Of a stretch of 64,000 nt of DNA, positions 1-64,000 are shown piece after piece; positions within the stretch are counted from its first letter, which is position 1; every line of letters begins with the position of its first letter. Under the pieces are notes generated by a model. The model had not been told where the DNA came from. It saw nothing but the letters and a program-made list of their open reading frames with translations, and ran no database searches. Made by a program: the position numbers and the translations under genes. Source of the DNA: Burkholderiales bacterium 70-64 (lineage in GTDB: Bacteria; Pseudomonadota; Gammaproteobacteria; Burkholderiales; Burkholderiaceae_E); assembly GCA_001898645.1 (NCBI GenBank), contig MKUQ01000004.1, forward strand, positions 186,001 to 250,000, in the 5' to 3' direction.

Positions 1-424
1 CGATCAACGCGTCGCGCGTGGCCGCCGCCCGGTTCCTCGCCAGCGCGGCGTTGGCGGCGGCATCGCCCTGCTTGTCGTGGAAGCCGGAGATGCCGAGCCG
101 GGCCGAGGGTTCGGTCCTGGCCCACTCGATGATCGCGGCCAGCTGTGCCGGGGCATCGGCCGCCAGCGCGTACTTCGCGGTCTCGAAATACAGGCGCACG
201 CCCTGCGGATAGCCCGGGCCGGTGGCCGCCTCGGGTGCGAGGTCGACCTCGATCACCGCGGCGCCCGCCGCGGGTGCCGCCTCGGGCGCCTTCGCGGTGG
301 CGCCGCCCAGGCCGCTCATCACGCCGGTGACCAGCGATACCGCGATGGCGATCGCGACCGCAATGCCGAGAATCCAGGCGATGAGCACGCCGTGTTCGTT
401 CTGCTGTTCGTCGTCCATGGCCAT
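1..424 (-). CDS. OmpA-family C-terminal domain protein (partial, C-terminus beyond window)
   Basis: The reading frame begins with two nearby Met codons (MAMDDEQQ) and runs off the left edge of the window, so the C-terminus is missing. A hydrophobic helix at about residues 13-35 (VLIAWILGIAVAIAIAV) looks like an inner-membrane anchor. After an Ala/Pro-rich linker comes a beta-alpha unit typical of the peptidoglycan-binding OmpA fold: GVRLYFETAKYALA, then LGISGFHDKQGDAAANAALA and a run of Arg/Ala. The family usually binds peptidoglycan through this domain. It is separated from the upstream IclR gene by only 58 bp but has its own candidate promoter. The exact role is unknown. Confidence 0.75.
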   Translation of the reverse strand, partial: MAMDDEQQNEHGVLIAWILGIAVAIAIAVSLVTGVMSGLGGATAKAPEAAPAAGAAVIEVDLAPEAATGPGYPQGVRLYFETAKYALAADAPAQLAAIIEWARTEPSARLGISGFHDKQGDAAANAALARNRAAATRDALI

Positions 425-443
425 GTCTGCGGGGAAACCCCGC

Positions 444-471
444 ATTATAGCGGGCGTGCCCGGGGTGTCGG
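444..471 (-). promoter_or_regulatory. Candidate sigma70 promoter of the OmpA-like gene
   Basis: Read on the minus strand, a perfect TATAAT (449-444) is preceded after 16 bp by CCGACA (471-466), a 4/6 match to TTGACA. The predicted transcript start would lie about a dozen bases before the ATG. A perfect 7-bp stem with a 3-nt loop (TGCGGGG/CCCCGCA, 428-444) sits between the -10 box and the start codon, and no clear ribosome binding site is visible. Confidence 0.45.
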
Positions 472-482
472 CGTGCGTGCCG

Positions 483-1325
483 CTACGCGGCCGGCCTCGC
501 ATTCAGGGGAGCGCCGAGCTCCCTGCTGATGCGATCCGCCGCCGCCTGCACTTTCTCGACATAGCTGCCGATGTTGGAGAGCTGGATGCGGGAGGCCGAG
601 CCCGCGATCGTCAAGCTGGCGACCACGCGCTGGTCATGGCTGTAGATGGGCGCCGCCACGCAACGCAACCCGATCTCCAGCTCCTCGTTGTCCAGTGCGT
701 ACCCGTTGATCCGGATCTTGGCCAGCTGGCCCTTCAATGCCGACTTGGTCGATATCGAATAGGGCGTCGGCGCCTCGAGATCTTCGTCCGGGTAGAGCAT
801 GTCCAGCGCCCGGTCCGACAGCCCTGCGAGCAGCACCTTGCCCATGGAAGTCAGGTGCGCGGGGCTTCTCTTGCCCACCCACGAGTGCAGGCGAAGCGAG
901 AACGAACCGTCGATCAGGGCGACGGTGACCGCGTCGGAACCCTCCAGCACCCCGAGGTGGCAGGTCTCGCCGGTGCTCTCCGCGAGCATCTGCATGATGG
1001 GCTCGGCGACGTTCGTCAGCGACGTATCGATGACCGCGATGCTTCCCAGACGGGCCAGTTTCCCTCCCAGCTGGAAACCGGACGACTTCGGAGCCACGCG
1101 CAGATAGTTCAAGGCCACCAGCGTCGCCGCGATTCTCGATGCGCTGGACTTGTGGAGCCCCAGGTGCTTCGCGATTTCCCCGACCGTCACGACCGTATGG
1201 TCACGGCTGAACATGTCGAACACCTCGAGCCCCTTGTGCAGCGAGCCGATCAGCCCCGGCTCGCGCGACGGGCGCGCGTCGTCGTGCTTGGGCGATGCAT
1301 CATGCATGAAAGCGGTTCCTCCCAT
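483..1325 (-). CDS. IclR-family transcriptional regulator
   Basis: 280 aa, the usual IclR length. The N-terminal winged helix-turn-helix (about residues 25-85) contains SLHKGLEVFDMF, TVGEIAKHLGLHKSSASRIAATLVAL and YLRV. The C-terminal effector domain shows the family landmarks ETCHLGVLEGSDAV, LTSMGKVLLAG, GYALDNEELEIGLRCVAAPI and a final alpha helix. A second Met at residue 7 is an alternative start. It is the last gene of the long minus-strand catabolic operon, 42 bp after an SDR gene, so it probably regulates that operon in response to its substrate. Two related palindromes near 13.8 kb are its best candidate operators. Function by homology is firm; effector and targets are inferred. Confidence 0.92.
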   Translation of the reverse strand: MGGTAFMHDASPKHDDARPSREPGLIGSLHKGLEVFDMFSRDHTVVTVGEIAKHLGLHKSSASRIAATLVALNYLRVAPKSSGFQLGGKLARLGSIAVIDTSLTNVAEPIMQMLAESTGETCHLGVLEGSDAVTVALIDGSFSLRLHSWVGKRSPAHLTSMGKVLLAGLSDRALDMLYPDEDLEAPTPYSISTKSALKGQLAKIRINGYALDNEELEIGLRCVAAPIYSHDQRVVASLTIAGSASRIQLSNIGSYVEKVQAAADRISRELGAPLNARPAA

Positions 1326-1367
1326 GGGGCATTGTTCGGGCGCACGGGGTCGCCAGTCGCACCGGCG

Positions 1368-2111
1368 TCAGATCATGCCACCATTCGGCTGGACGATCTG
1401 ACCGTGCACCCACGACGCGCGCGGCGATACGAGGAACGCCACGACCTCGGCCACCTCGTCCGGGGTTCCGATGCGGTCGAACGGGCTGAGTGCCGCCGAG
1501 CGGCGCTTCGCCTCCTCGGTCTTGCCCGCATGGAACAGCTCGGTGTCGATGGGGCCGGGCGCGACCCCGTTGACGCGCACCCTGCGCGCGGCCAGCTCCT
1601 TGGCCATCGATCGCAGCAGGCCTTCGACGGCCGCCTTGCTCGCGGTATAGGGGCCCAGGCCCGCCACGGCGTGGCGCACCATCGACGTGGTGAGGGCGAT
1701 GATGGCGCCGCCGTCCTCGACCCGGTTGGCGGCTTCCCGCAGCACGTTGAAGGCTCCGACGATGTTCGTCTCGACGAGTGCACGGAAATCGGCGGGGTCG
1801 AATCGTCCGAGCGGCCCCGGCGGCACGCTGATTCCTGCGTTGGCGATCACGCAATGCGGGGCGGGCCCGAACTCGCGCTTCGCGAAGGCGAACGCTTCGG
1901 CCACCGCGGCCGGCTCGCGGACATCGGCCGGAACACCGGCGACGCGCGTGCCGGTGGCGGCCCGCGAGGCTTCGGCTGCCAGGGTCCGCGCGGCGTTCGC
2001 GCTCGCGTTGTAGGTGAACGCGACGTCGAAGCCGTCGCGCGCGAGCGCGCGCACGATCGCCGCGCCGATGCCGCGTGAGCCGCCGAAGACCAGCGCAAGG
2101 CGGGCGCTCAA
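1368..2111 (-). CDS. Short-chain dehydrogenase/reductase (SDR family)
   Basis: 247 aa, classical SDR length. The cofactor motif GGSRGIG is near the N-terminus, NAG at about residue 85, a catalytic Ser/Thr region (ALTTSMV) and the YxxxK active site as YTASK. The C-terminal PG motif reads VAPGPIDTE. The start is taken as TTG at 2111: its TGA-overlapping position with the upstream gene (TTGA) and an upstream GGAGGGAG ribosome binding site support it over any ATG. It lies in the catabolic operon between the maleate-isomerase-like gene and iclR, and likely oxidises or reduces a pathway alcohol or ketone. The substrate cannot be read from sequence. Confidence 0.88.
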   Translation of the reverse strand: MSARLALVFGGSRGIGAAIVRALARDGFDVAFTYNASANAARTLAAEASRAATGTRVAGVPADVREPAAVAEAFAFAKREFGPAPHCVIANAGISVPPGPLGRFDPADFRALVETNIVGAFNVLREAANRVEDGGAIIALTTSMVRHAVAGLGPYTASKAAVEGLLRSMAKELAARRVRVNGVAPGPIDTELFHAGKTEEAKRRSAALSPFDRIGTPDEVAEVVAFLVSPRASWVHGQIVQPNGGMI

Positions 2112-2866
2112 GCGGACTCCCTCCGCATCGATTCCAGCAGCCGGCCCGGCCCGCCCGGAGCGGGGCGCCCGAGCCGCGACAACAGCCGCCAGAAGGAAGC
2201 CTGCGTGCTCGTCACCACCGGCAAGCCGGTGGCCCGCTCCAGCGGCTCGATGATCTCCAGCGTGCGCAGGTTGGCGCAGCTCAGGAAGATCGCCTCGGTG
2301 TCCGGCCGCACCACGCCGAGCGCGAGCGCGAGCGTCTCCTGCGGCGAGCACTTCGCGTGTTCCTGGGTGCCGAAGCCCGCGATGCTGGTGAGCGTGAAGC
2401 CGCGGCCCTCCAGGTAGCGACGCAGGTGCTCGTTGAGCCAGGGCTCGTAGGGCGATGCCACCGCGATCCGGCGCGCACCGAGGTGCTCGAGCGCCGAGCA
2501 GACCGAGTCCGAGGTGGTGATCACCGGCACCCCCAGCGAGCGCGAGACGGCGTCGGCCGTCCGGGCGTCGAGCCGCACGTCCGGCTGCACGAATCCGCTT
2601 GCGGTGCAACCGAAGCAGATCGCGTCGACCCGCGCGTGCGCGAGCAGCGCCGCTGCGGGCTCGAGCTCGCCGAGCATGTGGAGCAGCGCCGGCTCGGAAT
2701 CGCACGTGTGGGCGATGCGCGAGGCGTGCAGCGACGTGCCTGACGGCAGCAGGCGCTGGAACTCGTACTCCATCACCGTGTTCCACGACGGAACGACCAG
2801 CCCGAGCCGCGTGTGCCACTCGGCACTCGCAAAGGGCTCCGGCGTCGTGTGCATGCGGGACGTCAT
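2108..2866 (-). CDS. Maleate isomerase / arylmalonate decarboxylase-family protein (Asp/Glu racemase superfamily)
   Basis: 252 aa. The N-terminal signature VVPSWNTVMEYE resembles the VPSSNTxME motif of maleate cis-trans isomerases. Two cysteines occupy the paired catalytic positions of the superfamily: Cys87 in CFGCTASG and Cys197 in LSCANL. Maleate isomerases and racemases use both cysteines, whereas arylmalonate decarboxylases keep only the second, so an isomerase or racemase is favoured. The ATG at 2866 follows the livF stop codon with only a 2-bp gap; the longer upstream frame is rejected because it lies inside livF. It is translationally coupled with the next SDR gene. Substrate unknown. 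Confidence 0.8.
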   Translation of the reverse strand: MTSRMHTTPEPFASAEWHTRLGLVVPSWNTVMEYEFQRLLPSGTSLHASRIAHTCDSEPALLHMLGELEPAAALLAHARVDAICFGCTASGFVQPDVRLDARTADAVSRSLGVPVITTSDSVCSALEHLGARRIAVASPYEPWLNEHLRRYLEGRGFTLTSIAGFGTQEHAKCSPQETLALALGVVRPDTEAIFLSCANLRTLEIIEPLERATGLPVVTSTQASFWRLLSRLGRPAPGGPGRLLESMRRESA

Positions 2867-2868
2867 CG

Positions 2869-3597
2869 TCAGTCCACTCCCAGGTAAGCGCTGCGCAGCC
2901 GGTCGCTGGCGGCGAGCTCGGCGGTGCTGCCGTGCTGGACGATCCGCCCGCTCTCGAGCACGTAGCCGCGCTGGCACAACTCGAGGGCGTGATGGACGTG
3001 CTGCTCGACGAGGATGATCGGCGTACCCGAGCGGACGATCCGGCCGAGCGCCTCGTAGACCTGCTCCACGACGACCGGCGCCAGACCGAGCGAGGGCTCG
3101 TCGAGCATCAGCAGCCGCGGCAGGCCCATCAGCCCGCGCGCGATCGCGACCATCTGCTGCTGACCGCCCGAGAGCGTCCCGGCCAGCTGGGTGCGCCGCT
3201 TGGCGAGGATCGGGAACAGCTCGCAGGCCAGCTCCATGCTCGTGCGCATCCGGGCACGCGCCTCGCGCGTGATCGCGCCCAGCTCCAGGTTCTCCTGCAC
3301 CGTCATCGACGGGAACAGCTCGCGCCCCTCGGGTACGTAGATCATCCCGCGCGCGGTGATCGCCCCGGCCGTCGCGCCCGCCACGTCCTCGCCGAGGAAA
3401 CGCACCCGGCCCGCGGCGATCGGCAGCGCGCCGAGGATCGCGCGCAGGCTGGTGGTCTTGCCGGCGCCGTTGCCGCCGAGCAGGCAGACCGCCTCGCCGG
3501 GGCCGACCTCGAGCGAGATGCCGAACACCGCCTCGAACAGGCCGTATTTCACGTGCAGCGCCTCGACGGACAGGATCGGGCCGGTGGTCGTGCTCAT
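2869..3597 (-). CDS. livF: Liv-type ABC transporter ATP-binding protein (LivF)
   Basis: 242 aa ATPase. Walker A reads GGNGAGKTT, the signature LSGGQQQM, Walker B LLMLDEPSLGLAP, and the H-loop EQHVHHAL. The sequence PEGRELFPSMTVQENL is typical of LivF. A Met 12 codons upstream would overlap the livG end; the ATG at 3597 is preferred because it follows the livG stop. It energises the importer encoded by the next genes upstream. These systems move branched-chain amino acids, amides or aromatic and organic acids; the co-transcribed catabolic enzymes suggest the cargo is the pathway substrate. Confidence 0.92.
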   Translation of the reverse strand: MSTTTGPILSVEALHVKYGLFEAVFGISLEVGPGEAVCLLGGNGAGKTTSLRAILGALPIAAGRVRFLGEDVAGATAGAITARGMIYVPEGRELFPSMTVQENLELGAITREARARMRTSMELACELFPILAKRRTQLAGTLSGGQQQMVAIARGLMGLPRLLMLDEPSLGLAPVVVEQVYEALGRIVRSGTPIILVEQHVHHALELCQRGYVLESGRIVQHGSTAELAASDRLRSAYLGVD

Positions 3598-3607
3598 GGC
3601 GGCGTTC

Positions 3608-5455
3608 TCAAGCGGCGCGGCCGACCGGCGCATGAGCCAGGCTGCGGCCGAGGTAGACGCTGATCACGCCCGGGTCGCGCGCGATCTCGGACGGCAGGCC
3701 GGTGGCGACGACCTTGCCGTGGTCGAGCACCACGATGCGGTCCGACAGCCGCATCACCGCCCGCATGTTGTGCTCGACCAGCAGGAAGGAGACGCCCGCG
3801 TCGCGGATCTCCAGGATCTTGTCGGCGATCTGCGATTTCTCCGACTCGTTCAGCCCGGCCATCACCTCGTCGAGCAGGATGAGCTCGGGTCCGGTGGCCA
3901 GGGCGCGGGCGAACTCGAGCATCTTGCGGTCCTGCAGCGTCAGGCTCGTTGCGGTCAGGTCGCGCTTGGCGTGGAGGTCCACCTGCGCGAGCGCCGCGAG
4001 CGCCGCCTCGCGGGCTTCGCCGATCCGCGCATGGCGCGCCAGCGCTCCGATCAGCGCGTTCTCGAGCACCGTCAACCCGGCAAAGGGCTGGACGACCTGG
4101 AAAGTGCGCGCCACGCCGCGCCGGCACACCTGGTGGGGAGCGAGCGCGGACAACCGCTCGCCCTTGAACCGCACCTCGCCGAGCTGCGCCGGGAAGATCC
4201 CCGAGACGACGTTGAACATCGTCGTCTTGCCGGCGCCGTTCGGGCCGATCAGCCCGAGGATCTCGCCTCGGCGCAGCTCGAAGCTGACGTTGCTCAGCGC
4301 GGCGATGCCGCGAAAGGAGCGGCTGACGTCGACCACCTCGAGGTAGGGCGAGGCTGCGGCCGAAGGATCGCTGCTTCGCGACGGCGCCGCCGGGCTCGCC
4401 GGGGCGGGCGGCGCGGAGAGGGCGGCAGGCGCGGCCTCCGGCTCGGCCTTCGAGGCGGCCTGCGTCCCGCCCTGCAGGCCCTCCGGCGCCGCCTGCGCCG
4501 GCGCGCCCCGTGACGCGGCCCACCAGCGCCGTACCTGCGTCACCAGCCCGTCGGGCAGCGCGACCACGACCAGCATCAGCACGGCGCCGTAGAGCACCTG
4601 CTGCAATGCGTAGATCCCGGAGGAGCCCAGCGCGAGCAGCTCGCCCAGACGCGCGATCCCCTCGCGCAGCCCGAACAGCACGACGATCCCGACCGGCGGG
4701 CCCAGCACCGTGCCGGTGCCGCCGAGGAAGGTGCCGAGCAGCAGGTTCAGCGACAACGAGAGGCCGAAGTCGGACTCGGGCTCGACGAAGCGCAGGAGCA
4801 CCGCGTGCAGCGCGCCGCCGATCGCGACCAGCCCGGCACTCAACAGGGTGGCGGCGAGCTTGACGCGAAAGGTGTGCACGCCCAGGGCCTCGGCCGCCCC
4901 TTCGTTCTCGCGCACCGCCTGCAGCCGATAGCCGAGCGGCGAGCGCAGCAGCCACCAGGTGCCGGCGACGGTGAGCACGAGCAGCGCCACCGACAGGCCG
5001 TACAGCAGGAACGGCGGCAGGTGCAGCGAGACGAGCTCCAGCCCCTGCGACCGGCCCAGCGCGGGCGTGTTGATGGCCGCGAAGCGAAGCGCCTCGGCGA
5101 GCACCAGCGTCAGGCCGCTGAAGTAGATGCCGCGCAGGCCGCTGCGGAAGGCCATCCAGTAGACGACGAAGGCGAGGAACATCGCGAGCGCCGCGCCCGC
5201 CAGCGCGCCGATCATCAGGTCGGCGCCCCAGGTGAGATAGAGCCACGCCGTGGCGTAGCCCCCCACCCCGAAGAAGGCGGCATGGCCGAGGGAGACCAGG
5301 CCGGTCAGCGCCATGAAGTTCCAGGCAGCCGCGAGGAATCCGAACAGGAAGATCTGGGTGAGCAGGTTGATCGAGTAGCCGCTGCCCCACAGCGGCACCG
5401 AGGCGGCCGCCAGGACGAAGGCCGCGAGGAGGGAAAGCCCGGGGGCGCTCCTCAT
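3608..5455 (-). CDS. Fused Liv-type ABC permease-ATPase (LivM-LivG)
   Basis: 615 aa, a permease and an ATPase in one chain. Residues 1-310 form a LivM-type membrane domain with about eight to ten hydrophobic helices ([35 protein letters not shown]). Residues 315-370 are an Ala/Pro/Ser-rich linker. Residues 371-615 form a LivG-type ATPase with Walker [10 protein letters not shown] (404-412), TSLTLQDRK in place of a canonical LSGGQ signature as is common in LivG, and [12 protein letters not shown]. Its ATG overlaps the livH stop (ATGA). In most operons livM and livG are separate genes. The frame is continuous, so this looks like a true fusion and not an artefact. Confidence 0.9.
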
Positions 5456-6327
5456 TTCGTCCCTTGCCGGCTGACGAGCCCCTGCGGGCGAACGAGCAGC
5501 ACCGCGAAGATCAGCGCATAGATCGCCAGCTGCGCGATCGACGGACTGAAGATCAGCGTGCCCACCGCCTCGAAGATGCCGATGAGCACGCCCGCGACGA
5601 ACGAAGCGAACACGTTGTCCAGGCCGCCCAGCACGACGACCACGAACGCCAGCACGGCGAGCTCGAATGCGCGCAGCGGATAGAAGGTGGTGACGGTGAT
5701 CAGTATCGTGCCCGCGAGCGCGGCCAGCGCGAAGCTCAGCGCCATCGCGACCCGCGACAGGCGCACCACGTCCAGGCCGATCAGCGTGGCGCCGCGCCGG
5801 TTGTCGGCGCTCGCGCGGATCGCCTTGCCCAGCCAGGTGCGCGACAGGAACGCGTGCAGGGCGATCGCGGAGCCCAGCGCCAGCGCGCCGGCGACGACGG
5901 TTTCGATCTGCAGCACCACGCCGCCGAACTCGATCGCCCGCCCCGAGGTCGGCAGGTAGTGAACGTCGGGGCCGAAGAAGAACTGCGCCGTGTAGGTCAG
6001 CACCAGCAGCAGGCCGAACGTGTAGATGATCTGCATGTCGTCGGACATCGTGCTGACCCGGGCCATCAGCGTGCGCTGCACGCCGTGGCCGATCAGGTAG
6101 CAGAGCGGGATCGCCGCCAGGCCGGCCACGTAGGGATGCACGACGCCGCTGCGCACGGCCACCAGCACGCCGTACATCACCCAGACCACCACGCCGGCAT
6201 GGGCGAAATTGATGATCTTCGCCGCGCCGAAGATGAGCGAGAAACCCATCGCGACGGCGCCGTAGATGCTGCCCATCAGCGCTCCGCTGAGCAGCATCTG
6301 CCCGAGGACGGACGGCGAGAGCTCCAT
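5452..6327 (-). CDS. livH: Liv-type ABC transporter permease (LivH)
   Basis: 291 aa polytopic membrane protein. Typical LivH features: GQMLLSGALMGSIYGAVAMG at the N-terminus, FGAAKIINFAHAGVVVWVMYG, the loop with NRRGATLIGLDVVRLS, and VVVLGGLDNVFASFVAGVLIG. It forms the inner-membrane channel together with the LivM half of the fused gene just downstream. The start at 6327 (MELSPSV) is 11 bp after the stop of the binding-protein gene; a longer open frame upstream lies inside that gene and is discarded. Confidence 0.92.
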   Translation of the reverse strand: MELSPSVLGQMLLSGALMGSIYGAVAMGFSLIFGAAKIINFAHAGVVVWVMYGVLVAVRSGVVHPYVAGLAAIPLCYLIGHGVQRTLMARVSTMSDDMQIIYTFGLLLVLTYTAQFFFGPDVHYLPTSGRAIEFGGVVLQIETVVAGALALGSAIALHAFLSRTWLGKAIRASADNRRGATLIGLDVVRLSRVAMALSFALAALAGTILITVTTFYPLRAFELAVLAFVVVVLGGLDNVFASFVAGVLIGIFEAVGTLIFSPSIAQLAIYALIFAVLLVRPQGLVSRQGTK

Positions 6328-6338
6328 GGCGCCGCCCC

Positions 6339-7625
6339 TCAGCCGCGCTTGTCCCAGGCCGGAGCCGGCACCACCGGTGCCTGCGAGGCAAGCTCCTGCG
6401 GGGCGACCACGACGAGCTGCTGGCCGAGGATCTGCGTGACCACCGGCTGGGCCTTGGAGTTGTCGTGCTTCTCGTCCCACTTGATGCCGAAGGGGATGAT
6501 CACGTTCGGATCCTGGCCGAAGGTCACGTCGATCTTGTCGATCGCCTGCCACAGTGCGGCCCGGTCGAGCGTCTTGATCTGCGACAGCGCCGCAACCATC
6601 GCCGCGGCGGCGCTCAGCGAGTAGCCCGCCTGGTCCTGCACGGCCACGTTGTGGCGCTTGGTGTACTCGTCCACCGTCGCCTTCGCACCGGCCGGCAGCT
6701 TCTCGGCCATGCTGGGCGTCCAGCCGAGCGTGGTGATCACGTAATTGGCATCGTCCTTCAGGTTGCCGACGTATTGCAGGTTCGGCGGTGCGCCGGCCGG
6801 ATGCACGTTGGCGACGAGGTTCAATCGCAACTGCTTCATCGCGCGCTGGATCAGGATGCCGTCGGCCGGATACGAGGCCTGGAACACCACATCGACGTTC
6901 TGCGCCTTGAGCTTGTTGACGATGCCGGTCGCCTCGGTCAGCTTCGCGGCGGTGTAGGCCACGCGATCGACCAGCTGCCAGCGCCCGACGCGCTCGATCG
7001 CCGCCTTGAACAGATCGCCCGCGCCGGTGCCGTAGGCCAGGTCCTCGTGCACGATCGCCACGCGCTTCACGGCCGCGCCGTGCGTCTTCTCCATCTCCTG
7101 CACGAACTCGACGCCGCGCTCGCAGGTCTGCCGGGTATTGATCGCGGCGCGGTAGAAGTACTTCAGGTTGCGCTCGGTGAGCTTGTAGTCGACGCTGGTG
7201 TCGATCGACGCGACCTGGTAGCGCTCGCTGACCTCGCTGCCGACCCGGGCCGGCCCGCTCGCCGCCCAGCCCAGGATGCCCAGCACGTTCTCCCGGGTGA
7301 TCAGCCGCTCGGTCTCCGAGGATGCCACGCGCAGGTCGGTCTGGTGGTCGGCCACCAGGAGCTTGATGGTGGCCCCGCCGAGCGACTTGATGCCGCCGGA
7401 TCGGTTGACCCGGTCGACGACGAGCTGGAATGCGCGCAATGCATCGCGCCCGTAGTCCGCCCCGGCGCCGGTCAGGCCGACGACGACGCCGATCGGAATC
7501 TCGGTCGCCGCCTTGGCGAACTTCGGCACGAATGCCGCGCCGGCCGCCACTGCCGCTCCCTTCAGCACGGTACGGCGGGCGGCCTGCCCGTCGTGATGCC
7601 CGATCGAATGCAGATCCTTCTCCAT
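6339..7625 (-). CDS. Periplasmic binding protein of Liv-type ABC importer (LivK-like)
   Basis: 428 aa. The N-terminus has a twin-arginine-like signal (ARRTVLKGAAVAAGAAFVP followed by AKA), so export by Tat is likely. The mature part starts EIPIGVVVGLTGAGADYGRDAL, the usual Peripla_BP_6 opening, and continues with VADHQTD and a Rossmann-like second lobe. The ATG at 7625 is supported by a strong GGAGGAG ribosome binding site. It delivers substrate to LivH and the LivM-G fusion. At this length and in this family, ligands include amino acids, amides and aromatic or dicarboxylic acids; the actual ligand is not evident. Confidence 0.9.
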   Translation of the reverse strand: MEKDLHSIGHHDGQAARRTVLKGAAVAAGAAFVPKFAKAATEIPIGVVVGLTGAGADYGRDALRAFQLVVDRVNRSGGIKSLGGATIKLLVADHQTDLRVASSETERLITRENVLGILGWAASGPARVGSEVSERYQVASIDTSVDYKLTERNLKYFYRAAINTRQTCERGVEFVQEMEKTHGAAVKRVAIVHEDLAYGTGAGDLFKAAIERVGRWQLVDRVAYTAAKLTEATGIVNKLKAQNVDVVFQASYPADGILIQRAMKQLRLNLVANVHPAGAPPNLQYVGNLKDDANYVITTLGWTPSMAEKLPAGAKATVDEYTKRHNVAVQDQAGYSLSAAAAMVAALSQIKTLDRAALWQAIDKIDVTFGQDPNVIIPFGIKWDEKHDNSKAQPVVTQILGQQLVVVAPQELASQAPVVPAPAWDKRG

Positions 7626-7644
7626 GGTTGCTCTCCTCCTCTGG

Positions 7645-9393
7645 TCAAGTGGTGACGGTGTCGTGGTCAAGGGAGATGCCGGCGGCATGGTGTGCCGCGA
7701 TGAAGCCGAAGGTCATTGCCGGGCCGAGCGTGAAGCCGCCGCTCGGGTAGTTCCCGCCGGCGATGCTCGCCATGTCGTTGCCCACCGCGTAAAGGTGGGG
7801 AATCGGTCGGCCCCGCCGATCCAGGACGCGCGCGTTCGCGTCCGTCGCCAGTCCGGCAAAGGTGCTGAGGCTGCCGGGCACGATCCTGACCGCGTAGAAG
7901 GGCGCCGCATCGAGCGGACCGAGGCACGGGTTCGGCTCGCGCTCCGGGTCTCCGTAAGCCCGGTTGAAAGGCGTCTCTCCGCGGCGGAAGTCGGGGTCCC
8001 GTCCCTGGCGGGCGTGCTCGTTGAAACGCCGGACGGTCTCCTCGAGCGACGTGGGATCCATTGCGCAGGCCACCGCCAGCTCCCCGATGGTGCGCCCCCG
8101 TTTCAGGTACCCGTTGCGCAGCCACGGGCGGAGGGGGAACGGGGCGGGGCGTACCCGGCCCACGCCCCAGCGACGGACGAAGCGGTGATCGCATACCAGC
8201 CAGGCCTGCGGCCGTTCGCCCGGCGGCGTCGCCTCGAAGAGCGCCTTCGTCACGTCGTGGTACGAATCCGCTTCGTTGCAGAAACGCTGCCCCGATGAAT
8301 GCACCATGATGGCACCGGGCTTGGCGCGGTCCAGGCCGAGATGGGGGAAATGCGAGAACCTGCCGTCCCGGCGCGGCACCAGCGAGACCGGGGCCCAGCC
8401 GGCTGCCGCCTCGACATCGGTGCCGACATGGCCTCCCGCGCTTTCGCCCAGGCGCAGGCCATCGCCGGTGTTCGTCTCCGGTGCGGCCGACCAATGCTCC
8501 TTGCCCGTCGGGGCGTGCGGGAAGAGGCCGGCTCTTCGTCCGGAGTCGTGCGGGAAGCCGCCGGTCGCCAGCACGACTCCCCGCGCGGCCCGCACCTCGA
8601 CCTCCCGTCCCGGGATGCCGATCCGCGCACCCTGGACCGCACCGTCGTCGATGAGCAGCGACCGGGCCGCAGCCGAGGTGCAGACCTTGACACCGAGGTC
8701 GAGTGCCGACTTCAACAGCATCGCCACCAGGGCGTTGCCGTTGACCAGGTACATGCCCCGGCCGTATCGCAGCTGATCCATGCGATGGTGCACGACGCGG
8801 CGCACGACGTACGCGAACGAGCGCGGCTTGCGAAGGAAATTCGCGAAGTGCCGGAGCTCTCCCGTGGCGATCCCCATCCCGAAAGGAGAGATCAGATCCA
8901 GGGGAGGCTTCAGGATGCGGATGTCCTTGCGCAGCCGGCGGCCGTCGAAGGGGGCGGCGCCCACCGCCCGGTTCCCCGGGGCGGCGCCCGGGGCATTGCC
9001 GTGGAAGTCGGGGATCGATGCGCCATTGATGAACCGCACGCTCGTCTCCCGCTGGAAGAAGTCGATCATGCGCGGGCCGTGCGTCAGGAATGCCTCGACC
9101 AGTGCTTCGTCGTAGGCGCGGCCCAATTCGTGGCGAAGGTAGGTACGGGACGCGTCCGCATCGTCGGCCGCGCCTTCGGCGCGGGCCAGGGGATTGTTCG
9201 GGATCCACATCCAGCCGCCCGACCATGCGCTCGTGCCGCCGACACGGGCATCCTTCTCGACGACGATCACCTCGAGGCCGAGCCGGGCCGCGACGACCGC
9301 CGTGGCCAACCCTCCCGCCCCCGAGCCGACGACCAGCAGGTCGCATGCCCAGTCAGGCATCCCGCCGCCGGCCGCATGGGTCGATCGATCCAT
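7645..9393 (-). CDS. FAD-dependent dehydrogenase (fumarate reductase / 3-ketosteroid-delta1-dehydrogenase superfamily)
   Basis: 582 aa. The dinucleotide-binding motif VVGSGAGGLATAV begins near residue 21 and is followed by VVEKDARVGGTSAWSGG, the flavin contact typical of KstD and FrdA-like proteins. Conserved blocks include GGFPHD, TGDGLRLGESAGGHV and, at the C-terminus, LYAVGNDMASIAGGNYPSGGFTLGPAMTFGFIA. This superfamily introduces or reduces C=C bonds next to carbonyl or carboxyl groups. Its stop region and the downstream livK start are close, and its first base overlaps the isochorismatase-like gene end. It probably desaturates or reduces a pathway intermediate. An internal Met at residue 12 is an alternative start. 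Confidence 0.88.
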   Translation of the reverse strand: MDRSTHAAGGGMPDWACDLLVVGSGAGGLATAVVAARLGLEVIVVEKDARVGGTSAWSGGWMWIPNNPLARAEGAADDADASRTYLRHELGRAYDEALVEAFLTHGPRMIDFFQRETSVRFINGASIPDFHGNAPGAAPGNRAVGAAPFDGRRLRKDIRILKPPLDLISPFGMGIATGELRHFANFLRKPRSFAYVVRRVVHHRMDQLRYGRGMYLVNGNALVAMLLKSALDLGVKVCTSAAARSLLIDDGAVQGARIGIPGREVEVRAARGVVLATGGFPHDSGRRAGLFPHAPTGKEHWSAAPETNTGDGLRLGESAGGHVGTDVEAAAGWAPVSLVPRRDGRFSHFPHLGLDRAKPGAIMVHSSGQRFCNEADSYHDVTKALFEATPPGERPQAWLVCDHRFVRRWGVGRVRPAPFPLRPWLRNGYLKRGRTIGELAVACAMDPTSLEETVRRFNEHARQGRDPDFRRGETPFNRAYGDPEREPNPCLGPLDAAPFYAVRIVPGSLSTFAGLATDANARVLDRRGRPIPHLYAVGNDMASIAGGNYPSGGFTLGPAMTFGFIAAHHAAGISLDHDTVTT

Positions 9394-9974
9394 TATCGGA
9401 GGAAGGCGTCACTCGTGGTGACAGTGCCGAACAGCGGCAGCGTGTTCCTGAGCGCGAATTCGTGCACGTCAGGGTTGGGGGCTGCGCAGAGATCCTCCAG
9501 CACCGTCACGGCCAACCCGGCATCGTCGGCGGCGCGGGCGGTGCTTTCGACGACCAGATGGGTGGCCACCCCCCCGATGGCGATGCGCCTGATTCCGCGC
9601 GCCAGCAGCCAGTTCATGAGGCCGGTGTTGTAGAACGGATTCACGCATTGCTTGGTCACCACGAGCTCGTCTTCGCGCGGCGCGATGATCTCGGGAAATT
9701 CCGTGCCCCACGTCCCCAGGATGGCGGCCCTGGCGGCCTTGAGCCCGTCGATGCGCGGCGCCACGCTCAAGGCGTCCTGGTAGTCGGCGCGGAAACCCAG
9801 GCGCACGTAGACGACCGGGACGCCGCCCGTGCGTGCACGGTCGATCGCTGCCGCGGCCCTGGCGAGAACGGCGCGCTGCTCGACCGCCTTGGCCATGCCG
9901 TGGCGGCCGATCTTCCCGTCGGGGTCGACCATTTCATTCTGGAGATCGAGGATCAGCAGTGCTTGATTCGACAT
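9393..9974 (-). CDS. Isochorismatase-family hydrolase lacking the nucleophilic cysteine
   Basis: 193 aa, typical length. The Asp of the usual Asp-Lys-Cys triad is present (LLILDLQNEM, Asp10), and Lys108 fits the second position (VVTKQCVNPF). The nucleophile position, normally T-x-x-C-V, reads THLVVEST, with Val141 where Cys is expected. The nearest family roles are maleamate amidase, ureidoacrylate amidase and nicotinamidase; true isochorismatases also lack the Cys but carry other motifs. The protein may therefore use different chemistry or bind without turnover. It sits between the FAD dehydrogenase and the PrpF-like gene in the operon. Confidence 0.82.
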   Translation of the reverse strand: MSNQALLILDLQNEMVDPDGKIGRHGMAKAVEQRAVLARAAAAIDRARTGGVPVVYVRLGFRADYQDALSVAPRIDGLKAARAAILGTWGTEFPEIIAPREDELVVTKQCVNPFYNTGLMNWLLARGIRRIAIGGVATHLVVESTARAADDAGLAVTVLEDLCAAPNPDVHEFALRNTLPLFGTVTTSDAFLR

Positions 9975-9990
9975 TGGTCCCTCTTGTGGA

Positions 9991-11040
9991 TCAGATCCAT
10001 GCCGTACCGCGCATGATCGTGCGTACGGTCCGGTCGACGGAGACGGAGACGACGTGCCCGTCGCCGTCGATCGCCGCAGACGCCGAAAGGCGTGCTCCGG
10101 GCGAGATCACCGTCAGTCTTCCCTCGTGCGGGCGATGCGCCGATTCCCGGGCGGGCAGCGTCGAGGGGATGCGGCATGCCGCCGCCAGGCACATCGCGGC
10201 GGTCACCGGAACGGTCGCGATGGGCTGGCCCATGGAGACGGCGGAGATCTTCAGGCCGTCGCCGCCGCCTTCTCCCCGGTGCACCAGCACGACCCTCGGC
10301 ACTGCCGGAGAGCTCCGCATCGCCTCGTCCGCAGAGGCCGCCAGCCCCAGGCGCACGCACATCTCGCCGCGCAGCCTCTCGATCAGCGCGAGGGTATCGG
10401 GGTTGCGCACGTCGCCGCGGCCCACCACCTCGTCATGGAGCAGGAAGAGATAGGGATGCGTCACGTCGACCAGGCTTGCCTGGTAGATGGAGGACCCGAG
10501 GGTGATGCGGTCCGTGCCGGCGCCGGTCGGGAGCAGGGCGCCCAGCACCGCCCCCGAAGGATCGAGATGGCTGGTCGTCACCACCGCCTCCTGGCCCCGC
10601 TCGTGACGCTGCGCGCCGGCGACGAGGGTCTCGATCAGCCTGCCCGTCGACGCGTTGCGCAGGCGCACGAGAGCGTCGCCCGGCGCGGCGACGATGCGCT
10701 CCTCGAGGGCATAGAGGGGAACCGCGGCGGTCATGTTGCCGCAGGTGCCGCGCCAGTCGACGGCATCGAGGCCCACGACGATGTTCCCGACCGCATAGTC
10801 CAGGATCAGGCCGCCGGAGTCGTCCGCAACGGGCCTGACGAGCACGACCTTGCTCGTGGTGGGGCCGCCGCCGCCCAATCCGTCGGTCTGCACCCGTTCC
10901 CCGCCCACCAGCCGCACCACCGCCGCGTCGCGGGCGGCCTGCTCCTGCGGCAGGGCGTCGGCCAGCAATACCGGTCCGCGGCTCGTGCCTCCTCGCATGA
11001 GCGCCACATCGACGGGTCGGCGAGGCGTTGCGCTGCTCAT
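9991..11040 (-). CDS. PrpF / 4-oxalomesaconate tautomerase-family isomerase
   Basis: 349 aa. N-terminal MRGGTSRG, then GLGGGGPTTSKVVLV, the CGNMTAAVP block holding the conserved active-site Cys, and near the end KISAVSMGQPIATVPVTAAMC. These are diagnostic for the PrpF/GalD family, which isomerises C=C bonds in unsaturated tricarboxylates such as aconitate and 4-oxalomesaconate. Together with a maleate-isomerase-like gene and a fumarate-reductase-like flavoprotein it suggests an unsaturated di- or tricarboxylate intermediate. The downstream isochorismatase-like gene follows after 16 bp. Confidence 0.85.
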   Translation of the reverse strand: MSSATPRRPVDVALMRGGTSRGPVLLADALPQEQAARDAAVVRLVGGERVQTDGLGGGGPTTSKVVLVRPVADDSGGLILDYAVGNIVVGLDAVDWRGTCGNMTAAVPLYALEERIVAAPGDALVRLRNASTGRLIETLVAGAQRHERGQEAVVTTSHLDPSGAVLGALLPTGAGTDRITLGSSIYQASLVDVTHPYLFLLHDEVVGRGDVRNPDTLALIERLRGEMCVRLGLAASADEAMRSSPAVPRVVLVHRGEGGGDGLKISAVSMGQPIATVPVTAAMCLAAACRIPSTLPARESAHRPHEGRLTVISPGARLSASAAIDGDGHVVSVSVDRTVRTIMRGTAWI

Positions 11041-11101
11041 GTCGCTGCGGCTGCCGGTTGCGGCGTCCCGGCCGGGCCGGATGCTCGGGTGTGCGCTGCG
11101 T

Positions 11102-12865
11102 TCATCGGGGGGCGGCCCACATGAGCGATCGGGAGTGCTCGTCCAGGGTGCGCAGCGTGCCGCCGCCCGCCGGATGCGTGGACTGGATGTCGGACAGGAT
11201 GTTCAACAGGCACGGCCCTTCCTGTTTCTTTGCCCATGCGAACGCGGCGTCCAGCTCGGCCGGGTTCGCGACCGTGCGCCCGGGCATGCCGCAACCCCGC
11301 GCGACCGCGGTGAAGTCGAGACGATAGTCGGGATGGGCTCCCGACCCGTCGAACACGGAGAAGGCGGTTCTCTCGGCCTGCGCCATCTGGGTGTTGCGGA
11401 CGACCCCGTACGCCGCGTCGTCGATCACCACCGTGATGATGGGCAGCCGGTATTCCGCCACGGTCGGCAGGGCAGCCAGCGACATCGCCAGGCCGCCGTC
11501 GCCGACCCAGGCGACCGTCTTTCCCTCTGGACGGGCGAGCGCGGCGCCGATGGCGCCGGCAAGGCCTATCCCCATGGCGGCCCCGCCCATGCTGCTGACG
11601 ATGTAGTCGTCCTCGCGCGCCTCGAACTGCTGCACGATCCACTTGTGGTGCTTGCCGCAGTCGTTCACCAGGTTGATGGGTCCATCGACCGCCTTGCGGA
11701 GGGCCTGCACGACAGCCCCGGTGCCGATGGCGCCCACCGAGCCCGGCGCCTGCGACGCGGCGGCCGTCCTGGCCCAGGAGGCGCGGGCCTGGTCGAGATG
11801 CGCATGCCAGGCGGACAGGTCGGCCCTCTTTCCGCTTTGCATGGCGGCGGCCAGGTCGTCCAGCGTCGCCTGCAGGTCGCCGACGAGCGCCTCGTCGACC
11901 GGATAGGCGTTGGCGATCCCGGCAACGTCGATGTCCGCCTGGATGATCCGTGTCCGGGGGCTGAATGTCGCGTTCGGCACCCACGAGCTGGCGGTCGCCT
12001 CGGAGAGCCGCGCACCCAGCACGAGGATGACGTCCGCCGAGCGGGTCGCCTCGTTGGCGGTGCCGCTGCCGGTCCACCCGGCGACGCCGACCGACAGGGG
12101 GTGGCTCTCGGGGAAGCAGCCCTTGCCCGATGCGGTCGTGGCGACGGGAACGCCCAGCAGCTCGGCGAGGGTGCGCAGCCGGGAGCGGGCACGCCCCATG
12201 TTGACCCCGTTGCCGGCGAGAATCACCGGACGCCTTGCCCCGGCCAACATTCGCGCCGCGCTCTCGACGCTCTCCGAGCCGGGGCGCGGGCGGGCATCGA
12301 AGACGAATTTCTCCAGCTCCAGGGCGGACGGTGCGTCCACCTCCTGCGCCCAGATCTCCTGGGACACGTTCAGGGCGACCGGGCCAGGCCGGCCGGATCG
12401 GGCTTCCCGCAGTGCAGCCAGCGCATTGCTGGCGATGTCCGAAGCCGTGCGCGGTTGCCATACGCGCTTGACGGTCGGCCGTATCAACTGGGTGAGGTCG
12501 TCGTTGATCCGGCGCGACAGCTCCTGGTATCCGCCCCGGCCGATGCTGGGCGACGCCGTGTTTCCGGTGATGAAGAGCAGGCTGGAGTAGTCCGCATAGG
12601 CATTGGCCACCGCCGTCAGGGCATTGCCGGCGCCGGGAAACGCGTGGGTGAAGGCTGCCATGAGGCGGCCGCTGACGCGGAAGTACACGTCCGCCGCGAA
12701 CGCGGCCGTCGACTCGTGGCGCGGCAGGATGCGGGTGAAGGTGCGGTTCGCGCCCACCGCCAGCGCGAAGTCGCCGACCGTATGGCCCGGGATGCCCGAA
12801 ACCACCGTGATGCCCGCTTGTTCCAGAACCGTGGTGAGGACCGTTGCCCCGGTCATTTTCGTCAT
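11102..12865 (-). CDS. Thiamine-diphosphate-dependent enzyme (acetolactate synthase-like)
   Basis: 587 aa with the three-domain layout of the acetohydroxyacid synthase superfamily. The catalytic Glu is Glu51 in LPRHESTAAFAADVY; the middle domain shows ILAGNGVNMG; the ThDP-Mg site is GDGGLAMS (455-462) followed by VVIDDAAYG, where Asp-Asp replaces the usual Asn pair. It is less likely to be the biosynthetic IlvB, because no ilvN regulatory subunit is adjacent and the genes around it are catabolic. Likely roles are decarboxylation of a 2-oxo acid or cleavage of a 2-hydroxyacyl or sulfo compound. The gap to the PrpF-like gene is 61 bp, the largest inside the operon. Confidence 0.82.
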   Translation of the reverse strand: MTKMTGATVLTTVLEQAGITVVSGIPGHTVGDFALAVGANRTFTRILPRHESTAAFAADVYFRVSGRLMAAFTHAFPGAGNALTAVANAYADYSSLLFITGNTASPSIGRGGYQELSRRINDDLTQLIRPTVKRVWQPRTASDIASNALAALREARSGRPGPVALNVSQEIWAQEVDAPSALELEKFVFDARPRPGSESVESAARMLAGARRPVILAGNGVNMGRARSRLRTLAELLGVPVATTASGKGCFPESHPLSVGVAGWTGSGTANEATRSADVILVLGARLSEATASSWVPNATFSPRTRIIQADIDVAGIANAYPVDEALVGDLQATLDDLAAAMQSGKRADLSAWHAHLDQARASWARTAAASQAPGSVGAIGTGAVVQALRKAVDGPINLVNDCGKHHKWIVQQFEAREDDYIVSSMGGAAMGIGLAGAIGAALARPEGKTVAWVGDGGLAMSLAALPTVAEYRLPIITVVIDDAAYGVVRNTQMAQAERTAFSVFDGSGAHPDYRLDFTAVARGCGMPGRTVANPAELDAAFAWAKKQEGPCLLNILSDIQSTHPAGGGTLRTLDEHSRSLMWAAPR

Positions 12866-12911
12866 GTCGGCAGTCTTTCCGTTTCGGACGTTGAATTGGA
12901 AGCGCGGCGGG

Positions 12912-13676
12912 TCAGTCGGACCACGACCCGCCGTTGATGTCGAGCACCTCGCCGGTGATGAAGGCAGCCTCGTCGCTCGCGAGGAACTTGACGGCCGCGG
13001 CGACTTCCGCCGGCCGGCCCAGGCGCCCGAGCGGGATGAGCGAGGCGAGGCTCTTCGGGAAGGCCGTGGTCATCGGCGAAGCGATCGGCCCCGGAGACAC
13101 GCAGTTCACGGTGATCCCGAAGGGCGCCAGCTCCCGCGCCAGGTAGGACGTCAGCGCGTGAACCCCCGCCTTGGAGACGCCGTAGGCGACATTCGCGGAG
13201 GCGTTCTGCTCGGCCGGATCGATCCAGGGACGGGCATTCCCCCCGTTCTTGGCGAGAACCGATCCGATGTTGACGATCCGTCCCCCTCCCCGGGCGCGCA
13301 GCGGCGCAATGGCGGCCTGGCACGCGAGAAAGACGCCCTTCAGGTTGATCGCCAGGACGCGATCCCACTCGGTTTCGTCGAGGGCCGCCGCCGACCCGAA
13401 AGAGGTGATTCCCGCTGCATTGACGATGATGTCCAGGCCTCCGAGCGCTTGCGCCGCTCCCCTGACGGCGGCCGACAGCGCCTTCGCATTCGCGACGTCC
13501 GCCGGAAAGACCACGGCTTGTGCGCCGAGGCGCTCGATGTCCGCCACGACCTCCGAGGACGGCTGGAGGTCGATCAGCCCGATCGCGCAGCCTTCGGCCG
13601 CCAGGGATCGCGCGACTGCGCTCCCGATCGAGCCATTGCCTCCGGTGACGATGGCCGTCCGGCCGTCGAACCTCAT
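12912..13676 (-). CDS. Short-chain dehydrogenase/reductase, first gene of the catabolic operon
   Basis: 254 aa. Cofactor motif TGGNGSIG, NAAG at about residue 89, SVLAKN region with Ser, active site YGVSK, and CVSPGPIASPMT. A C-terminal LASDEAAFITGEVLDINGG is the usual SDR ending. An acidic residue at the end of beta-2 (IGLIDLQ) favours NAD over NADP. It is the promoter-proximal gene, with 247 bp of regulatory DNA upstream. Its substrate is unknown; the enzyme probably starts the pathway by oxidising a hydroxyl group. Confidence 0.88.
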   Translation of the reverse strand: MRFDGRTAIVTGGNGSIGSAVARSLAAEGCAIGLIDLQPSSEVVADIERLGAQAVVFPADVANAKALSAAVRGAAQALGGLDIIVNAAGITSFGSAAALDETEWDRVLAINLKGVFLACQAAIAPLRARGGGRIVNIGSVLAKNGGNARPWIDPAEQNASANVAYGVSKAGVHALTSYLARELAPFGITVNCVSPGPIASPMTTAFPKSLASLIPLGRLGRPAEVAAAVKFLASDEAAFITGEVLDINGGSWSD

Positions 13677-13760
13677 TCGGTGTCATTCCCCATGCTGAGG
13701 ATTGCGTCAGGCGAAACGGAGATGCCCGGATTTGCCATCTGGCGCATCGTGGTTGTTGCT

Positions 13761-13782
13761 TAATACGCATCTAGTTGCGTAA
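13761..13782. promoter_or_regulatory. Palindromic operator A upstream of the catabolic operon
   Basis: The sequence contains TACGCA-N6-TGCGTA (13764-13781), a perfect inverted repeat with 6-bp arms; 16 of 18 positions are palindromic. It lies about 85 bp before the first SDR gene. Read on the minus strand it begins TTACGCAAC, identical to operator B. It is a candidate binding site for the IclR regulator encoded at the far end of the operon. Confidence 0.6.
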
Positions 13783-13878
13783 GACTAAGGTCCCTTGGCC
13801 CGAGGCGTCAAGGGGAATCGGAGGAATGCCGATCAAGGGGCCATGGACCCTGCTTGCTTCGGGTGCGATGTGCGTGGA

Positions 13879-13900
13879 TTTTTTGCAACCGGTTGCGTAA
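13879..13900. promoter_or_regulatory. Palindromic operator B upstream of the catabolic operon
   Basis: A perfect 12-bp palindrome GCAACCGGTTGC (13885-13896) extends to GTTGCGTAA on its right side. Minus-strand alignment with operator A gives nine identical leading bases (TTACGCAAC) and 15 of 22 positions overall. The two sites are 118 bp apart, which would allow cooperative binding or looping. It also lies just past the murB stop codon, so murB expression is unlikely to depend on it. Confidence 0.55.
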
Positions 13901-13923
13901 CAACCGGGCGGAGTGGCCGCTGC

Positions 13924-15051
13924 CTAAAGAACGACCGGCTCGGTCTCGAGCTCGATGCCGAAGCGCTGGCGCACCGATTCCCGGATGCGCATCGCCAGCG
14001 CGAGGATCTGCGCGCCGCTGGCGTGGCCGTGATTGACCAGCACCAGCGCGTGGCGTTCGTGCACGCCGGCGTCGCCGTCGCGGTGGCCCTTCCAGCCGCA
14101 GCGCTCGATGAGCCAGGCGGCCGACAGCTTGGCCGCGGCCGCGGCGGCGGGGCCGTCGGGCGAGGGCGGGGCGGCCGGGGTGGTCGAGATGGCCGGGGTG
14201 GCGGGAACCGCGGGATGCACCGGCAGCTCCGGCCAGGCCTGGCGCAGGCGTTCGGCCAGCCCGGCCGCGACGACCGGGTTCTTGAAGAAGCTGCCGGCGT
14301 TGCCGATCTCGACCGGGTCGGGCAGCTTGCGGCGCCGGATGGCGCAGACCGCGCGCGCGACGTCGGGCGGCGTGGGCGAGGCGATCCCCATCGCACGCAG
14401 CTCCTCGCGGATCTCGCCGTAGTCGAGCCGCAGCAGCGGCGTGCGCGAGAGCCGGAAGCGCACCGCCGTGATCAGCCACTCGCCGCCGCCGAGGTGCTTG
14501 AACGCGCTGTCGCGGTAGCCGAAGGCGCATTCGGCGGCATCGAAGCGGCGCGCGGTGCCGTCGCGCAGCGACACCGCGTCGAGCGAGTCGAAGCGTTCGC
14601 GCATCTCGACGCCGTAGGCGCCGATGTTCTGGATCGGGCTGGCGCCCACGCTGCCCGGGATCAGCGACAGGTTCTCCAGGCCGGACAGGCCCTGCGCCAG
14701 CGTCCACTGCACGAAGGCGTGCCAGCTCTCGCCGGCGGCCGCCTCGACCAGCACGCCGTGGGGCGCCTCGCCGAGCACGCGCCGGCCGGCCAGCGCCACC
14801 TGCAGCACGGTGCCGGGCAGGTCGCGCGTGATCAGCACGTTGCTGCCGCCGCCCAGGATCGCCGCCGGCGGATGCTCGCGCAGCAGGTCGAGCGCGGCCG
14901 GCAGCTCGCCGGGCTCGCGCAGCTCGACCAGCCGCTCGGCGCGTGCCTCGATGGCGAAGCTGTTGAACGCCTTCAGCGAGGCGTCGCGCCGCACCACCGG
15001 CGACGCCGGGCAGGGGTGCGGTTCGCCCGCACGGCCGCTATCCGGTTTCAT
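13924..15051 (-). CDS. murB: UDP-N-acetylenolpyruvoylglucosamine reductase
   Basis: 375 aa type I MurB. It reduces UDP-GlcNAc-enolpyruvate to UDP-MurNAc in peptidoglycan synthesis using FAD and NADPH. Visible motifs: LKAFNSFAIEARAERLVEL, the FAD loop ILGGGSNVLIT, GLENLSLIPGSVGASPIQNIGAYG, FGYRDSAFK with catalytic-domain Tyr/Arg, and GNAGSFFKNPVV with the catalytic Ser. Domain 3 contains an extra Ala/Pro-rich insertion of about 30 residues (VPATPAISTTPAAPPSP) before SAAWLIERCGWKG, which explains why it is longer than the usual 340 aa. Confidence 0.96.
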   Translation of the reverse strand: MKPDSGRAGEPHPCPASPVVRRDASLKAFNSFAIEARAERLVELREPGELPAALDLLREHPPAAILGGGSNVLITRDLPGTVLQVALAGRRVLGEAPHGVLVEAAAGESWHAFVQWTLAQGLSGLENLSLIPGSVGASPIQNIGAYGVEMRERFDSLDAVSLRDGTARRFDAAECAFGYRDSAFKHLGGGEWLITAVRFRLSRTPLLRLDYGEIREELRAMGIASPTPPDVARAVCAIRRRKLPDPVEIGNAGSFFKNPVVAAGLAERLRQAWPELPVHPAVPATPAISTTPAAPPSPDGPAAAAAAKLSAAWLIERCGWKGHRDGDAGVHERHALVLVNHGHASGAQILALAMRIRESVRQRFGIELETEPVVL

Positions 15052-15075
15052 GCCGGGACGATGGCGATGCGGGCC

Positions 15076-15879
15076 CTACGTGGGCTGGTAGGCCAGCCGC
15101 ACGTAGATCGGCGCGAAGGCCGCGGCCTGGGTGATCTCGATCAGCGATTCGCGCGCCAGCTCGAGCAGCGCGATGAAGGTGACCACCACCACCGGCGCAC
15201 CGTGGTCGACCTCGAACAGCTCCTCGAACTCGGCGAAGCGGCGATCCTGCAGCTTGCGCAGCACGATGGTCATGTACTCGCGCACCGACAGCTCTTCGCG
15301 GGTGATGCGATGGTGCTGGGTGAGGCGGGCGCGGCGCAGGATGTCGGCCCAGGCCTGCTGCAGGTCGGCCGCGTGGACCTCGGGCAGGCGGGTGGCCGCC
15401 GTCTGCTCGATCCATACCTGCGCGCGCAGGAAGTCGCGCCCGAGCTGGGGCAGGGCGTCGAGCTGGTGCGCGCCATGCTTGATGCGCTCGTACTCGATCA
15501 GCCGGCGCGCCAGCTCGGCGCGCGGGTCCTCGACCTCCTCGCCGCTGTCGGCCTTGCGCACCGGCAGCAGCATGCGCGACTTGATCGAGATCAGCAGCGC
15601 GGCCATCAGCAGGTATTCGGCCGCCAGCTCGATGTTGCGCCCGCGGATCTCCTCGATGTAGGCGAGGTACTGGCGCGTGACCTCGGCCATCGGGATGTCG
15701 AGGATGTTGAAGTTCTGCTTGCGGATGAGGTACAGCAGGACGTCGAGCGGGCCCTCGAAGGTGTCGAGGAAGATCTCCAGGGCATCGGGCGGGATGTAGA
15801 GGTCCTGCGGCAGCTGCACCATCGGCTCGCCGTAGAGCCGGGCGACCACCTTCAGCTCGAGCTGCTCGGGTGCGCTCAA
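15076..15879 (-). CDS. scpA: Segregation and condensation protein A
   Basis: 267 aa. ScpA is the kleisin subunit that bridges the SMC condensin for chromosome segregation. Hallmarks: YIPPDALEIFLDTFEGPLDVLLYLIRKQNFNILDIPMAEVTRQYL, then AAEYLLMAALLISIKSRMLLP, and a C-terminal winged helix (FEELFEVDHGAPVVVVTFIALLEL). No good ATG precedes the conserved N-terminus; a TTG at 15879 overlapping the DUF3460 stop (TTGA) gives SAPEQLELKVVARLYGEP. The murB gene follows 24 bp downstream. Confidence 0.93.
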   Translation of the reverse strand: MSAPEQLELKVVARLYGEPMVQLPQDLYIPPDALEIFLDTFEGPLDVLLYLIRKQNFNILDIPMAEVTRQYLAYIEEIRGRNIELAAEYLLMAALLISIKSRMLLPVRKADSGEEVEDPRAELARRLIEYERIKHGAHQLDALPQLGRDFLRAQVWIEQTAATRLPEVHAADLQQAWADILRRARLTQHHRITREELSVREYMTIVLRKLQDRRFAEFEELFEVDHGAPVVVVTFIALLELARESLIEITQAAAFAPIYVRLAYQPT

Positions 15880-16070
15880 GTGTAGTCTTTCGGGTAGTAG
15901 ACGTAGGCGGGCTGGCGCAGGCGCGATTCGCGGTTGCGCCGCAGCGTGTCGGGGTCCTGCGGCCGGTCCCAGAGCAGGGCGCGGCCCTTGCGCTGGCCGT
16001 CGGCGACGTGCGGGCGCGCCGACTTGAGCTCGGCGAGGAAGCGGGTGATCTCGGATTCGTACAGGGGCAT
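15876..16070 (-). CDS. DUF3460 family protein
   Basis: 64 aa small protein with PLYESEITRFLAELKSARP near the start and RQPAYVYYPKDY at the end, matching a short betaproteobacterial family of unknown function. Two close Met codons exist (16076 and 16070). The GGAGA ribosome binding site lies about 7 nt from the second and almost touches the first, so 16070 is chosen. It is translationally coupled to scpA by overlapping stop and start. Confidence 0.85.
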   Translation of the reverse strand: MPLYESEITRFLAELKSARPHVADGQRKGRALLWDRPQDPDTLRRNRESRLRQPAYVYYPKDYT

Positions 16071-16115
16071 GGGCATTCTCCAACCCGTCAGTTTAAGCGA
16101 TACCGGAGGAGTCAG

Positions 16116-16613
16116 ATGAAGAGAACCGTCCTTGCCGGCTGGCTGTGCTCGCTCCTGGCGGCGCTCGGCGCCTGCGACTTCGTCGCGCAGCACGAGCTGC
16201 AGCCGGGCCGCTCCACGGCCGACGACGTGCGCAAGCTCATGGGCAGGCCCGACATGATCTGGGAGGAGAGCGACGGCCGCCAGGTGCTCGAATACCCGCG
16301 CGGCCCCGAGGGCAGCGAGACCTGGATGGTCGAGATCGATGCCGGCGGGCGCTACCAGGGCATGAGCGACGCGCTCACGCCCGCGAATCTCGCCCGCGTG
16401 CAGCCCGGCATGAGCCGCGACGACCTGCGCCGCCTGCTCGGCAAGCCCGGCGCCGAGGAACGGTTCCCGGCGCGCGACGAGACCGTCTGGACCTGGCGCG
16501 TCAAGGGCAGCGTGGAGGCCACCGAGATGTTCCACGCCCACCTCGGCCCCGACGGGCGGGTGGTGCGCACCAGCCGCACGCCCGATCCGCGGCTGGTCAA
16601 TGCATCGAGCTGA
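16116..16613 (+). CDS. BamE/SmpA-like outer-membrane lipoprotein
   Basis: 165 aa. A signal peptide ends in a lipobox (LAALGAC, Cys20), so the mature protein should be lipid-anchored. Two BamE-like modules follow: LQPGRSTADDVRKLMGRPDMIWEE and VQPGMSRDDLRRLLGKPGAEERF, each with the G-x-S-x-x-D-V/L-x-x-L-G-x-P pattern typical of SmpA/OmlA domains. Tandem copies of this fold are known in small envelope lipoproteins. The ATG has an upstream CGGAGGAG. The last 17 bp overlap the convergent SulP gene. Confidence 0.82.
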   Translation: MKRTVLAGWLCSLLAALGACDFVAQHELQPGRSTADDVRKLMGRPDMIWEESDGRQVLEYPRGPEGSETWMVEIDAGGRYQGMSDALTPANLARVQPGMSRDDLRRLLGKPGAEERFPARDETVWTWRVKGSVEATEMFHAHLGPDGRVVRTSRTPDPRLVNASS

Positions 16614-18327
16614 GCGGCGCGTCGCCGCCGCTGCGGCCGGCCGTGCCGGCGCGCACCGCGGCCAGCGCTTCGGTGAGATCGTCGAACACGGCCGATTCGC
16701 CGCCCAGCTGATCAATGAAGCCCGAGCGGCGCATCAGCGATAGCGGCTGCTCGTTGGGCTCGGCGATCACCAGCGCCCCGGTGCGCCGGCGCAGCAGCCG
16801 GTGCAGGCTGCGCAGCGCATCGAGTCCGGTGGTGTCGAGGTTGATCACCTGGTGCAGCTCGAGCACCACCACGTCGGCCAGCGGGTGCGCCGGGTCGAGC
16901 AGCTCCTCGAGCTTGGTCACCGAGCCGAAGAACAGCGAGCCGAAGATGCGGTAGGCGGCCACCCGCCGGCCGTCGTCGGTGCGCGCGAAGTCCGACGGCA
17001 GCGTGATCTCCTCGATGCGGGTGAGGGTCGAGATGCGCCGGATGAAGAACAGGCTCGCGAGCACCAGGCCGATCTGCACCGCCACGGTGATGTCGAACAC
17101 CACGGTGAGCAGGAAGGTGGCCAGCAGGATGGTGCCGTAGCTGTGCGAGAAATGGCGCAGGCGCAGGAATTCGCGCCACTCGCCCATGTTCCAGGCCACG
17201 AACAGCAGGATCGCCGCCAGGCAGGCGAGCGGGATGTCGTGCGCCAGCGGGGCCAGCGCGAGCATGATCAGCAGCAGCGTGGCCGAATGCACGATGCCCG
17301 CGATCGGCGTGCGCGCGCCGGCGCGGATGTTGGTGACGGTGCGCGCCACCGTGCCGGTGGCGGCGATGCCGCCGAAGAACGGCGCCACGAAGTTGGCCGC
17401 GCCCTGGGCCATCAGCTCCTGGTTGGGGTCGTGGCGGTCCTGGGTCAGGCCGTCGGCGACGCGCGCGCACAGCAGCGACTCGATCGCACCCAGCAGCGCG
17501 ATCGACAGCGTGGGCATCACCAGGTTCTGCGCGGTCTCCCAGTCGAAGGCCGGCAGCGAGAAGGCGGGCAGGCCGCGCGGGATGCCTCCGAAGCGCGAGC
17601 CTATCGTCTCCACCGGCAGGTCTCCCAGCGCCACCGCCAGCGTGCCGAGGACCAGCACCACGATCGTGCCCGGCACGTGCGCCATCCAGCGCCGCCACGG
17701 CGCCGCGTTGGCGGCGTAGGACTTGGGCCACAGCACCACGATGGCCAGCGAGACCGCCCCCAGCGTGAGCGCGATCCAGTTCACCGTGCCGAGCGCGTGC
17801 CACAGCGTGTCGAGCTGCGAGAAGAAGTTCGCCGGCATCTTGTCGACCTTCAGGCCGAGGAAGTCGCGCACCTGCTGCAGCGCGATGATCACCGCGATGC
17901 CGTTGGTGAAGCCGATCACGATCGACACCGGGATGAAGCGGATCAGCGTGCCCAGCCTGAGCGCGCCCAGCACGAACATCAGGATGCCGGCCATGAAGGT
18001 CGCGATCAGCAGGTTGGCCACGCCGTAGCGCTCGACGATGGCGTAGAGCACCACCACGAAGGCGCCGGCCGGCCCGCCGATCTGCACCTTCGAGCCGCCG
18101 AGCGCGGCGATGAGGAAGCCGGCGATGATCGAGGTGAAGATGCCCTGCTCGGGCTTGACGCCGCTGGCGATCGCGAAGGCCATTGCCAGCGGCAGCGCCA
18201 CCACGCCCACGGTGACGCCGGCGGCGACGTCTGCGCGCAGGTCGGCGGCGCAGTAGCCGTGCAGGCTGTCGACGAGGCGCGGGCGGAACCGGAAGTCGGC
18301 GAGGAAGCGCAGGCGCTCCAGGCTCAT
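16597..18327 (-). CDS. SulP-family anion transporter with STAS domain
   Basis: 576 aa inner-membrane protein. The transmembrane half has [24 protein letters not shown] and [38 protein letters not shown], both classic SulP blocks. A C-terminal STAS domain at about residues 455-560 contains [23 protein letters not shown]. Members carry sulfate, bicarbonate or other anions; which one cannot be told. Its ATG overlaps the metG stop (ATGA), so the two are co-translated. Confidence 0.93.
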
Positions 18328-20462
18328 CGCACCTTCATGCCGGGTTGCGCGCCTTCGTGCGCATCGAGCAGGTAGAGCGCGCCCGGCGCCGAGGGATCTT
18401 CGGCGCTGGCCGACAGCACCATGCCTTCGGAGACGCCGAACTTCATCTTGCGCGGCGCGAGGTTGGCCACCACCACCGCCAGCCGGCCGACCAGGCGGGC
18501 CGGCTCGTAGGCGGCGCGGATGCCCGAGAACACGGTGCGCGTGCGCCCTTCGCCGACGTCGAGCTCGAGCCGCAGCAGCTTGTCCGAGCCCGCGACGGCC
18601 TCGGCGGCCACGATGCGCGCGATGCGCAGGTCGATGCGGGCGAACTCGTCGATGGTGATCGTCGGCATCGGGGCGGCGGCCGGCGCGGCAGCGGGAGCAG
18701 CGGCAGCGGCAGCGGCGGAGGCAGGCGTGGCAGCGGAGGCAGCGGCACTGGTGGCGGCGGACGCGGCGGGCGGCTCGAACAGCGCATCGAGCACCTTGGC
18801 GTCGACGCGCGTCATGAGGTGCTCGTAGCGCCCGATGGCGCGCGCCGGCGAGGCGCTGCCGGGGCGCACCCCGAGGTCGTCCCAGCGCAGGTCGGGGGTG
18901 GCGAACCAGGCCTGCACGCGCGCGGCGGTGGCCGGCAGGATGGGCGCGAGCAGGATGGTGAGGCGGTGGAACGCCCGCAGGCAGCGCGAGCACACTTCGT
19001 GCAGCGCGTCGCGGCGTGCCGCGTCCTTGGCCATCTCCCACGGCCTGTTGGCGTCGAAGTACTGGTTGATCTCGTCGGCGTAGGCCATGGCCAGGCGGAT
19101 CGCACGCCCGAACTCGCGCGCCTCGTAGGCCGCCTCGACCTCGGCGGCGACCTCGGCGGCGCGGCGCTCGTGGGCGTCGTCGGGCGAGCCGGGCAGGGGG
19201 GCCAGCCGCCCCTCGAAGTAGCGGGTGACGAAGTTGGCCGCCCGGCTGGCGATGTTCACGTACTTGCCGACCAGGTCGGCGTTGACGCGTGCCACGAAGT
19301 CGTCGGGGTTGAAGTCGACGTCCTCGACGCGGGCGTTGAGCTTGGCCGCGATGTAGTAGCGCAGCCACTCCGGGTTCATGCCCAGCTCGAGGTAGCGCAG
19401 CGGCGAGATCCCGGTGCCGCGGCTCTTGCTCATCTTCTCGCCGCTGACGGTGATGAAGCCGTGCACGTTCACCCGGTCGGGCGTCTTGCGCCCGGCGAAG
19501 TGCAGCGTGGCCGGCCAGAACAGGACGTGGAAGTAGACGATGTCCTTGCCGATGAAGTGCACCTGCTCGGTGGCGGGGTCGGCCAGCAGCGCCTCGAAGT
19601 CGATGCCGCGGCGGGCGCAGTGCGCCTGCAGCGCCGCCAGGTAGCCGATGGGGGCGTCGAGCCAGACGTAGAAATACTTGCCGGGCGCATCGGGGATCTC
19701 GATGCCGAAGTAGGGTGCGTCGCGCGAGATGTCCCAGTCGGCCAGCGTGGACTCGCCGCCGGCCTCGCCCAGCCATTCGCGCGCCTTGGCCAGCACCTCG
19801 GGCTGCAGGCGCGGTGCGCCCTGGCGATCGGTGCCGCGCGTCCACTCGTTCAGGAAGGTCACGCAGCGCGGGTCCGACAGCCTGAAGAAGTAGTGGTCCG
19901 AGGCGCGCAGCTCGGGCTGCGCGCCGGACAGCGCCGAATACGGGTTCTTCAGCTCGGTGGGCGCGTAGACCGCCCCGCACACCTCGCACGAGTCGCCGTA
20001 TTGGTCCTTCGCGCCGCAGCGCGGGCACTCGCCCTTGATGTAGCGGTCGGGCAGGAACATGCCCTTGACCGGATCGAAGAACTGCTCGATGCGCCGCACG
20101 TCGATCAGGCCGGCCGCCTTCAGCGCCCGGTAGATCGACTGCGACAGGGCGATGTTCTCCGGCGAATCGGTGCTGTGCCAGTGGTCGAAGCCGATGTGGA
20201 AGCCATCCAGGTAGGCCTTGCGGCCGGCCGCCACGCGGGCGACGAAGACCTGCGGGCTCACGCCTTCCTTCTCGGCGGCGATCATGATGGGCGCGCCGTG
20301 CGCGTCGTCGGCGCACACGAAGTGCACCGTGTGGCCGCGCAGGCGCTGGTAACGCACCCAGATGTCGGCCTGGATGTACTCCATGATGTGGCCGATGTGG
20401 AACGGCCCGTTGGCGTACGGCAGCGCCGTCGTCACGAAGAACGTGCGGGAAGGGGAGGTCAT
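18324..20462 (-). CDS. metG: Methionyl-tRNA synthetase
   Basis: 712 aa. It charges tRNA-Met. Class I signatures are FHIGH (21-25) and KMSKS (343-347). A zinc knuckle CPRCG...CEVCG lies near residues 142-159. The C-terminal tRNA-binding (EMAP/Trbp111-like) domain runs from about residue 610 ([17 protein letters not shown]) to the end. Between the anticodon domain and that module is an almost pure Ala/Pro/Thr linker encoded by GCA/GCG repeats, longer and simpler than usual. apbC is divergent across 163 bp. Confidence 0.97.
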
Positions 20463-20625
20463 GGGCTGCAGGGATGGCGTTGGGACGCCGCGGCCGGAGC
20501 GGCCGGCGCGCCGCGATCCCCGAGTCTAGCAGGCGGCCTGCTGGCGTCCGGGATATCGCCGGCCGGCGGGGGCGTTCGATTAGACTTGGTCTTTCGATCC
20601 CATTCCTTTTTGCCCGAGCACCACC

Positions 20626-21714
20626 ATGACCGTGACCGTCGAGCAGGTGACCGAAGCCCTCAAGGGCGTCGTCGATCCCAACACCCAGAAGGACCTGATC
20701 GCCGGCCGCTCGGCGCGCAACATCCGCGTCGACGCGGGCGAGGTGGCGGTCGACGTCGAGCTCGGCTACCCGGCGCGCAGCCAGATCGACCCGATCCGCC
20801 GCCAGGTGATCGCGGCCCTGCGCGCGCTGCCCGGCGTCGACAACGTATCGGCCAACGTCTACCAGAAGATCGTCGCCCACGCGGTGCAGCGCGGCGTCAA
20901 GGTGCTGCCGGGCGTCAAGAACATCATCGCCATCGCTTCCGGCAAGGGGGGCGTGGGCAAGAGCACCACGGCGGTCAACCTGGCGCTGGCGCTGGCCAAC
21001 GAGGGCGCCAGCGTCGGCATGCTCGACGCCGACATCTACGGGCCCTCGCAGCCGATGATGCTCGGCATCAGCGGGCGGCCCGAGTCGCGCGACGGCAAGT
21101 CGCTCGAGCCCATGGAGGGCCACGGCATCCAGGCCAGCTCGATCGGCTTCATGATCGACCTCGACACGCCGATGGTGTGGCGCGGTCCCATGGTCACGCA
21201 GGCGCTCGAGCAGCTGCTGCACCAGACCCACTGGCGCGAGCTCGACTACCTGGTGGTCGACATGCCCCCGGGCACCGGCGACATCCACCTCACCCTGGCG
21301 CAGAAGATCCCGGTCACCGGCGCGGTGATCGTCACCACGCCCCAGGACATCGCCCTGCTCGATGCGCGCAAGGGGCTCAAGATGTTCGAGAAGGTCGGCA
21401 TCCCCATCCTGGGCGTGGTCGAGAACATGGCCATGCACGTGTGCTCGAACTGCGGGCACGTCGAGCACATCTTCGGCCAGGGCGGCGGCGAGCGCATGTC
21501 GAAGGACTACGACGTGGAGTACCTCGGCGGTCTGCCGCTGGACATCCGCATCCGCGAGCAGGCCGACTCGGGCAATCCCACCGTGGTGGCCGATCCCGAC
21601 GGCCCGACGGCGGAGATCTACCGCCGCATCGCGCGCCGCGTGGCGGTCAAGATCGCCGAGAAGGCGCGCGACATGAGCCTGAAGATGCCGTCGATCGTCG
21701 TCCAAAACACCTGA
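20626..21714 (+). CDS. apbC: Iron-sulfur cluster carrier protein ApbC (Mrp/NBP35 family)
   Basis: 362 aa. An N-terminal MIP18/DUF59-like domain (residues 1-85) is followed by a deviant Walker A P-loop GKGGVGKST (106-114), LDADIYGPSQPMMLG, and VDMPPGTGDIHLTL. The cluster-binding pair is C273-S-N-C276. ApbC binds and transfers Fe-S clusters to apoproteins in the cytosol. It is a single-gene unit: its stop codon overlaps the first base of a palindromic repeat that may end transcription. Confidence 0.96.
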   Translation: MTVTVEQVTEALKGVVDPNTQKDLIAGRSARNIRVDAGEVAVDVELGYPARSQIDPIRRQVIAALRALPGVDNVSANVYQKIVAHAVQRGVKVLPGVKNIIAIASGKGGVGKSTTAVNLALALANEGASVGMLDADIYGPSQPMMLGISGRPESRDGKSLEPMEGHGIQASSIGFMIDLDTPMVWRGPMVTQALEQLLHQTHWRELDYLVVDMPPGTGDIHLTLAQKIPVTGAVIVTTPQDIALLDARKGLKMFEKVGIPILGVVENMAMHVCSNCGHVEHIFGQGGGERMSKDYDVEYLGGLPLDIRIREQADSGNPTVVADPDGPTAEIYRRIARRVAVKIAEKARDMSLKMPSIVVQNT

Positions 21715-21834
21715 AACGTGTGAAGGAATCTACTGCGCGGCCCGATCTCGCGCCTGCGATGCTCGCCGTACCCCAGTACGGCTGCGCTTCTCGGCGCGAC
21801 CTCGGGCCGCTCGCTACGATTCCTTCACACGTTT
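21714..21834. repeat. 121-bp palindromic repeat element, copy 1
   Basis: The ends are a perfect 17-bp inverted repeat (21714-21730 and 21818-21834, starting AAACGTGTGAAGG). The middle is another perfect stem, CCGTAC-4nt-GTACGG (21766-21781), on the same axis, and the arms between are partly complementary. The whole could fold as one long hairpin. Its right half matches the element at 44954-45015 in inverted orientation: 38 of 40 bases are identical. It is most likely a dispersed REP- or MITE-like element and may act as a terminator for apbC. Confidence 0.8.
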
Positions 21835-22072
21835 CGCGCGTCATGGACTTCCGAGGAGCCGTGGGGCGGGGGCCTGCCCGCCTGGCATAGGTACCCACCC
21901 TGGCGGAGCTGTCTCGCTGGCGTAGCCGCCTTCCCCGTGTCGCCGCCTCCCTCCCTTGCCGAGAGCGGGCGATGTCGGCTATGCTGGAACGATTCGCATT
22001 CGTACGTCGCACGCGAGCCGGCGCGACGCCGTCCTCTACGTGTCCGAGCCCGCCTTCCGGCGGCCAGCAGCC
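21835..22072 (+). promoter_or_regulatory. Upstream region of the FTR1 gene with candidate promoter
   Basis: No gene is supported here. The best promoter is TTGCCG (21956-21961), an 18-bp spacer and TATGCT (21980-21985). A weak Fur-like stretch on the minus strand, AATGCGAATCGTT (22000-21988), overlaps the predicted start of transcription; it matches 10 of 13 central bases of the Fur consensus but is not well palindromic. Iron control is plausible because of the gene served. Confidence 0.35.
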
Positions 22073-24046
22073 ATGGCCAGCGTGTTCCAGATCGTCCGTT
22101 CCCGCGTCGCCTCGCCCCGACTGCTCGCATCGCTGGCCCTGGCGGCGTGGCTGCTCGGCGCGGCCGGCCTCGCCGGCGCCGCGCCGTCGGTCGACGAGGA
22201 GAAGGCCCAGACTGTCGTGCACATGCTCGACTACGTCGGCGTGGACTACCCGCAGTTCGTGCGTGACGGCAAGGTGCTCGACGCCTCGGAGTACGAGGAG
22301 CAGCGCGAGTTCGCCGGCCAGGCGATCGCTCTCCTGCAGCAGCTGCCCACGGTGGCGCAGACGCCCGCCCTGCTCGAGCAGGCGCGCGCCCTGCACGCGC
22401 GCATCGATGCCAAGGCCGACGGCAAGGAGGTGTCCGCGCTCGCCGATGCCCTGCGCGCCGAGGTGATCCGCGCCTACGGGCTGACCGTCGCGCCTCGCCA
22501 GGCCCCGGATCTCGCGGCCGGCGCGCGGCTGTACGCGACGCAATGCGCGTCCTGTCACGGCGCCGGCGGCCGCGGCGACGGCGCGCTGGCCAAGGACATG
22601 GAGCCGCCGCCGAGCGACTTCGGCGACGAGGGGCGCATGAGCGTGCGCAGTCTCTACGGCCTGTACAACACCATTTCGCTCGGGGTGGCCGGCACCTCGA
22701 TGCGGCCGTTCGGTGAGCTGCCGGAAGCGGATCGCTGGGCGCTGGCGTTCTTCGTCGACGGCGTGCGCAGCCGGCCGGACGTGCTGGCCCGGGGCGAGGC
22801 GCTGTGGAAGCAGGGCCAGGGCAAGGAGGCGTTCCCGGACCTGCGCGCGCTGGTCACGGCCACGCCGCGCGACGTCGCGGCCCGCGGCGGCGCCGACCTG
22901 GCCGCGATCCAGGCTTTCCTCACGGCGCATCCCGAGGCGGTGCAGGCCGCCGTCTCGCCGCTCGCGCGTACCCGCGCCGGCCTGGACGACGTCGTGCAGG
23001 CCTACCGCGCCGGCGATCGCGAGGCGGCACGCCGGCTCGCCATCGGCGCCTACCTCGAAGGCTTCGAGCTGGTCGAGTCCAGCCTGGACAACGTCGATGC
23101 GCCGCTGCGCGCCGAGACCGAGCGCGAGATGATGGCCCTGCGCGCCGCCATCTCCGCGGGCCAGCCGGTGCAGGCGATCGAGGATCAGGTCGGGCGCATC
23201 CGCGCGCTGCTCGATCGCGCCGAGGAGAAGCTGTCGGCCGGCAACCTGTCGCCCGGGGCGGCGTTCGTCAGCGCCTTGCTGATCCTGCTGCGCGAGGGTC
23301 TGGAGGCGATCCTGGTGCTGTCGGCCATCGTCGCCTTCGTCGTCAAGACCGGCCGCCGCGATGCCCTGCCGTACATCCATGCCGGCTGGATCGGCGCGAT
23401 GGCGCTGGGCCTGGTCACCTGGGTGGTGGCGCGCTACCTGCTCACCATCTCCGGGGCCAACCGCGAGCTGACCGAGGGCATCACCGCGCTGGTGGCGGCC
23501 GTCATGCTGCTCTATGTCGGCTACTGGCTGCACAACAAGTCGAACGCGCGGGCCTGGCAGGCATTCATCCGCGATCACGTGACCACCGCGCTCGCCCGGC
23601 GCACGCTGTGGGCCATGGCCGGCATCTCCTTCCTGGCGGTCTACCGGGAGCTGTTCGAGATCATCCTGTTCTACGAAGCGCTGTGGGTGCAGGTGGGGCC
23701 CGATGGACAGCAGTCGGTCCTCGGCGGGATCGCCGCAGCGATCGTGCTGCTGGCCCTGATCGGCTGGGCCATCCTCAAGTACAGCGTGCGGCTGCCGCTC
23801 GGGCCGTTCTTCGTCGCGACCTCCGGCCTGCTCGCGTTCATGGCGGTGGTCTTCGTCGGCAACGGCATCGCCGCGCTGCAGGAAGCAGGGGTGGTCGACG
23901 CCACCATAGTGCACTTCGTGTCGCTGCCCCTGCTCGGCATCCACGCCACCGTGCAGGGGCTGTCCATGCAGCTGCTGACGCTGGCGCTGGTGGTCGCCGG
24001 CGTGCTCATCGGCCGGCGCAGGATGGCCAGGCAGGCGGCGGGCTGA
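22073..24046 (+). CDS. FTR1-family high-affinity iron permease fused to a cytochrome c domain
   Basis: 657 aa. A signal peptide or anchor lies at residues 15-37. Residues 38-140 are helical, then a c-type cytochrome domain carries C158-A-S-C161-H162 with a likely Met210 axial ligand. After a helical spacer (res 240-395) comes an FTR1 membrane domain of about seven helices. It has both hallmark motifs, REGLE (407-411) and RELFE (525-529), used for Fe(III) passage. The haem domain probably oxidises Fe(II) or passes electrons during uptake. Start MASVFQ is chosen because the upstream extension lacks a signal-like sequence. Confidence 0.92.
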   Translation: MASVFQIVRSRVASPRLLASLALAAWLLGAAGLAGAAPSVDEEKAQTVVHMLDYVGVDYPQFVRDGKVLDASEYEEQREFAGQAIALLQQLPTVAQTPALLEQARALHARIDAKADGKEVSALADALRAEVIRAYGLTVAPRQAPDLAAGARLYATQCASCHGAGGRGDGALAKDMEPPPSDFGDEGRMSVRSLYGLYNTISLGVAGTSMRPFGELPEADRWALAFFVDGVRSRPDVLARGEALWKQGQGKEAFPDLRALVTATPRDVAARGGADLAAIQAFLTAHPEAVQAAVSPLARTRAGLDDVVQAYRAGDREAARRLAIGAYLEGFELVESSLDNVDAPLRAETEREMMALRAAISAGQPVQAIEDQVGRIRALLDRAEEKLSAGNLSPGAAFVSALLILLREGLEAILVLSAIVAFVVKTGRRDALPYIHAGWIGAMALGLVTWVVARYLLTISGANRELTEGITALVAAVMLLYVGYWLHNKSNARAWQAFIRDHVTTALARRTLWAMAGISFLAVYRELFEIILFYEALWVQVGPDGQQSVLGGIAAAIVLLALIGWAILKYSVRLPLGPFFVATSGLLAFMAVVFVGNGIAALQEAGVVDATIVHFVSLPLLGIHATVQGLSMQLLTLALVVAGVLIGRRRMARQAAG

Positions 24047-24123
24047 GTGTGGCTATGCGCCGGCTGCGGACTGAATGTCTGGCGTCGGCGTGGTGCGCCC
24101 AGCGGCCGTCCTCTGCTTTTACG

Positions 24124-24153
24124 TTGATTCCATTAATGAGAATGAGTATCATT
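24124..24153 (+). promoter_or_regulatory. Promoter with Fur box before the DUF2325 gene
   Basis: A -35 TTGATT (24124-24129), a 17-bp spacer and a -10 TATCAT (24147-24152) form a good sigma70 promoter. A 19-bp Fur-box-like sequence, AATGAGAAT-G-AGTATCATT (24135-24153), covers the spacer and the -10 box. Its two 9-bp halves match at 7 of 9 positions when one is reverse-complemented. Fur-Fe(II) bound here would block RNA polymerase, giving expression when iron is scarce. Confidence 0.72.
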
Positions 24154-24208
24154 TGAGATAGCGGCCTCCCAGGGCCGGCGCCGGTACACCAGCAGGGAGG
24201 CGGTCTCG

Positions 24209-25738
24209 ATGAATGCTCTTCTCGATCTCTTCGGCACTGCGGCGGGGGGCGAGGCCGCCTCGGCCGCCCTCCACGGCAGCGCTGCCCTCCAGGGGGGCGT
24301 CGTCCTCCACGGCAGCGCCGTCGTCGCCGGCAGGATGCCGGGCCGTCCGGCGCCGGAAAAATCGCCGACGGCGCCGCTCGTCGCCGGGCCGGCCTGCGAC
24401 TGTTGCAAGTCCGCGCTGCGCGGCGGCAGGGCGCCTGCCGCGCGCAAGCGCCTGTGGGAGATCGCGCAGGTCCACCACTGTCTGCTGCTCGGGGCGGCCT
24501 TCGACGTGCGCGAGCTGCGCCAGGCGTTCCGGCGCGCCGGCCTGATCGGCTGGGAAGGCGCCGAGGACTACGGGCTGCACTCCAATGCGGTGCACCATGC
24601 CCGCGAGCGCAGCGATTTCTCCCGCGTGGTGCACAAGATGCTCGAGGAGCGCTACGCCGGCGCGGTGACGCGTTTCAAGGCCGCCCGCTCGCCGCAGGAG
24701 GTGCTCGACCTGTGGCGGCAGTCCGTCTCGCGCGGCGACCCGGTGTCGGCCTACTGGGCGGCGCTGACCCACGCGGAGTGCGATGCCGAAGCGAGCGAAG
24801 TGCTGTTCCGCGAGATGCACATGCTCGCGCACAACGCCTTCGCCGCCCGCCGCGCGGACACGCGCCGCATCCTCGCGCTCGAGAAGCAGATGGCCGAGCT
24901 CGAGGAGGCCCGCGCCCGGGCCCACCGGCAGTGCGAGGCCTTGCGCCGGGAGACGGCGCGCCTGCGCGCCGAGACCGAGGCGGCCAGGCAGGAGGCGCGC
25001 GAGGCGACGGGTGCCGCGGCGCAGCTGCGTGCGGCGCTCGAGCAGTGGGAGTGCGGCGAGGCGGTCGAAACCCTGAACACGCACCTGCGCGCGGCGACGG
25101 TCGAGCGCGACGCGGCGCGCGGCCGCATCGAGACCCTCGAGGCGGCGCTCGAGCGCGCGATGCACCGCCTCGAATGGACGCGCCAGCGCCGCGCGGAGGT
25201 GCCGGCCGCGGTGGGTGCCTCGCCTGTGGCAGGTGTGCCGCCTTCGGCAGCTCCATCGCCTGCGGCAGGCGCCTCACCCGCAGCAGGTGCCGCAGCCGCA
25301 GCAGGCGCCTCGGCCGCGATCGGTGCGGCGCCCGAGGCGGACGATGCCGCCGGCGGCGCCTGCCCAGCCTTCGAGGACGAGGTGCCGGACTGCCCGGACC
25401 TGTTCCGCCGGCAGATCCTCTGCGTGGGCGGCCGGATACGCCTGGTGCCCCGCTACCGCGACCTGGTGCAGGCCGCCAACGGGGCGTTCTCGTATCACGA
25501 CGGCGGCATCGAGGACCACATGAGCCGCCTGCCGGCGCTGCTGGCGGCCGCCGACGGCGTGGTGTGCCTGGCCGGCGACGTCAGCCACGGCGCCTACCAC
25601 CTGGTCAAGCGCTACTGCAAGCGCGCCGGCAAGCCTTGCGCCCTGGTCAAGCACTCGGGTGTGGTTGCGCTGTCGCGCTGCCTGGCCGAGATCGCCGGCG
25701 CCACCGGCCCCGGCCAGCTGCGCTCGGTCGCCTGCTGA
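24209..25738 (+). CDS. DUF2325-domain protein with long coiled coil, iron-regulated
   Basis: 509 aa. Residues 1-60 are Ala/Gly/His-rich; a cysteine cluster follows (C63, C65, C66). Residues 80-215 are helical. About 220-330 form a coiled coil (KQMAELEEARARAHRQ, LRAETEAARQEAREA). Residues 333-385 are an Ala/Pro/Gly linker encoded by short GC-rich repeats. The C-terminal DUF2325 domain (403-498) begins with LCVGGRIRLVPRYRDLV and continues with YHDGGIEDH, CLAGDVSHGAYHLVKRYCK and HSGV. The function of DUF2325 is not known. The Fur box and the FTR1 neighbour suggest a part in iron acquisition or sparing. Confidence 0.85.
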   Translation: MNALLDLFGTAAGGEAASAALHGSAALQGGVVLHGSAVVAGRMPGRPAPEKSPTAPLVAGPACDCCKSALRGGRAPAARKRLWEIAQVHHCLLLGAAFDVRELRQAFRRAGLIGWEGAEDYGLHSNAVHHARERSDFSRVVHKMLEERYAGAVTRFKAARSPQEVLDLWRQSVSRGDPVSAYWAALTHAECDAEASEVLFREMHMLAHNAFAARRADTRRILALEKQMAELEEARARAHRQCEALRRETARLRAETEAARQEAREATGAAAQLRAALEQWECGEAVETLNTHLRAATVERDAARGRIETLEAALERAMHRLEWTRQRRAEVPAAVGASPVAGVPPSAAPSPAAGASPAAGAAAAAGASAAIGAAPEADDAAGGACPAFEDEVPDCPDLFRRQILCVGGRIRLVPRYRDLVQAANGAFSYHDGGIEDHMSRLPALLAAADGVVCLAGDVSHGAYHLVKRYCKRAGKPCALVKHSGVVALSRCLAEIAGATGPGQLRSVAC

Positions 25739-25803
25739 GCGCGGCTGCCGGCCGAAGGCGCTGCCCGCAGGCGCGGCGGCAATCGCAGGCTTCGGCCGCA
25801 GGC

Positions 25804-26892
25804 CTATCGGCCCGTCGGATCGGGCAGGACCGGCGCGGCGTGAGCGCCGCCTTCGATCTGCGCCGCATTCTTCGATGAAGGCTCGGGCGCAGACCAGACG
25901 ACGCGCCGCCGCACGGGAAAGAATCGCAGATCGGTGCGGCGCTGGATGGCATCCCAGCTGCCCCGGGGCATCCACAGCATGAAGCCGACCGCGACCGCGC
26001 CGAGCAGCACCAGGTACCACGACCCATAGTCGACCAGCAGCTCGCGCAGGACGAAGTAGACCAGCGTGCCGATCAGCGGGCCTTCGAGCGTACCGATCCC
26101 GCCGATGACGACGATGAAGAACGCGATGATGGTCCAGTCGATCGAGTAGGCCGCTTCCGGGGCGATGCGCAGCTTGGTGATGAAGATCAGGGCGCCGGTC
26201 ATTCCGCAACCCGCGGCCGCCGCCACGTAGACCAGCCACTTGACGCGGCGCACCGAGACGCCGAGGCTCGCGGCCGCGGACTCGTCGTCGCGCACCGAGC
26301 TCAGCGCCAGGCCGAACCGGGAACGCATCAGCGCATAGATGCCGAAGATCGACAGCACGCCCAGCGCCAGCGCGGTCCACAGCGTGAGCGCATCGCGCCA
26401 CCACGGGTCGATGCCGATGGCGATGCGCGTGATCGACAGGCCCGAGCCGCCGCCGAGAAAAGTGCTGTTGGCGGTGAGAAGCCGGAACACCTCGGCCACC
26501 ACCCAGGTGCCCACGGCGAAGTAGGCGCCCCGCAGGCGAAAGACGATGGCGGCGGTGGGCAGTGCGACGACCGCGCACACGAGGCCTGCCAGCCAGACCA
26601 CGACGAACGGATGGAGCCCGGCGTGCATGCCGAGGGCGACCAGGCAGTAGCCGCCCAGGCCGACGAACGCCTGCTGGCCGACCGAGAGCATCCCGCCGTA
26701 GCCGGCGAGCAGGTTCCACAGCTGCGCGAGCGTGAGCGTGTACAGCACCTCGGTGGCGAGCCGCTGCGTGGAGCGCTCCGCCCACCATGGCAGCGACAGG
26801 GCGAACAGGATCGCGAGGATCGCTGCGGCGAGCCCCGCGCGGCTCGCGGGAGTCGCGCGCTCGATTCGCGGAATCGGTGCCTCCCGGTTCAT
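25804..26892 (-). CDS. livM: Liv-type ABC transporter permease (LivM), second system
   Basis: 362 aa membrane protein. LivM hallmarks: YTLTLAQLWNLLAGYGGMLSVGQQAFVGLGGY, GAYFAVGTWVVAEVFR, DDESAAASLGVSVRRVKW and VVIGGIGTLEGPLIGTLVYFVLREL. The ATG at 26892 overlaps the livH stop (ATGA). A 50-residue C-terminal tail beyond the last helix is Arg-, Ser- and Pro-rich. It is the last gene of the second Liv operon. The downstream gap to the convergent DUF2325 gene is 65 bp. Confidence 0.92.
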   Translation of the reverse strand: MNREAPIPRIERATPASRAGLAAAILAILFALSLPWWAERSTQRLATEVLYTLTLAQLWNLLAGYGGMLSVGQQAFVGLGGYCLVALGMHAGLHPFVVVWLAGLVCAVVALPTAAIVFRLRGAYFAVGTWVVAEVFRLLTANSTFLGGGSGLSITRIAIGIDPWWRDALTLWTALALGVLSIFGIYALMRSRFGLALSSVRDDESAAASLGVSVRRVKWLVYVAAAAGCGMTGALIFITKLRIAPEAAYSIDWTIIAFFIVVIGGIGTLEGPLIGTLVYFVLRELLVDYGSWYLVLLGAVAVGFMLWMPRGSWDAIQRRTDLRFFPVRRRVVWSAPEPSSKNAAQIEGGAHAAPVLPDPTGR

Positions 26893-27764
26893 CGCATGCT
26901 CCGGCGAACCGGGAACAGACCGTCGGGACGCAGCACCAGCACGGCGAGGAAGGCGAGGTGGCCGGCGAGCGTTCCCCATCCGGGGTCGAGCTTGTGCCCG
27001 ATCGCCTGCGCGACGCCGAGCACCATGCCGCCGGCCATCGCGCCCCACAGCGAGCCGAGGCCGCCGATGATCACCGCCTCGAAGGCATACAGCAGCCGCA
27101 GAGAGCCGTCGCTGGGGCCGAGGCTGGTATGCATGGCGAGGAATATGCCGCCCACGGCGACCGCGGCCATCGCCATCGCCATGGCGAGGGCGTGGATGCG
27201 GTGGTTGTCCACGCCCATCAGCTGCACCGTTTCGGGGTCGTCCGACGTCGCCCGCATCGCGCCGCCCACCGGCGTTCTGCGGAACAGCCACCACAGCGAT
27301 CCGATCACGGCGGCCGCCGCCGACATCTCGAGCAGCGGCAGCACGCCGACGGCGACCTGACCCCCCAGCGCCAGGCTGTCGGTGGCGAGCGTGCCCGCGC
27401 GCAGGCTGCGCGTATCGGCCGAGAACACGGACAGCAGCAGGTTCTGCACGATGATCGACAGGCCGAAGGTCGCCAGCAGCGGCGGCATGATGTCGTGGCC
27501 GACCGTCCGGTTCAGCACGTAGCGCTGCAGCGCATATCCGAACGCGGCCATCGCGGGCACGATGATCAGCAGGGTCGCCAGCGGATGCAGGCCGAACGGC
27601 TCGACGATCACCATGGCCGCGTACGCGGCCAGCACCGCGAAGTCGCCGTGCGCGATGTTGACGATGCGCATGATCCCGAACGACAGCGCGAGCCCCGTCG
27701 CCAGCAGCGCGTACAGCCCGCCGACGAGCAGGCCCTGCAGTATCGTGTTGATCCATTCGACCAT
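26889..27764 (-). CDS. livH: Liv-type ABC transporter permease (LivH), second system
   Basis: 291 aa. WINTILQGLLVGGLYALLATGLALSFGIMRIVNIAHGDFAVLAAY and VIIGGLGSLWGAMAGGMVLGVAQ are standard LivH blocks, with DDPETVQLMGVDNHRI as the cytoplasmic coupling loop. It pairs with the LivM encoded next. The upstream livF gene ends 17 bp before its start. Confidence 0.92.
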   Translation of the reverse strand: MVEWINTILQGLLVGGLYALLATGLALSFGIMRIVNIAHGDFAVLAAYAAMVIVEPFGLHPLATLLIIVPAMAAFGYALQRYVLNRTVGHDIMPPLLATFGLSIIVQNLLLSVFSADTRSLRAGTLATDSLALGGQVAVGVLPLLEMSAAAAVIGSLWWLFRRTPVGGAMRATSDDPETVQLMGVDNHRIHALAMAMAMAAVAVGGIFLAMHTSLGPSDGSLRLLYAFEAVIIGGLGSLWGAMAGGMVLGVAQAIGHKLDPGWGTLAGHLAFLAVLVLRPDGLFPVRRSMR

Positions 27765-27781
27765 CGCTGCTTCCCGGTTGC

Positions 27782-28504
27782 TCACACGCCGAAGTAGGCG
27801 AGCGAGATCTGCTCGCGCGTGACGTCGCAGGGCCTGCCCTCCAGGGCGACGCGGCCCTCCTGCAGGCAGTACACCCGGTCCGCGACGCGCAGCGCCTGCG
27901 CGATGTCCTGCTCGACGATGACCACCGCGCATCCCTGCGCCCGGATCCGGGGCAGCGCCGCATAGACGTCCCGCACGACGATAGGGGCGAGGCCGAGCGA
28001 GATCTCGTCGCACAGCAGCACGCTCGGGTTGGACATCAGCGCGCGGCCGATCGCGGCCATCTGCTGCTGGCCGCCGGACAGCGACGTGGCCGCCTGCGCG
28101 CGCCGCTCGCGCAGCACCGGGAAGAGCGCATAGACCGATTCCAGCGACCACGGACCGGCGCGGCCGGTCCACGCACCGAGCCGAAGGTTCTCCTCCACGC
28201 TCAGGCTGGCGAACAGGCGCCGGCCTTCGGGGACCAGCGCAACGCCGCGCTTCACGATTTCCGCGGCGGGCAGCCCGCCGATGGGCCGGCCGTCCAGCCG
28301 TACCTCTCCGGCCGCGGCGGGCATCAGTCCGCATACGGTCCGCATGAACGTCGACTTGCCCGATCCGTTGGCGCCGATGAGCGCCACGGCTTCGCCCGCG
28401 TGCAGCCGGAAGTCGATGCCCCGGAGCGCGCGAAAATCGCCGTAGCTGGCGTTCAGCGCGTGGGTCGAGAGCGCTTCGCGCAGCGGGGCGGGATCCGCGC
28501 TCAT
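27782..28504 (-). CDS. livF: Liv-type ABC transporter ATP-binding protein (LivF), second system
   Basis: 240 aa. Walker A GANGSGKST, signature LSGGQQQM, Walker B VLLCDEISLGLAP, and the switch region EQDIAQAL in which Asp replaces the usual His (EQ-N/H). It also has PEGRRLFASLSVEENL, typical for LivF. Its ATG overlaps the livG stop. Confidence 0.92.
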   Translation of the reverse strand: MSADPAPLREALSTHALNASYGDFRALRGIDFRLHAGEAVALIGANGSGKSTFMRTVCGLMPAAAGEVRLDGRPIGGLPAAEIVKRGVALVPEGRRLFASLSVEENLRLGAWTGRAGPWSLESVYALFPVLRERRAQAATSLSGGQQQMAAIGRALMSNPSVLLCDEISLGLAPIVVRDVYAALPRIRAQGCAVVIVEQDIAQALRVADRVYCLQEGRVALEGRPCDVTREQISLAYFGV

Positions 28505-29244
28505 GGTTCGGCCTCCATGCCCATGTAGGTCTCGCGCACCTCGCTGCCGGCCATGACTGCAGCGGGCTCGCCCTGCACCAGCACGCGGCCGTCGCAGAGC
28601 ACCATCAGCCGGTCGACGACCGCCATCAGCGCGTGCACGATGTGCTCGATCCAGATCAGTGCGATGCCTTGCGCGCGGATGTCGCGCACCAGGTCGATCA
28701 GCGAGCGCACTTCGTGCTCGGTCAGCCCGCCGGCGATCTCGTCGAGCAGCAGCAGCCGGGGCGAGGTCGCCAGGGCGCGGGCGAGTTCCAGGCGCTTGCG
28801 GTCCAGCAGCGTCAGCGACCCGGCGAGCCGGTTGATCTGCGGCAGGAGCCCGGTGCTGCGCAGCGTGTCCAATGCGTGCCGCTCGGCCTGCGCTGGCGGC
28901 AGCCGCGCGCCGAAGGTGGCGCCGACCAGCACGTTCTCGAACACCGTGAGTCCGTCGAATGGGTGCGGCACCTGGTGCGTGCGGCCGATGCCGAGCGCGC
29001 AGCGCGACGCCGGCGACAGCGCCGCCATCGGGGTGCCGGCGAATACGAGCCTGCCGGCGTCGGCCCGCAGGTTCCCCGCGATCAGGTGGAAGAGGGTGGT
29101 CTTGCCGGCTCCGTTGGGCCCGATGATGCCGAGCGCTTCCCCGGCCGCGAGCGAGAACGTCACGCCGTCGACCACCCGCAGTGCACCGAAGGACTTGCCC
29201 AGCTGCTGCACCTCGAGCAGCGGCCGGGCTTCGTGCGGCCCCAT
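28501..29244 (-). CDS. livG: Liv-type ABC transporter ATP-binding protein (LivG), second system
   Basis: 247 aa. Walker [34 protein letters not shown], then SLTLLDRKRLELARALAT in the signature region as in other LivG proteins, and LLLLDEIAGGLTEHE. It works with LivF as the ATPase pair. Start MGPHEARP follows the binding-protein stop by 4 bp; the longer frame is an overlap with that gene. Confidence 0.92.
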   Translation of the reverse strand: MGPHEARPLLEVQQLGKSFGALRVVDGVTFSLAAGEALGIIGPNGAGKTTLFHLIAGNLRADAGRLVFAGTPMAALSPASRCALGIGRTHQVPHPFDGLTVFENVLVGATFGARLPPAQAERHALDTLRSTGLLPQINRLAGSLTLLDRKRLELARALATSPRLLLLDEIAGGLTEHEVRSLIDLVRDIRAQGIALIWIEHIVHALMAVVDRLMVLCDGRVLVQGEPAAVMAGSEVRETYMGMEAEP

Positions 29245-29248
29245 GTCT

Positions 29249-30565
29249 TCAGCGCAGCGGCTCGAGCTTGTCCTGCAGCGCGACCATCGGCGCCTGGCCG
29301 TTCTCCACGATGACCAGGTCCAGCGCCGCGCCGCGCTTCTTCCACTGCCCGCCCACGAGCGGCGTCTTGGCCACGTTGGGCACTGGCCCCTTGCTGAAAT
29401 CGATCGTGCCGACGATGGTGGCCAGCTTCGTGTCGCGGATCGCATTGCGGATCGATGCCGGCTTCATGTCCGCCGACCGCTTGAGCGCATCGATCGCCAC
29501 TTCGAACAGCGAGTGCTTGAAAGCCAGCGGCATCGACCAGCTGCGGCCCGTCGTGCGGGTGTAGTCGGCGGCCAGCTCGGCCGAGCTCTGCCCCGTCAGG
29601 CTGGAGCGGAACGGATGCGCCGGCGACCACCACACCTCGACCGAAAGGCCTTCGGCCCGCGGCCCGAAGGCCTGGACCGCGGCATGGAACTCGGTGGCCT
29701 TGGCGCAGGTGACGATCCTGGGTCGGAAGCCCTGCTGCCCGGCCTGGTTCCAGAAGTTGGCGAAATCGGGCGGCGGCAGCACGCCGGTCACGATCTGCAC
29801 GTCGTTCTTCTTGAACTCCGCGATGTAGGAGGAGAAGTCGTCGGCCGGGCTCTGGAAACGCCCCTTGTCGGTCAGCTTGAAGCCGCCGTTGGCGAGCACC
29901 GGCGGAAAGCCCATCTTCGAGTCGCCCCAGGCATTGCCGTCGGAGTCGTTCGGCCACAGGGAGCCGACCGACCTGTTGGTCGGGATCTGCGCCCACAGCC
30001 CGGTGAACACGCCGACGATGTCTTCGAGGCCCCAGAAGAAGTGATAGGTCCAGTCGAACCCCTTCTTCGGATTTCCGCCGCGGCCGAAGAAGTGCGGCTG
30101 CCACGGCGTGTCGTTGGTGATGCAGGGCACGCCGTTGATCTCGCACTGGTCGGCGACCGGATTGGTGGTCGCGGGCGTGCTGCCGGCGACGACGAGGTCG
30201 ACCTTGTCCTTCAGGATCAGCTCGGCGGCCGCGTCGGCTGCGCGGTTCGAGCTCGACTGCGAATCCTTGTAGACGATCTCGATCGCGTGGTTGCGCCCGC
30301 CCACTTTCACCCCGCTCGCGAGCAGCTTCTTCATCCCGGCGAGCGTGAACGGGTCGGGTTCGCCGAACACGGCCAGCGGGCCGGTCTGCGGGCTCACGTA
30401 GCCGATCCGGATGGTGTCGGCGGCCCGGACCCAGGGCGCGTGCAGGGTCGTCGCCATGGCGGCCGCCGTACTTCCCAGGGTCTTCAGCGCCGCGCGTCGC
30501 GGCGATGCCGGCCGTGCCGTTGCGCTCGCAACGGCGAATCGTTCGTCGACAGACTCTGTATTCAT
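29249..30565 (-). CDS. Periplasmic binding protein of second Liv-type importer
   Basis: 438 aa. The N-terminus holds a twin-arginine-like signal (SPRRAALKTLGSTAAAMATTL) cleaved near VRAAD. The mature start DTIRIGYVSPQTGPLAVFGE is the Peripla_BP_6 pattern; IVYKDSQSSSNRAADAAAELI and VVAGSTPATTNPVADQCE follow. Several aromatic residues in the cleft region (WTYHFFWG) are more like binding proteins for aromatic or amide ligands than for leucine, but this is only a hint. The ATG has a GAGGAG ribosome binding site. It is the first gene of the operon divergent from lysR. Confidence 0.9.
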   Translation of the reverse strand: MNTESVDERFAVASATARPASPRRAALKTLGSTAAAMATTLHAPWVRAADTIRIGYVSPQTGPLAVFGEPDPFTLAGMKKLLASGVKVGGRNHAIEIVYKDSQSSSNRAADAAAELILKDKVDLVVAGSTPATTNPVADQCEINGVPCITNDTPWQPHFFGRGGNPKKGFDWTYHFFWGLEDIVGVFTGLWAQIPTNRSVGSLWPNDSDGNAWGDSKMGFPPVLANGGFKLTDKGRFQSPADDFSSYIAEFKKNDVQIVTGVLPPPDFANFWNQAGQQGFRPRIVTCAKATEFHAAVQAFGPRAEGLSVEVWWSPAHPFRSSLTGQSSAELAADYTRTTGRSWSMPLAFKHSLFEVAIDALKRSADMKPASIRNAIRDTKLATIVGTIDFSKGPVPNVAKTPLVGGQWKKRGAALDLVIVENGQAPMVALQDKLEPLR

Positions 30566-30633
30566 GGTCTCCTCGTTATCGTGTGGCGGGCAAGTCTGGT
30601 GACCCGTTGACGATAGGGAGCGCAGGCGATACT

Positions 30634-30651
30634 GTCCAACGTCAGTTGGAC
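30634..30651. promoter_or_regulatory. Perfect inverted repeat (operator 1) between livK and lysR
   Basis: GTCCAAC-GTCA-GTTGGAC: 7-bp perfect arms with a 4-bp spacer, in the 135-bp divergent intergenic region. It lies closer to livK than operator 2 does. It could be a regulatory-half site for the LysR protein or an operator for another regulator. Confidence 0.55.
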
Positions 30652-30657
30652 TACATT

Positions 30658-30676
30658 CGATACCTTTTGGGTATCG
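30658..30676. promoter_or_regulatory. LysR-type box (operator 2) upstream of lysR
   Basis: CGATACC-5nt-GGTATCG is a perfect inverted repeat. It contains ATAC-N7-GTAT, the T-N11-A-type core known from the recognition sites of LysR regulators such as BenM and CatM. Its centre is about 33 bp before the lysR GTG start, suggesting autoregulation as well as control of the divergent importer. Confidence 0.7.
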
Positions 30677-30700
30677 CAATGATGCGAGTCAAGGAGTCCC

Positions 30701-31633
30701 GTGGACCTTCGTCAGATGAGGTATTTCATGGCGCTCGCGGAAGAGCGCCATTTCGGCCGGGCGGCCGCGCGGCTGCACATGTCGCAGCCGCCGCTGACGA
30801 GGCAGATCCGCGTGCTCGAAGAGCAGCTGAAGGCGAAGCTGTTCCTGCGCACTTCCAAGGGCGTGGAGCTGACCGATGCCGGACAGGTGCTGTACGACGA
30901 GGTGCCGAACCTGCTCATGCTGGCGCAGCGCGCGAAGGAGCGCGCCCAGCGCGCCGGCCACGGCTACACCGGCCGGCTCGACGTGGGCCTGTTCGGCTCC
31001 AGCGCGCTCGACGTGATCCCGCGGCTGCTCTCGCGTTTCCACCGCGAACGGCCCGAGGTGCAGATCGTGCTGCACAACCTGAGCCGGGCCGACCAGCTCG
31101 CCGCCCTGCGCGAGCGGCGCATCTCGGTGGGCTTCAGCCGGCTGGTGGCCTCCGAGCCCGACCTGGTCGTCGAGTCGGTGCTGCGCGAGCGGCTGATGGT
31201 GGCGCTCTACGAAGGCCACCCCTTGTGCGCGAAGAGCGAGATCACCATCGCGGACATGGAGAACGAGCCCCTGATCCTCTACCCCGATGTGCGCATGCAC
31301 GGCCTGGCGCAGGAAGTGGCGCATGCCTTCGTCCGCGAGGGCGTGCGGCTGCGCGTCGAGCAGCAGGTGGGCGACGTGCTGACGGGCGTAGCGCTGGTGG
31401 CCAGCGGATTCGGCCTGTGCGTGATCCCTGAGTCGGGCGCCAGCCTGCGCCTGCCGGGCGTTCTCTACCGCCCCCTGAACAGCGGCTATCTGCGCCACGT
31501 CGAGCTGAACTGCGTCTACCGGCGCAGGGATTTCTCCCAGACGCTGTCCGCCTTCGTGCAGATGGTGCGCAGGTTCGCCAGCGAGCGTCCCGCGCCCGCC
31601 GCGCCGCCGCCCGGGCCCCGGCGGCCGGGCTGA
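30701..31633 (+). CDS. LysR-family transcriptional regulator
   Basis: 310 aa. The N-terminal winged HTH reads MRYFMALAEERHFGRAAARLHMSQPPLTRQIRVLEEQL, followed by the linker and two periplasmic-binding-like lobes (VGLFGSSALDVIPRLLSRFHRERPEV). The start is GTG at 30701 with AAGGAG upstream. It is divergent from the second Liv operon and very likely controls it, sensing the imported compound or a breakdown product. No catabolic enzyme gene sits in that operon, so the ligand is unclear. Confidence 0.92.
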   Translation: MDLRQMRYFMALAEERHFGRAAARLHMSQPPLTRQIRVLEEQLKAKLFLRTSKGVELTDAGQVLYDEVPNLLMLAQRAKERAQRAGHGYTGRLDVGLFGSSALDVIPRLLSRFHRERPEVQIVLHNLSRADQLAALRERRISVGFSRLVASEPDLVVESVLRERLMVALYEGHPLCAKSEITIADMENEPLILYPDVRMHGLAQEVAHAFVREGVRLRVEQQVGDVLTGVALVASGFGLCVIPESGASLRLPGVLYRPLNSGYLRHVELNCVYRRRDFSQTLSAFVQMVRRFASERPAPAAPPPGPRRPG

Positions 31634-31688
31634 GTCCCGGCGAGGCTCGGCGAGGCCCGGATCGTGCCGGCCGCGGCCCCCGCGTCGT

Positions 31689-31712
31689 AGATATGTCGCC
31701 GACTACATATCG
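31689..31712. promoter_or_regulatory. ModE-like box upstream of the molybdopterin oxidoreductase
   Basis: A perfect inverted repeat GATATGT-N8-ACATATC (31690-31711) within a 24-bp site that ends ACATATCG. The 8-8-8 architecture and sequence resemble the ModE operator of E. coli modA as I recall it. The right eight bases and the TATGT of the left arm are identical to the site at 36800-36823. A possible -10, TAAAAT (31734-31739), lies downstream, so the box is upstream of the promoter, as expected for activation. Confidence 0.7.
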
Positions 31713-31772
31713 CGGCACAGGGGGGCCCACTCCTAAAATTGCGGTATTGCAATGCAGATTTTCGGGAGCGGC

Positions 31773-34502
31773 ATGGTGGCAGCAGCGGACGTGAAGTGGA
31801 TCCCCACCTATTGCTACAACTGCGTGGCCGGCCCGGACATGCTCACCATCAAGGTCGAGAACGGCGTGGCCACCGAGGTGGGGCCGAACTTCCACGGCAA
31901 GGGCATCCATCCCGGCGACGGCAAGCCCTGCGTCAAGGCCTACGGCCTGATCCAGAAGACCTATTCCCCGCACCGCGTCCTCTCGCCGATGCGGCGCACC
32001 AACCCGCGCAAGGGCATCAACGAGGATCCCGGCTTCGTGCCGATCTCCTGGGACGAGGCGCTCGACACCGTGGCGCAGCGCCTGCTCGCCGTGCGCGAGA
32101 AGGGCCTGGTCGACGAGGCCGGCCTGCCGCGCGTGGCCATCAGCCTGGGCCACGGCGGCACGCCGGCGCACTACATGGGCACCTTCCCGGCCTTCATGGC
32201 CGCCTGGGGCCCGATCGACTTCAGCTTCGGCTCGGGCCAGGGCGTCAAGTGCGTGCACTCCGAGCACCTGTACGGCGAATACTGGCATCGCGCCTTCACG
32301 GTGTCCGCCGACACGCCCTACTGCGAATACAACGTCGCCTTCGGCGCCAACGTCGAGGTGACCGGCGGCGTGGCGGCAGTGGCGCGCCATGCGGCCGCGC
32401 GCGTGCGCGGCATGAAGCGCGTCTACGTCGAGCCGCACATGTCGGTGAGCGCGGCCTGCTCGGCCGAGTGGATCCCGATCAGGCCCAAGACCGACGCCGC
32501 CTTCATGTTCGCGATGATCCACGTGATGCTGCACGAGCGGCCGCGCGATCACCTCGACCTTCCCTTCCTGCGCGATCGCACCGCTTCGCCCTACCTGGTG
32601 GGGCCCCACGGCTACTACCTGCGCGAAGGCTCCAGCGCCAAGCCGTTGCTGTGGGACACCTGCCGCCAGGCCGCGGTGCCCTTCGACACGCCCGGCATCG
32701 TGCCGGCCCTGGAGGGCAGCTTCACGGTCGCCCATGCCTACGAGCAGGGGCCCGACGACGATCGCTGGGTATATGACGAGGTGCAGGGCGAGCCCTCGTT
32801 CACGCGGCTGGTCGAGCACGTGCGCAGCTACACCCCCGAATGGGCGCAGACGATCTGCGAGGTGCCCGCCGAGCGCATCCGCCGCGTCGCCAACGAGTTC
32901 GTCGATCACGCGCACGTCGGCGAGACCGTCGAGGTCGACGGCGAGACGCTGCCCTTCCGGCCGGTCTCGGTCACGCTGGGCAAGACCGTCAACAACGGCT
33001 GGGGCGCCTTCGACTGCGTGTGGGGGCGCACCGTGCTGGCGGTGCTGGTGGGCGCGCTCGAGGTGCCGGGCGGCACGCTGGGCACCACCATCCGCATCAA
33101 TCGGCCGCACGAAGACCGCATGCGCAGCGTCAAGCCGGGCGACGACGGCTTCATGGTGCACAACCTGAACCCGACCGACCCGGAGCGGTGGATACGCAAG
33201 CCCGGCGGGCGCAATGCCCACCGCACCCTCGTGCCGCTGGTCGGCAACGGCCCCTGGGCGCAGGCGCTGGGGCCGACCCACCTGGCCTGGATGTGGCAGA
33301 AGGACGCGCCGGTGAACCTGATGAATCCCGCCTTCCCCGAGGTGTGGATCACCTTCCGTACCAACCCGGCGATCTCCTTCTGGGACACGCGCGGGCTGTC
33401 GGAGACGATGGCGCGCTTCCCCTTCATGGCGTCGTTCGCCTACACCATCGACGAAACCAACTGGATGGCCGACATCCTCCTGCCCGAGGCCACCGACCTG
33501 GAGAGCCTTCAGCTCATCCGCCTCGGGCGCACCAAGTTCGTCGAGCAGTACTGGCATCACGAGGGCTTCATCCTGCGCCAGCCGGCGGTCGCGCCGCGCG
33601 GCGAGGCGCGCGACTTCACCTGGATCTCCACCGAGCTGGCGCGCCGCACCGGGCTGCTCGAACCCTACAACTCGGCCATCAACCGCGGCGCGGGCGGCGT
33701 GCCGCAGTTCAAGGGCGAGGGCTTCGATTTCTCGCTCGATCCCACGCGCGTGCATTCGGTCGAGGAGATCTGGGATGGTGCCTGCCGTGCGGCCACCGCC
33801 GCCCTCACCGGCGGGCGCGAGGTCCGCGATCTCGCCTGGTTCCGCGAGAACGGCTTCTTCAGCCAGCCGTATTCGCGCCGCGGCTGGTACCTCACTCCCA
33901 AGCTCGCCGAGCTGAACCTGCGCTACGAGCTACCCTACCAGGAGCGCCTGACCCGCTCCGGGCGCGAGCTGGAGCGCCGCCTGCACGAGCAGGACATCCA
34001 CTGGTGGGACGACCAGCTCACCGAATACCAGTTCCTGCCGGCCTGGCACGACCTGCCGGGACGCTGGGAGCGCGCACTGATCCACCAGGGCGCGCAGCCG
34101 AAGGACTATCCCTTCTGGCTGCTCACCACCAAGAGCATGCAGTTCCACGCCAGCGGCAACGCCTCGATCCAGCTCATGGACGAGGTCTCGCGCAACGTGC
34201 GCGGCCACGGCGGCGTGGTGATCAATGCCCGCACCGCGCAGCAGCTCGGCATCGAGGAGGGCGACCTGGTGGAGGTGGCCTCGCCGGTGAACACCACGCG
34301 CGGGCGCGCCATCGTGAACCAGGGCATCCGCCCCGACACGCTGCTCATCGTCGGCCAGTTCGACCACTGGGCCACGCCGTACGCCAAGGACAAGATCAAG
34401 TCCCCCAGCCTGAACACGGTGGCGCCCATGTCGATGGAGCTGACCGACGCCACCGGCTCCGGATCCGACCTGGTGCGCGTGGCGCTGCGCCGCGCTGCCT
34501 GA
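31773..34502 (+). CDS. Molybdopterin (bis-MGD) oxidoreductase of the DMSO reductase family, substrate unknown
   Basis: 909 aa from the ATG at 31773, which has a GGGAG ribosome binding site; an ATG 21 bp upstream lacks one. The N-terminal Fe-S region reads TYCYNCVAGPD (C14, C17) with C53 in GKPCVKAYG. The third cysteine of the usual C-x2-C-x3-C-x~30-C pattern is absent, with Pro or Asp22 there. Later blocks are VPISWDEALD, LGKTVNNGWGAF, TIDETNWMADILLPEATDLES and a C-terminal molybdopterin dinucleotide-binding domain (NASIQLMDEVSRNVRGHGGVVI, GIEEGDLVEVASP). No signal peptide is seen, so it is probably cytoplasmic. FdhD follows after 10 bp. Whether Mo or W is used is unknown. Confidence 0.85.
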   Translation: MVAAADVKWIPTYCYNCVAGPDMLTIKVENGVATEVGPNFHGKGIHPGDGKPCVKAYGLIQKTYSPHRVLSPMRRTNPRKGINEDPGFVPISWDEALDTVAQRLLAVREKGLVDEAGLPRVAISLGHGGTPAHYMGTFPAFMAAWGPIDFSFGSGQGVKCVHSEHLYGEYWHRAFTVSADTPYCEYNVAFGANVEVTGGVAAVARHAAARVRGMKRVYVEPHMSVSAACSAEWIPIRPKTDAAFMFAMIHVMLHERPRDHLDLPFLRDRTASPYLVGPHGYYLREGSSAKPLLWDTCRQAAVPFDTPGIVPALEGSFTVAHAYEQGPDDDRWVYDEVQGEPSFTRLVEHVRSYTPEWAQTICEVPAERIRRVANEFVDHAHVGETVEVDGETLPFRPVSVTLGKTVNNGWGAFDCVWGRTVLAVLVGALEVPGGTLGTTIRINRPHEDRMRSVKPGDDGFMVHNLNPTDPERWIRKPGGRNAHRTLVPLVGNGPWAQALGPTHLAWMWQKDAPVNLMNPAFPEVWITFRTNPAISFWDTRGLSETMARFPFMASFAYTIDETNWMADILLPEATDLESLQLIRLGRTKFVEQYWHHEGFILRQPAVAPRGEARDFTWISTELARRTGLLEPYNSAINRGAGGVPQFKGEGFDFSLDPTRVHSVEEIWDGACRAATAALTGGREVRDLAWFRENGFFSQPYSRRGWYLTPKLAELNLRYELPYQERLTRSGRELERRLHEQDIHWWDDQLTEYQFLPAWHDLPGRWERALIHQGAQPKDYPFWLLTTKSMQFHASGNASIQLMDEVSRNVRGHGGVVINARTAQQLGIEEGDLVEVASPVNTTRGRAIVNQGIRPDTLLIVGQFDHWATPYAKDKIKSPSLNTVAPMSMELTDATGSGSDLVRVALRRAA

Positions 34503-34512
34503 GGAGCGCGAC

Positions 34513-35478
34513 ATGGCCACACCCCTGCACCGGCAGCACGGCATCAGCGCGATCGCGGCGCAGCGCTTCGATGCCTCCGGCGCCGTCGAGGATGCGTGCT
34601 GGGTCGTCGACGAGGAGACGCTGACCATCGACGTCGAGGGCATCGGCGCCTATACGCTGATGTGGACGCCCACGCGCCCGGCGGGCGCCGCCTGCGGCTT
34701 CGTGCCCGGCGAGGGCGTGCTGCTCGGCGAAGGAGCGGCCGGCGAGGGTGTGGCCGGTGAGGGTGTAGCCGGCGAGACCGGCGTGCCCGAGGTGCTCGCG
34801 CTGGCCGCCGGCTTCGCCTACACCGAGGGGCTGTTCGATCGCATCGAGGGCGTGCGCGCCCTGTCGGTGTGCGCCGACGCTCCGGACGTGGTCCGCCTGT
34901 CGCTCGTCGATCCGACGCGCGCGCGGGTGCGGCGGCGCAACGTCGTCATCGGCTCGTCGTGCGGCATCTGCGGCGGCCGCGAGCGCATCGAGGACGTGGT
35001 GCGCGGCATCCCGCCGGTGGGCGATGCGCTGCGGCTGGGGGCGGCGCAGCTCGAGGCGGTCATGGCCGCCATGCGCCAGCGCCAGGCGGTCTGGCTGGCC
35101 ACCGGCGGCACGCATGCCGCGGCCATCTTCGACGCTTCGGGGCGCGTGCTGGCGCTGGCCGAGGACCTCGGGCGGCACAACGCGCTCGACAAGGTCATCG
35201 GCGAGTGCCTGCTCGCCGGCATTCCGCTGGCCGGCTGCGGCGCCGCGCTGACCAGCCGCATCACCCTCGAGATGGCGAGCAAGGCGGCGCGCGCCGGGCT
35301 CGAGATGGTGGCGGCGGTCTCGGCGGCTTCCTCGCTGGCGATCGAGGCCGCGGATCGCTTCGGCATCACGCTGTGCGCCTTCGTGCGCAACGGACGCGCC
35401 ACGGCCTTCTCGCACGGCCACCGGCTGCTGGGGCCGGTTCACGCCACGATCGACCCCGCGCCGGCCTGCGGATTCTGA
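34513..35478 (+). CDS. fdhD: FdhD-family sulfurtransferase for molybdoenzyme activation
   Basis: 321 aa. FdhD passes sulfur from a desulfurase to the bis-MGD cofactor of formate dehydrogenase-type enzymes. The key cysteine pair is present in GSSCGICGGRERIE, with LATGGTHAAAIF, EDLGRHNALDKVIGECLL and LTSRITLEMASKAARAG as further family blocks. An insert at about residues 66-86 is a tandem Gly-Glu-Gly-Val/Ala repeat coded by imperfect 15-bp DNA units. It follows the oxidoreductase closely and probably activates it. RBS GAGGAG supports the ATG at 34513. Confidence 0.9.
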   Translation: MATPLHRQHGISAIAAQRFDASGAVEDACWVVDEETLTIDVEGIGAYTLMWTPTRPAGAACGFVPGEGVLLGEGAAGEGVAGEGVAGETGVPEVLALAAGFAYTEGLFDRIEGVRALSVCADAPDVVRLSLVDPTRARVRRRNVVIGSSCGICGGRERIEDVVRGIPPVGDALRLGAAQLEAVMAAMRQRQAVWLATGGTHAAAIFDASGRVLALAEDLGRHNALDKVIGECLLAGIPLAGCGAALTSRITLEMASKAARAGLEMVAAVSAASSLAIEAADRFGITLCAFVRNGRATAFSHGHRLLGPVHATIDPAPACGF

Positions 35479-35589
35479 CGCGCCGATTGCGGCGCGCCGT
35501 CGACCTCCTGCTCCTCGTCGACCCCCTGCTCCGATTGGGAGTAGGATGGAACCTGTCAAAACGGCGGATCCAACCATGTCTCCGCCTCG

Positions 35590-35632
35590 CCGAGCGAAGG
35601 GCAGCGCAAGCGACCGACGCTCGGTTTTTTTT
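35590..35632 (+). terminator. Rho-independent terminator after fdhD
   Basis: CCGAGCG (35590-35596) pairs with CGCTCGG (35618-35624), followed at once by eight T residues (35625-35632). The loop is long, about 21 nt. It lies between fdhD and the convergent ModE-like gene and would end the oxidoreductase-fdhD transcript. Confidence 0.7.
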
Positions 35633-35636
35633 GCCT

Positions 35637-36731
35637 TCAGCGGTACCAGGGCAGGGTACGCCGTAGCGAGACGATCTCGCCGGCGTCCTGCGCCGAGTAG
35701 CCGGGAAGCGCCGCCACCTGCTCGCGCCATTGCGGCGAGGCGAGCAGCGACACGATGGCCTGGGCGCACGGCGTGGCCAGCGTCTCGCGCTCGCACACCA
35801 GGAAGTAGTCCTCGACCACCAGCGGCACGAAGTCGACGCCCCGGCCGGCCGCCGCCTGGATGCCCAGTCCGGCATCGGCTGCGTCGGCCGCCACGGCGGC
35901 CGCCACCGCCAGGTGGTTGGCTTCCTCGTGGCCGAAGCCGCGGACCGACGCCGGATCGATGCGATGCACGGCGAGCAGCTCCTCGAGCAGCGCGCGCGTC
36001 CCCGTGGCGGGCGCGCGGTTGACGAAGCGCAGGCGCGGCAGGTCTTCGATGCCGCGCACCTTCAGCGGATTGCCCTTGGCCACGAACAGGCCCTGCGTGC
36101 GGTGCGCCACGCGGATCAGCTTCTCGCGCCCCAGCCGCAGCAGCGGCCCGAACGCCCGGTGCACCTTCGAGCCGCGCTGCGCCAGGTCGGGGCGCGACAG
36201 CGGAAGGTGGATGCCGGCGAACGCGCAGTGGCCGGCGCGCATGCGCCGCAGCGCGTCGAGGCTGCCCTCGTAGTGCAGGTCGAGCAGCACCTCGCGCTCG
36301 GTCTGGCACAGGCGCTTGAGCAGCGGCAGCGACAGGTCGTGGCTGGCCACGCAGGTGGTGATCTGCACCTCGTCGTTGAACGCGATCGAAAGCTCGCGCC
36401 CGATCTCGGTGGCGAGGTTCTCCACCTGCGGCGCGAGGCGGGCGCGGATGCGCGTCTCCGCCCACAGCAGCTTCTCGGCGAAGTCGGTCAGGCGCGCCGC
36501 GCGCCCCTTGTCCCAATGGACCAGCGGCCGGTCGAGGCGGACCTCCTGTTCCTTCAGGTAGCCCCACAGGTGCCGGTACGACCAGCCGAGCTTGCGCGCG
36601 GCCGCGGCGATCGAGCCCTCGTGCCGCACCGCCCCGAGCACGTCGAAGAACGGATTGCGCAGGTGCGCGCCTGCGACCGCGGACAGGGCGTACTGCAACT
36701 CCACGGCGATGATGCCGGACGAGCTATGCAT
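35637..36731 (-). CDS. ModE-like regulator: ModE-type HTH plus periplasmic-binding-like sensor domain
   Basis: 364 aa. Residues 25-90 hold a LysR/ModE-type winged helix: FDVLGAVRHEGSIAAAARKLGWSYRHLWGYLKEQE, very close to the ModE N-terminus. Unlike E. coli ModE there are no Mop molybdate-binding repeats. Instead residues 110-355 form a PBP-like lobe pair (LPLLKRLCQTEREVLLDLHYEGS, RFVNRAPATGTRALLEELL, FGHEEANHLAVAAAVA). Such proteins occur beside molybdate or tungstate transporter genes. It is divergent from modA, with a ModE-type box between them, so it probably represses or activates both sides in response to oxyanion. Confidence 0.85.
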   Translation of the reverse strand: MHSSSGIIAVELQYALSAVAGAHLRNPFFDVLGAVRHEGSIAAAARKLGWSYRHLWGYLKEQEVRLDRPLVHWDKGRAARLTDFAEKLLWAETRIRARLAPQVENLATEIGRELSIAFNDEVQITTCVASHDLSLPLLKRLCQTEREVLLDLHYEGSLDALRRMRAGHCAFAGIHLPLSRPDLAQRGSKVHRAFGPLLRLGREKLIRVAHRTQGLFVAKGNPLKVRGIEDLPRLRFVNRAPATGTRALLEELLAVHRIDPASVRGFGHEEANHLAVAAAVAADAADAGLGIQAAAGRGVDFVPLVVEDYFLVCERETLATPCAQAIVSLLASPQWREQVAALPGYSAQDAGEIVSLRRTLPWYR

Positions 36732-36799
36732 GGCGATTCGGGTCGATGCACCGATGGTGTCCGGCTATTCTCGCAGATGGATGAAGCATCTCGATCCGT

Positions 36800-36823
36800 C
36801 GGTATGTTTATTCGGACATATCG
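36800..36823. promoter_or_regulatory. ModE-like box between the regulator and modA
   Basis: CGGTATGT-N8-ACATATCG, 8-bp arms with one mismatch. It shares the ACATATCG half exactly, and TATGT of the other half, with the site at 31689-31712. It is 70 bp before modA and 68 bp before the regulator start. A possible modA -10 box, TACACT, lies at 36844-36849. Position and match suggest oxyanion-dependent control of transport and autoregulation. Confidence 0.7.
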
Positions 36824-36893
36824 ATCGGCTTCCCGTGCGCTTCTACACTGACGCGCAGCGCCGCCATCCCGGGCCGCGCATTCGGGAACCGGC

Positions 36894-37613
36894 ATGCGCA
36901 TCATCGTCTCGCTCTTCGTCGCCGCCGCCGCGATCGCCTCGGCGAACGCCGCGGAGTTCACCCTCGCAGCGGGAGCCGGCTTCCGGCGCCCGCTCGCCGA
37001 GCTCGTCGCCGCCCACGAAAAGGCGAGCGGCGACAGGATCACCCAGGTCTATGGCCACCTCGGCCAGGTGATCGCGCAGGCGCGCGAGAGCGGCACCATC
37101 TCCATGGTCTGCGGCGACCGCGTCGTGCTCGAGGCCGCGCCCGGCCTGTCGTTCTCGTCGCAGGCGCGCCTCGGGCTGGGCAGGCTCGTCGTCGCGTACC
37201 GCAAGGGCATCGCGCTGCGCGATGCGCGCGACCTGGCCTCGCCGCAGTTCGAGCGCATCGGCATTCCCGACCAGGTCAACGCGATGTACGGCAAGGCCGG
37301 CCGCCAGTTCCTCGATCGCGCAGGGCTCGCGCAGCGCATCGATCCGAAGCTGCTGCCGGTGGCGACCGTCCCCCAGGTGACGAGCTACGTCGCCAGCGGC
37401 GAGATCGACGCCGGCTTCGTCAACGCCACCGACGCGATCGGCGCGGGAGCGAACATCGGCGGCTACGTCGAGGTCGATCCGAAGCTGTACGACCCGGTCG
37501 AGGTCGTCTGCGGCGTGCTGCCCGGCGCATCGCGATCCGGCGCGGTGCAGGGCTTCGCGACCTGGCTCGGAAGCGACGAAGCACGCACCATCCTGCGGCG
37601 CCACGGGCTGTGA
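36894..37613 (+). CDS. modA: Molybdate/tungstate ABC transporter substrate-binding protein (ModA-like)
   Basis: 239 aa. A signal peptide (MRIIVSLFVAAAAIASANA) is followed by a ModA-type fold: FTLAAGAGFRRPLAELVAAHEK, the VYGHLGQVIAQARESG loop, then GIPDQVNAMYGKAGRQFL, VPQVTSYVASGEIDAGFVNATDA and an end ATWLGSDEARTILRRHG. It differs from typical ModA at the first oxyanion loop (AGAGFRRP in place of AASLT). It should capture molybdate or tungstate in the periplasm for the ModB permease encoded next, with which it overlaps by 4 bp. Confidence 0.82.
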   Translation: MRIIVSLFVAAAAIASANAAEFTLAAGAGFRRPLAELVAAHEKASGDRITQVYGHLGQVIAQARESGTISMVCGDRVVLEAAPGLSFSSQARLGLGRLVVAYRKGIALRDARDLASPQFERIGIPDQVNAMYGKAGRQFLDRAGLAQRIDPKLLPVATVPQVTSYVASGEIDAGFVNATDAIGAGANIGGYVEVDPKLYDPVEVVCGVLPGASRSGAVQGFATWLGSDEARTILRRHGL

Positions 37614-38323
37614 GCGCGGTGCTCGACGCGGCGCTCGCCGCCGTCGCCGATCCCGCCCTCGCCGCGCCGGCGCTGCTCACCCTCAAGGTGGCTGCCGCCA
37701 CCTTCGTCGCGCACCTGGTGCTCGGCATCGGGCTGGGCTGGGCGCTCGCCCTGCCGCGCTGGCCCGGGCGCACCGTGCTCGATGTGGCCGTGACGCTGCC
37801 CATGGTCTTCCCGCCGCTGGCGATGGGCTTCTTCCTGCTCCTGGCGCTCGGGCGGCGCAGCCCGCTCGGGCAGTGGCTGGCCGAGACCTTCGGCCTGCGC
37901 TTCGTCTTCACCTTCGAAGGCGTGCTGCTCGCTTCGGTGATTGTCGGGCTGCCGCTCGTCGTCAAGCCGATCGAGGCGGCGATCGCCGGCGTCTCGCGCC
38001 GGCTCGGCGAGGCATCGCGCACGCTCGGGCGCAACGAATGGGAGACCTTCGCCTGGGTGATCCTGCCGAACGTGCGCCCGGCGATCATCGCCGGCCTGGT
38101 GCTGGCGACCGCGCGTTCGCTCGGCGAAGTCGGCATCACGCTCATGCTCGGCGGCAACATCGTCGGCCGTACGAACACCGTGTCGCTGGAGATCTACAAT
38201 GCGGTGTTCAACGGCGAGTACCCGCGCGCGGTGGTCCTGTCCGCGCTGCTCGGCATGGTGTCGATCGCGGTATTCGTCGCCTTGCGGCGCGCCGGCGCAG
38301 TGCGCCTGCCGATCGGAGCCTGA
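37610..38323 (+). CDS. modB: Molybdate ABC transporter permease (ModB)
   Basis: 237 aa inner-membrane protein starting with GTG that overlaps the modA stop. Five or six hydrophobic helices are visible. LTLKVAAATFVAHLVLGIGLGWAL opens it; the coupling motif region reads EASRTLGRNEWETFAWVILPNVRPAIIAG, followed by ATARSLGEVGITLMLGGN. This is the standard ModB pattern (EAA loop with G at the expected place). Confidence 0.92.
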   Translation: MSAVLDAALAAVADPALAAPALLTLKVAAATFVAHLVLGIGLGWALALPRWPGRTVLDVAVTLPMVFPPLAMGFFLLLALGRRSPLGQWLAETFGLRFVFTFEGVLLASVIVGLPLVVKPIEAAIAGVSRRLGEASRTLGRNEWETFAWVILPNVRPAIIAGLVLATARSLGEVGITLMLGGNIVGRTNTVSLEIYNAVFNGEYPRAVVLSALLGMVSIAVFVALRRAGAVRLPIGA

Positions 38324-38326
38324 GCG

Positions 38327-39172
38327 ATGTTCTCCGACGAAGAGCTGATCCGCATCCTGCTCGAGGACTGTCCCTACGGCGACATCACGACGCACGGCCT
38401 CGGCATCGGGGATGTGCCGGCGCGGATGCGTTTCGCCGCGCGCGCGCCCATGACGCTCGCCGGCGTCGAGCAGGCCGCGCGGCTGCTCGAGCTGTGCGGC
38501 GCCGGCGTGCGGATGCATGCCCCCTCCGGCGCTTCGGTCGAGGCGGGAGCGACGATCCTCGAGGCGAGCGCGGCGGCCGCCTCGCTGCACCGCGGCTACA
38601 AGACGGCGCAGACGCTGCTCGAGATCCTCGGCGGCGTGGCGAGCGCAGCGCGCGCCATCGTGCAGGCGGCGCGCGAAGGCGCGCCTGCGTGCAGGGTGGT
38701 GTGCACGCGCAAGCACGTGCCGGGCATCAAGCGGTGGGCGCTGCTGGCGATCGAGGCGGGCGGCGCGATCCCGCACCGCCTGGGGTTGTCGGATTCGGTG
38801 CTCGTGTTCGAGCAGCATCGCGTGCTGCTCGATGCGGGGGTTACGATCGACGCCTGCATCGAACGGCTGCGTGCGCGCGCACCCGAGCGCCGGGTATCGA
38901 TCGAGGCGGAGTCGGTGGAGGAAGCGATCGCCTGCGCGCGCGCCGGAGCCGATGTCGTCCAGGTCGACAAGCTCGATCCCGCGCACGTCGAGCGCATCGC
39001 GCAGGCCTTCGCATCCCTGCGGCAGCGGCCGCTGCTCGCCGCGGCCGGAGGCATCGACGAGCGCAATGCCGCCGCCTACGCGCGCGCCGGCGCCGACCTG
39101 CTGGTGACCTCGGCGCCGTACTACGCGCGGCCGCGCGACGTCCGGGTCGAGATGCGGCGCGACGATGCCTGA
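38327..39172 (+). CDS. modD: ModD, quinolinate phosphoribosyltransferase-like protein of molybdenum operons
   Basis: 281 aa. It shares the fold of nicotinate-nucleotide pyrophosphorylase: LLEDCPYGDITTHGLGIG, RGYKTAQTLLEILGGVASAARAIV, CTRKHVPGIKRWALLAIEAGG, HRLGLSDSVLVFEQHR, VSIEAESVEEAIACARAGADVVQVDKL and AAGGIDERNAAAYARAGADLLVTSAPYYA. ModD is found in molybdate and nitrogenase-linked operons; its reaction is not established. Placement inside modAB-D-C supports ModD over NadC, as does the KTAQ/TRKHVPG wording. Confidence 0.88.
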   Translation: MFSDEELIRILLEDCPYGDITTHGLGIGDVPARMRFAARAPMTLAGVEQAARLLELCGAGVRMHAPSGASVEAGATILEASAAAASLHRGYKTAQTLLEILGGVASAARAIVQAAREGAPACRVVCTRKHVPGIKRWALLAIEAGGAIPHRLGLSDSVLVFEQHRVLLDAGVTIDACIERLRARAPERRVSIEAESVEEAIACARAGADVVQVDKLDPAHVERIAQAFASLRQRPLLAAAGGIDERNAAAYARAGADLLVTSAPYYARPRDVRVEMRRDDA

Positions 39173-40118
39173 GGAGGCCGCGTCGATCGTACCGTGGCTG
39201 CGCCTGTCGATGCGCATGCCGCTGCAGGGGCCCGGCGGACGGTTCGAGCTCGATGTCGCGCTCGAGGCCGAGCGCGGCGCCTTCGTCGCCGTCACCGGCC
39301 CGTCCGGGGCGGGCAAGACCACCCTGATGCGGCTGGTGGCCGGGCTCGCGCGGCCGGCCGAGGGGCGGCTGACCGTCGGCGGCCAGACGTGGTACGACAC
39401 GAGCGGGCACATCGAGCTGCCGACGCGCCGCCGTTCGATCGGCTTCGTGTTCCAGGACTATGCGCTGTTCCCGAACATGACCGTGCGCGGCAACGTCGAA
39501 TATGCGGCGGGCCGCCGGCGCGACCGCGCGTGGATCGACGAGCTGCTGCGCCTCTCGGGCCTGTACGGGCTTTGCGACCGGCGTCCCGACTGGCTGTCCG
39601 GCGGGCAGAGGCAGCGCCTCGCCCTGATCCGCGCGCTTGCCCGCAGGCCGGCAATCCTGCTCCTCGACGAACCGCTGTCGGCGCTCGATCCTCCGCTGCG
39701 GCGGGAGCTGCAGAACGAAGTGTTGCGGCTGCACCGGCACTTCGGCACCACCACCTTCATGGTCAGCCACGATCCGGCCGAGATGCTGCGCATGGCCGAC
39801 CGGCTGCTCCGGCTCGACGCCGGCCACGTCACCTTCGACGGAGCACCGCTCGTCGCCTGCGGCGGCGATGCGGCCGGGCGCGGGCTCGCGGTGGTCGCCG
39901 AGCACATGGAGGGACCGGACGCCGACGGCTGGTCGTCGGTGCTCGTCGATGGGCGACTGCGCCGCGTGCGCTATCGCGACCGGGATGCGCGGCTGCCGTC
40001 CGCCGCGCCCGTGCTGCTGTCGGCCGACGAGGTCCGCGTCGACGCCCTGGCCGCGGCCCCGGGGCTGGGCCGCTCGCGGCGCGGCGATTTCGCCGGTGCC
40101 CCGGTGGCAGGCGATTGA
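39165..40118 (+). CDS. modC: Molybdate ABC transporter ATP-binding protein (ModC)
   Basis: 317 aa. Walker A GPSGAGKTT, signature LSGGQRQRLALIRAL, Walker B AILLLDEPLSALD, H-loop MVSHDPAEML. The stretch RRSIGFVFQDYALFPNMTV is ModC/CysA-like. The C-terminal extension, about 90 residues, is the place of a Mop or TOBE-like regulatory domain but no clear Mop motif is visible. It overlaps modD by 8 bp. Confidence 0.9.
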   Translation: MPEEAASIVPWLRLSMRMPLQGPGGRFELDVALEAERGAFVAVTGPSGAGKTTLMRLVAGLARPAEGRLTVGGQTWYDTSGHIELPTRRRSIGFVFQDYALFPNMTVRGNVEYAAGRRRDRAWIDELLRLSGLYGLCDRRPDWLSGGQRQRLALIRALARRPAILLLDEPLSALDPPLRRELQNEVLRLHRHFGTTTFMVSHDPAEMLRMADRLLRLDAGHVTFDGAPLVACGGDAAGRGLAVVAEHMEGPDADGWSSVLVDGRLRRVRYRDRDARLPSAAPVLLSADEVRVDALAAAPGLGRSRRGDFAGAPVAGD

Positions 40119-40132
40119 CGCGCGAGCCCGCG

Positions 40133-40924
40133 ATGGCTTCGTCCGCCTCTTCGCGCACCGCTACTCCGGCATCTTCGCGCGCCGCCGGCGCGCAGCCGGT
40201 GCTGCTGCACGCGGCGGGCAGCCTGCGCGCGGCGTTCGACGAGGCCGCGCGCGAGTTCGAGCGCCGCGAGCCGGTGCGCGTCGAGGCGGTGTACGGCCCG
40301 TCGGGCCTGCTGCGCGAGCGCATCGCGGCGGGCGAGGCGGCCCAGGTGTTCGCCTCGGCCGACATGGAGCATCCCGAGGCGCTCGCGCGCGCCGGCCGAG
40401 CGGCCGGGCCGCTGGCCTTCGCGCGCAACGCGCTGTGCGCGCTCACGCGGGTCGGGCTCGGCGTGCAGCCGGACAATCTGCTCGAGCGCATGCTCGACCC
40501 GTCGCTGCGCCTGGGCACCTCGACGCCGAAGGCCGATCCCTCGGGCGACTATGCCTGGGCGCTGTTCGCCCGCGCCGAGGCGGTGCGCGCCGGGGCGCGG
40601 GCCGCGCTCGAGTCGAAGGCGCTGCAGCTCACCGGCGGGCCGCATTCGCCGCCGCCGCCGCGCGACCGCAGCGTCTACGGCGATCTCCTCGCCAATGGGC
40701 AGGCCGACATCTTCCTCACCTACTGCACCAATGCGCGGGCCGCGCAGCGCGAGTTCCCCGGCCTGGCGACGGTGGCGATCCCGCCCGAGCTGTCGGTCGG
40801 CGCGCGCTACGGGCTCACGGTGATGCACGGTGCGCCCGAGCCGGCGTGGCGTTTCGCGTGGTTTATCCTGTCCGACGATGGACAGGCGATCCTCGTTCGA
40901 CACGGATTCGGTACGGCACGCTGA
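40133..40924 (+). CDS. Second ModA-like molybdate-binding protein without an obvious signal peptide
   Basis: 263 aa. PVLLHAAGSLRAAFDEAAREFERREPVRVEAVYGPSGLLRERIAAGEAAQVFASADMEHPEAL is a textbook ModA N-terminal domain, with the Ser of AAGSL at the oxyanion site. The end (GLTVMHGAPEPAWRFAWFILSDDGQAILVRHGFG) also fits. The first 30 residues are Ser/Ala/Thr-rich, with no hydrophobic core, so export is not evident. It lies 14 bp after modC and overlaps the next gene by 47 bp. It may serve the same ModBC, or act as a cytosolic oxyanion binder. Confidence 0.8.
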   Translation: MASSASSRTATPASSRAAGAQPVLLHAAGSLRAAFDEAAREFERREPVRVEAVYGPSGLLRERIAAGEAAQVFASADMEHPEALARAGRAAGPLAFARNALCALTRVGLGVQPDNLLERMLDPSLRLGTSTPKADPSGDYAWALFARAEAVRAGARAALESKALQLTGGPHSPPPPRDRSVYGDLLANGQADIFLTYCTNARAAQREFPGLATVAIPPELSVGARYGLTVMHGAPEPAWRFAWFILSDDGQAILVRHGFGTAR

Positions 40925-42023
40925 GCTCGCCGGGCCGCCCGGCCCCGGTCCGCGCGGCGTTCCCGCCGGAGCGGCCGGCGCGCCGCGCGCACCCGGCCGG
41001 CGCCGCTTCGTCGCGGCGGGGCTGGCCGCTGCCGCCGCATCGGCAGCAGGCGCGGTCCGCGCGCAGATCGCGACCACCGACGACGCCGGCCGGCGCGTGA
41101 CGGCCGCGCGCACGCCGCGCCGCGTCTTTCCGGCCGGCGCGCCGGCCTCGGTGTTCCTCTACTGCATGGCGCCGGACCGGCTGCTCGGCTGGCCGCGCGC
41201 CGTGCGGCCCGAGGAGGCGGCGTTCCTGCTGCCGCAGGTCGCCGCGCTGCCCGAAGTGGGGCGGCTCACCGGGCGCGGCTCCACGGCGAAGCTGGAAGCG
41301 GTGCTGGCGCTGCAGGCCGACCTGATCGTCGACGTGGGCTCCATCGCTCCGACCTACGCCTCGCTGGCCGAGCAGGTGCAGCGCCAGACCGGCATCCCCT
41401 ACCTGCTCCTGGACGGCGCCTTCGAGCACACCGAGGCCACCTTGCGCCGGCTCGGGCAGGTGCTCGGGCTGACCGCGCGCGCCGAGAGCCTGGCGCGCGG
41501 CACGCGTGCCAGGCTCGATGCCGCGGCCGAGCTGCGCGCCGGCCTGGCCGAGGGCGACCGGCCGCGCGTGCTGTTCGCGCGCGGCCCTACCGGCCTGGCC
41601 ACGGCGGCCGCCGGCGGCCTGAATGCGGAAGTGCTCGAGCAGGTCGGCGCGATCAACGTGGCCCGGCTCGAGGCGCCCAACCTGAGCCAGATTTCCTTCG
41701 AGCAGGTGCTGGCCTGGAACCCCGACTGGATCCTCGCCAGCGATCCGGCGTTCTTCGCCGGCATCCGTCGGCGCGCGGTCTGGTCGGCGCTGCCGGCGGT
41801 GCGTGCCCGCCGCGTCCTGCTCGCGCCCAGCCTGCCCTTCGGCTGGTTCGACACGCCGCCGGCCCTCAATCGCCTGGTCGGCATCGAGTGGCTGTCGGCG
41901 ATGCTGTACCCGAAGCGCGTGCGCGGCCCGCTCGAGGAGCGGCTAGCGGATACCTTCGAGTGGCTGTACTGGCGGCGGCCCTCGATCGCGCAGATGCGCG
42001 CCCTGCTCGCGGCCGGCCGGTGA
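40878..42023 (+). CDS. Periplasmic binding protein of BtuF/FepB type (MolA-like candidate)
   Basis: 381 aa. A twin-arginine-like signal (GRRRFVAAGLAAAAASAAG, ending VRAQ) is followed by a cluster-9 helical-backbone binding protein: ITTTDDAGRRVTAARTPRRVFP-like opening (here IATTDD), LVVDVGSIAPTYASLAEQVQRQTGIPYLLLDGAFEHTEATLRRLG and NLSQISFEQVLAWNPDWILAS. The family carries cobalamin, haem, Fe-siderophores or, for MolA, molybdate and tungstate. Being within a molybdenum operon makes the latter likely. Start chosen at 40878; it overlaps the preceding gene. Confidence 0.75.
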   Translation: MDRRSSFDTDSVRHAELAGPPGPGPRGVPAGAAGAPRAPGRRRFVAAGLAAAAASAAGAVRAQIATTDDAGRRVTAARTPRRVFPAGAPASVFLYCMAPDRLLGWPRAVRPEEAAFLLPQVAALPEVGRLTGRGSTAKLEAVLALQADLIVDVGSIAPTYASLAEQVQRQTGIPYLLLDGAFEHTEATLRRLGQVLGLTARAESLARGTRARLDAAAELRAGLAEGDRPRVLFARGPTGLATAAAGGLNAEVLEQVGAINVARLEAPNLSQISFEQVLAWNPDWILASDPAFFAGIRRRAVWSALPAVRARRVLLAPSLPFGWFDTPPALNRLVGIEWLSAMLYPKRVRGPLEERLADTFEWLYWRRPSIAQMRALLAAGR

Positions 42024-43060
42024 CCGAGGCGCTCGTGCGCGCATCGCGCGGCCGGCGCCTGCCCTGGCCGCTGCTGGCTGCCGCGCTGGCGCTGGCGCTC
42101 GTCGCGGCGCTGCTCTACGCGCTCGGCAGCGGCCGCTTCCACCTGCCGCTGGCCGACGTGGTGCGCCTGCTGGTGGGCCGCGGCGAGCTGTCCGATCCGG
42201 CCCAGACGTCGATGGCGCACACCGTGCTGTGGCAGATCCGCGGTCCGCGCGTGCTGGCGTCCGCGCTCGTGGGCGCGGCGCTGGCGGCCTCGGGTGCGGC
42301 CCTCCAGGCGGTATTCCGCAACCCGCTCGCCGCGCCCGACCTGCTCGGCGTATCGGCCGGCGCGGCGCTCGGGGCAGTGCTCGGCATCTTCCTTGGCTGG
42401 AGCGTGTTCGCCATCCAGGGGGCGGCCTTCGTCGGCGGCCTGGGCGCGGTGGCGCTGGTCTACTCGGTGGGCACGGTGCTGCCCCTGCGCGACCGCACCC
42501 TCAGCCTGGTGCTCGCCGGCATCGCCATCGGCAGCATGCTCGGGGCGCTGATCGCGCTCGTCAAGACGCTGGCCGACCCCTACACGCAACTGCCGGCGAT
42601 CACCTTCTGGCTGCTCGGCAGCTTCGCCTCGATCACCGTCACCGACCTGGTGCTGCTCACCGGGTTCTCGCTGGCGGGGCTGGTCCCGCTGGTGCTGGTG
42701 CGCTGGCGCGCCGACGCGCTCGCACTGTCCGACGACGAGGTCCATGCGCTGGGCGTGCGCCTGCCGGTGCTGCGTCTGGCCCTGGTGTGCGGCGCCACGC
42801 TGGCCACCACCGCCACCGTGGCGGCCGCCGGCATCATCGGCTGGATCGGGCTGGTGGTGCCGCACGCCGCGCGCCTGCTGGCGGGCGCCTCGTTCGCGCG
42901 CGTGCTGCCGATCTCGATGCTGCTCGGCGCCCTGCTGATGCTGCTCATCGATACGCTGGGGCGCAGCATCGCTCAGGCCGAGGTGCCGCCCGGCGTGCTC
43001 ACCGCGCTGGTCGGCGCGCCGGTGCTGTTCGCCCTGATGCTCAGGCGCGGCGATGCCTGA
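42020..43060 (+). CDS. FecCD/BtuC-type ABC permease (MolB-like candidate)
   Basis: 346 aa with about ten hydrophobic helices. IRGPRVLASALVGAALAASGAALQAVFRNPLAAPDLLGVSAGAALGAVLG is the diagnostic FecCD opening. LGVRLPVLRLALVCGATLATTATVAAAGIIGWIGLVVPHAARLL and the end IAQAEVPPGVLTALVGAPVLFALMLRR complete the match. GTG start overlaps the binding-protein stop (GTGA). It is a type II importer permease; the cargo is predicted from gene context. Confidence 0.85.
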   Translation: MTEALVRASRGRRLPWPLLAAALALALVAALLYALGSGRFHLPLADVVRLLVGRGELSDPAQTSMAHTVLWQIRGPRVLASALVGAALAASGAALQAVFRNPLAAPDLLGVSAGAALGAVLGIFLGWSVFAIQGAAFVGGLGAVALVYSVGTVLPLRDRTLSLVLAGIAIGSMLGALIALVKTLADPYTQLPAITFWLLGSFASITVTDLVLLTGFSLAGLVPLVLVRWRADALALSDDEVHALGVRLPVLRLALVCGATLATTATVAAAGIIGWIGLVVPHAARLLAGASFARVLPISMLLGALLMLLIDTLGRSIAQAEVPPGVLTALVGAPVLFALMLRRGDA

Positions 43061-43883
43061 GCTGCTGAGCGTGCGCGCGCTCGGCTTCGGCTACGGCGGG
43101 CGCGCCCTCACCGAGCCGATCGACCTGGCCTTGCATGCCGGCGAGATCGTGGTGGTCCTCGGGCCCAACGGCTCGGGCAAGAGCACGCTGTTTCGCACGC
43201 TGCTCGGCGTGCTGCCCCCCGTGGCCGGCACCGTGCACTGGGGCGGCAGCGCGCTGGTCGCGCTCACGCCGCGCGAGCTGGCCGCGCGGGTGGCGTGGGT
43301 GCCCCAGCAGCCGGGGACGGCCTTCGATTTCGACGTCGAGCAGTACGTCATGCTCGGGCGCCTGGGGCGGCTCGCCATCGGCGCGGCGCCCGGCCGGGCC
43401 GATCGCGAAGCGGTCGCCCGCGCCATCGCGCGCCTCGGCCTGCAGCGCTTCCGCACGCGCCCGCTGTCGCGCATGTCGGGCGGCGAGCGCCAGCTGGCGG
43501 CCATCGCCCGCGCGCTCGCCCAGGAGGCCACGAGCGTGCTGCTGGACGAACCGACCGCCAGCCTGGATTTCGGCAACCAGGGCAGGGTGCTCGATACGCT
43601 GCACGACCTGGCCGGCGACGGGCTCGGCATCGTCTACGCGACGCACGATCCCAACCATGCGCTGCGCGCCGGCAACGACGCGCTGGTCTACCTGCCCGGC
43701 GGCGCCACCGCCTTCGGGCCGGTCGCGCAGCTGGTCGAGCCGACCCTGCTGTCGCACGCCTACGGCGTGCCCATCGAGGCCGCCCGCACTGCGGACGGCC
43801 GGCAGGTGCTGGCGCTCGCGGCGCGACCGGTGCCGGGCGCGGGCGCGCTTGGCGGCCCCGGTGCAGGGGCGGCCGTGGTGTGA
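43053..43883 (+). CDS. FecE/BtuD-type ABC ATPase (MolC-like candidate)
   Basis: 276 aa. Walker A GPNGSGKST, Q-loop VPQQPGTAF, signature MSGGERQL, Walker B SVLLDEPTASLDFGNQ, H-loop ATHDPNHAL. It overlaps the permease gene by 8 bp. The set binding protein, FecCD permease and this ATPase is the same layout as MolABC of Haemophilus influenzae, an established molybdate/tungstate importer with BtuCD-like architecture. The last 30 residues are Gly/Ala-rich. Confidence 0.85.
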   Translation: MPELLSVRALGFGYGGRALTEPIDLALHAGEIVVVLGPNGSGKSTLFRTLLGVLPPVAGTVHWGGSALVALTPRELAARVAWVPQQPGTAFDFDVEQYVMLGRLGRLAIGAAPGRADREAVARAIARLGLQRFRTRPLSRMSGGERQLAAIARALAQEATSVLLDEPTASLDFGNQGRVLDTLHDLAGDGLGIVYATHDPNHALRAGNDALVYLPGGATAFGPVAQLVEPTLLSHAYGVPIEAARTADGRQVLALAARPVPGAGALGGPGAGAAVV

Positions 43884-43910
43884 ACGGGTTGGGGAGCGGC
43901 GCCGCCCGCG

Positions 43911-44900
<990 letters not shown>

Positions 44901-44953
44901 GACTCACTCCTCGTCATCGGTGTTCGGGCCAGCGCGGCCGCCCGTCCGCCCTC

Positions 44954-45015
44954 GAACGTGTGAAGGAACCGTAGCGAGCAGCCCGAGGTCGCGCAGTCGG
45001 TTCATTCATACGTTC
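44954..45015. repeat. Dispersed palindromic repeat, copy 2 (62 bp)
   Basis: Left arm GAACGTGTGAAGGAACCG (44954-44971) pairs imperfectly with the right arm (44998-45015), 16 of 18 bases. Positions 44955-44994 match the reverse complement of 21794-21833 at 38 of 40. The right end overlaps the coxG stop codon, just as copy 1 touches the apbC stop codon, suggesting a preference for gene ends. Confidence 0.75.
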
Positions 45016-45601
45016 ACCGCGAGACGAACAGCCAGGCAAGCACCAGCACCACGACCGCGATCACGATCCACACCAGCAGGCGGCTTCCCATGCCCGCCGG
45101 CGCGGGTGCAGCGGCAGCCGGCGCCGCGGTGCCTTCCGCACCTGCCGCCTCGCCCGCGGCCGGCGGCGCCAGCCGCGCCTCGAAGGCGGTGAAGAAATCC
45201 TCGGCGATCTTCGCCGCGGCGCCGTCGATCAGGCGCGACCCCACTTGCGCGAGCTTGCCGCCCACCTGTGCCTTTGCAGTGTAGCCCAGCAGGGTTGCCC
45301 CGGCTTGCGGTGTGAGTTTGACGTCGGCCGAGCCCTTGCCGAAGCCGGCCACGCCGCCCTGTCCGTCGAAGGCGATGGTGTAGGAGGACGGGGGCACCAC
45401 GTTCTCCAGCTTGAGCCGGCCCTTGAAGCGCGCGTTCACCGGGCCGATGCGCACGGCCATGACGGCCTGGAATTCGTCGTCGCCCACCCGTTCGAGGGAT
45501 TCGCACCCGGCGATACAGGCCTTGAGCGTCTCGGGGTCGTTGAGCGCGGCCCAGGTCGCTTCCGGGGTGGCGGCAATCAGGCGTTCGTCTTGCAGGTTCA
45601 T
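45014..45601 (-). CDS. coxG: CoxG-like SRPBCC protein with C-terminal membrane anchor
   Basis: 195 aa. Residues 1-145 are a CoxG/START-like fold: MNLQDERLIAATPEATWAALNDPETLKACIAGCESLERVGDDEF, then PPSSYTIAFDGQGGVAGFGKGSADV and GYTAKAQVGGKLAQVGSRLIDGAAAKIAEDFFTAFE. An Ala/Pro linker leads to one C-terminal helix (LLVWIVIAVVVLVLAWLFVSR). In Oligotropha CoxG recruits CO dehydrogenase to the membrane; a similar role is probable here. The stop codon falls inside the repeat element. Confidence 0.9.
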   Translation of the reverse strand: MNLQDERLIAATPEATWAALNDPETLKACIAGCESLERVGDDEFQAVMAVRIGPVNARFKGRLKLENVVPPSSYTIAFDGQGGVAGFGKGSADVKLTPQAGATLLGYTAKAQVGGKLAQVGSRLIDGAAAKIAEDFFTAFEARLAPPAAGEAAGAEGTAAPAAAAPAPAGMGSRLLVWIVIAVVVLVLAWLFVSR

Positions 45602-46848
45602 GTCGGGAGCTCCTGGAAATGGGGGGCGGCAGCGTGCTGTGCGCGCGGCGCGCGGCTGCGCAGCGGGTGGACGAATTGGGGGCGAGCGGGCGGCGTGCGC
45701 AGCGCGCGGGCGAGGTCGGCGAGGCTGGCCAGGTTGTGCATCGGCAGCATGCGGTCGACGTGCGGCAGCAGTGCGCGCACGCCCGCCGCGCGCGGCGAGA
45801 AGCCGGCATAGCGCAGCAGCGGATTGAGCCACACCAGCTCGTGCGAGAAGCGCGCCAGCCGCGCCGCCTCCTCGCCGAGCGAGCCGTGCTCGTCGCGATC
45901 GAGCCCGTCGGTGACCAGCAGCAGAGCGGCGTTGCCGGTGAGCAGCCGGCGCGCCCAGCGGCGATTGAACTCGGCCAGGTTCGAGGCGATGCGGGTGCCG
46001 CCGCGCCAGTCATGCACCAGGGCCTCGGCCCGCGCGATCGCCACGTCGGGGTCGCGGTTGCGCAGGCAGCGGGTGATGTCGGTGAGCCGGGTGCCGAACA
46101 CCAGGGTGTGCACGCGGTGATGGTGCTGGGTGAGCCCGTAGGCGTAGTGCAGGAAGGCGCGGGCATAGCGGTCCATCGAGCCCGAGATGTCGATCAGGAT
46201 CACCAGCGGCGGCGTGCGCAGCGTGGGCGCCGAGCGCGCCAGCTCGATGGTGTCGGGCGCGCGCGCGAGCCGGCGCAGCGCGCGCCGCACGTCGATGCGC
46301 CCGCGCGGCGAAGGCGAGCGCCGCCGCGTGCGCAGCGGTCGCACCGGCAGCGGAGCCGTCTCCGCGAGGTGGCGGGCGAGGGCGAATTCGGCGGCCGACA
46401 TGCTTTCGAAGTCGGCGCGCTGCAGCCGCTCGCGATCCGAGAAGCTCATCACAGTGTCGATCCGGCGCTCGTCCTCCTCGCCTGGCGGCGGGGGCCGCGG
46501 CGGGGTCTCGGCCGGCGGCGAGAGGGCGTCCTCGACGCGACGCGGGCGCTGCGGCGGCTTGACCGCGCCGGGGCGTCCGGAGACGCGCGGCAGCAGCAGG
46601 TACAGCAGCCGCTCGAGCAGCTTCGGGTCGCGCCAGAAGGCGGCGAATGCCGCATCGAACACCGGCTGCTGCTCGTGGCGGCTGAGCAGGATCGCCGAGA
46701 GCGCGGCATGCACGTCCTCGCGGCGCTCGAGCCCCACCCGCTCGACCGCCGCGATCGCCGCGAGGATGCGGTCGGTGCCCACCGGCAGGCCGGCGGCGCG
46801 CAGCACGCGCGCGAAGTGCGCGATGTTGTCGGCGACTCGCCCGCTCAC
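45598..46848 (-). CDS. coxE: VWA-domain protein, CoxE-like
   Basis: 416 aa. The C-terminal half carries a von Willebrand A domain with the metal-ion site DISGSMD, then GGTRIASNLAEFNRRWARRLLTG and LLVTDGLDRDE. The N-terminal half is DUF58/CoxE-like, with LERREDVHAALSAILLSRHEQQPVFDAAFAAFW. A Pro-rich linker lies around residues 115-150. The start is GTG at 46848 overlapping the coxD stop (GTGA). CoxE partners a MoxR ATPase to mature the active site of CO dehydrogenase. Confidence 0.9.
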   Translation of the reverse strand: MSGRVADNIAHFARVLRAAGLPVGTDRILAAIAAVERVGLERREDVHAALSAILLSRHEQQPVFDAAFAAFWRDPKLLERLLYLLLPRVSGRPGAVKPPQRPRRVEDALSPPAETPPRPPPPGEEDERRIDTVMSFSDRERLQRADFESMSAAEFALARHLAETAPLPVRPLRTRRRSPSPRGRIDVRRALRRLARAPDTIELARSAPTLRTPPLVILIDISGSMDRYARAFLHYAYGLTQHHHRVHTLVFGTRLTDITRCLRNRDPDVAIARAEALVHDWRGGTRIASNLAEFNRRWARRLLTGNAALLLVTDGLDRDEHGSLGEEAARLARFSHELVWLNPLLRYAGFSPRAAGVRALLPHVDRMLPMHNLASLADLARALRTPPARPQFVHPLRSRAPRAQHAAAPHFQELPT

Positions 46849-47768
46849 GTCGGCGTTCGCGGCAGGATGCCCTTGGCGCGCAGCTCGTCGAGAATCGCGG
46901 CGGCCGCGCCGTCTTCGAACCGGGCGATGTCGTCCTGGTACTTCAGCAGCACGCCGAGCGTGTCCGACACCGAGCGCGGGTCGAGCGACATCGCGTCCAG
47001 CGCCACCAGCGCGTTGGCCCAGTCGATGGTCTCGGCCACGCCGGGTGCCTTGAACAGGTCGAACGCGCGCGCCCGCTGCACGAAGGCCACCACCTGCGCG
47101 CCCAGCCGCTCCCCTGCCCCGGGCGCCTTGCGCCGGATGATCTCGAGCTCGCGCTCGGCATCCGGGTAGTCGACCCAGGCGTACAGGCAGCGGCGCTTGA
47201 GCGCGTCGTGGATCTCGCGCGTGCGGTTGGAGGTGATGATGACCACCGGCGGATGCTCGGCGCGGATCGTGCCCAGCTCCGGCACCGAGATCTGCGATTC
47301 GGCCAGCACTTCGAGCAGGAAGGCCTCGAACGGTTCGTCGGCGCGGTCGAGCTCGTCGATCAGCAGCACCGGCGGCCGGGGCTGCGTGAGGGCTTGCAGC
47401 AGCGGCCGCTCGATGAGCATCTCGCGCGAGTACAGGCCGGCGATCAGGCGTTCGCGGCTGGCTTCGTGGCCGGCCTCGGCGATGCGGATCTCGAGCATCT
47501 GGCGCGCCACGTTCCACTCGTAGGCCGCCGACGCGATGTCGAGCCCCTCGTAGCACTGCAGCCGGATGAGCGGGGTGTCGAGCGCCTGCGCCAGCACCTT
47601 GGCCAGCTCGGTCTTGCCGGTGCCCGCCTCGCCCTCGAGCAGCAGCGGCCGGCTCAGCTCGAGGGCGAGGAAGACGGCGGTGGCGAGCCGGCGCCCCGCC
47701 AGATAGTTCTGGCGGGCCAGCATCGCCAGGGTTTCGTCGACGTTGGCGGGTCCCGGCATGGAGGTCAC
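46845..47768 (-). CDS. coxD: MoxR-type AAA+ ATPase, CoxD-like
   Basis: 307 aa. Walker [16 protein letters not shown], Walker [25 protein letters not shown], sensor 1 [22 protein letters not shown] with the arginine finger region. Near the end is the helical lid ([31 protein letters not shown] in similar words). CoxD acts as an ATP-driven chaperone with CoxE for insertion of copper and sulfur in classical CO dehydrogenase. Two Met codons at 1 and 4 are both possible starts. Confidence 0.92.
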
Positions 47769-47773
47769 GTGGT

Positions 47774-48568
47774 TCAGCGCGCGAGCGCCTTCTCGACAGC
47801 GCGCCTCGCCATCACCGTGACCATCGCGGCGCGGTACTCGGCCGAACCGTGCAGGTCGCTGTTGTAGCCGGCCGGATCGAGGCGGATGCCGCTGACCGCC
47901 TCAGGGCGGAAGTCGCGCGCCAGTGCCTGCTCGATCTGCGGCACGCGGAACGCGTGGGTGCGCGCTCCGGTGACCGCCACGCGCACGCCGCCCGTGCCCT
48001 GGCTCACCATCACGCCCACCAGCGCGAAGCGCGAGGCAGGCTGCTTGTACTTGACGTAGGCCGCGTGCTGCGGCACCGGGAAGCTGACCGAGACGATCAG
48101 CTCGCCCGGCTCGAGCGCCGTGGTGAAGAGGTCCTTGAAGAAATCGTCGGCGGCGATCGTCCTGCGGTCGGTCTGGACGGTGGCGCCCAGGCCGAGCACC
48201 CCGGCCGGGTAGTCGGCCGCCGGGTCGGCGTTGGCGATCGAGCCGCCCAGCGTGCCCATGTTGCGCACCATCGGGTCGCCGATGCCCTCGGCCAGCTCGG
48301 CGAGCGCCGGGATGGCCGAGCGCACGTCGGCCGAGCGCGCCACCTCGGAGTGGCGCGTCATCGCGCCGATCTTCACCGAGGAGCCGTCGCGCACGATGCC
48401 GCGCAGCCCCTCGATGCCCGAGAGGTCGACCAGCGTGCTGGCCGAGGCCAGCCGCAGCTTCATCGACTGCACCAGGCTCTGGCCGCCGGCGAGATAGCGC
48501 GCTTCGCCGCCCGCGGCTCCGACCGCCTGCGCGACGCTGTCCGGATGCTGATATTCGAATGCATACAT
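47774..48568 (-). CDS. coxM: FAD-binding medium subunit of molybdenum hydroxylase (CoxM-like)
   Basis: 264 aa. [49 protein letters not shown] opens the FAD-binding domain; [40 protein letters not shown] is the second FAD contact with the conserved TLGGSIA. The C-terminal CO_deh_flav_C domain follows from about residue 165. It passes electrons from the Fe-S subunit to the acceptor. Confidence 0.94.
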
Positions 48569-48583
48569 GTCGGGGCTCCTCGT

Positions 48584-50941
<2,358 letters not shown>

Positions 50942-50960
50942 GGCGGTGTCTCCGGTGACT

Positions 50961-51422
50961 TCAGCCGCGGGCGGCGGCTTGCTCGATCGCGCGCACGATG
51001 TTGTGGTAGCCGGTACAGCGGCAGATGTTGCCTTCCAGCGCCTCGCGGATCTGCGCCTCGCTGGGCTTGGGGTTGTCCTGCAGCAGCTGGATGGCCGACA
51101 TCACCATGCCGGGGGTGCAGAAGCCGCACTGCAGCGCGTGGCATTCGTGGAACGCCTGCTGCACCGGATGCATCGCGCCGTTGGCGATGCCCTCGATGGT
51201 GGTGATCGAGGCCCCCTCGGCCTGCACGGCCAGCATCGAGCAGGACTTCACCGCGCGCCCGTTCAGGTGGATCGTGCACGCGCCGCACTGCGCGGTGTCA
51301 CAGCCCACGTGCGTGCCCGTCAACTGCAGGTGCTCGCGGATGAACTGCACCAGCAGCGTCCGGGGGTCGACGCTGGCCGAAACCTGCTTGCCGTTCACCG
51401 TCATCGTCACGGTCTGGTTCAT
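50961..51422 (-). CDS. coxS: Small 2Fe-2S subunit of molybdenum hydroxylase (CoxS-like)
   Basis: 153 aa. Two [2Fe-2S] sites: the plant-type set with [19 protein letters not shown] and SC, and the C-terminal helical set [11 protein letters not shown] with [12 protein letters not shown]. It links the Moco and FAD subunits. The ATG at 51422 has GAGGAGG upstream; an extension to 51488 lacks support. It is the first gene of the seven-gene minus-strand cox cluster. The 246-bp region to dcd must hold its promoter, but no ModE-like box was found there. Confidence 0.94.
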
Positions 51423-51668
51423 GAATCGCCTCCTCGACGCGATGTTGTGGGCCGCATTGCGCGGCGCTGTGATCGAGAATGTCATCATGCCACCATCGCG
51501 TGGCTTGAGAGGGGTTCGGTGCGGCGCTTAATGGGATTCCCGGACGGGGATGCCCGGGCGGGCGTCCGGCCGGGCTGGATGTTGCATTGCAGCATGGCCG
51601 TCGCACCCCACGCGCGCGCTAGAATCCCGCGTTTCGCGGCGCCTCCGCGCCGCCCGCGGATTCCTCCC

Positions 51669-52232
51669 ATGACCATCAAATCCGACCGCTGGATCCGCCG
51701 CATGGCGGCGCAGGGCATGATCGAGCCGTACGAGCCGGGCCAGGTGCGCGAGGTCGGCGGCAGGCGCATCGTGTCGTACGGCACCTCGAGCTACGGCTAC
51801 GACCTGCGCTGCGCCGACGAGTTCAAGATCTTCACCAACATCAACTCGACCATCGTCGATCCGAAGAACTTCGACGAGAAGTCGTTCGTCGACTTCCAGG
51901 GCCCGGTGTGCATCATCCCGCCCAACTCGTTCGCGCTGGCGCGCACGGTGGAGTACTTCCGCATTCCGCGCAGCGTGCTGGTCATCTGCCTGGGCAAGTC
52001 GACCTACGCCCGCTGCGGCATCATCGTCAACGTCACGCCGCTGGAGCCCGAGTGGGAAGGGCACGTGACGCTGGAGTTCTCCAACACCACGCCGCTGCCG
52101 GCCAAGATCTACGCCGGCGAGGGTTGCGCCCAGGTGCTCTTCTTCGAGTCCGACGAGGTGTGCGAGACCTCCTACCGCGACCGCGGCGGCAAGTACCAGG
52201 GCCAGCGCGGCGTCACGCTGCCCCGCACCTGA
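51669..52232 (+). CDS. dcd: dCTP deaminase
   Basis: 187 aa, the family length. It deaminates dCTP to dUTP for dTMP synthesis. Motifs: [35 protein letters not shown], the active-site [53 protein letters not shown] with the catalytic Glu, and [12 protein letters not shown] at the end. In many Burkholderiales this gene sits near apbC; here about 30 kb separates them. Confidence 0.97.
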
Positions 52233-52278
52233 CGCCGCCGGGCCCGATGCCCCCGCACCCGGCGCCGGGAGGGCGTGC

Positions 52279-52305
52279 GGCCGCCCCGCGACACGGCGGG
52301 CGGCC
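52279..52305 (+). terminator. GC-rich hairpin after dcd (possible terminator without T-tract)
   Basis: GGCCGCCC (52279-52286) and GGGCGGCC (52298-52305) form a perfect 8-bp stem with an 11-nt loop. No run of T follows, so intrinsic termination is doubtful. It directly precedes the leuA promoter. Confidence 0.3.
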
Positions 52306-52310
52306 GGTGG

Positions 52311-52339
52311 TTGCGTGCACCGCACAAAGCCGCTATATT
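52311..52339 (+). promoter_or_regulatory. Promoter of the leuA transcript
   Basis: TTGCGT (52311-52316), a 17-bp spacer, then TATATT (52334-52339). Transcription should begin near 52345-52347, at or next to the ATG of the short leader ORF, so that ORF may be translated from a leaderless mRNA. The distance to the leuA start is about 200 nt. Confidence 0.6.
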
Positions 52340-52345
52340 TTTTCG

Positions 52346-52471
52346 ATGCGTTCCGTTTCGAGCCGCACCCGCGGCCTCATCCTCACGCTCTCCCAGGCGA
52401 CCGCCACCCGGTCGTCCGGCGGCCTGCACCTGCTCGCGGTGCTGGGTCCGCTACTGCGCCTCGCGCGCTGA
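52346..52471 (+). CDS. Possible leucine-rich leader peptide of leuA
   Basis: 41 codons, 10 of them Leu, clustered at 11-15 and 27-39 ([15 protein letters not shown]). One, codon 36, is CTA, rare in this G+C-rich genome. It stops 76 nt before leuA. The features fit a ribosome-attenuation leader that senses charged tRNA-Leu. I could not trace clean alternative terminator and antiterminator hairpins with a T-tract; CCCGC-5nt-GCGGG near 52510 is the only obvious stem. Translation is unproven. Confidence 0.5.
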
Positions 52472-52547
52472 CACCCCCCACCCCTACCCACCGTTGCAGT
52501 TCGTTGCCTCCCGCCACAAGCGGGCCGGGCGCTACAGGAGTATTCCA

Positions 52548-54095
52548 ATGGCCGACAAGCTCATCATTTTCGACACCACCTTGCGCGACGGCGAGCAGAG
52601 CCCGGGCGCTTCCATGACGCGCGAGGAGAAGCTGCGCCTGGCGCGCCAGCTCGAGAAGCTGCGCGTCGACGTGATCGAGGCGGGCTTCGCGGCATCGTCC
52701 AACGGCGACTTCGAGGCGGTGCGCTCGATCGCCGACGCGATCAAGGACTGCACCGTGTGCTCGCTGGCGCGCGCCAACGACCGCGACATCGCGCGGGCGG
52801 CCGAGGCGCTGCGCGGCGCCAAGTCGATGCGCATCCACACCTTCATGGCGACCTCGGCGCTGCACATGGAGAAGAAGCTGCGCATGACGCCCGAGCAGGT
52901 CCACGAGCAGATCCGCCTGGCGGTGCGCTACGCGCGCAAGTTCACCGACAACGTCGAGTTCTCGCCCGAGGACGCCAGCCGCTCCGACCTGGATTTCCTG
53001 TGTCGCGTGCTCGAGTCGGCCATTGCCGAGGGCGCCACCACCATCAACATCCCCGACACCGTCGGCTACGGCGTGCCGGAGCTCTTCGGCGAGCAGGTGC
53101 GCAGGGTGCGCGAGCGCATCCCCAACTCCGACAAGGCGGTCTGGTCGGTGCACTGCCACAACGACCTCGGCATGGCGGTGGCCAACTCGCTGGCGGCGGT
53201 CAAGATCGGCGGCGCCCGCCAGGTGGAGTGCACCGTCAACGGCCTGGGCGAGCGCGCCGGCAACACCTCGCTCGAGGAGATCGTGATGGCGGTGAAGACG
53301 CGCCGCGACTACTACGGCCTCGAGGTCGGCGTCGACACCACGCAGATCGTGCCGGCCTCCAAGCTGGTGTCGAGCATCACCGGCTTCCCGGTGCAGCCGA
53401 ACAAGGCGGTGGTGGGCGCCAACGCCTTCGCCCATGCCTCGGGCATCCACCAGGACGGGGTGCTCAAGCAGCGCGACACCTACGAGATCATGCGCGCCGA
53501 GGACGTGGGCTGGACCACCAACAAGATCGTGCTGGGCAAGCTCTCCGGGCGCAACGCGTTCAAGCAGCGCCTGGAGGAGCTGGGCATCGAGCTGGAGTCG
53601 GAGCAGGAGGTCAACGACGCCTTCCGCCGCTTCAAGGACCTCGCCGACCGCAAGGCCGAGATCTTCGACGAGGACATCCACGCGCTGGTGTCGGACCAGG
53701 CGGTGCACCACGAACCCGACGAGCACTACCGCCTGGTGTCGATGGCGCAGGCCTCGGGCACCGATGCGCGTCCGCACGCGCGCGTCGTCATCACCGTCGA
53801 CGGCAGCGAGCACAGCACCGAGGCCGACGGCAACGGCCCGGTCGACGCCACCTTCAAGGCCATCGAGGCCCAGGCCGACAGCGGCGCCGAGCTGATGCTG
53901 TACTCGGTCAATGCGATCACCACCGGCACCGAGTCGCAGGGCGAGGTCACCGTGCGCCTGTCCAGGTCCGGGCGCATCGTCAACGGCGTGGGGGCCGACC
54001 CGGACATCGTCGTGGCCTCGGCCAAGGCCTACCTCAGTGCGCTGAACAAGCTGCATTCGAGGGCCGAGCGGGTCAACCCGCAGGGCGGCGTCTGA
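52548..54095 (+). CDS. leuA: 2-isopropylmalate synthase
   Basis: 515 aa. First committed step of leucine synthesis: 2-oxoisovalerate plus acetyl-CoA. Motifs: [18 protein letters not shown] (HMGL family signature 1), [18 protein letters not shown] (metal-binding His pair), [36 protein letters not shown], and a C-terminal LeuA dimer/allosteric domain from about residue 400 for leucine feedback. RBS AGGAG supports the ATG. The stop overlaps the next ORF (TGATG). Confidence 0.97.
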
Positions 54096-55537
54096 TGCCG
54101 GCCGCCGGCGCACGACGGCGTTTCGCGCGCCGGCTGGGGACGGCACTGGGCGGGGCGGCCCTGGGCGCTGCGCTGGCCTCGTGGCCGCTGCGCGCCCGCA
54201 GCGCCGGGCCGGCCGCCGGGGGAGCGGCCGCCCGGGGCGAGGGTGCCGGGGGAGCGGCTGCCGGGGGAGCGGCTGCCGGGAGCGAGGTCGCCCGGGGCGA
54301 GCCGGCCGCCCGCGGCGAGCCGATCCGGCTGGCGATGATCGAGGGCTTCTCGGGGGCGTTCGCCAACGCCGGAGACTCGGTGTGGCGCAACCTGCAGTTC
54401 GCCGTGGAGCGCGTCAACGCGCGCGGCGGCGTGCGGGTGGGAGGGCAGCGGCGCCCGTTCCTCATCGAGCGCCTCGACAGCAAGGGGCAGGTGGAGGAGG
54501 CCATCGCGATGCTGCGCCGGGCCACCGATGCCCGCATGCCGTTCGTCCTGCAGGGCAACAGCTCGACGGTGGCCGCTGCGCTGCTGGAGGGCGTCGCTGC
54601 GCACAACGAGCGCATGCCCGGGAGCCGGGTGCTGTTCCTGAACTATGCGGCGGTCGATCCGGCGCTCACCAACGAGCGCTGCAGCTTCTGGCACTTCCGC
54701 TTCGACGCCCACGCCGGCATGCGTATGAGCGCGCTGGCCGACGCGCTGGCGCGCAACCGCGAGGTCCGCCGCGTCTACCTCCTCAACCAGGACTACAGCT
54801 TCGGCAGGCAGGTGGCGAGCCTGGCGCGCGAGATGATCGCGGCCCGCCGCCCCGACATCGAGATCGTCGGCGACGAGCTGCACCCGCTCGGGCGCATCAA
54901 GGACTTCGTGCCCTACGCGGCCAAGATCCAGGCCGCCGGCGCCGATACCGTGGTCACCGGCAACTGGGGCAACGACCTCACCCTCCTCGTGCGTGCGGCG
55001 CGCGAGATCGGGCTGGGCGCCGGTTTCTACACCTTCTACGGCAACGGGCTCGGGGCGCCGGCGGCGATCGGCGAGGCGGGCATCGGCCGGGTGCACGCCG
55101 TGGCCGAATGGCACCCGAATGCCGGCGGAGAGGCCGCCGAGCGCATCTACCTGGCGTTCCGCCGGGGCCTGCGCGACGCGCGCGACGACTACTTCAACAT
55201 GCGCCACGTGGTGATGATCGAGATGCTCGCGGCCTCGATCGAGGCGGCCGGCTCCACCGCAGCGGTGGCCGTGGCGCGCGCGCTGGAGGGGCGCGAGCAC
55301 CGCGGCGAGCCGTATCCGGCGGTGATGCGCGCGGCCGACCACCAGCTGTTCGCGCCCCTGTACGTATCGGTGATGCAGCGAGCCGGCCCGGCGGCCGGCG
55401 CCGGGGCGCCGAAGCACGACCTGGAAGGCAGCGGCTTCGGCTTTCGCACCGAGCTGCGGGTCGAGCCTACGCCGGCCACGCAGCCGCACGGCTGCGCCAT
55501 GAAGCGGCCGGGCGCCGCCGGCGGCGGGAACACCTAG
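54095..55537 (+). CDS. LivK-like periplasmic binding protein with repeat-rich N-terminus
   Basis: 480 aa. A twin-arginine-like signal (ARRRFARRLGTALGGAALGAAL) is followed by about 35 residues of Gly/Ala/Glu/Arg repeats, then a Peripla_BP_6 domain: IRLAMIEGFSGAFANAGDSVWRNLQFAVERVNARGGV, LNQDYSFGRQVASLAREMI and VVTGNWGNDLTLLVRAAREIGLGAGFYTFYGNG. No Liv permease or ATPase is adjacent. It is translationally coupled to leuA, which is unusual for a solute receptor. It could share an unlinked Liv importer. Confidence 0.85.
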   Translation: MPAAGARRRFARRLGTALGGAALGAALASWPLRARSAGPAAGGAAARGEGAGGAAAGGAAAGSEVARGEPAARGEPIRLAMIEGFSGAFANAGDSVWRNLQFAVERVNARGGVRVGGQRRPFLIERLDSKGQVEEAIAMLRRATDARMPFVLQGNSSTVAAALLEGVAAHNERMPGSRVLFLNYAAVDPALTNERCSFWHFRFDAHAGMRMSALADALARNREVRRVYLLNQDYSFGRQVASLAREMIAARRPDIEIVGDELHPLGRIKDFVPYAAKIQAAGADTVVTGNWGNDLTLLVRAAREIGLGAGFYTFYGNGLGAPAAIGEAGIGRVHAVAEWHPNAGGEAAERIYLAFRRGLRDARDDYFNMRHVVMIEMLAASIEAAGSTAAVAVARALEGREHRGEPYPAVMRAADHQLFAPLYVSVMQRAGPAAGAGAPKHDLEGSGFGFRTELRVEPTPATQPHGCAMKRPGAAGGGNT

Positions 55538-55540
55538 CGT

Positions 55541-55570
55541 GAACAGGCCCTGAGCGGAATCCGCTATAAT
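55541..55570 (+). promoter_or_regulatory. Promoter of rpsO-pnp
   Basis: A consensus TATAAT at 55565-55570 lies 97 bp before rpsO. The -35 is weak (AACAGG at 17-bp spacing, or TGAACA at 19). The leader of about 90 nt holds GC-rich inverted arms (55580-55630) that may take part in S15 autoregulation as known in other bacteria. Confidence 0.5.
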
Positions 55571-55666
55571 CCACGGCTTTCGCGCCCGGCACTCGCCCGG
55601 CGCAAACCGGCACGGCAGCGCATCCCGGTGCTGCCGCAAGTGTAGTGATCCGCACAGGGGAACCCC

Positions 55667-55936
55667 ATGGCTGTCGCCAACATCGACAAGGCGAAGATCG
55701 TCGCCGACTTCCAGCGTGGCAAGAACGACACCGGCTCGCCGGAAGTCCAGGTCGCGCTGCTCACCGCCCGCATCGTCGAGCTCACCGACCACTTCAAGGC
55801 GCACGCCAAGGACCACCACTCGCGCCGCGGCCTGCTGAAGATGGTCAGCCGCCGCCGCAAGCTGCTCGACTACCTCAAGGGCACGAATCCGGCGAGCTAC
55901 AAGGCTCTGGTCGAAAAGCTCGGCCTGCGCGGCTGA
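55667..55936 (+). CDS. rpsO: 30S ribosomal protein S15
   Basis: 89 aa. The S15 pattern is clear: [49 protein letters not shown]. It binds the central domain of 16S rRNA. The RBS region AGGGGAA lies before the ATG. pnp follows 25 bp downstream, the usual rpsO-pnp unit. Confidence 0.98.
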
Positions 55937-55961
55937 GAGCCCGGCTTGCAAAGGAAACCAA

Positions 55962-58097
<2,136 letters not shown>

Positions 58098-58106
58098 AGC
58101 AACGCT

Positions 58107-58179
58107 GCGGCCGGCGCGTCCTCACGCCGGCCGCCTGCACCTCCATCACCCACGCCGGCGCCCTCACGCCGGTGTTTTT
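58107..58179 (+). terminator. Tandem hairpin terminator after pnp
   Basis: First hairpin: a perfect 10-bp stem GCGGCCGGCG (58107-58116) with CGCCGGCCGC (58125-58134). Second: CCGGCG (58155-58160) with CGCCGG (58167-58172), extended by further pairs, followed by TTTTT (58175-58179). The second is a standard Rho-independent terminator for rpsO-pnp. Confidence 0.75.
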
Positions 58180-58191
58180 GCGGCAACGCCT

Positions 58192-59841
58192 CTACGCCGG
58201 CCGCCAGCGCGCCTGCGCATCGACCGCCGCGCGCCCCTCGTCGCGCAGCTTGAGCAGGTGCGCCGTCAGCGAGCGCTTGGCCACCGGATACAGGATCGGA
58301 TCGACGTCGTCGTAGGCGAGCTTCACCAGCTCGTCGAGGGTGCCTTCGCGGAGGCGGTCCAGGGCGCCCACCACCTTGGCCTCGCGGGCCATCCGGTGGG
58401 CGATCAGGCGGGCGATCTCGGTCTTGCCGCGCGCGATCACGTGGCCGTGCGCCGGCAGGATGTACTCCAGCGGCTCGGCCGCCAGGCGCTCCAGCGAAGC
58501 GACGTAGGCGCGCATGTCACCGTCGGGCGGGTCGATCACCGTGGTCGAGCCGTTCAGGATGTGGTCGCCGGCAAAGAGCAGCCCGTCCTCCTCGAGCAGC
58601 AGGCATACGTGGTGCTCGGCGTGGCCCGGCGTATGCAGCACGCGCAGCGTCGAGTCGCCGGCATGCAGCCGCGTGCCGTCCTCGAGCGTGGTATCGGGCC
58701 GGAACGTCCACGCCGGATCGAAGCCCGGTCCGCTCGGGCGCCCGGCGATGGGCGCGCCGGTGCGCCGCTGCAGCGGCACGGCTCCCGGCGCGTGGTCGGG
58801 GTGCCCGTGCGTGCACACGATGGTGCGCAGCCCGTCGCCGACGAACGCGGCGATGCGCTCGATGTGCGCCGGATCGTCCGGGCCCGGGTCGATCACGATC
58901 CACTGTCCGGGTTCGCCCACGAAGTAGGTGTTGGTGCCGGGGCCGGTCATGCGCCCCGGATTGGGGGCGGTCAGGCGGTGCACGTTGCGCAGCAGCGGCA
59001 CCACCTGTTCCGACTGCCAGTCCAGCGTGTGCGCCACCTGCCCGTCGGGGTCGACCAGCTCCAGCTCGCCGTAGGGCTCTTCGCTCTCGCTGAAGCGTTC
59101 GATGCGCCCGCGCAGCCAGCCGGCGCGCGGGCATGAGGTCCACACCCGGGCCTGCTGCTCGCGCGCGTGATCGAGCACCTCCCCGACGCTGCCGAAGCGC
59201 GTGAGCTGGCGCAGCGTGCGGATGGTCGGGAAGATGATGTTGAACTCGCCGCGCTCGTGGCGCGCCAGCCCCTCGGCAGGCCGGACCCACGTCGGCTCGA
59301 ACTGCTCGGCGTCGTCGGCCACCGGCTGCTGGTACGCCGGCATGCGGGCCACGAAGAAGCGCGCATCGAAGCGCCGCGGCAGGTCGCGGTCGGTGATCCA
59401 GTGGCTGAACCAGTGCACCTCGTCCAGCGCCAGGCGCGCATCGTGGGCCGCGATCTGCCCCAGGAGGTCCGCGTCGTGCGCGCGCCGCAGGCGGGCGGCG
59501 AGCCGTGCGATGCGCTCGGCTCCGCCGCCATGTGCCAGCAGGATGCCCAGCTCCTCGAACGCCTCGCGCACCGCCGCCGTGGCATAGGCGAGGATCTCGT
59601 CGCCCTCGTCGCCGCGCGTGCGGCTGAATTCGCGCGCACGCGGCGAGGCGTCGCTCGCATCGACCGCGCCGCCGGGGAAGACGTAGGCGCCCGGGGCGAA
59701 GCTGGCCGACAGCGAGCGCCGGGTCATGAGCACCTCGGGCCCCGCGTCGGAGTCGCGCAGCAGCAGAATGGTGGCGGCCGGCCGCGGGGCGGCGGGCTCG
59801 CGCCAGGTGCGGAGTCGTTTCTCGGATCGAACCATGATCAT
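58192..59841 (-). CDS. Nudix hydrolase-metallo-beta-lactamase fusion protein
   Basis: 549 aa. Residues 1-240 are a Nudix domain of the NUDT19 type: AATILLLRDS, FPGGAVD, a long insert, then the helix AAVREAFEELGILL. Residues 270-549 are a metallo-beta-lactamase domain, LACTB2-like: GPGTNTYFVG, VCTHGHPDHAPGA (metal site near residue 345), TPGHAEHHVCLLLEEDGLLFAGDHIL and ILPAHGHVI. The Nudix part may cleave CoA or nucleotide diphosphates; the beta-lactamase part may hydrolyse thioesters or RNA. It is translationally coupled to an enoyl-CoA hydratase gene, which supports acyl-CoA turnover. A Met two codons in is an alternative start. Confidence 0.88.
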   Translation of the reverse strand: MIMVRSEKRLRTWREPAAPRPAATILLLRDSDAGPEVLMTRRSLSASFAPGAYVFPGGAVDASDASPRAREFSRTRGDEGDEILAYATAAVREAFEELGILLAHGGGAERIARLAARLRRAHDADLLGQIAAHDARLALDEVHWFSHWITDRDLPRRFDARFFVARMPAYQQPVADDAEQFEPTWVRPAEGLARHERGEFNIIFPTIRTLRQLTRFGSVGEVLDHAREQQARVWTSCPRAGWLRGRIERFSESEEPYGELELVDPDGQVAHTLDWQSEQVVPLLRNVHRLTAPNPGRMTGPGTNTYFVGEPGQWIVIDPGPDDPAHIERIAAFVGDGLRTIVCTHGHPDHAPGAVPLQRRTGAPIAGRPSGPGFDPAWTFRPDTTLEDGTRLHAGDSTLRVLHTPGHAEHHVCLLLEEDGLLFAGDHILNGSTTVIDPPDGDMRAYVASLERLAAEPLEYILPAHGHVIARGKTEIARLIAHRMAREAKVVGALDRLREGTLDELVKLAYDDVDPILYPVAKRSLTAHLLKLRDEGRAAVDAQARWRPA

Positions 59842-60767
59842 TGTTCCGTCGTTCGCAAAGAGGAATCGGGGTCCGTGAACGGGTCCCGCGAGCCTGCCGG
59901 CGCCGAGCCGGGCCCGTTCGGGCCTGCGGCCGGCGTGCCGTGGCGGCCGGCGCCCGAGGCGAAGCGGGCGGCGCCGGCGTAGCCTTCGCCGGCCTCGAGC
60001 GTGCGCAGGCCCAGGGCGAATTCGTTCGCCAGCGCCTGCTCCAGCGTCAGCCCCTCCTGCTCGTAGGCCGAGCGCCGGTCGCTGCGCAGGCAGGCCTGCG
60101 GCAGGGCCGCCAGTTCGTGCGCCAGCGCGATGGCCGTGCCGCGCGCCTGTCCATGGGCCACCACGCGGTTGGCCAGGCCGATGCGCTCGGCCTCCTCGGC
60201 GTTCACCGCGCGACCGGTCAGGATGAGGTCGAGCGCGCGCGACAGGCCGATCAGGCGCGGCAGACGCACCGTGCCGCCGTCGATCAGCGGCACGCCGAAG
60301 CGCCGGCAGAACACTCCCAGCGTGGCCGACGCCTCCACGATGCGCAGGTCGCACCACAGCGCCAGCTCCAGCCCGCCGGCCACCGCGTAGCCCGACACCG
60401 CCGCGATCACCGGCTTGCCGAGCACCATGCGGCTGGGGCCCATCGGCCCGTCGCCGTCGGGTTCCAGGCGGTTGCGCCGCGCCGCGTCGGCCATCGCCTT
60501 GAGATCGGCGCCGGCGCAGAAGTGGCCGTTGGCTCCGCAGAACACCGCGACGCTGGCCGACGGATCGGCGTCGAAGCGCGCGAACGCCGCCGCCAGCGCC
60601 TCGGCAGCGGCGCGATCGACCGCATTGCGCGCCTGCGGGCGCGACAGCGTCACGATCGTCACCGGACCGTCGTGCTCGACGGTGACGGCGTCACGATCGC
60701 CGCCGTCGAACGCGACGGTGGCGGCGGCCGCTGACGCAGCCGCATCGGGATGCACGGGCTCGGACAC
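59838..60767 (-). CDS. Enoyl-CoA hydratase/isomerase (crotonase family)
   Basis: 309 aa. VTIVTLSRPQARNAVD begins the crotonase fold; GHFCAGADLKAM and AVSGYAVAGGLELALWCDLRIV form the oxyanion hole, and FGVPLIDGGTVRLPRLIGL is at the place of one catalytic Glu, where Asp is found. An N-terminal Ala/Asp-rich stretch and a 45-residue Gly/Pro/Ser tail are extra. Probably in fatty acid or aromatic acyl-CoA degradation with the FadJ-like neighbour 60 bp upstream. Confidence 0.88.
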   Translation of the reverse strand: MSEPVHPDAAASAAAATVAFDGGDRDAVTVEHDGPVTIVTLSRPQARNAVDRAAAEALAAAFARFDADPSASVAVFCGANGHFCAGADLKAMADAARRNRLEPDGDGPMGPSRMVLGKPVIAAVSGYAVAGGLELALWCDLRIVEASATLGVFCRRFGVPLIDGGTVRLPRLIGLSRALDLILTGRAVNAEEAERIGLANRVVAHGQARGTAIALAHELAALPQACLRSDRRSAYEQEGLTLEQALANEFALGLRTLEAGEGYAGAARFASGAGRHGTPAAGPNGPGSAPAGSRDPFTDPDSSLRTTEQ

Positions 60768-60827
60768 GACACGGTCTCCTGTATCGCCGCTGCCGGGGAA
60801 TCGGCCGGATCCGCCGGCGGGGTGTCG

Positions 60828-63176
60828 CTAGAGCGGCTTGCCCTCCGAGGCGTGCCGCAGCAGCAGCGCCGGCGGGGCGAAGCGCACGCCATAACGCTGG
60901 GCGAGTTCCTGCGCGCGCGCAACGAAGCGCTCGACGCCGACATGGTTGATGTACTGGATCGGGCCGCCGGTCCAGGCCGGGAAACCCCAGCCGAACAGTG
61001 CTCCGATGTTGGCGTCGCGCGGAGAGGAGATCACGCCTTCCTCGAGGCAACGCGCGGTCTCGATCGCCTGCACGTAGAGCAGCCGGTCCGCGATGTCGCC
61101 GGGCGCGATCGCGCGCGCGCCGCGCTCGAACACCTTCAGCCCTGGCCACAGCGTCTTCTCGCTCCCCTCGGGATACTCGTAGAAGCCCCCGCCGTAGGCG
61201 CGGCCCATCCGCTTGAAGCCGTGCGCCATCTTCTCCAGGACGTAGACCGCGCTCTCCGGGATGCGCCGGCTCTTCACCGCCTGGGAGCGGGGCTTCGCGG
61301 CAGCCTCGTGGCGGTGCGCGCGGCCGTGCTCGTGGCGGTGCTCGTGTTCGTGACCCTGTCCGTGCTCATGATCGTGCCCGTGTTCGTGCCCGTGTTCGTG
61401 GCCGTGGCCGTGGCCGTGGCCGTGCTCATGATCGTGTTCGTGTACATGCCCATGCTCGTGTCCATGGCCATGCCCATGCCCGTGCTCCCGATCGAGGTCC
61501 GCCATCTCCTGGTGCAGCACGTCGTCGGCCAGCTTCAGCGAGACCTCGTCGAGCACGGCCAGCGGGCCGACCGGCATGCCGATCTGCCATCCGGTGTTCT
61601 CGATCAGCGCCGCCGGCACGCCCTCGCCGAGCAGGGCCATGCCTTCGTTGACGAAGGTGCCGAAGACCCGGCTGGTGTAGAAGCCGCGGCTGTCGTTCAC
61701 GATGATCGGGGTCTTGCCGATCTGCAGCACGAAGTCGTACGCGCGCGCCAGCGTCGCCGTCGAGGTGGCCGCTCCCCTGATGATCTCGACCAGGGGCATG
61801 CGATCGACCGGCGAGAAGAAGTGCATGCCGACGAAGCGATCGGGACGCTGCGAGGCTTCGGCCAGGCCGGTGATCGGCAGCGTCGAAGTGTTGGACGCGA
61901 AGATCGCCTCCGGCGCGAGGACCGCTTCCGCCTCTCGGGTGACCTTCGCCTTGATCTCGCGGTTCTCGAACACCGCCTCGATGACCAGCTCGCAGCCGGC
62001 GAGGTCACGGATGTCGGCGCTGGGGCGGATCGCCTCGAGCACTTGCTCCGCCCGGGCAGCGGGCATACGGCCCTTCTCGACCCGCCCGGCCAGCAGTTTC
62101 GCTGACCACGCCTTGCCCTGTTCGGCCTTCGCCAGGTCGACGTCCTTCAGCACGCAGGACACGCCGCGGCTCGCGCAGGCCCACGCGATGCTGGCCCCCA
62201 TCATGCCGGCGCCGAGGATACCCACGCGCGCGACGGCCGGCCGCGCGGGTTCGGCAGGCCGACCCTTGCCGGCCTTGATCTCGTTGAGCTGGAAGAAGAG
62301 GGTGCCGATCATGTTCTTGGCGACCCGGCCGGTGGCGAGCTTCGTCATGTAGCGCGACTCGATGCGCATCGCGGTGTCGAAGTCGACCTGCGCGCCCTCG
62401 ACGGCTGCCGAGAGGATCGCCTCGGGCGCCGGGAGGTTGCCGCGCGTCTGCCGCTGCAGCATCGCCGGCGCGATCGCCAGCATGGCGGCGACGGCCGGGC
62501 TCGACGGCGTGCCGCCCGGGATCCGGTGCTTGGGGTCGTCCCACGGCTGGCGCGGCTGCGGATGCGCGTCGATCCAGGCGCGGGCGCTCGCCTGCAACTC
62601 ATCGCGGTCGCGCGCGAGCCCGTCGATGAGGCCCATCTCGAGAGCCTGGGCCGGCGACAGCCGGCGCCCCTCGGTCAGAAGCTCGATCGCGCGCTGCAGG
62701 CCGAGCAGCCGCACCGACTTGACCACGCCGCCCGCGCCCGGCAGCAGCCCGAGCGTGACTTCCGGAAAGCCGATCTGGATCGTGCGATCGTCGAGGCACA
62801 GGCGCGCGTGGCACGACAGCGCGATCTCGAGGCCGCCGCCCAGCGCGCTTCCGTTGATCGCGGCAACCACCGGGCGCCCGAGCCTCTCGATGCGCCGCAG
62901 CCGCGCCTTCAGCTCCTCGAGCTCGCGGAAGAAGCCGGCCGCGTCGTCCGGCTGCACGGAGATCAGGGCCTGCAGATCGCCGCCCGCGAAGAACGTCTGC
63001 TTGGCCGAAGTGACGATGACGCCCCGGATGTCCGCCTTCTCGGCCTCGAGCCGCTCGACCGTCGCCCCGAGGTCGGCCAGGAACGCCGCATTCATCGTGT
63101 TGACCGGCTGACCGGGCGCGTCGATGACGAGCGTCACGACGCCGTCGGCGCCCTTCTCGTAGCGGATGCTGGACAT
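60828..63176 (-). CDS. FadJ-like bifunctional enoyl-CoA hydratase / 3-hydroxyacyl-CoA dehydrogenase with His-rich insert
   Basis: 782 aa. Residues 1-190: crotonase domain (FFAGGDLQALI, INGSALGGGLEIALSCHARL, PEVTLGLLPGAGG with the catalytic Glu pair). Residues about 313-500: NAD-binding 3-hydroxyacyl-CoA dehydrogenase domain, GAGMMGASIAW and FASNTSTLPITGLAEASQRPDRFVGMHFFSPV. A C-terminal 3HCDH region follows. Residues 565-623 are a histidine-rich insert (28 His) inside the C-terminal region, between VLHQEMADLD and SAVYVLEKMAHGF. It carries out steps two and three of beta-oxidation. The start at 63176 (MSSIRYEK) is chosen over an upstream Met. Confidence 0.93.
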   Translation of the reverse strand: MSSIRYEKGADGVVTLVIDAPGQPVNTMNAAFLADLGATVERLEAEKADIRGVIVTSAKQTFFAGGDLQALISVQPDDAAGFFRELEELKARLRRIERLGRPVVAAINGSALGGGLEIALSCHARLCLDDRTIQIGFPEVTLGLLPGAGGVVKSVRLLGLQRAIELLTEGRRLSPAQALEMGLIDGLARDRDELQASARAWIDAHPQPRQPWDDPKHRIPGGTPSSPAVAAMLAIAPAMLQRQTRGNLPAPEAILSAAVEGAQVDFDTAMRIESRYMTKLATGRVAKNMIGTLFFQLNEIKAGKGRPAEPARPAVARVGILGAGMMGASIAWACASRGVSCVLKDVDLAKAEQGKAWSAKLLAGRVEKGRMPAARAEQVLEAIRPSADIRDLAGCELVIEAVFENREIKAKVTREAEAVLAPEAIFASNTSTLPITGLAEASQRPDRFVGMHFFSPVDRMPLVEIIRGAATSTATLARAYDFVLQIGKTPIIVNDSRGFYTSRVFGTFVNEGMALLGEGVPAALIENTGWQIGMPVGPLAVLDEVSLKLADDVLHQEMADLDREHGHGHGHGHEHGHVHEHDHEHGHGHGHGHEHGHEHGHDHEHGQGHEHEHRHEHGRAHRHEAAAKPRSQAVKSRRIPESAVYVLEKMAHGFKRMGRAYGGGFYEYPEGSEKTLWPGLKVFERGARAIAPGDIADRLLYVQAIETARCLEEGVISSPRDANIGALFGWGFPAWTGGPIQYINHVGVERFVARAQELAQRYGVRFAPPALLLRHASEGKPL
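61308..61484. repeat. Simple-sequence tract encoding the histidine-rich insert
   Basis: Imperfect 6-bp units (CATGGC, CACGAG and variants on the coding strand) repeat across 177 bp. Read on the minus strand they give alternating His with Gly, Glu or Asp. Codons for His vary between CAT and CAC, so the tract is not a recent pure expansion. Repeat length may vary between strains. Confidence 0.9.
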
Positions 63177-63260
63177 GCAATCTCCGGTCCGGCTGCAGTG
63201 ATGGGAAAGACCCATCATAAACCGTCGGGAAAGGCCTCCCGAGGGCGCGCCGGCGGGCGC

Positions 63261-64000
63261 TCAGATCGGCAGCGTGAGCCCGAGGGTGCGGTTGGCCAGG
63301 GCCGGCGCCTTGCCGAGCAGCAGCTCGATGGTCGCCGGGTCGCGCACCAGCATCATGCTGTTGGAAACCGCGAGCAGGCGCTCGCGATCGAGCGGGCGGC
63401 AAAGGCCATAGCCCTGCGCGTAGTCCACGTGCAGCTCGAGCAGCGAGCGCACGATCTCCGCGTTCTCGGCCCACTCGGCCACGCAGCCCATCCCGAGCTC
63501 GTGGGCCAGCTCGACGATGGCGCGCGTGATCGCGAAGTTGGCGGGGTTGGAATTGACGTCGCGGATGAAATTGCCGTCGATCTTCACCAGGTCGGCGGGA
63601 ATCTCCTTCAGGTAGCTGAAGGACGTGTAGCCGGCCCCGAAGTCGTCCAGGGCGACCATGGCGCCGCACGACTTCACGCCGTCGACGAAGCGGCGCGTCG
63701 TGTTCAGGTCGTAGAGCGCCACGCTCTCGGTGATCTCGAAACAGATCCGCTTCGTCGATTCGGGATGCTCCCGGATCATCGCGATGGTGTTCTGCAGGAA
63801 CTTCTCGTCGTTGAGCGACGCCCCGCTGAGGTTCAGCGTGCAGAAGTCGACGCGGTCGCGATGCGCGGGCTGCTTGTCCAGCCATTCGAGCGTGCTGCGC
63901 AGCACCCATCGGTCGATCTGCGTCATCAGGCCGTTGCGCTCGGCGGCCGGGATGAAGCGCGCCGGCGGAAGCACGTTGCCGTTGCCGTCGCGCATGCGGA
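63261..64000 (-). CDS. EAL-domain (cyclic-di-GMP phosphodiesterase) protein, C-terminal part
   Basis: The gene enters from the right edge, so its N-terminus and the EAL motif itself are outside the window. Visible: FIPAAERNGLMTQIDRWVLRSTLEWL, LNLSGASLND, CFEITESVALYDL, LDDFGAGYTSFSYLKEIPADLVKIDGNFI (DDFGAGY with the metal and Lys catalytic residues) and CVAEWAENAEIVRSL, where the usual EGVE appears as EWAE. Key acidic residues are kept, so it may be active. Upstream sensory or GGDEF domains cannot be judged. Confidence 0.9.
   Translation of the reverse strand, partial: RMRDGNGNVLPPARFIPAAERNGLMTQIDRWVLRSTLEWLDKQPAHRDRVDFCTLNLSGASLNDEKFLQNTIAMIREHPESTKRICFEITESVALYDLNTTRRFVDGVKSCGAMVALDDFGAGYTSFSYLKEIPADLVKIDGNFIRDVNSNPANFAITRAIVELAHELGMGCVAEWAENAEIVRSLLELHVDYAQGYGLCRPLDRERLLAVSNSMMLVRDPATIELLLGKAPALANRTLGLTLPI

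Follow-up and report, generated by a model that had tools for sequence, protein, structure and literature searches.

Why should an enzyme of fatty acid oxidation carry a long histidine-rich tract, and does the tract serve that enzyme or something else? The question arises from a gene close to one end of the window, i.e. the whole 64,000-nucleotide stretch analysed here (contig MKUQ01000004.1, Burkholderiales bacterium 70-64), that encodes a FadB/FadJ-type alpha subunit (60828..63176, minus strand; 782 amino acids from Met15). A previous sequence-only reading had pointed out 28 histidines in 59 residues (565-623) of this protein as a metal-binding-like insert, odd for a 3-hydroxyacyl-CoA dehydrogenase, and a recount, Pfam searches and shuffles bore out both the tract and its oddity. 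The chief finding lies beyond 61308-61484: many relatives have lost the enzyme and kept the tract. That the loop is kept while the catalytic parts vanish suggests that it has a job of its own, probably as a binder of metal ions.

The tract and the enzyme that carries it

The tract (61308..61484, minus strand; residues counted from Met15) has 25 overlapping HxH steps, and the other 723 residues of the protein contain 8 His in all; when the whole protein was shuffled 2000 times, no 59-residue stretch held more than 11 His. The listed ORF of the gene begins 14 codons before Met15 (Met1 at 63218). Met15 is the likelier start, since a Met was found at the aligned place in all 22 other full tract genes, i.e. 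those with the whole enzyme and the tract (taking in each case the Met nearest to that place), and since 8 of these 22 have a stop codon within the 14 codons before it. The opposite (plus) strand of the tract DNA contains an ORF of V/M/F repeats (60750-62105), which mirrors the His tract.

The protein was found to possess, far over the Pfam cut-offs and in the order of the FadB/FadJ superfamily, an enoyl-CoA hydratase domain ECH_1 (62571..63143, minus strand, including Glu139 at 62760-62762), an NAD-binding domain 3HCDH_N (61692..62225, minus strand, with His452 of the motif G-M-H-F-F-S-P at 61821-61823) and a 3HCDH C-terminal domain match covering the helices before the tract (61497..61685, minus strand; residues 512-574 from Met1, 498-560 from Met15). 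The tract starts five residues past this match, within the helical C-terminal part. Two hydratase Glu (E117, E139) and the dehydrogenase Ser, His and Glu (S428, H452, E464), which we take to be catalytic partly with the help of PDB entry titles, are all present, as they are in the 22 other full tract genes, in all three tract-free genes of genus g16 and in 14 of 14 outgroups. Glu139 aligns with the Ala of 7o1i, the Mycobacterium tuberculosis trifunctional enzyme (TFE) alpha-E141A mutant chain, and His452 would correspond to H462 of other PDB entry titles. Judged by these residues, the alpha subunit in the window is intact, with both enzyme active sites present. It stayed below the curated NCBIfam cut-offs for FadJ (NF008363, 523 bits vs 869) and FadB (NF008727, 488 bits vs 870), and the NCBIfam matches listed (25 of 85) were all ECH or HAD. 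A thiolase gene, recognised by sequence clustering and by Pfam runs on the L060 copy and that of the window's genome, lies directly upstream in the tract-free loci L056, L060 and L069 and in the tract-bearing L048 and L058; in the window's genome it is located approximately 8 kb upstream of the tract gene on the same strand.

The top PDB match (E 1.7e-220) was the alpha subunit of the M. tuberculosis trifunctional enzyme (FadB; 4b3h, 7o1m and others), which has the same domains as the window protein and, in 4b3h, no more than some 16 residues at the tract site, located between residues 578 and 595 of the chain. AlphaFold2, run on the window protein with 29 relatives (mean pLDDT 87, pTM 0.84), gave a single long low-confidence stretch, residues 568-632 (61281..61475, minus strand, pLDDT under 50), between helices 547-566 and 641-653; the tract loop is thus predicted to be disordered.

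The two flanking helices bear a set of residues that is invariant in the lineage: Asp551-x3-His555 before the tract (61512..61526, minus strand) and Glu648-x3-His652, located on the helix that follows or at its end (61221..61235, minus strand), the latter in a motif Y-V-x-E-K-M-x-H-G in tract-bearing members. All four residues occur together in 54 of 54 lineage members (23 of 23 full, 28 of 28 gutted, i.e. lacking at least one of the two catalytic domains, and all 3 tract-free g16 genes) and in none of 45 distinct readable outsiders, which comprise 14 outgroups chosen for having both halves present and 35 further tract-free relatives, less two that are duplicates of L036 and L037 and two that were unreadable at the four places. 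His555 is found in none of the 14 outgroups, and Tyr645 and Gly653 in 51 of 51 tract-bearing members and none of the three g16 genes. As His555 and His652 flank one loop, each approximately 11 residues away from it, their helices could, by reasoning, face each other. The set does not require the tract, as the three tract-free g16 genes carry it; it could predate the tract, have outlasted it or serve the enzyme.

Distribution of the tract and the gutted genes

Among 74 genomes of the window's family, sorted by hand, 25 have the full enzyme with the tract (including one broken frame, one gene split between contigs, one cut N-terminally and one whose tract is weak, with 12-13 His), and 30 have the tract in a gutted gene. 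Three genomes, of genus g16, have the full enzyme without the tract, in six (G016, G018, G024, G045, G056, G105) the contig ends inside the tract, and in ten (G006, G009, G028, G029, G030, G038, G055, G059, G106, G107) no orthologue was found. Given these ten genomes without such a gene and the three with a tract-free enzyme, the tract is dispensable. The whole query matched at E 1e-120 or better in 28 of the 74 genomes and the C-terminal third at 1e-10 in 72, in several of them to more distant paralogues only. A search of homologues for the insert had been proposed in the sequence-only reading, and it placed the tract at one place across the family. For counting, copies of genes filed under named records, among them most of L038-L059, were removed; the full set of 23 genes consists of the window, 21 loci and L039 and omits G004 for its broken reading frame, G035 for its truncated N-terminal end and G043, which is divided between contigs. 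The gutted set of 28 omits L225, in which no in-frame start was seen, and L227, which is truncated by a contig end.

Outside the family, a sample of 399 genomes of the order gave 32 matches, all from query residue at least 145, beyond the tract; the 21 of these that were read have 9-13 residues with 0-1 His at the tract site. A sample of 369 genomes of the class gave 16 matches besides the window's own, all from residue at least 165 and without a tract. Both samples were searched at strict thresholds, at which strongly diverged modules would be missed.

The dehydrogenase His was seen in 0 of 28 gutted coding sequences. The NAD-binding domain was undetected at E 1e-3 in 27 of them, and the 28th, L230, has Val at the position of the dehydrogenase His. 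Both hydratase Glu are retained in one, L215, in which the hydratase is present (62% identity) and the NAD-binding domain was undetected. Eroded hydratase remnants were observed in L228 and L241; in L210, L211 and L230 the hydratase is missing and the NAD domain is eroded, with weak matches. Thirteen other gutted genes, 274-313 residues long, are in essence reduced to the tract with its preceding helices and the C-terminal part, and the remaining members of genus g2 have 369-537 residues. In L246 and L247 of genus g11 (210 and 202 residues), most of the C-terminal part is gone, no His remains at the inner site and a tract with 27 and 24 His, respectively, is located N-terminally, so that the His content, not its location, is kept. 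The stand-alone members scanned exceeded the Pfam cut-off for the 3HCDH C-terminal domain only. For the gutted L212 (312 amino acids, 20 relatives), AlphaFold2 predicted the helices well and the tract with low confidence (pLDDT 77, pTM 0.73), and the top fold matches of this model in Foldseek were trifunctional-enzyme alpha chains (E 2e-9, 28% identity). Genus g2 includes a MAG named Lautropia.

The gutted genes were shown to occupy the same locus as the full gene. The order in the window is a GGDEF/EAL gene (3' part, 63261..64000, minus strand, cut by the window end), the tract gene, a separate enoyl-CoA hydratase gene (59838..60767, minus strand, also beside the tract gene in some relatives), a gene with NUDIX and metallo-beta-lactamase-fold (MBL) domains (58192..59835, minus strand; the start was placed by eye, the ORF being open to 60357) and, on the other strand, a gene that we take by reading to be pnp for polynucleotide phosphorylase (55962..58097, plus strand); the GGDEF/EAL gene and pnp served as syntenic anchors. 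The NUDIX-MBL gene and/or pnp lie downstream in 34 of the 35 loci that are gutted or contig-cut; the 35th, L227, breaks off inside the tract, with the EAL gene upstream. Several gutted genes come from well-assembled genomes (G033 with one contig, G002 with three, G048 and G058 with about ten) and are therefore unlikely to be assembly artefacts. We also considered that the lost half might be encoded nearby, and rejected this: tblastn (E 1e-4) gave no hydratase or NAD-domain match elsewhere in the gutted loci L210-L249, with the sole exception of L242, where the match is a separate ECH gene. Furthermore, a full-length match at 1e-120 was absent from G001, G002, G007 and G042 among the best 13 candidates per genome.

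One conserved locus thus presents a series consisting of a tract-free enzyme, an enzyme with the tract, half-eroded forms, a stand-alone module and a module with an N-terminal tract, and this series traces how a metabolic enzyme changed its job. The stand-alone members could be annotated as dehydrogenases despite their missing NAD-binding domain.

Repeated loss of the enzyme and selection on the tract

The number of losses was estimated from trees of pnp, from which L240 was left out as too short and, in the later trees, L059 and L074 (labelled 'other') as well. On the tree of 42 rows, the full/gutted label needs, by parsimony, six changes (5-6 in the bootstrap trees), of which the well-supported branches alone force two; five are needed with six doubtful rows left unlabelled (L213, L238, L242, L243, L244, L248), and likewise five on a quick pnp tree. 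In none of the 200 bootstrap trees do the gutted rows fall on one side of a branch, and a tree holding 20 gutted rows together, a group named before that tree but after the first tree was seen, was rejected (AU p 0.007). Within the window's genus, a gutted clade, L210-L213 (100/96; L213 is contig-cut), is sister to a full clade (99/97). The enzyme part was thereby shown to have been lost more than once. The pnp tree is unrooted, and we consider the full enzyme ancestral because tract-free relatives outside the family carry the hydratase, which was present in 20 of 21 tract-free extra-family loci found with the C-terminal third alone.

What remained after these losses is under purifying selection. 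For the module outside the tract, dN/dS was 0.09-0.36 in 12 gutted pairs (some sharing a gene) and 0.05-0.20 in three pairs of full genes, as calculated by our own Nei-Gojobori script, whose values are unreliable in three pairs with dS > 1. Within the tract, we considered positions flanked by His at both i-2 and i+2, counting sequences rather than independent events. His occupies 481 of 513 such positions in the 23 full genes and 599 of 688 in the 28 gutted genes. The third positions of these codons are mixed, CAC and CAT numbering 297 and 184 in full and 362 and 237 in gutted genes (38% and 40% CAT). Changes from His to Tyr (TAY) or Arg (CGY) are transitions as easy as those between CAC and CAT; Tyr was seen at none of the flanked positions in either set, and Arg at four in full and three in gutted genes. 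His in the tract was thus shown to be kept by selection.

Taken together, the presence of the tract across the family, the selection on gutted genes, the repeated gutting, the His codons and the flanking motif indicate that the tract was selected for a function that can be separated from beta-oxidation. A strain-specific expansion, which the sequence-only reading had named, together with absent metal binding and no effect on activity, as the outcome that would undo its proposal, is refuted by the family-wide occurrence of the tract and the selection acting on it.

A candidate metal-handling loop and alternative explanations

From its composition, the D-x3-H and E-x3-H residues on its flanks and analogy with known systems, we infer that the tract binds metal. 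We favour, as the probable explanation, a selected disordered HxH loop that serves as a cytosolic divalent-metal buffer, store or delivery arm with a landing site beneath it. The loop would have been inserted into the dehydrogenase C-terminal domain of a FadB-type alpha subunit, between two helices of that domain, and would bind divalent metal ions in the cytosol, most likely Zn, Ni or Co; the D-x3-H and E-x3-H of the flanking helices may form a folded landing site under the mobile loop, i.e. a putative two-tier site. The protein in the window, with both active sites kept, would then be a two-job protein; elsewhere in the family the enzyme part was lost and the tract and C-terminal module kept as a stand-alone protein. 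About evenly balanced, in our opinion, is the fuller history in which a beta-oxidation enzyme turned into a metal-homeostasis family: in the ancestor of a single Burkholderiales family, it would have gained the D-x3-H/E-x3-H residues in its dehydrogenase C-terminal domain and then a polyhistidine antenna between the two helices, and several lineages would later have lost the hydratase and NAD-binding domains independently; the end product would be a stand-alone cytosolic metal buffer or chaperone of 200-540 residues. Should the module prove to bind metal, it would be a metal buffer so far unrecognised in these bacteria, and the window's complete enzyme would show how a loop on a working protein can become the starting point of a second function.

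Histidine has other uses, and the tract may have been selected for binding of polyphosphate, nucleic acid or haem, for pH-dependent assembly or for phase separation. Alternating His with D/E/G/A in a disordered loop would also suit a response to pH. The spacers of the tract, however, are rich in acidic residues: full genes have 138 D and 89 E among 582, gutted genes 201 D and 87 E among 766. This composition is more in keeping with a cation than with a polyanion as the ligand, and the D-x3-H/E-x3-H set likewise speaks against such uses, which we regard as unlikely, albeit with a real chance.

Improbable, to a greater degree, is that the tract makes fatty acid oxidation respond to the metal level as a sensor or brake on the enzyme, a connection that the sequence-only reading had also put forward. 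The window's enzyme and the 22 other full tract genes keep all five checked residues and the loop sits on the dehydrogenase C-terminal domain, as this would require, but the tract outlives the enzyme in 30 of the 74 genomes, beyond one clade, the catalytic pair being incomplete in all 30 (28 of them were examined at residue level). Such coupling fits poorly with the repeated loss of catalysis, and a link between fat oxidation and metal is not supported as the general role; the window's own, complete enzyme may nevertheless have it.

We hold out very little prospect for delivery of zinc to the adjoining NUDIX/metallo-beta-lactamase-fold enzyme: its gene was detected downstream of the tract gene in the window and in 23 of the 35 loci that are gutted or contig-cut, but not at E 1e-12 in eight g2 and three g11 loci, where the tract persists. 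Neutral repeat expansion tolerated on a surface loop, likewise raised earlier and in keeping with tract lengths of 32 to 200 residues, with the DNA repeats of 6-24 bases that were detected and with contigs that often break off inside the tract, is strongly disfavoured and barely credible, as the third positions of the His codons are mixed with the first and second nearly fixed, and the gutted genes are under purifying selection with the tract kept.

Within the favoured reading of a metal-binding loop, the question is which metal enzyme, if any, would be served. Strong matches to urease alpha (E 1e-30 or better) were found in 37 of the 74 family genomes, the window's genome being without one: 20 of 30 gutted, 11 of 25 full-tract, 0 of 3 with the tract-free enzyme, 6 of 10 without an orthologue and 0 of 6 contig-cut. 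NiFe hydrogenase was over the cut-off in 13 of 74. No client enzyme for the tract is apparent from these two across the 74 genomes. A chaperone for one nickel enzyme was rejected, its link with urease or hydrogenase being inconsistent outside the window's genus, and a general divalent-metal buffer or store fits better because the tract occurs both with and without these enzymes. Against this preference, we note that within the window's genus urease occurs in 3 of 4 genomes with a gutted or cut tract gene (G001, G002 and G007, all gutted) vs 0 of 12 with the full gene.

Alternating His/Asp/Glu tracts are found in metal-handling proteins such as HypB, UreE and SlyD and in the loops of ZIP and CDF transporters. 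The tract weakly resembles that of ZIP; Pfam assigned the window protein to ECH and 3HCDH families only and gave no match to any domain of these proteins, and the ZIP matches of gutted relatives are below the cut-off and overlap the tract. The codon pattern for HxHxHxHxH occurs at 35 places in the window's genome; besides the tract gene, we take as real two genes that we read as cation-diffusion-type transporters and the start of one that we read as cytochrome oxidase subunit I, and the remainder as stray frames. We know of no beta-oxidation enzyme that has taken such a path, and no report of the tract was found in open-licence papers.

His-rich low-complexity regions of prokaryotes are described as enriched in nickel-binding and metal-transport proteins (PMC6821194). 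Among the closest parallels, Helicobacter has the His-rich, nickel-related Hpn, Hpn-2 and HspA, the last a GroES homologue with a His- and Cys-rich end (PMC4671568); these are lineage-specific like the tract, and HspA similarly joins a conserved protein to a His-rich part, but they have other folds and are tied to urease and hydrogenase, which are missing from many genomes of our family. Mycobacterial GroEL1, a copy of a house-keeping protein, has a His-rich tail proposed for metal homeostasis (PMC10170517); that is a terminal tail on a chaperonin, whereas here an internal loop of an enzyme is involved, with relatives that lack the catalytic domains. Legionella Lpg1596, a homologue of enoyl-CoA hydratase/3-hydroxyacyl-CoA dehydrogenase and thus of the same enzyme class as the window protein, binds Ni-NTA resin; unlike the tract, it has 2.38% His and no run of consecutive His, and a surface cluster was proposed (PMC12211046).

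None of the genes beside the tract gene is a known metal gene. By eye, no regulation site for zinc or nickel was seen upstream of the gutted genes (30 loci, with the upstream stretches of at least L210 and L230 stopping short of the start codon). The upstream DNA of the gutted loci contains promoter-like TATGAT/TATCAT boxes, and most g2 loci have a common upstream stretch around AATACAAT.

Urease and the histidine tract in the genus of the window

Within the genus to which the window belongs, urease was found in the three genomes G001, G002 and G007, whose tract genes are gutted, that is, they retain the histidine tract and have lost one or both catalytic domains, and it was absent from the 12 genomes in which a complete enzyme carries the tract.

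Assembly breaks and the start of the tract gene

The histidine tract, or its edge, is a frequent contig end among genomes of the window's family (G016, G018, G024, G043, G045, G056 and G105), and the tract will therefore be under-reported in draft genomes. The tract open reading frame of G031 (locus L225) has no in-frame methionine at the usual start position, where a run of C is found instead; this locus was excluded from the counts.

Upstream region and neighbouring genes

Immediately 5' of Met15, the likelier start codon of the tract gene (window 60828-63176, minus strand), a perfect inverted repeat, TGATGGG-AAAGA-CCCATCA (63199-63217), was recognised by eye, as was a minus-strand TATGAT box that overlaps it (63214-63219). 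TATGAT or TATCAT boxes recur upstream of the tract genes of several relatives, and a stretch resembling GGTCAACAAATACAATG lies 5' of the gene in several loci of the genus g2 (among L231-L236). Near the locus, the GGDEF/EAL gene is adjoined by a gene with a weak, sub-cut-off match to FeeM, an N-acyl amino acid synthase (L155:5436-6326), which is conserved in syntenic relatives.

Other FadB-type genes and record names

One genome carries, apart from its tract gene, another FadB-type gene at a different place (L249; G012:C2); this second gene has no tract and is preceded by a thiolase gene. A tract-free relative in a Kitasatospora record (L073) shares approx. 56-58% identity with the window protein over its N-terminal part, which is high given the different phylum. 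Loci of the window's family also occur in two metagenome-assembled genome records whose titles look wrong: L059 is labelled Bordetella parapertussis, and L039 Actinomycetes bacterium.
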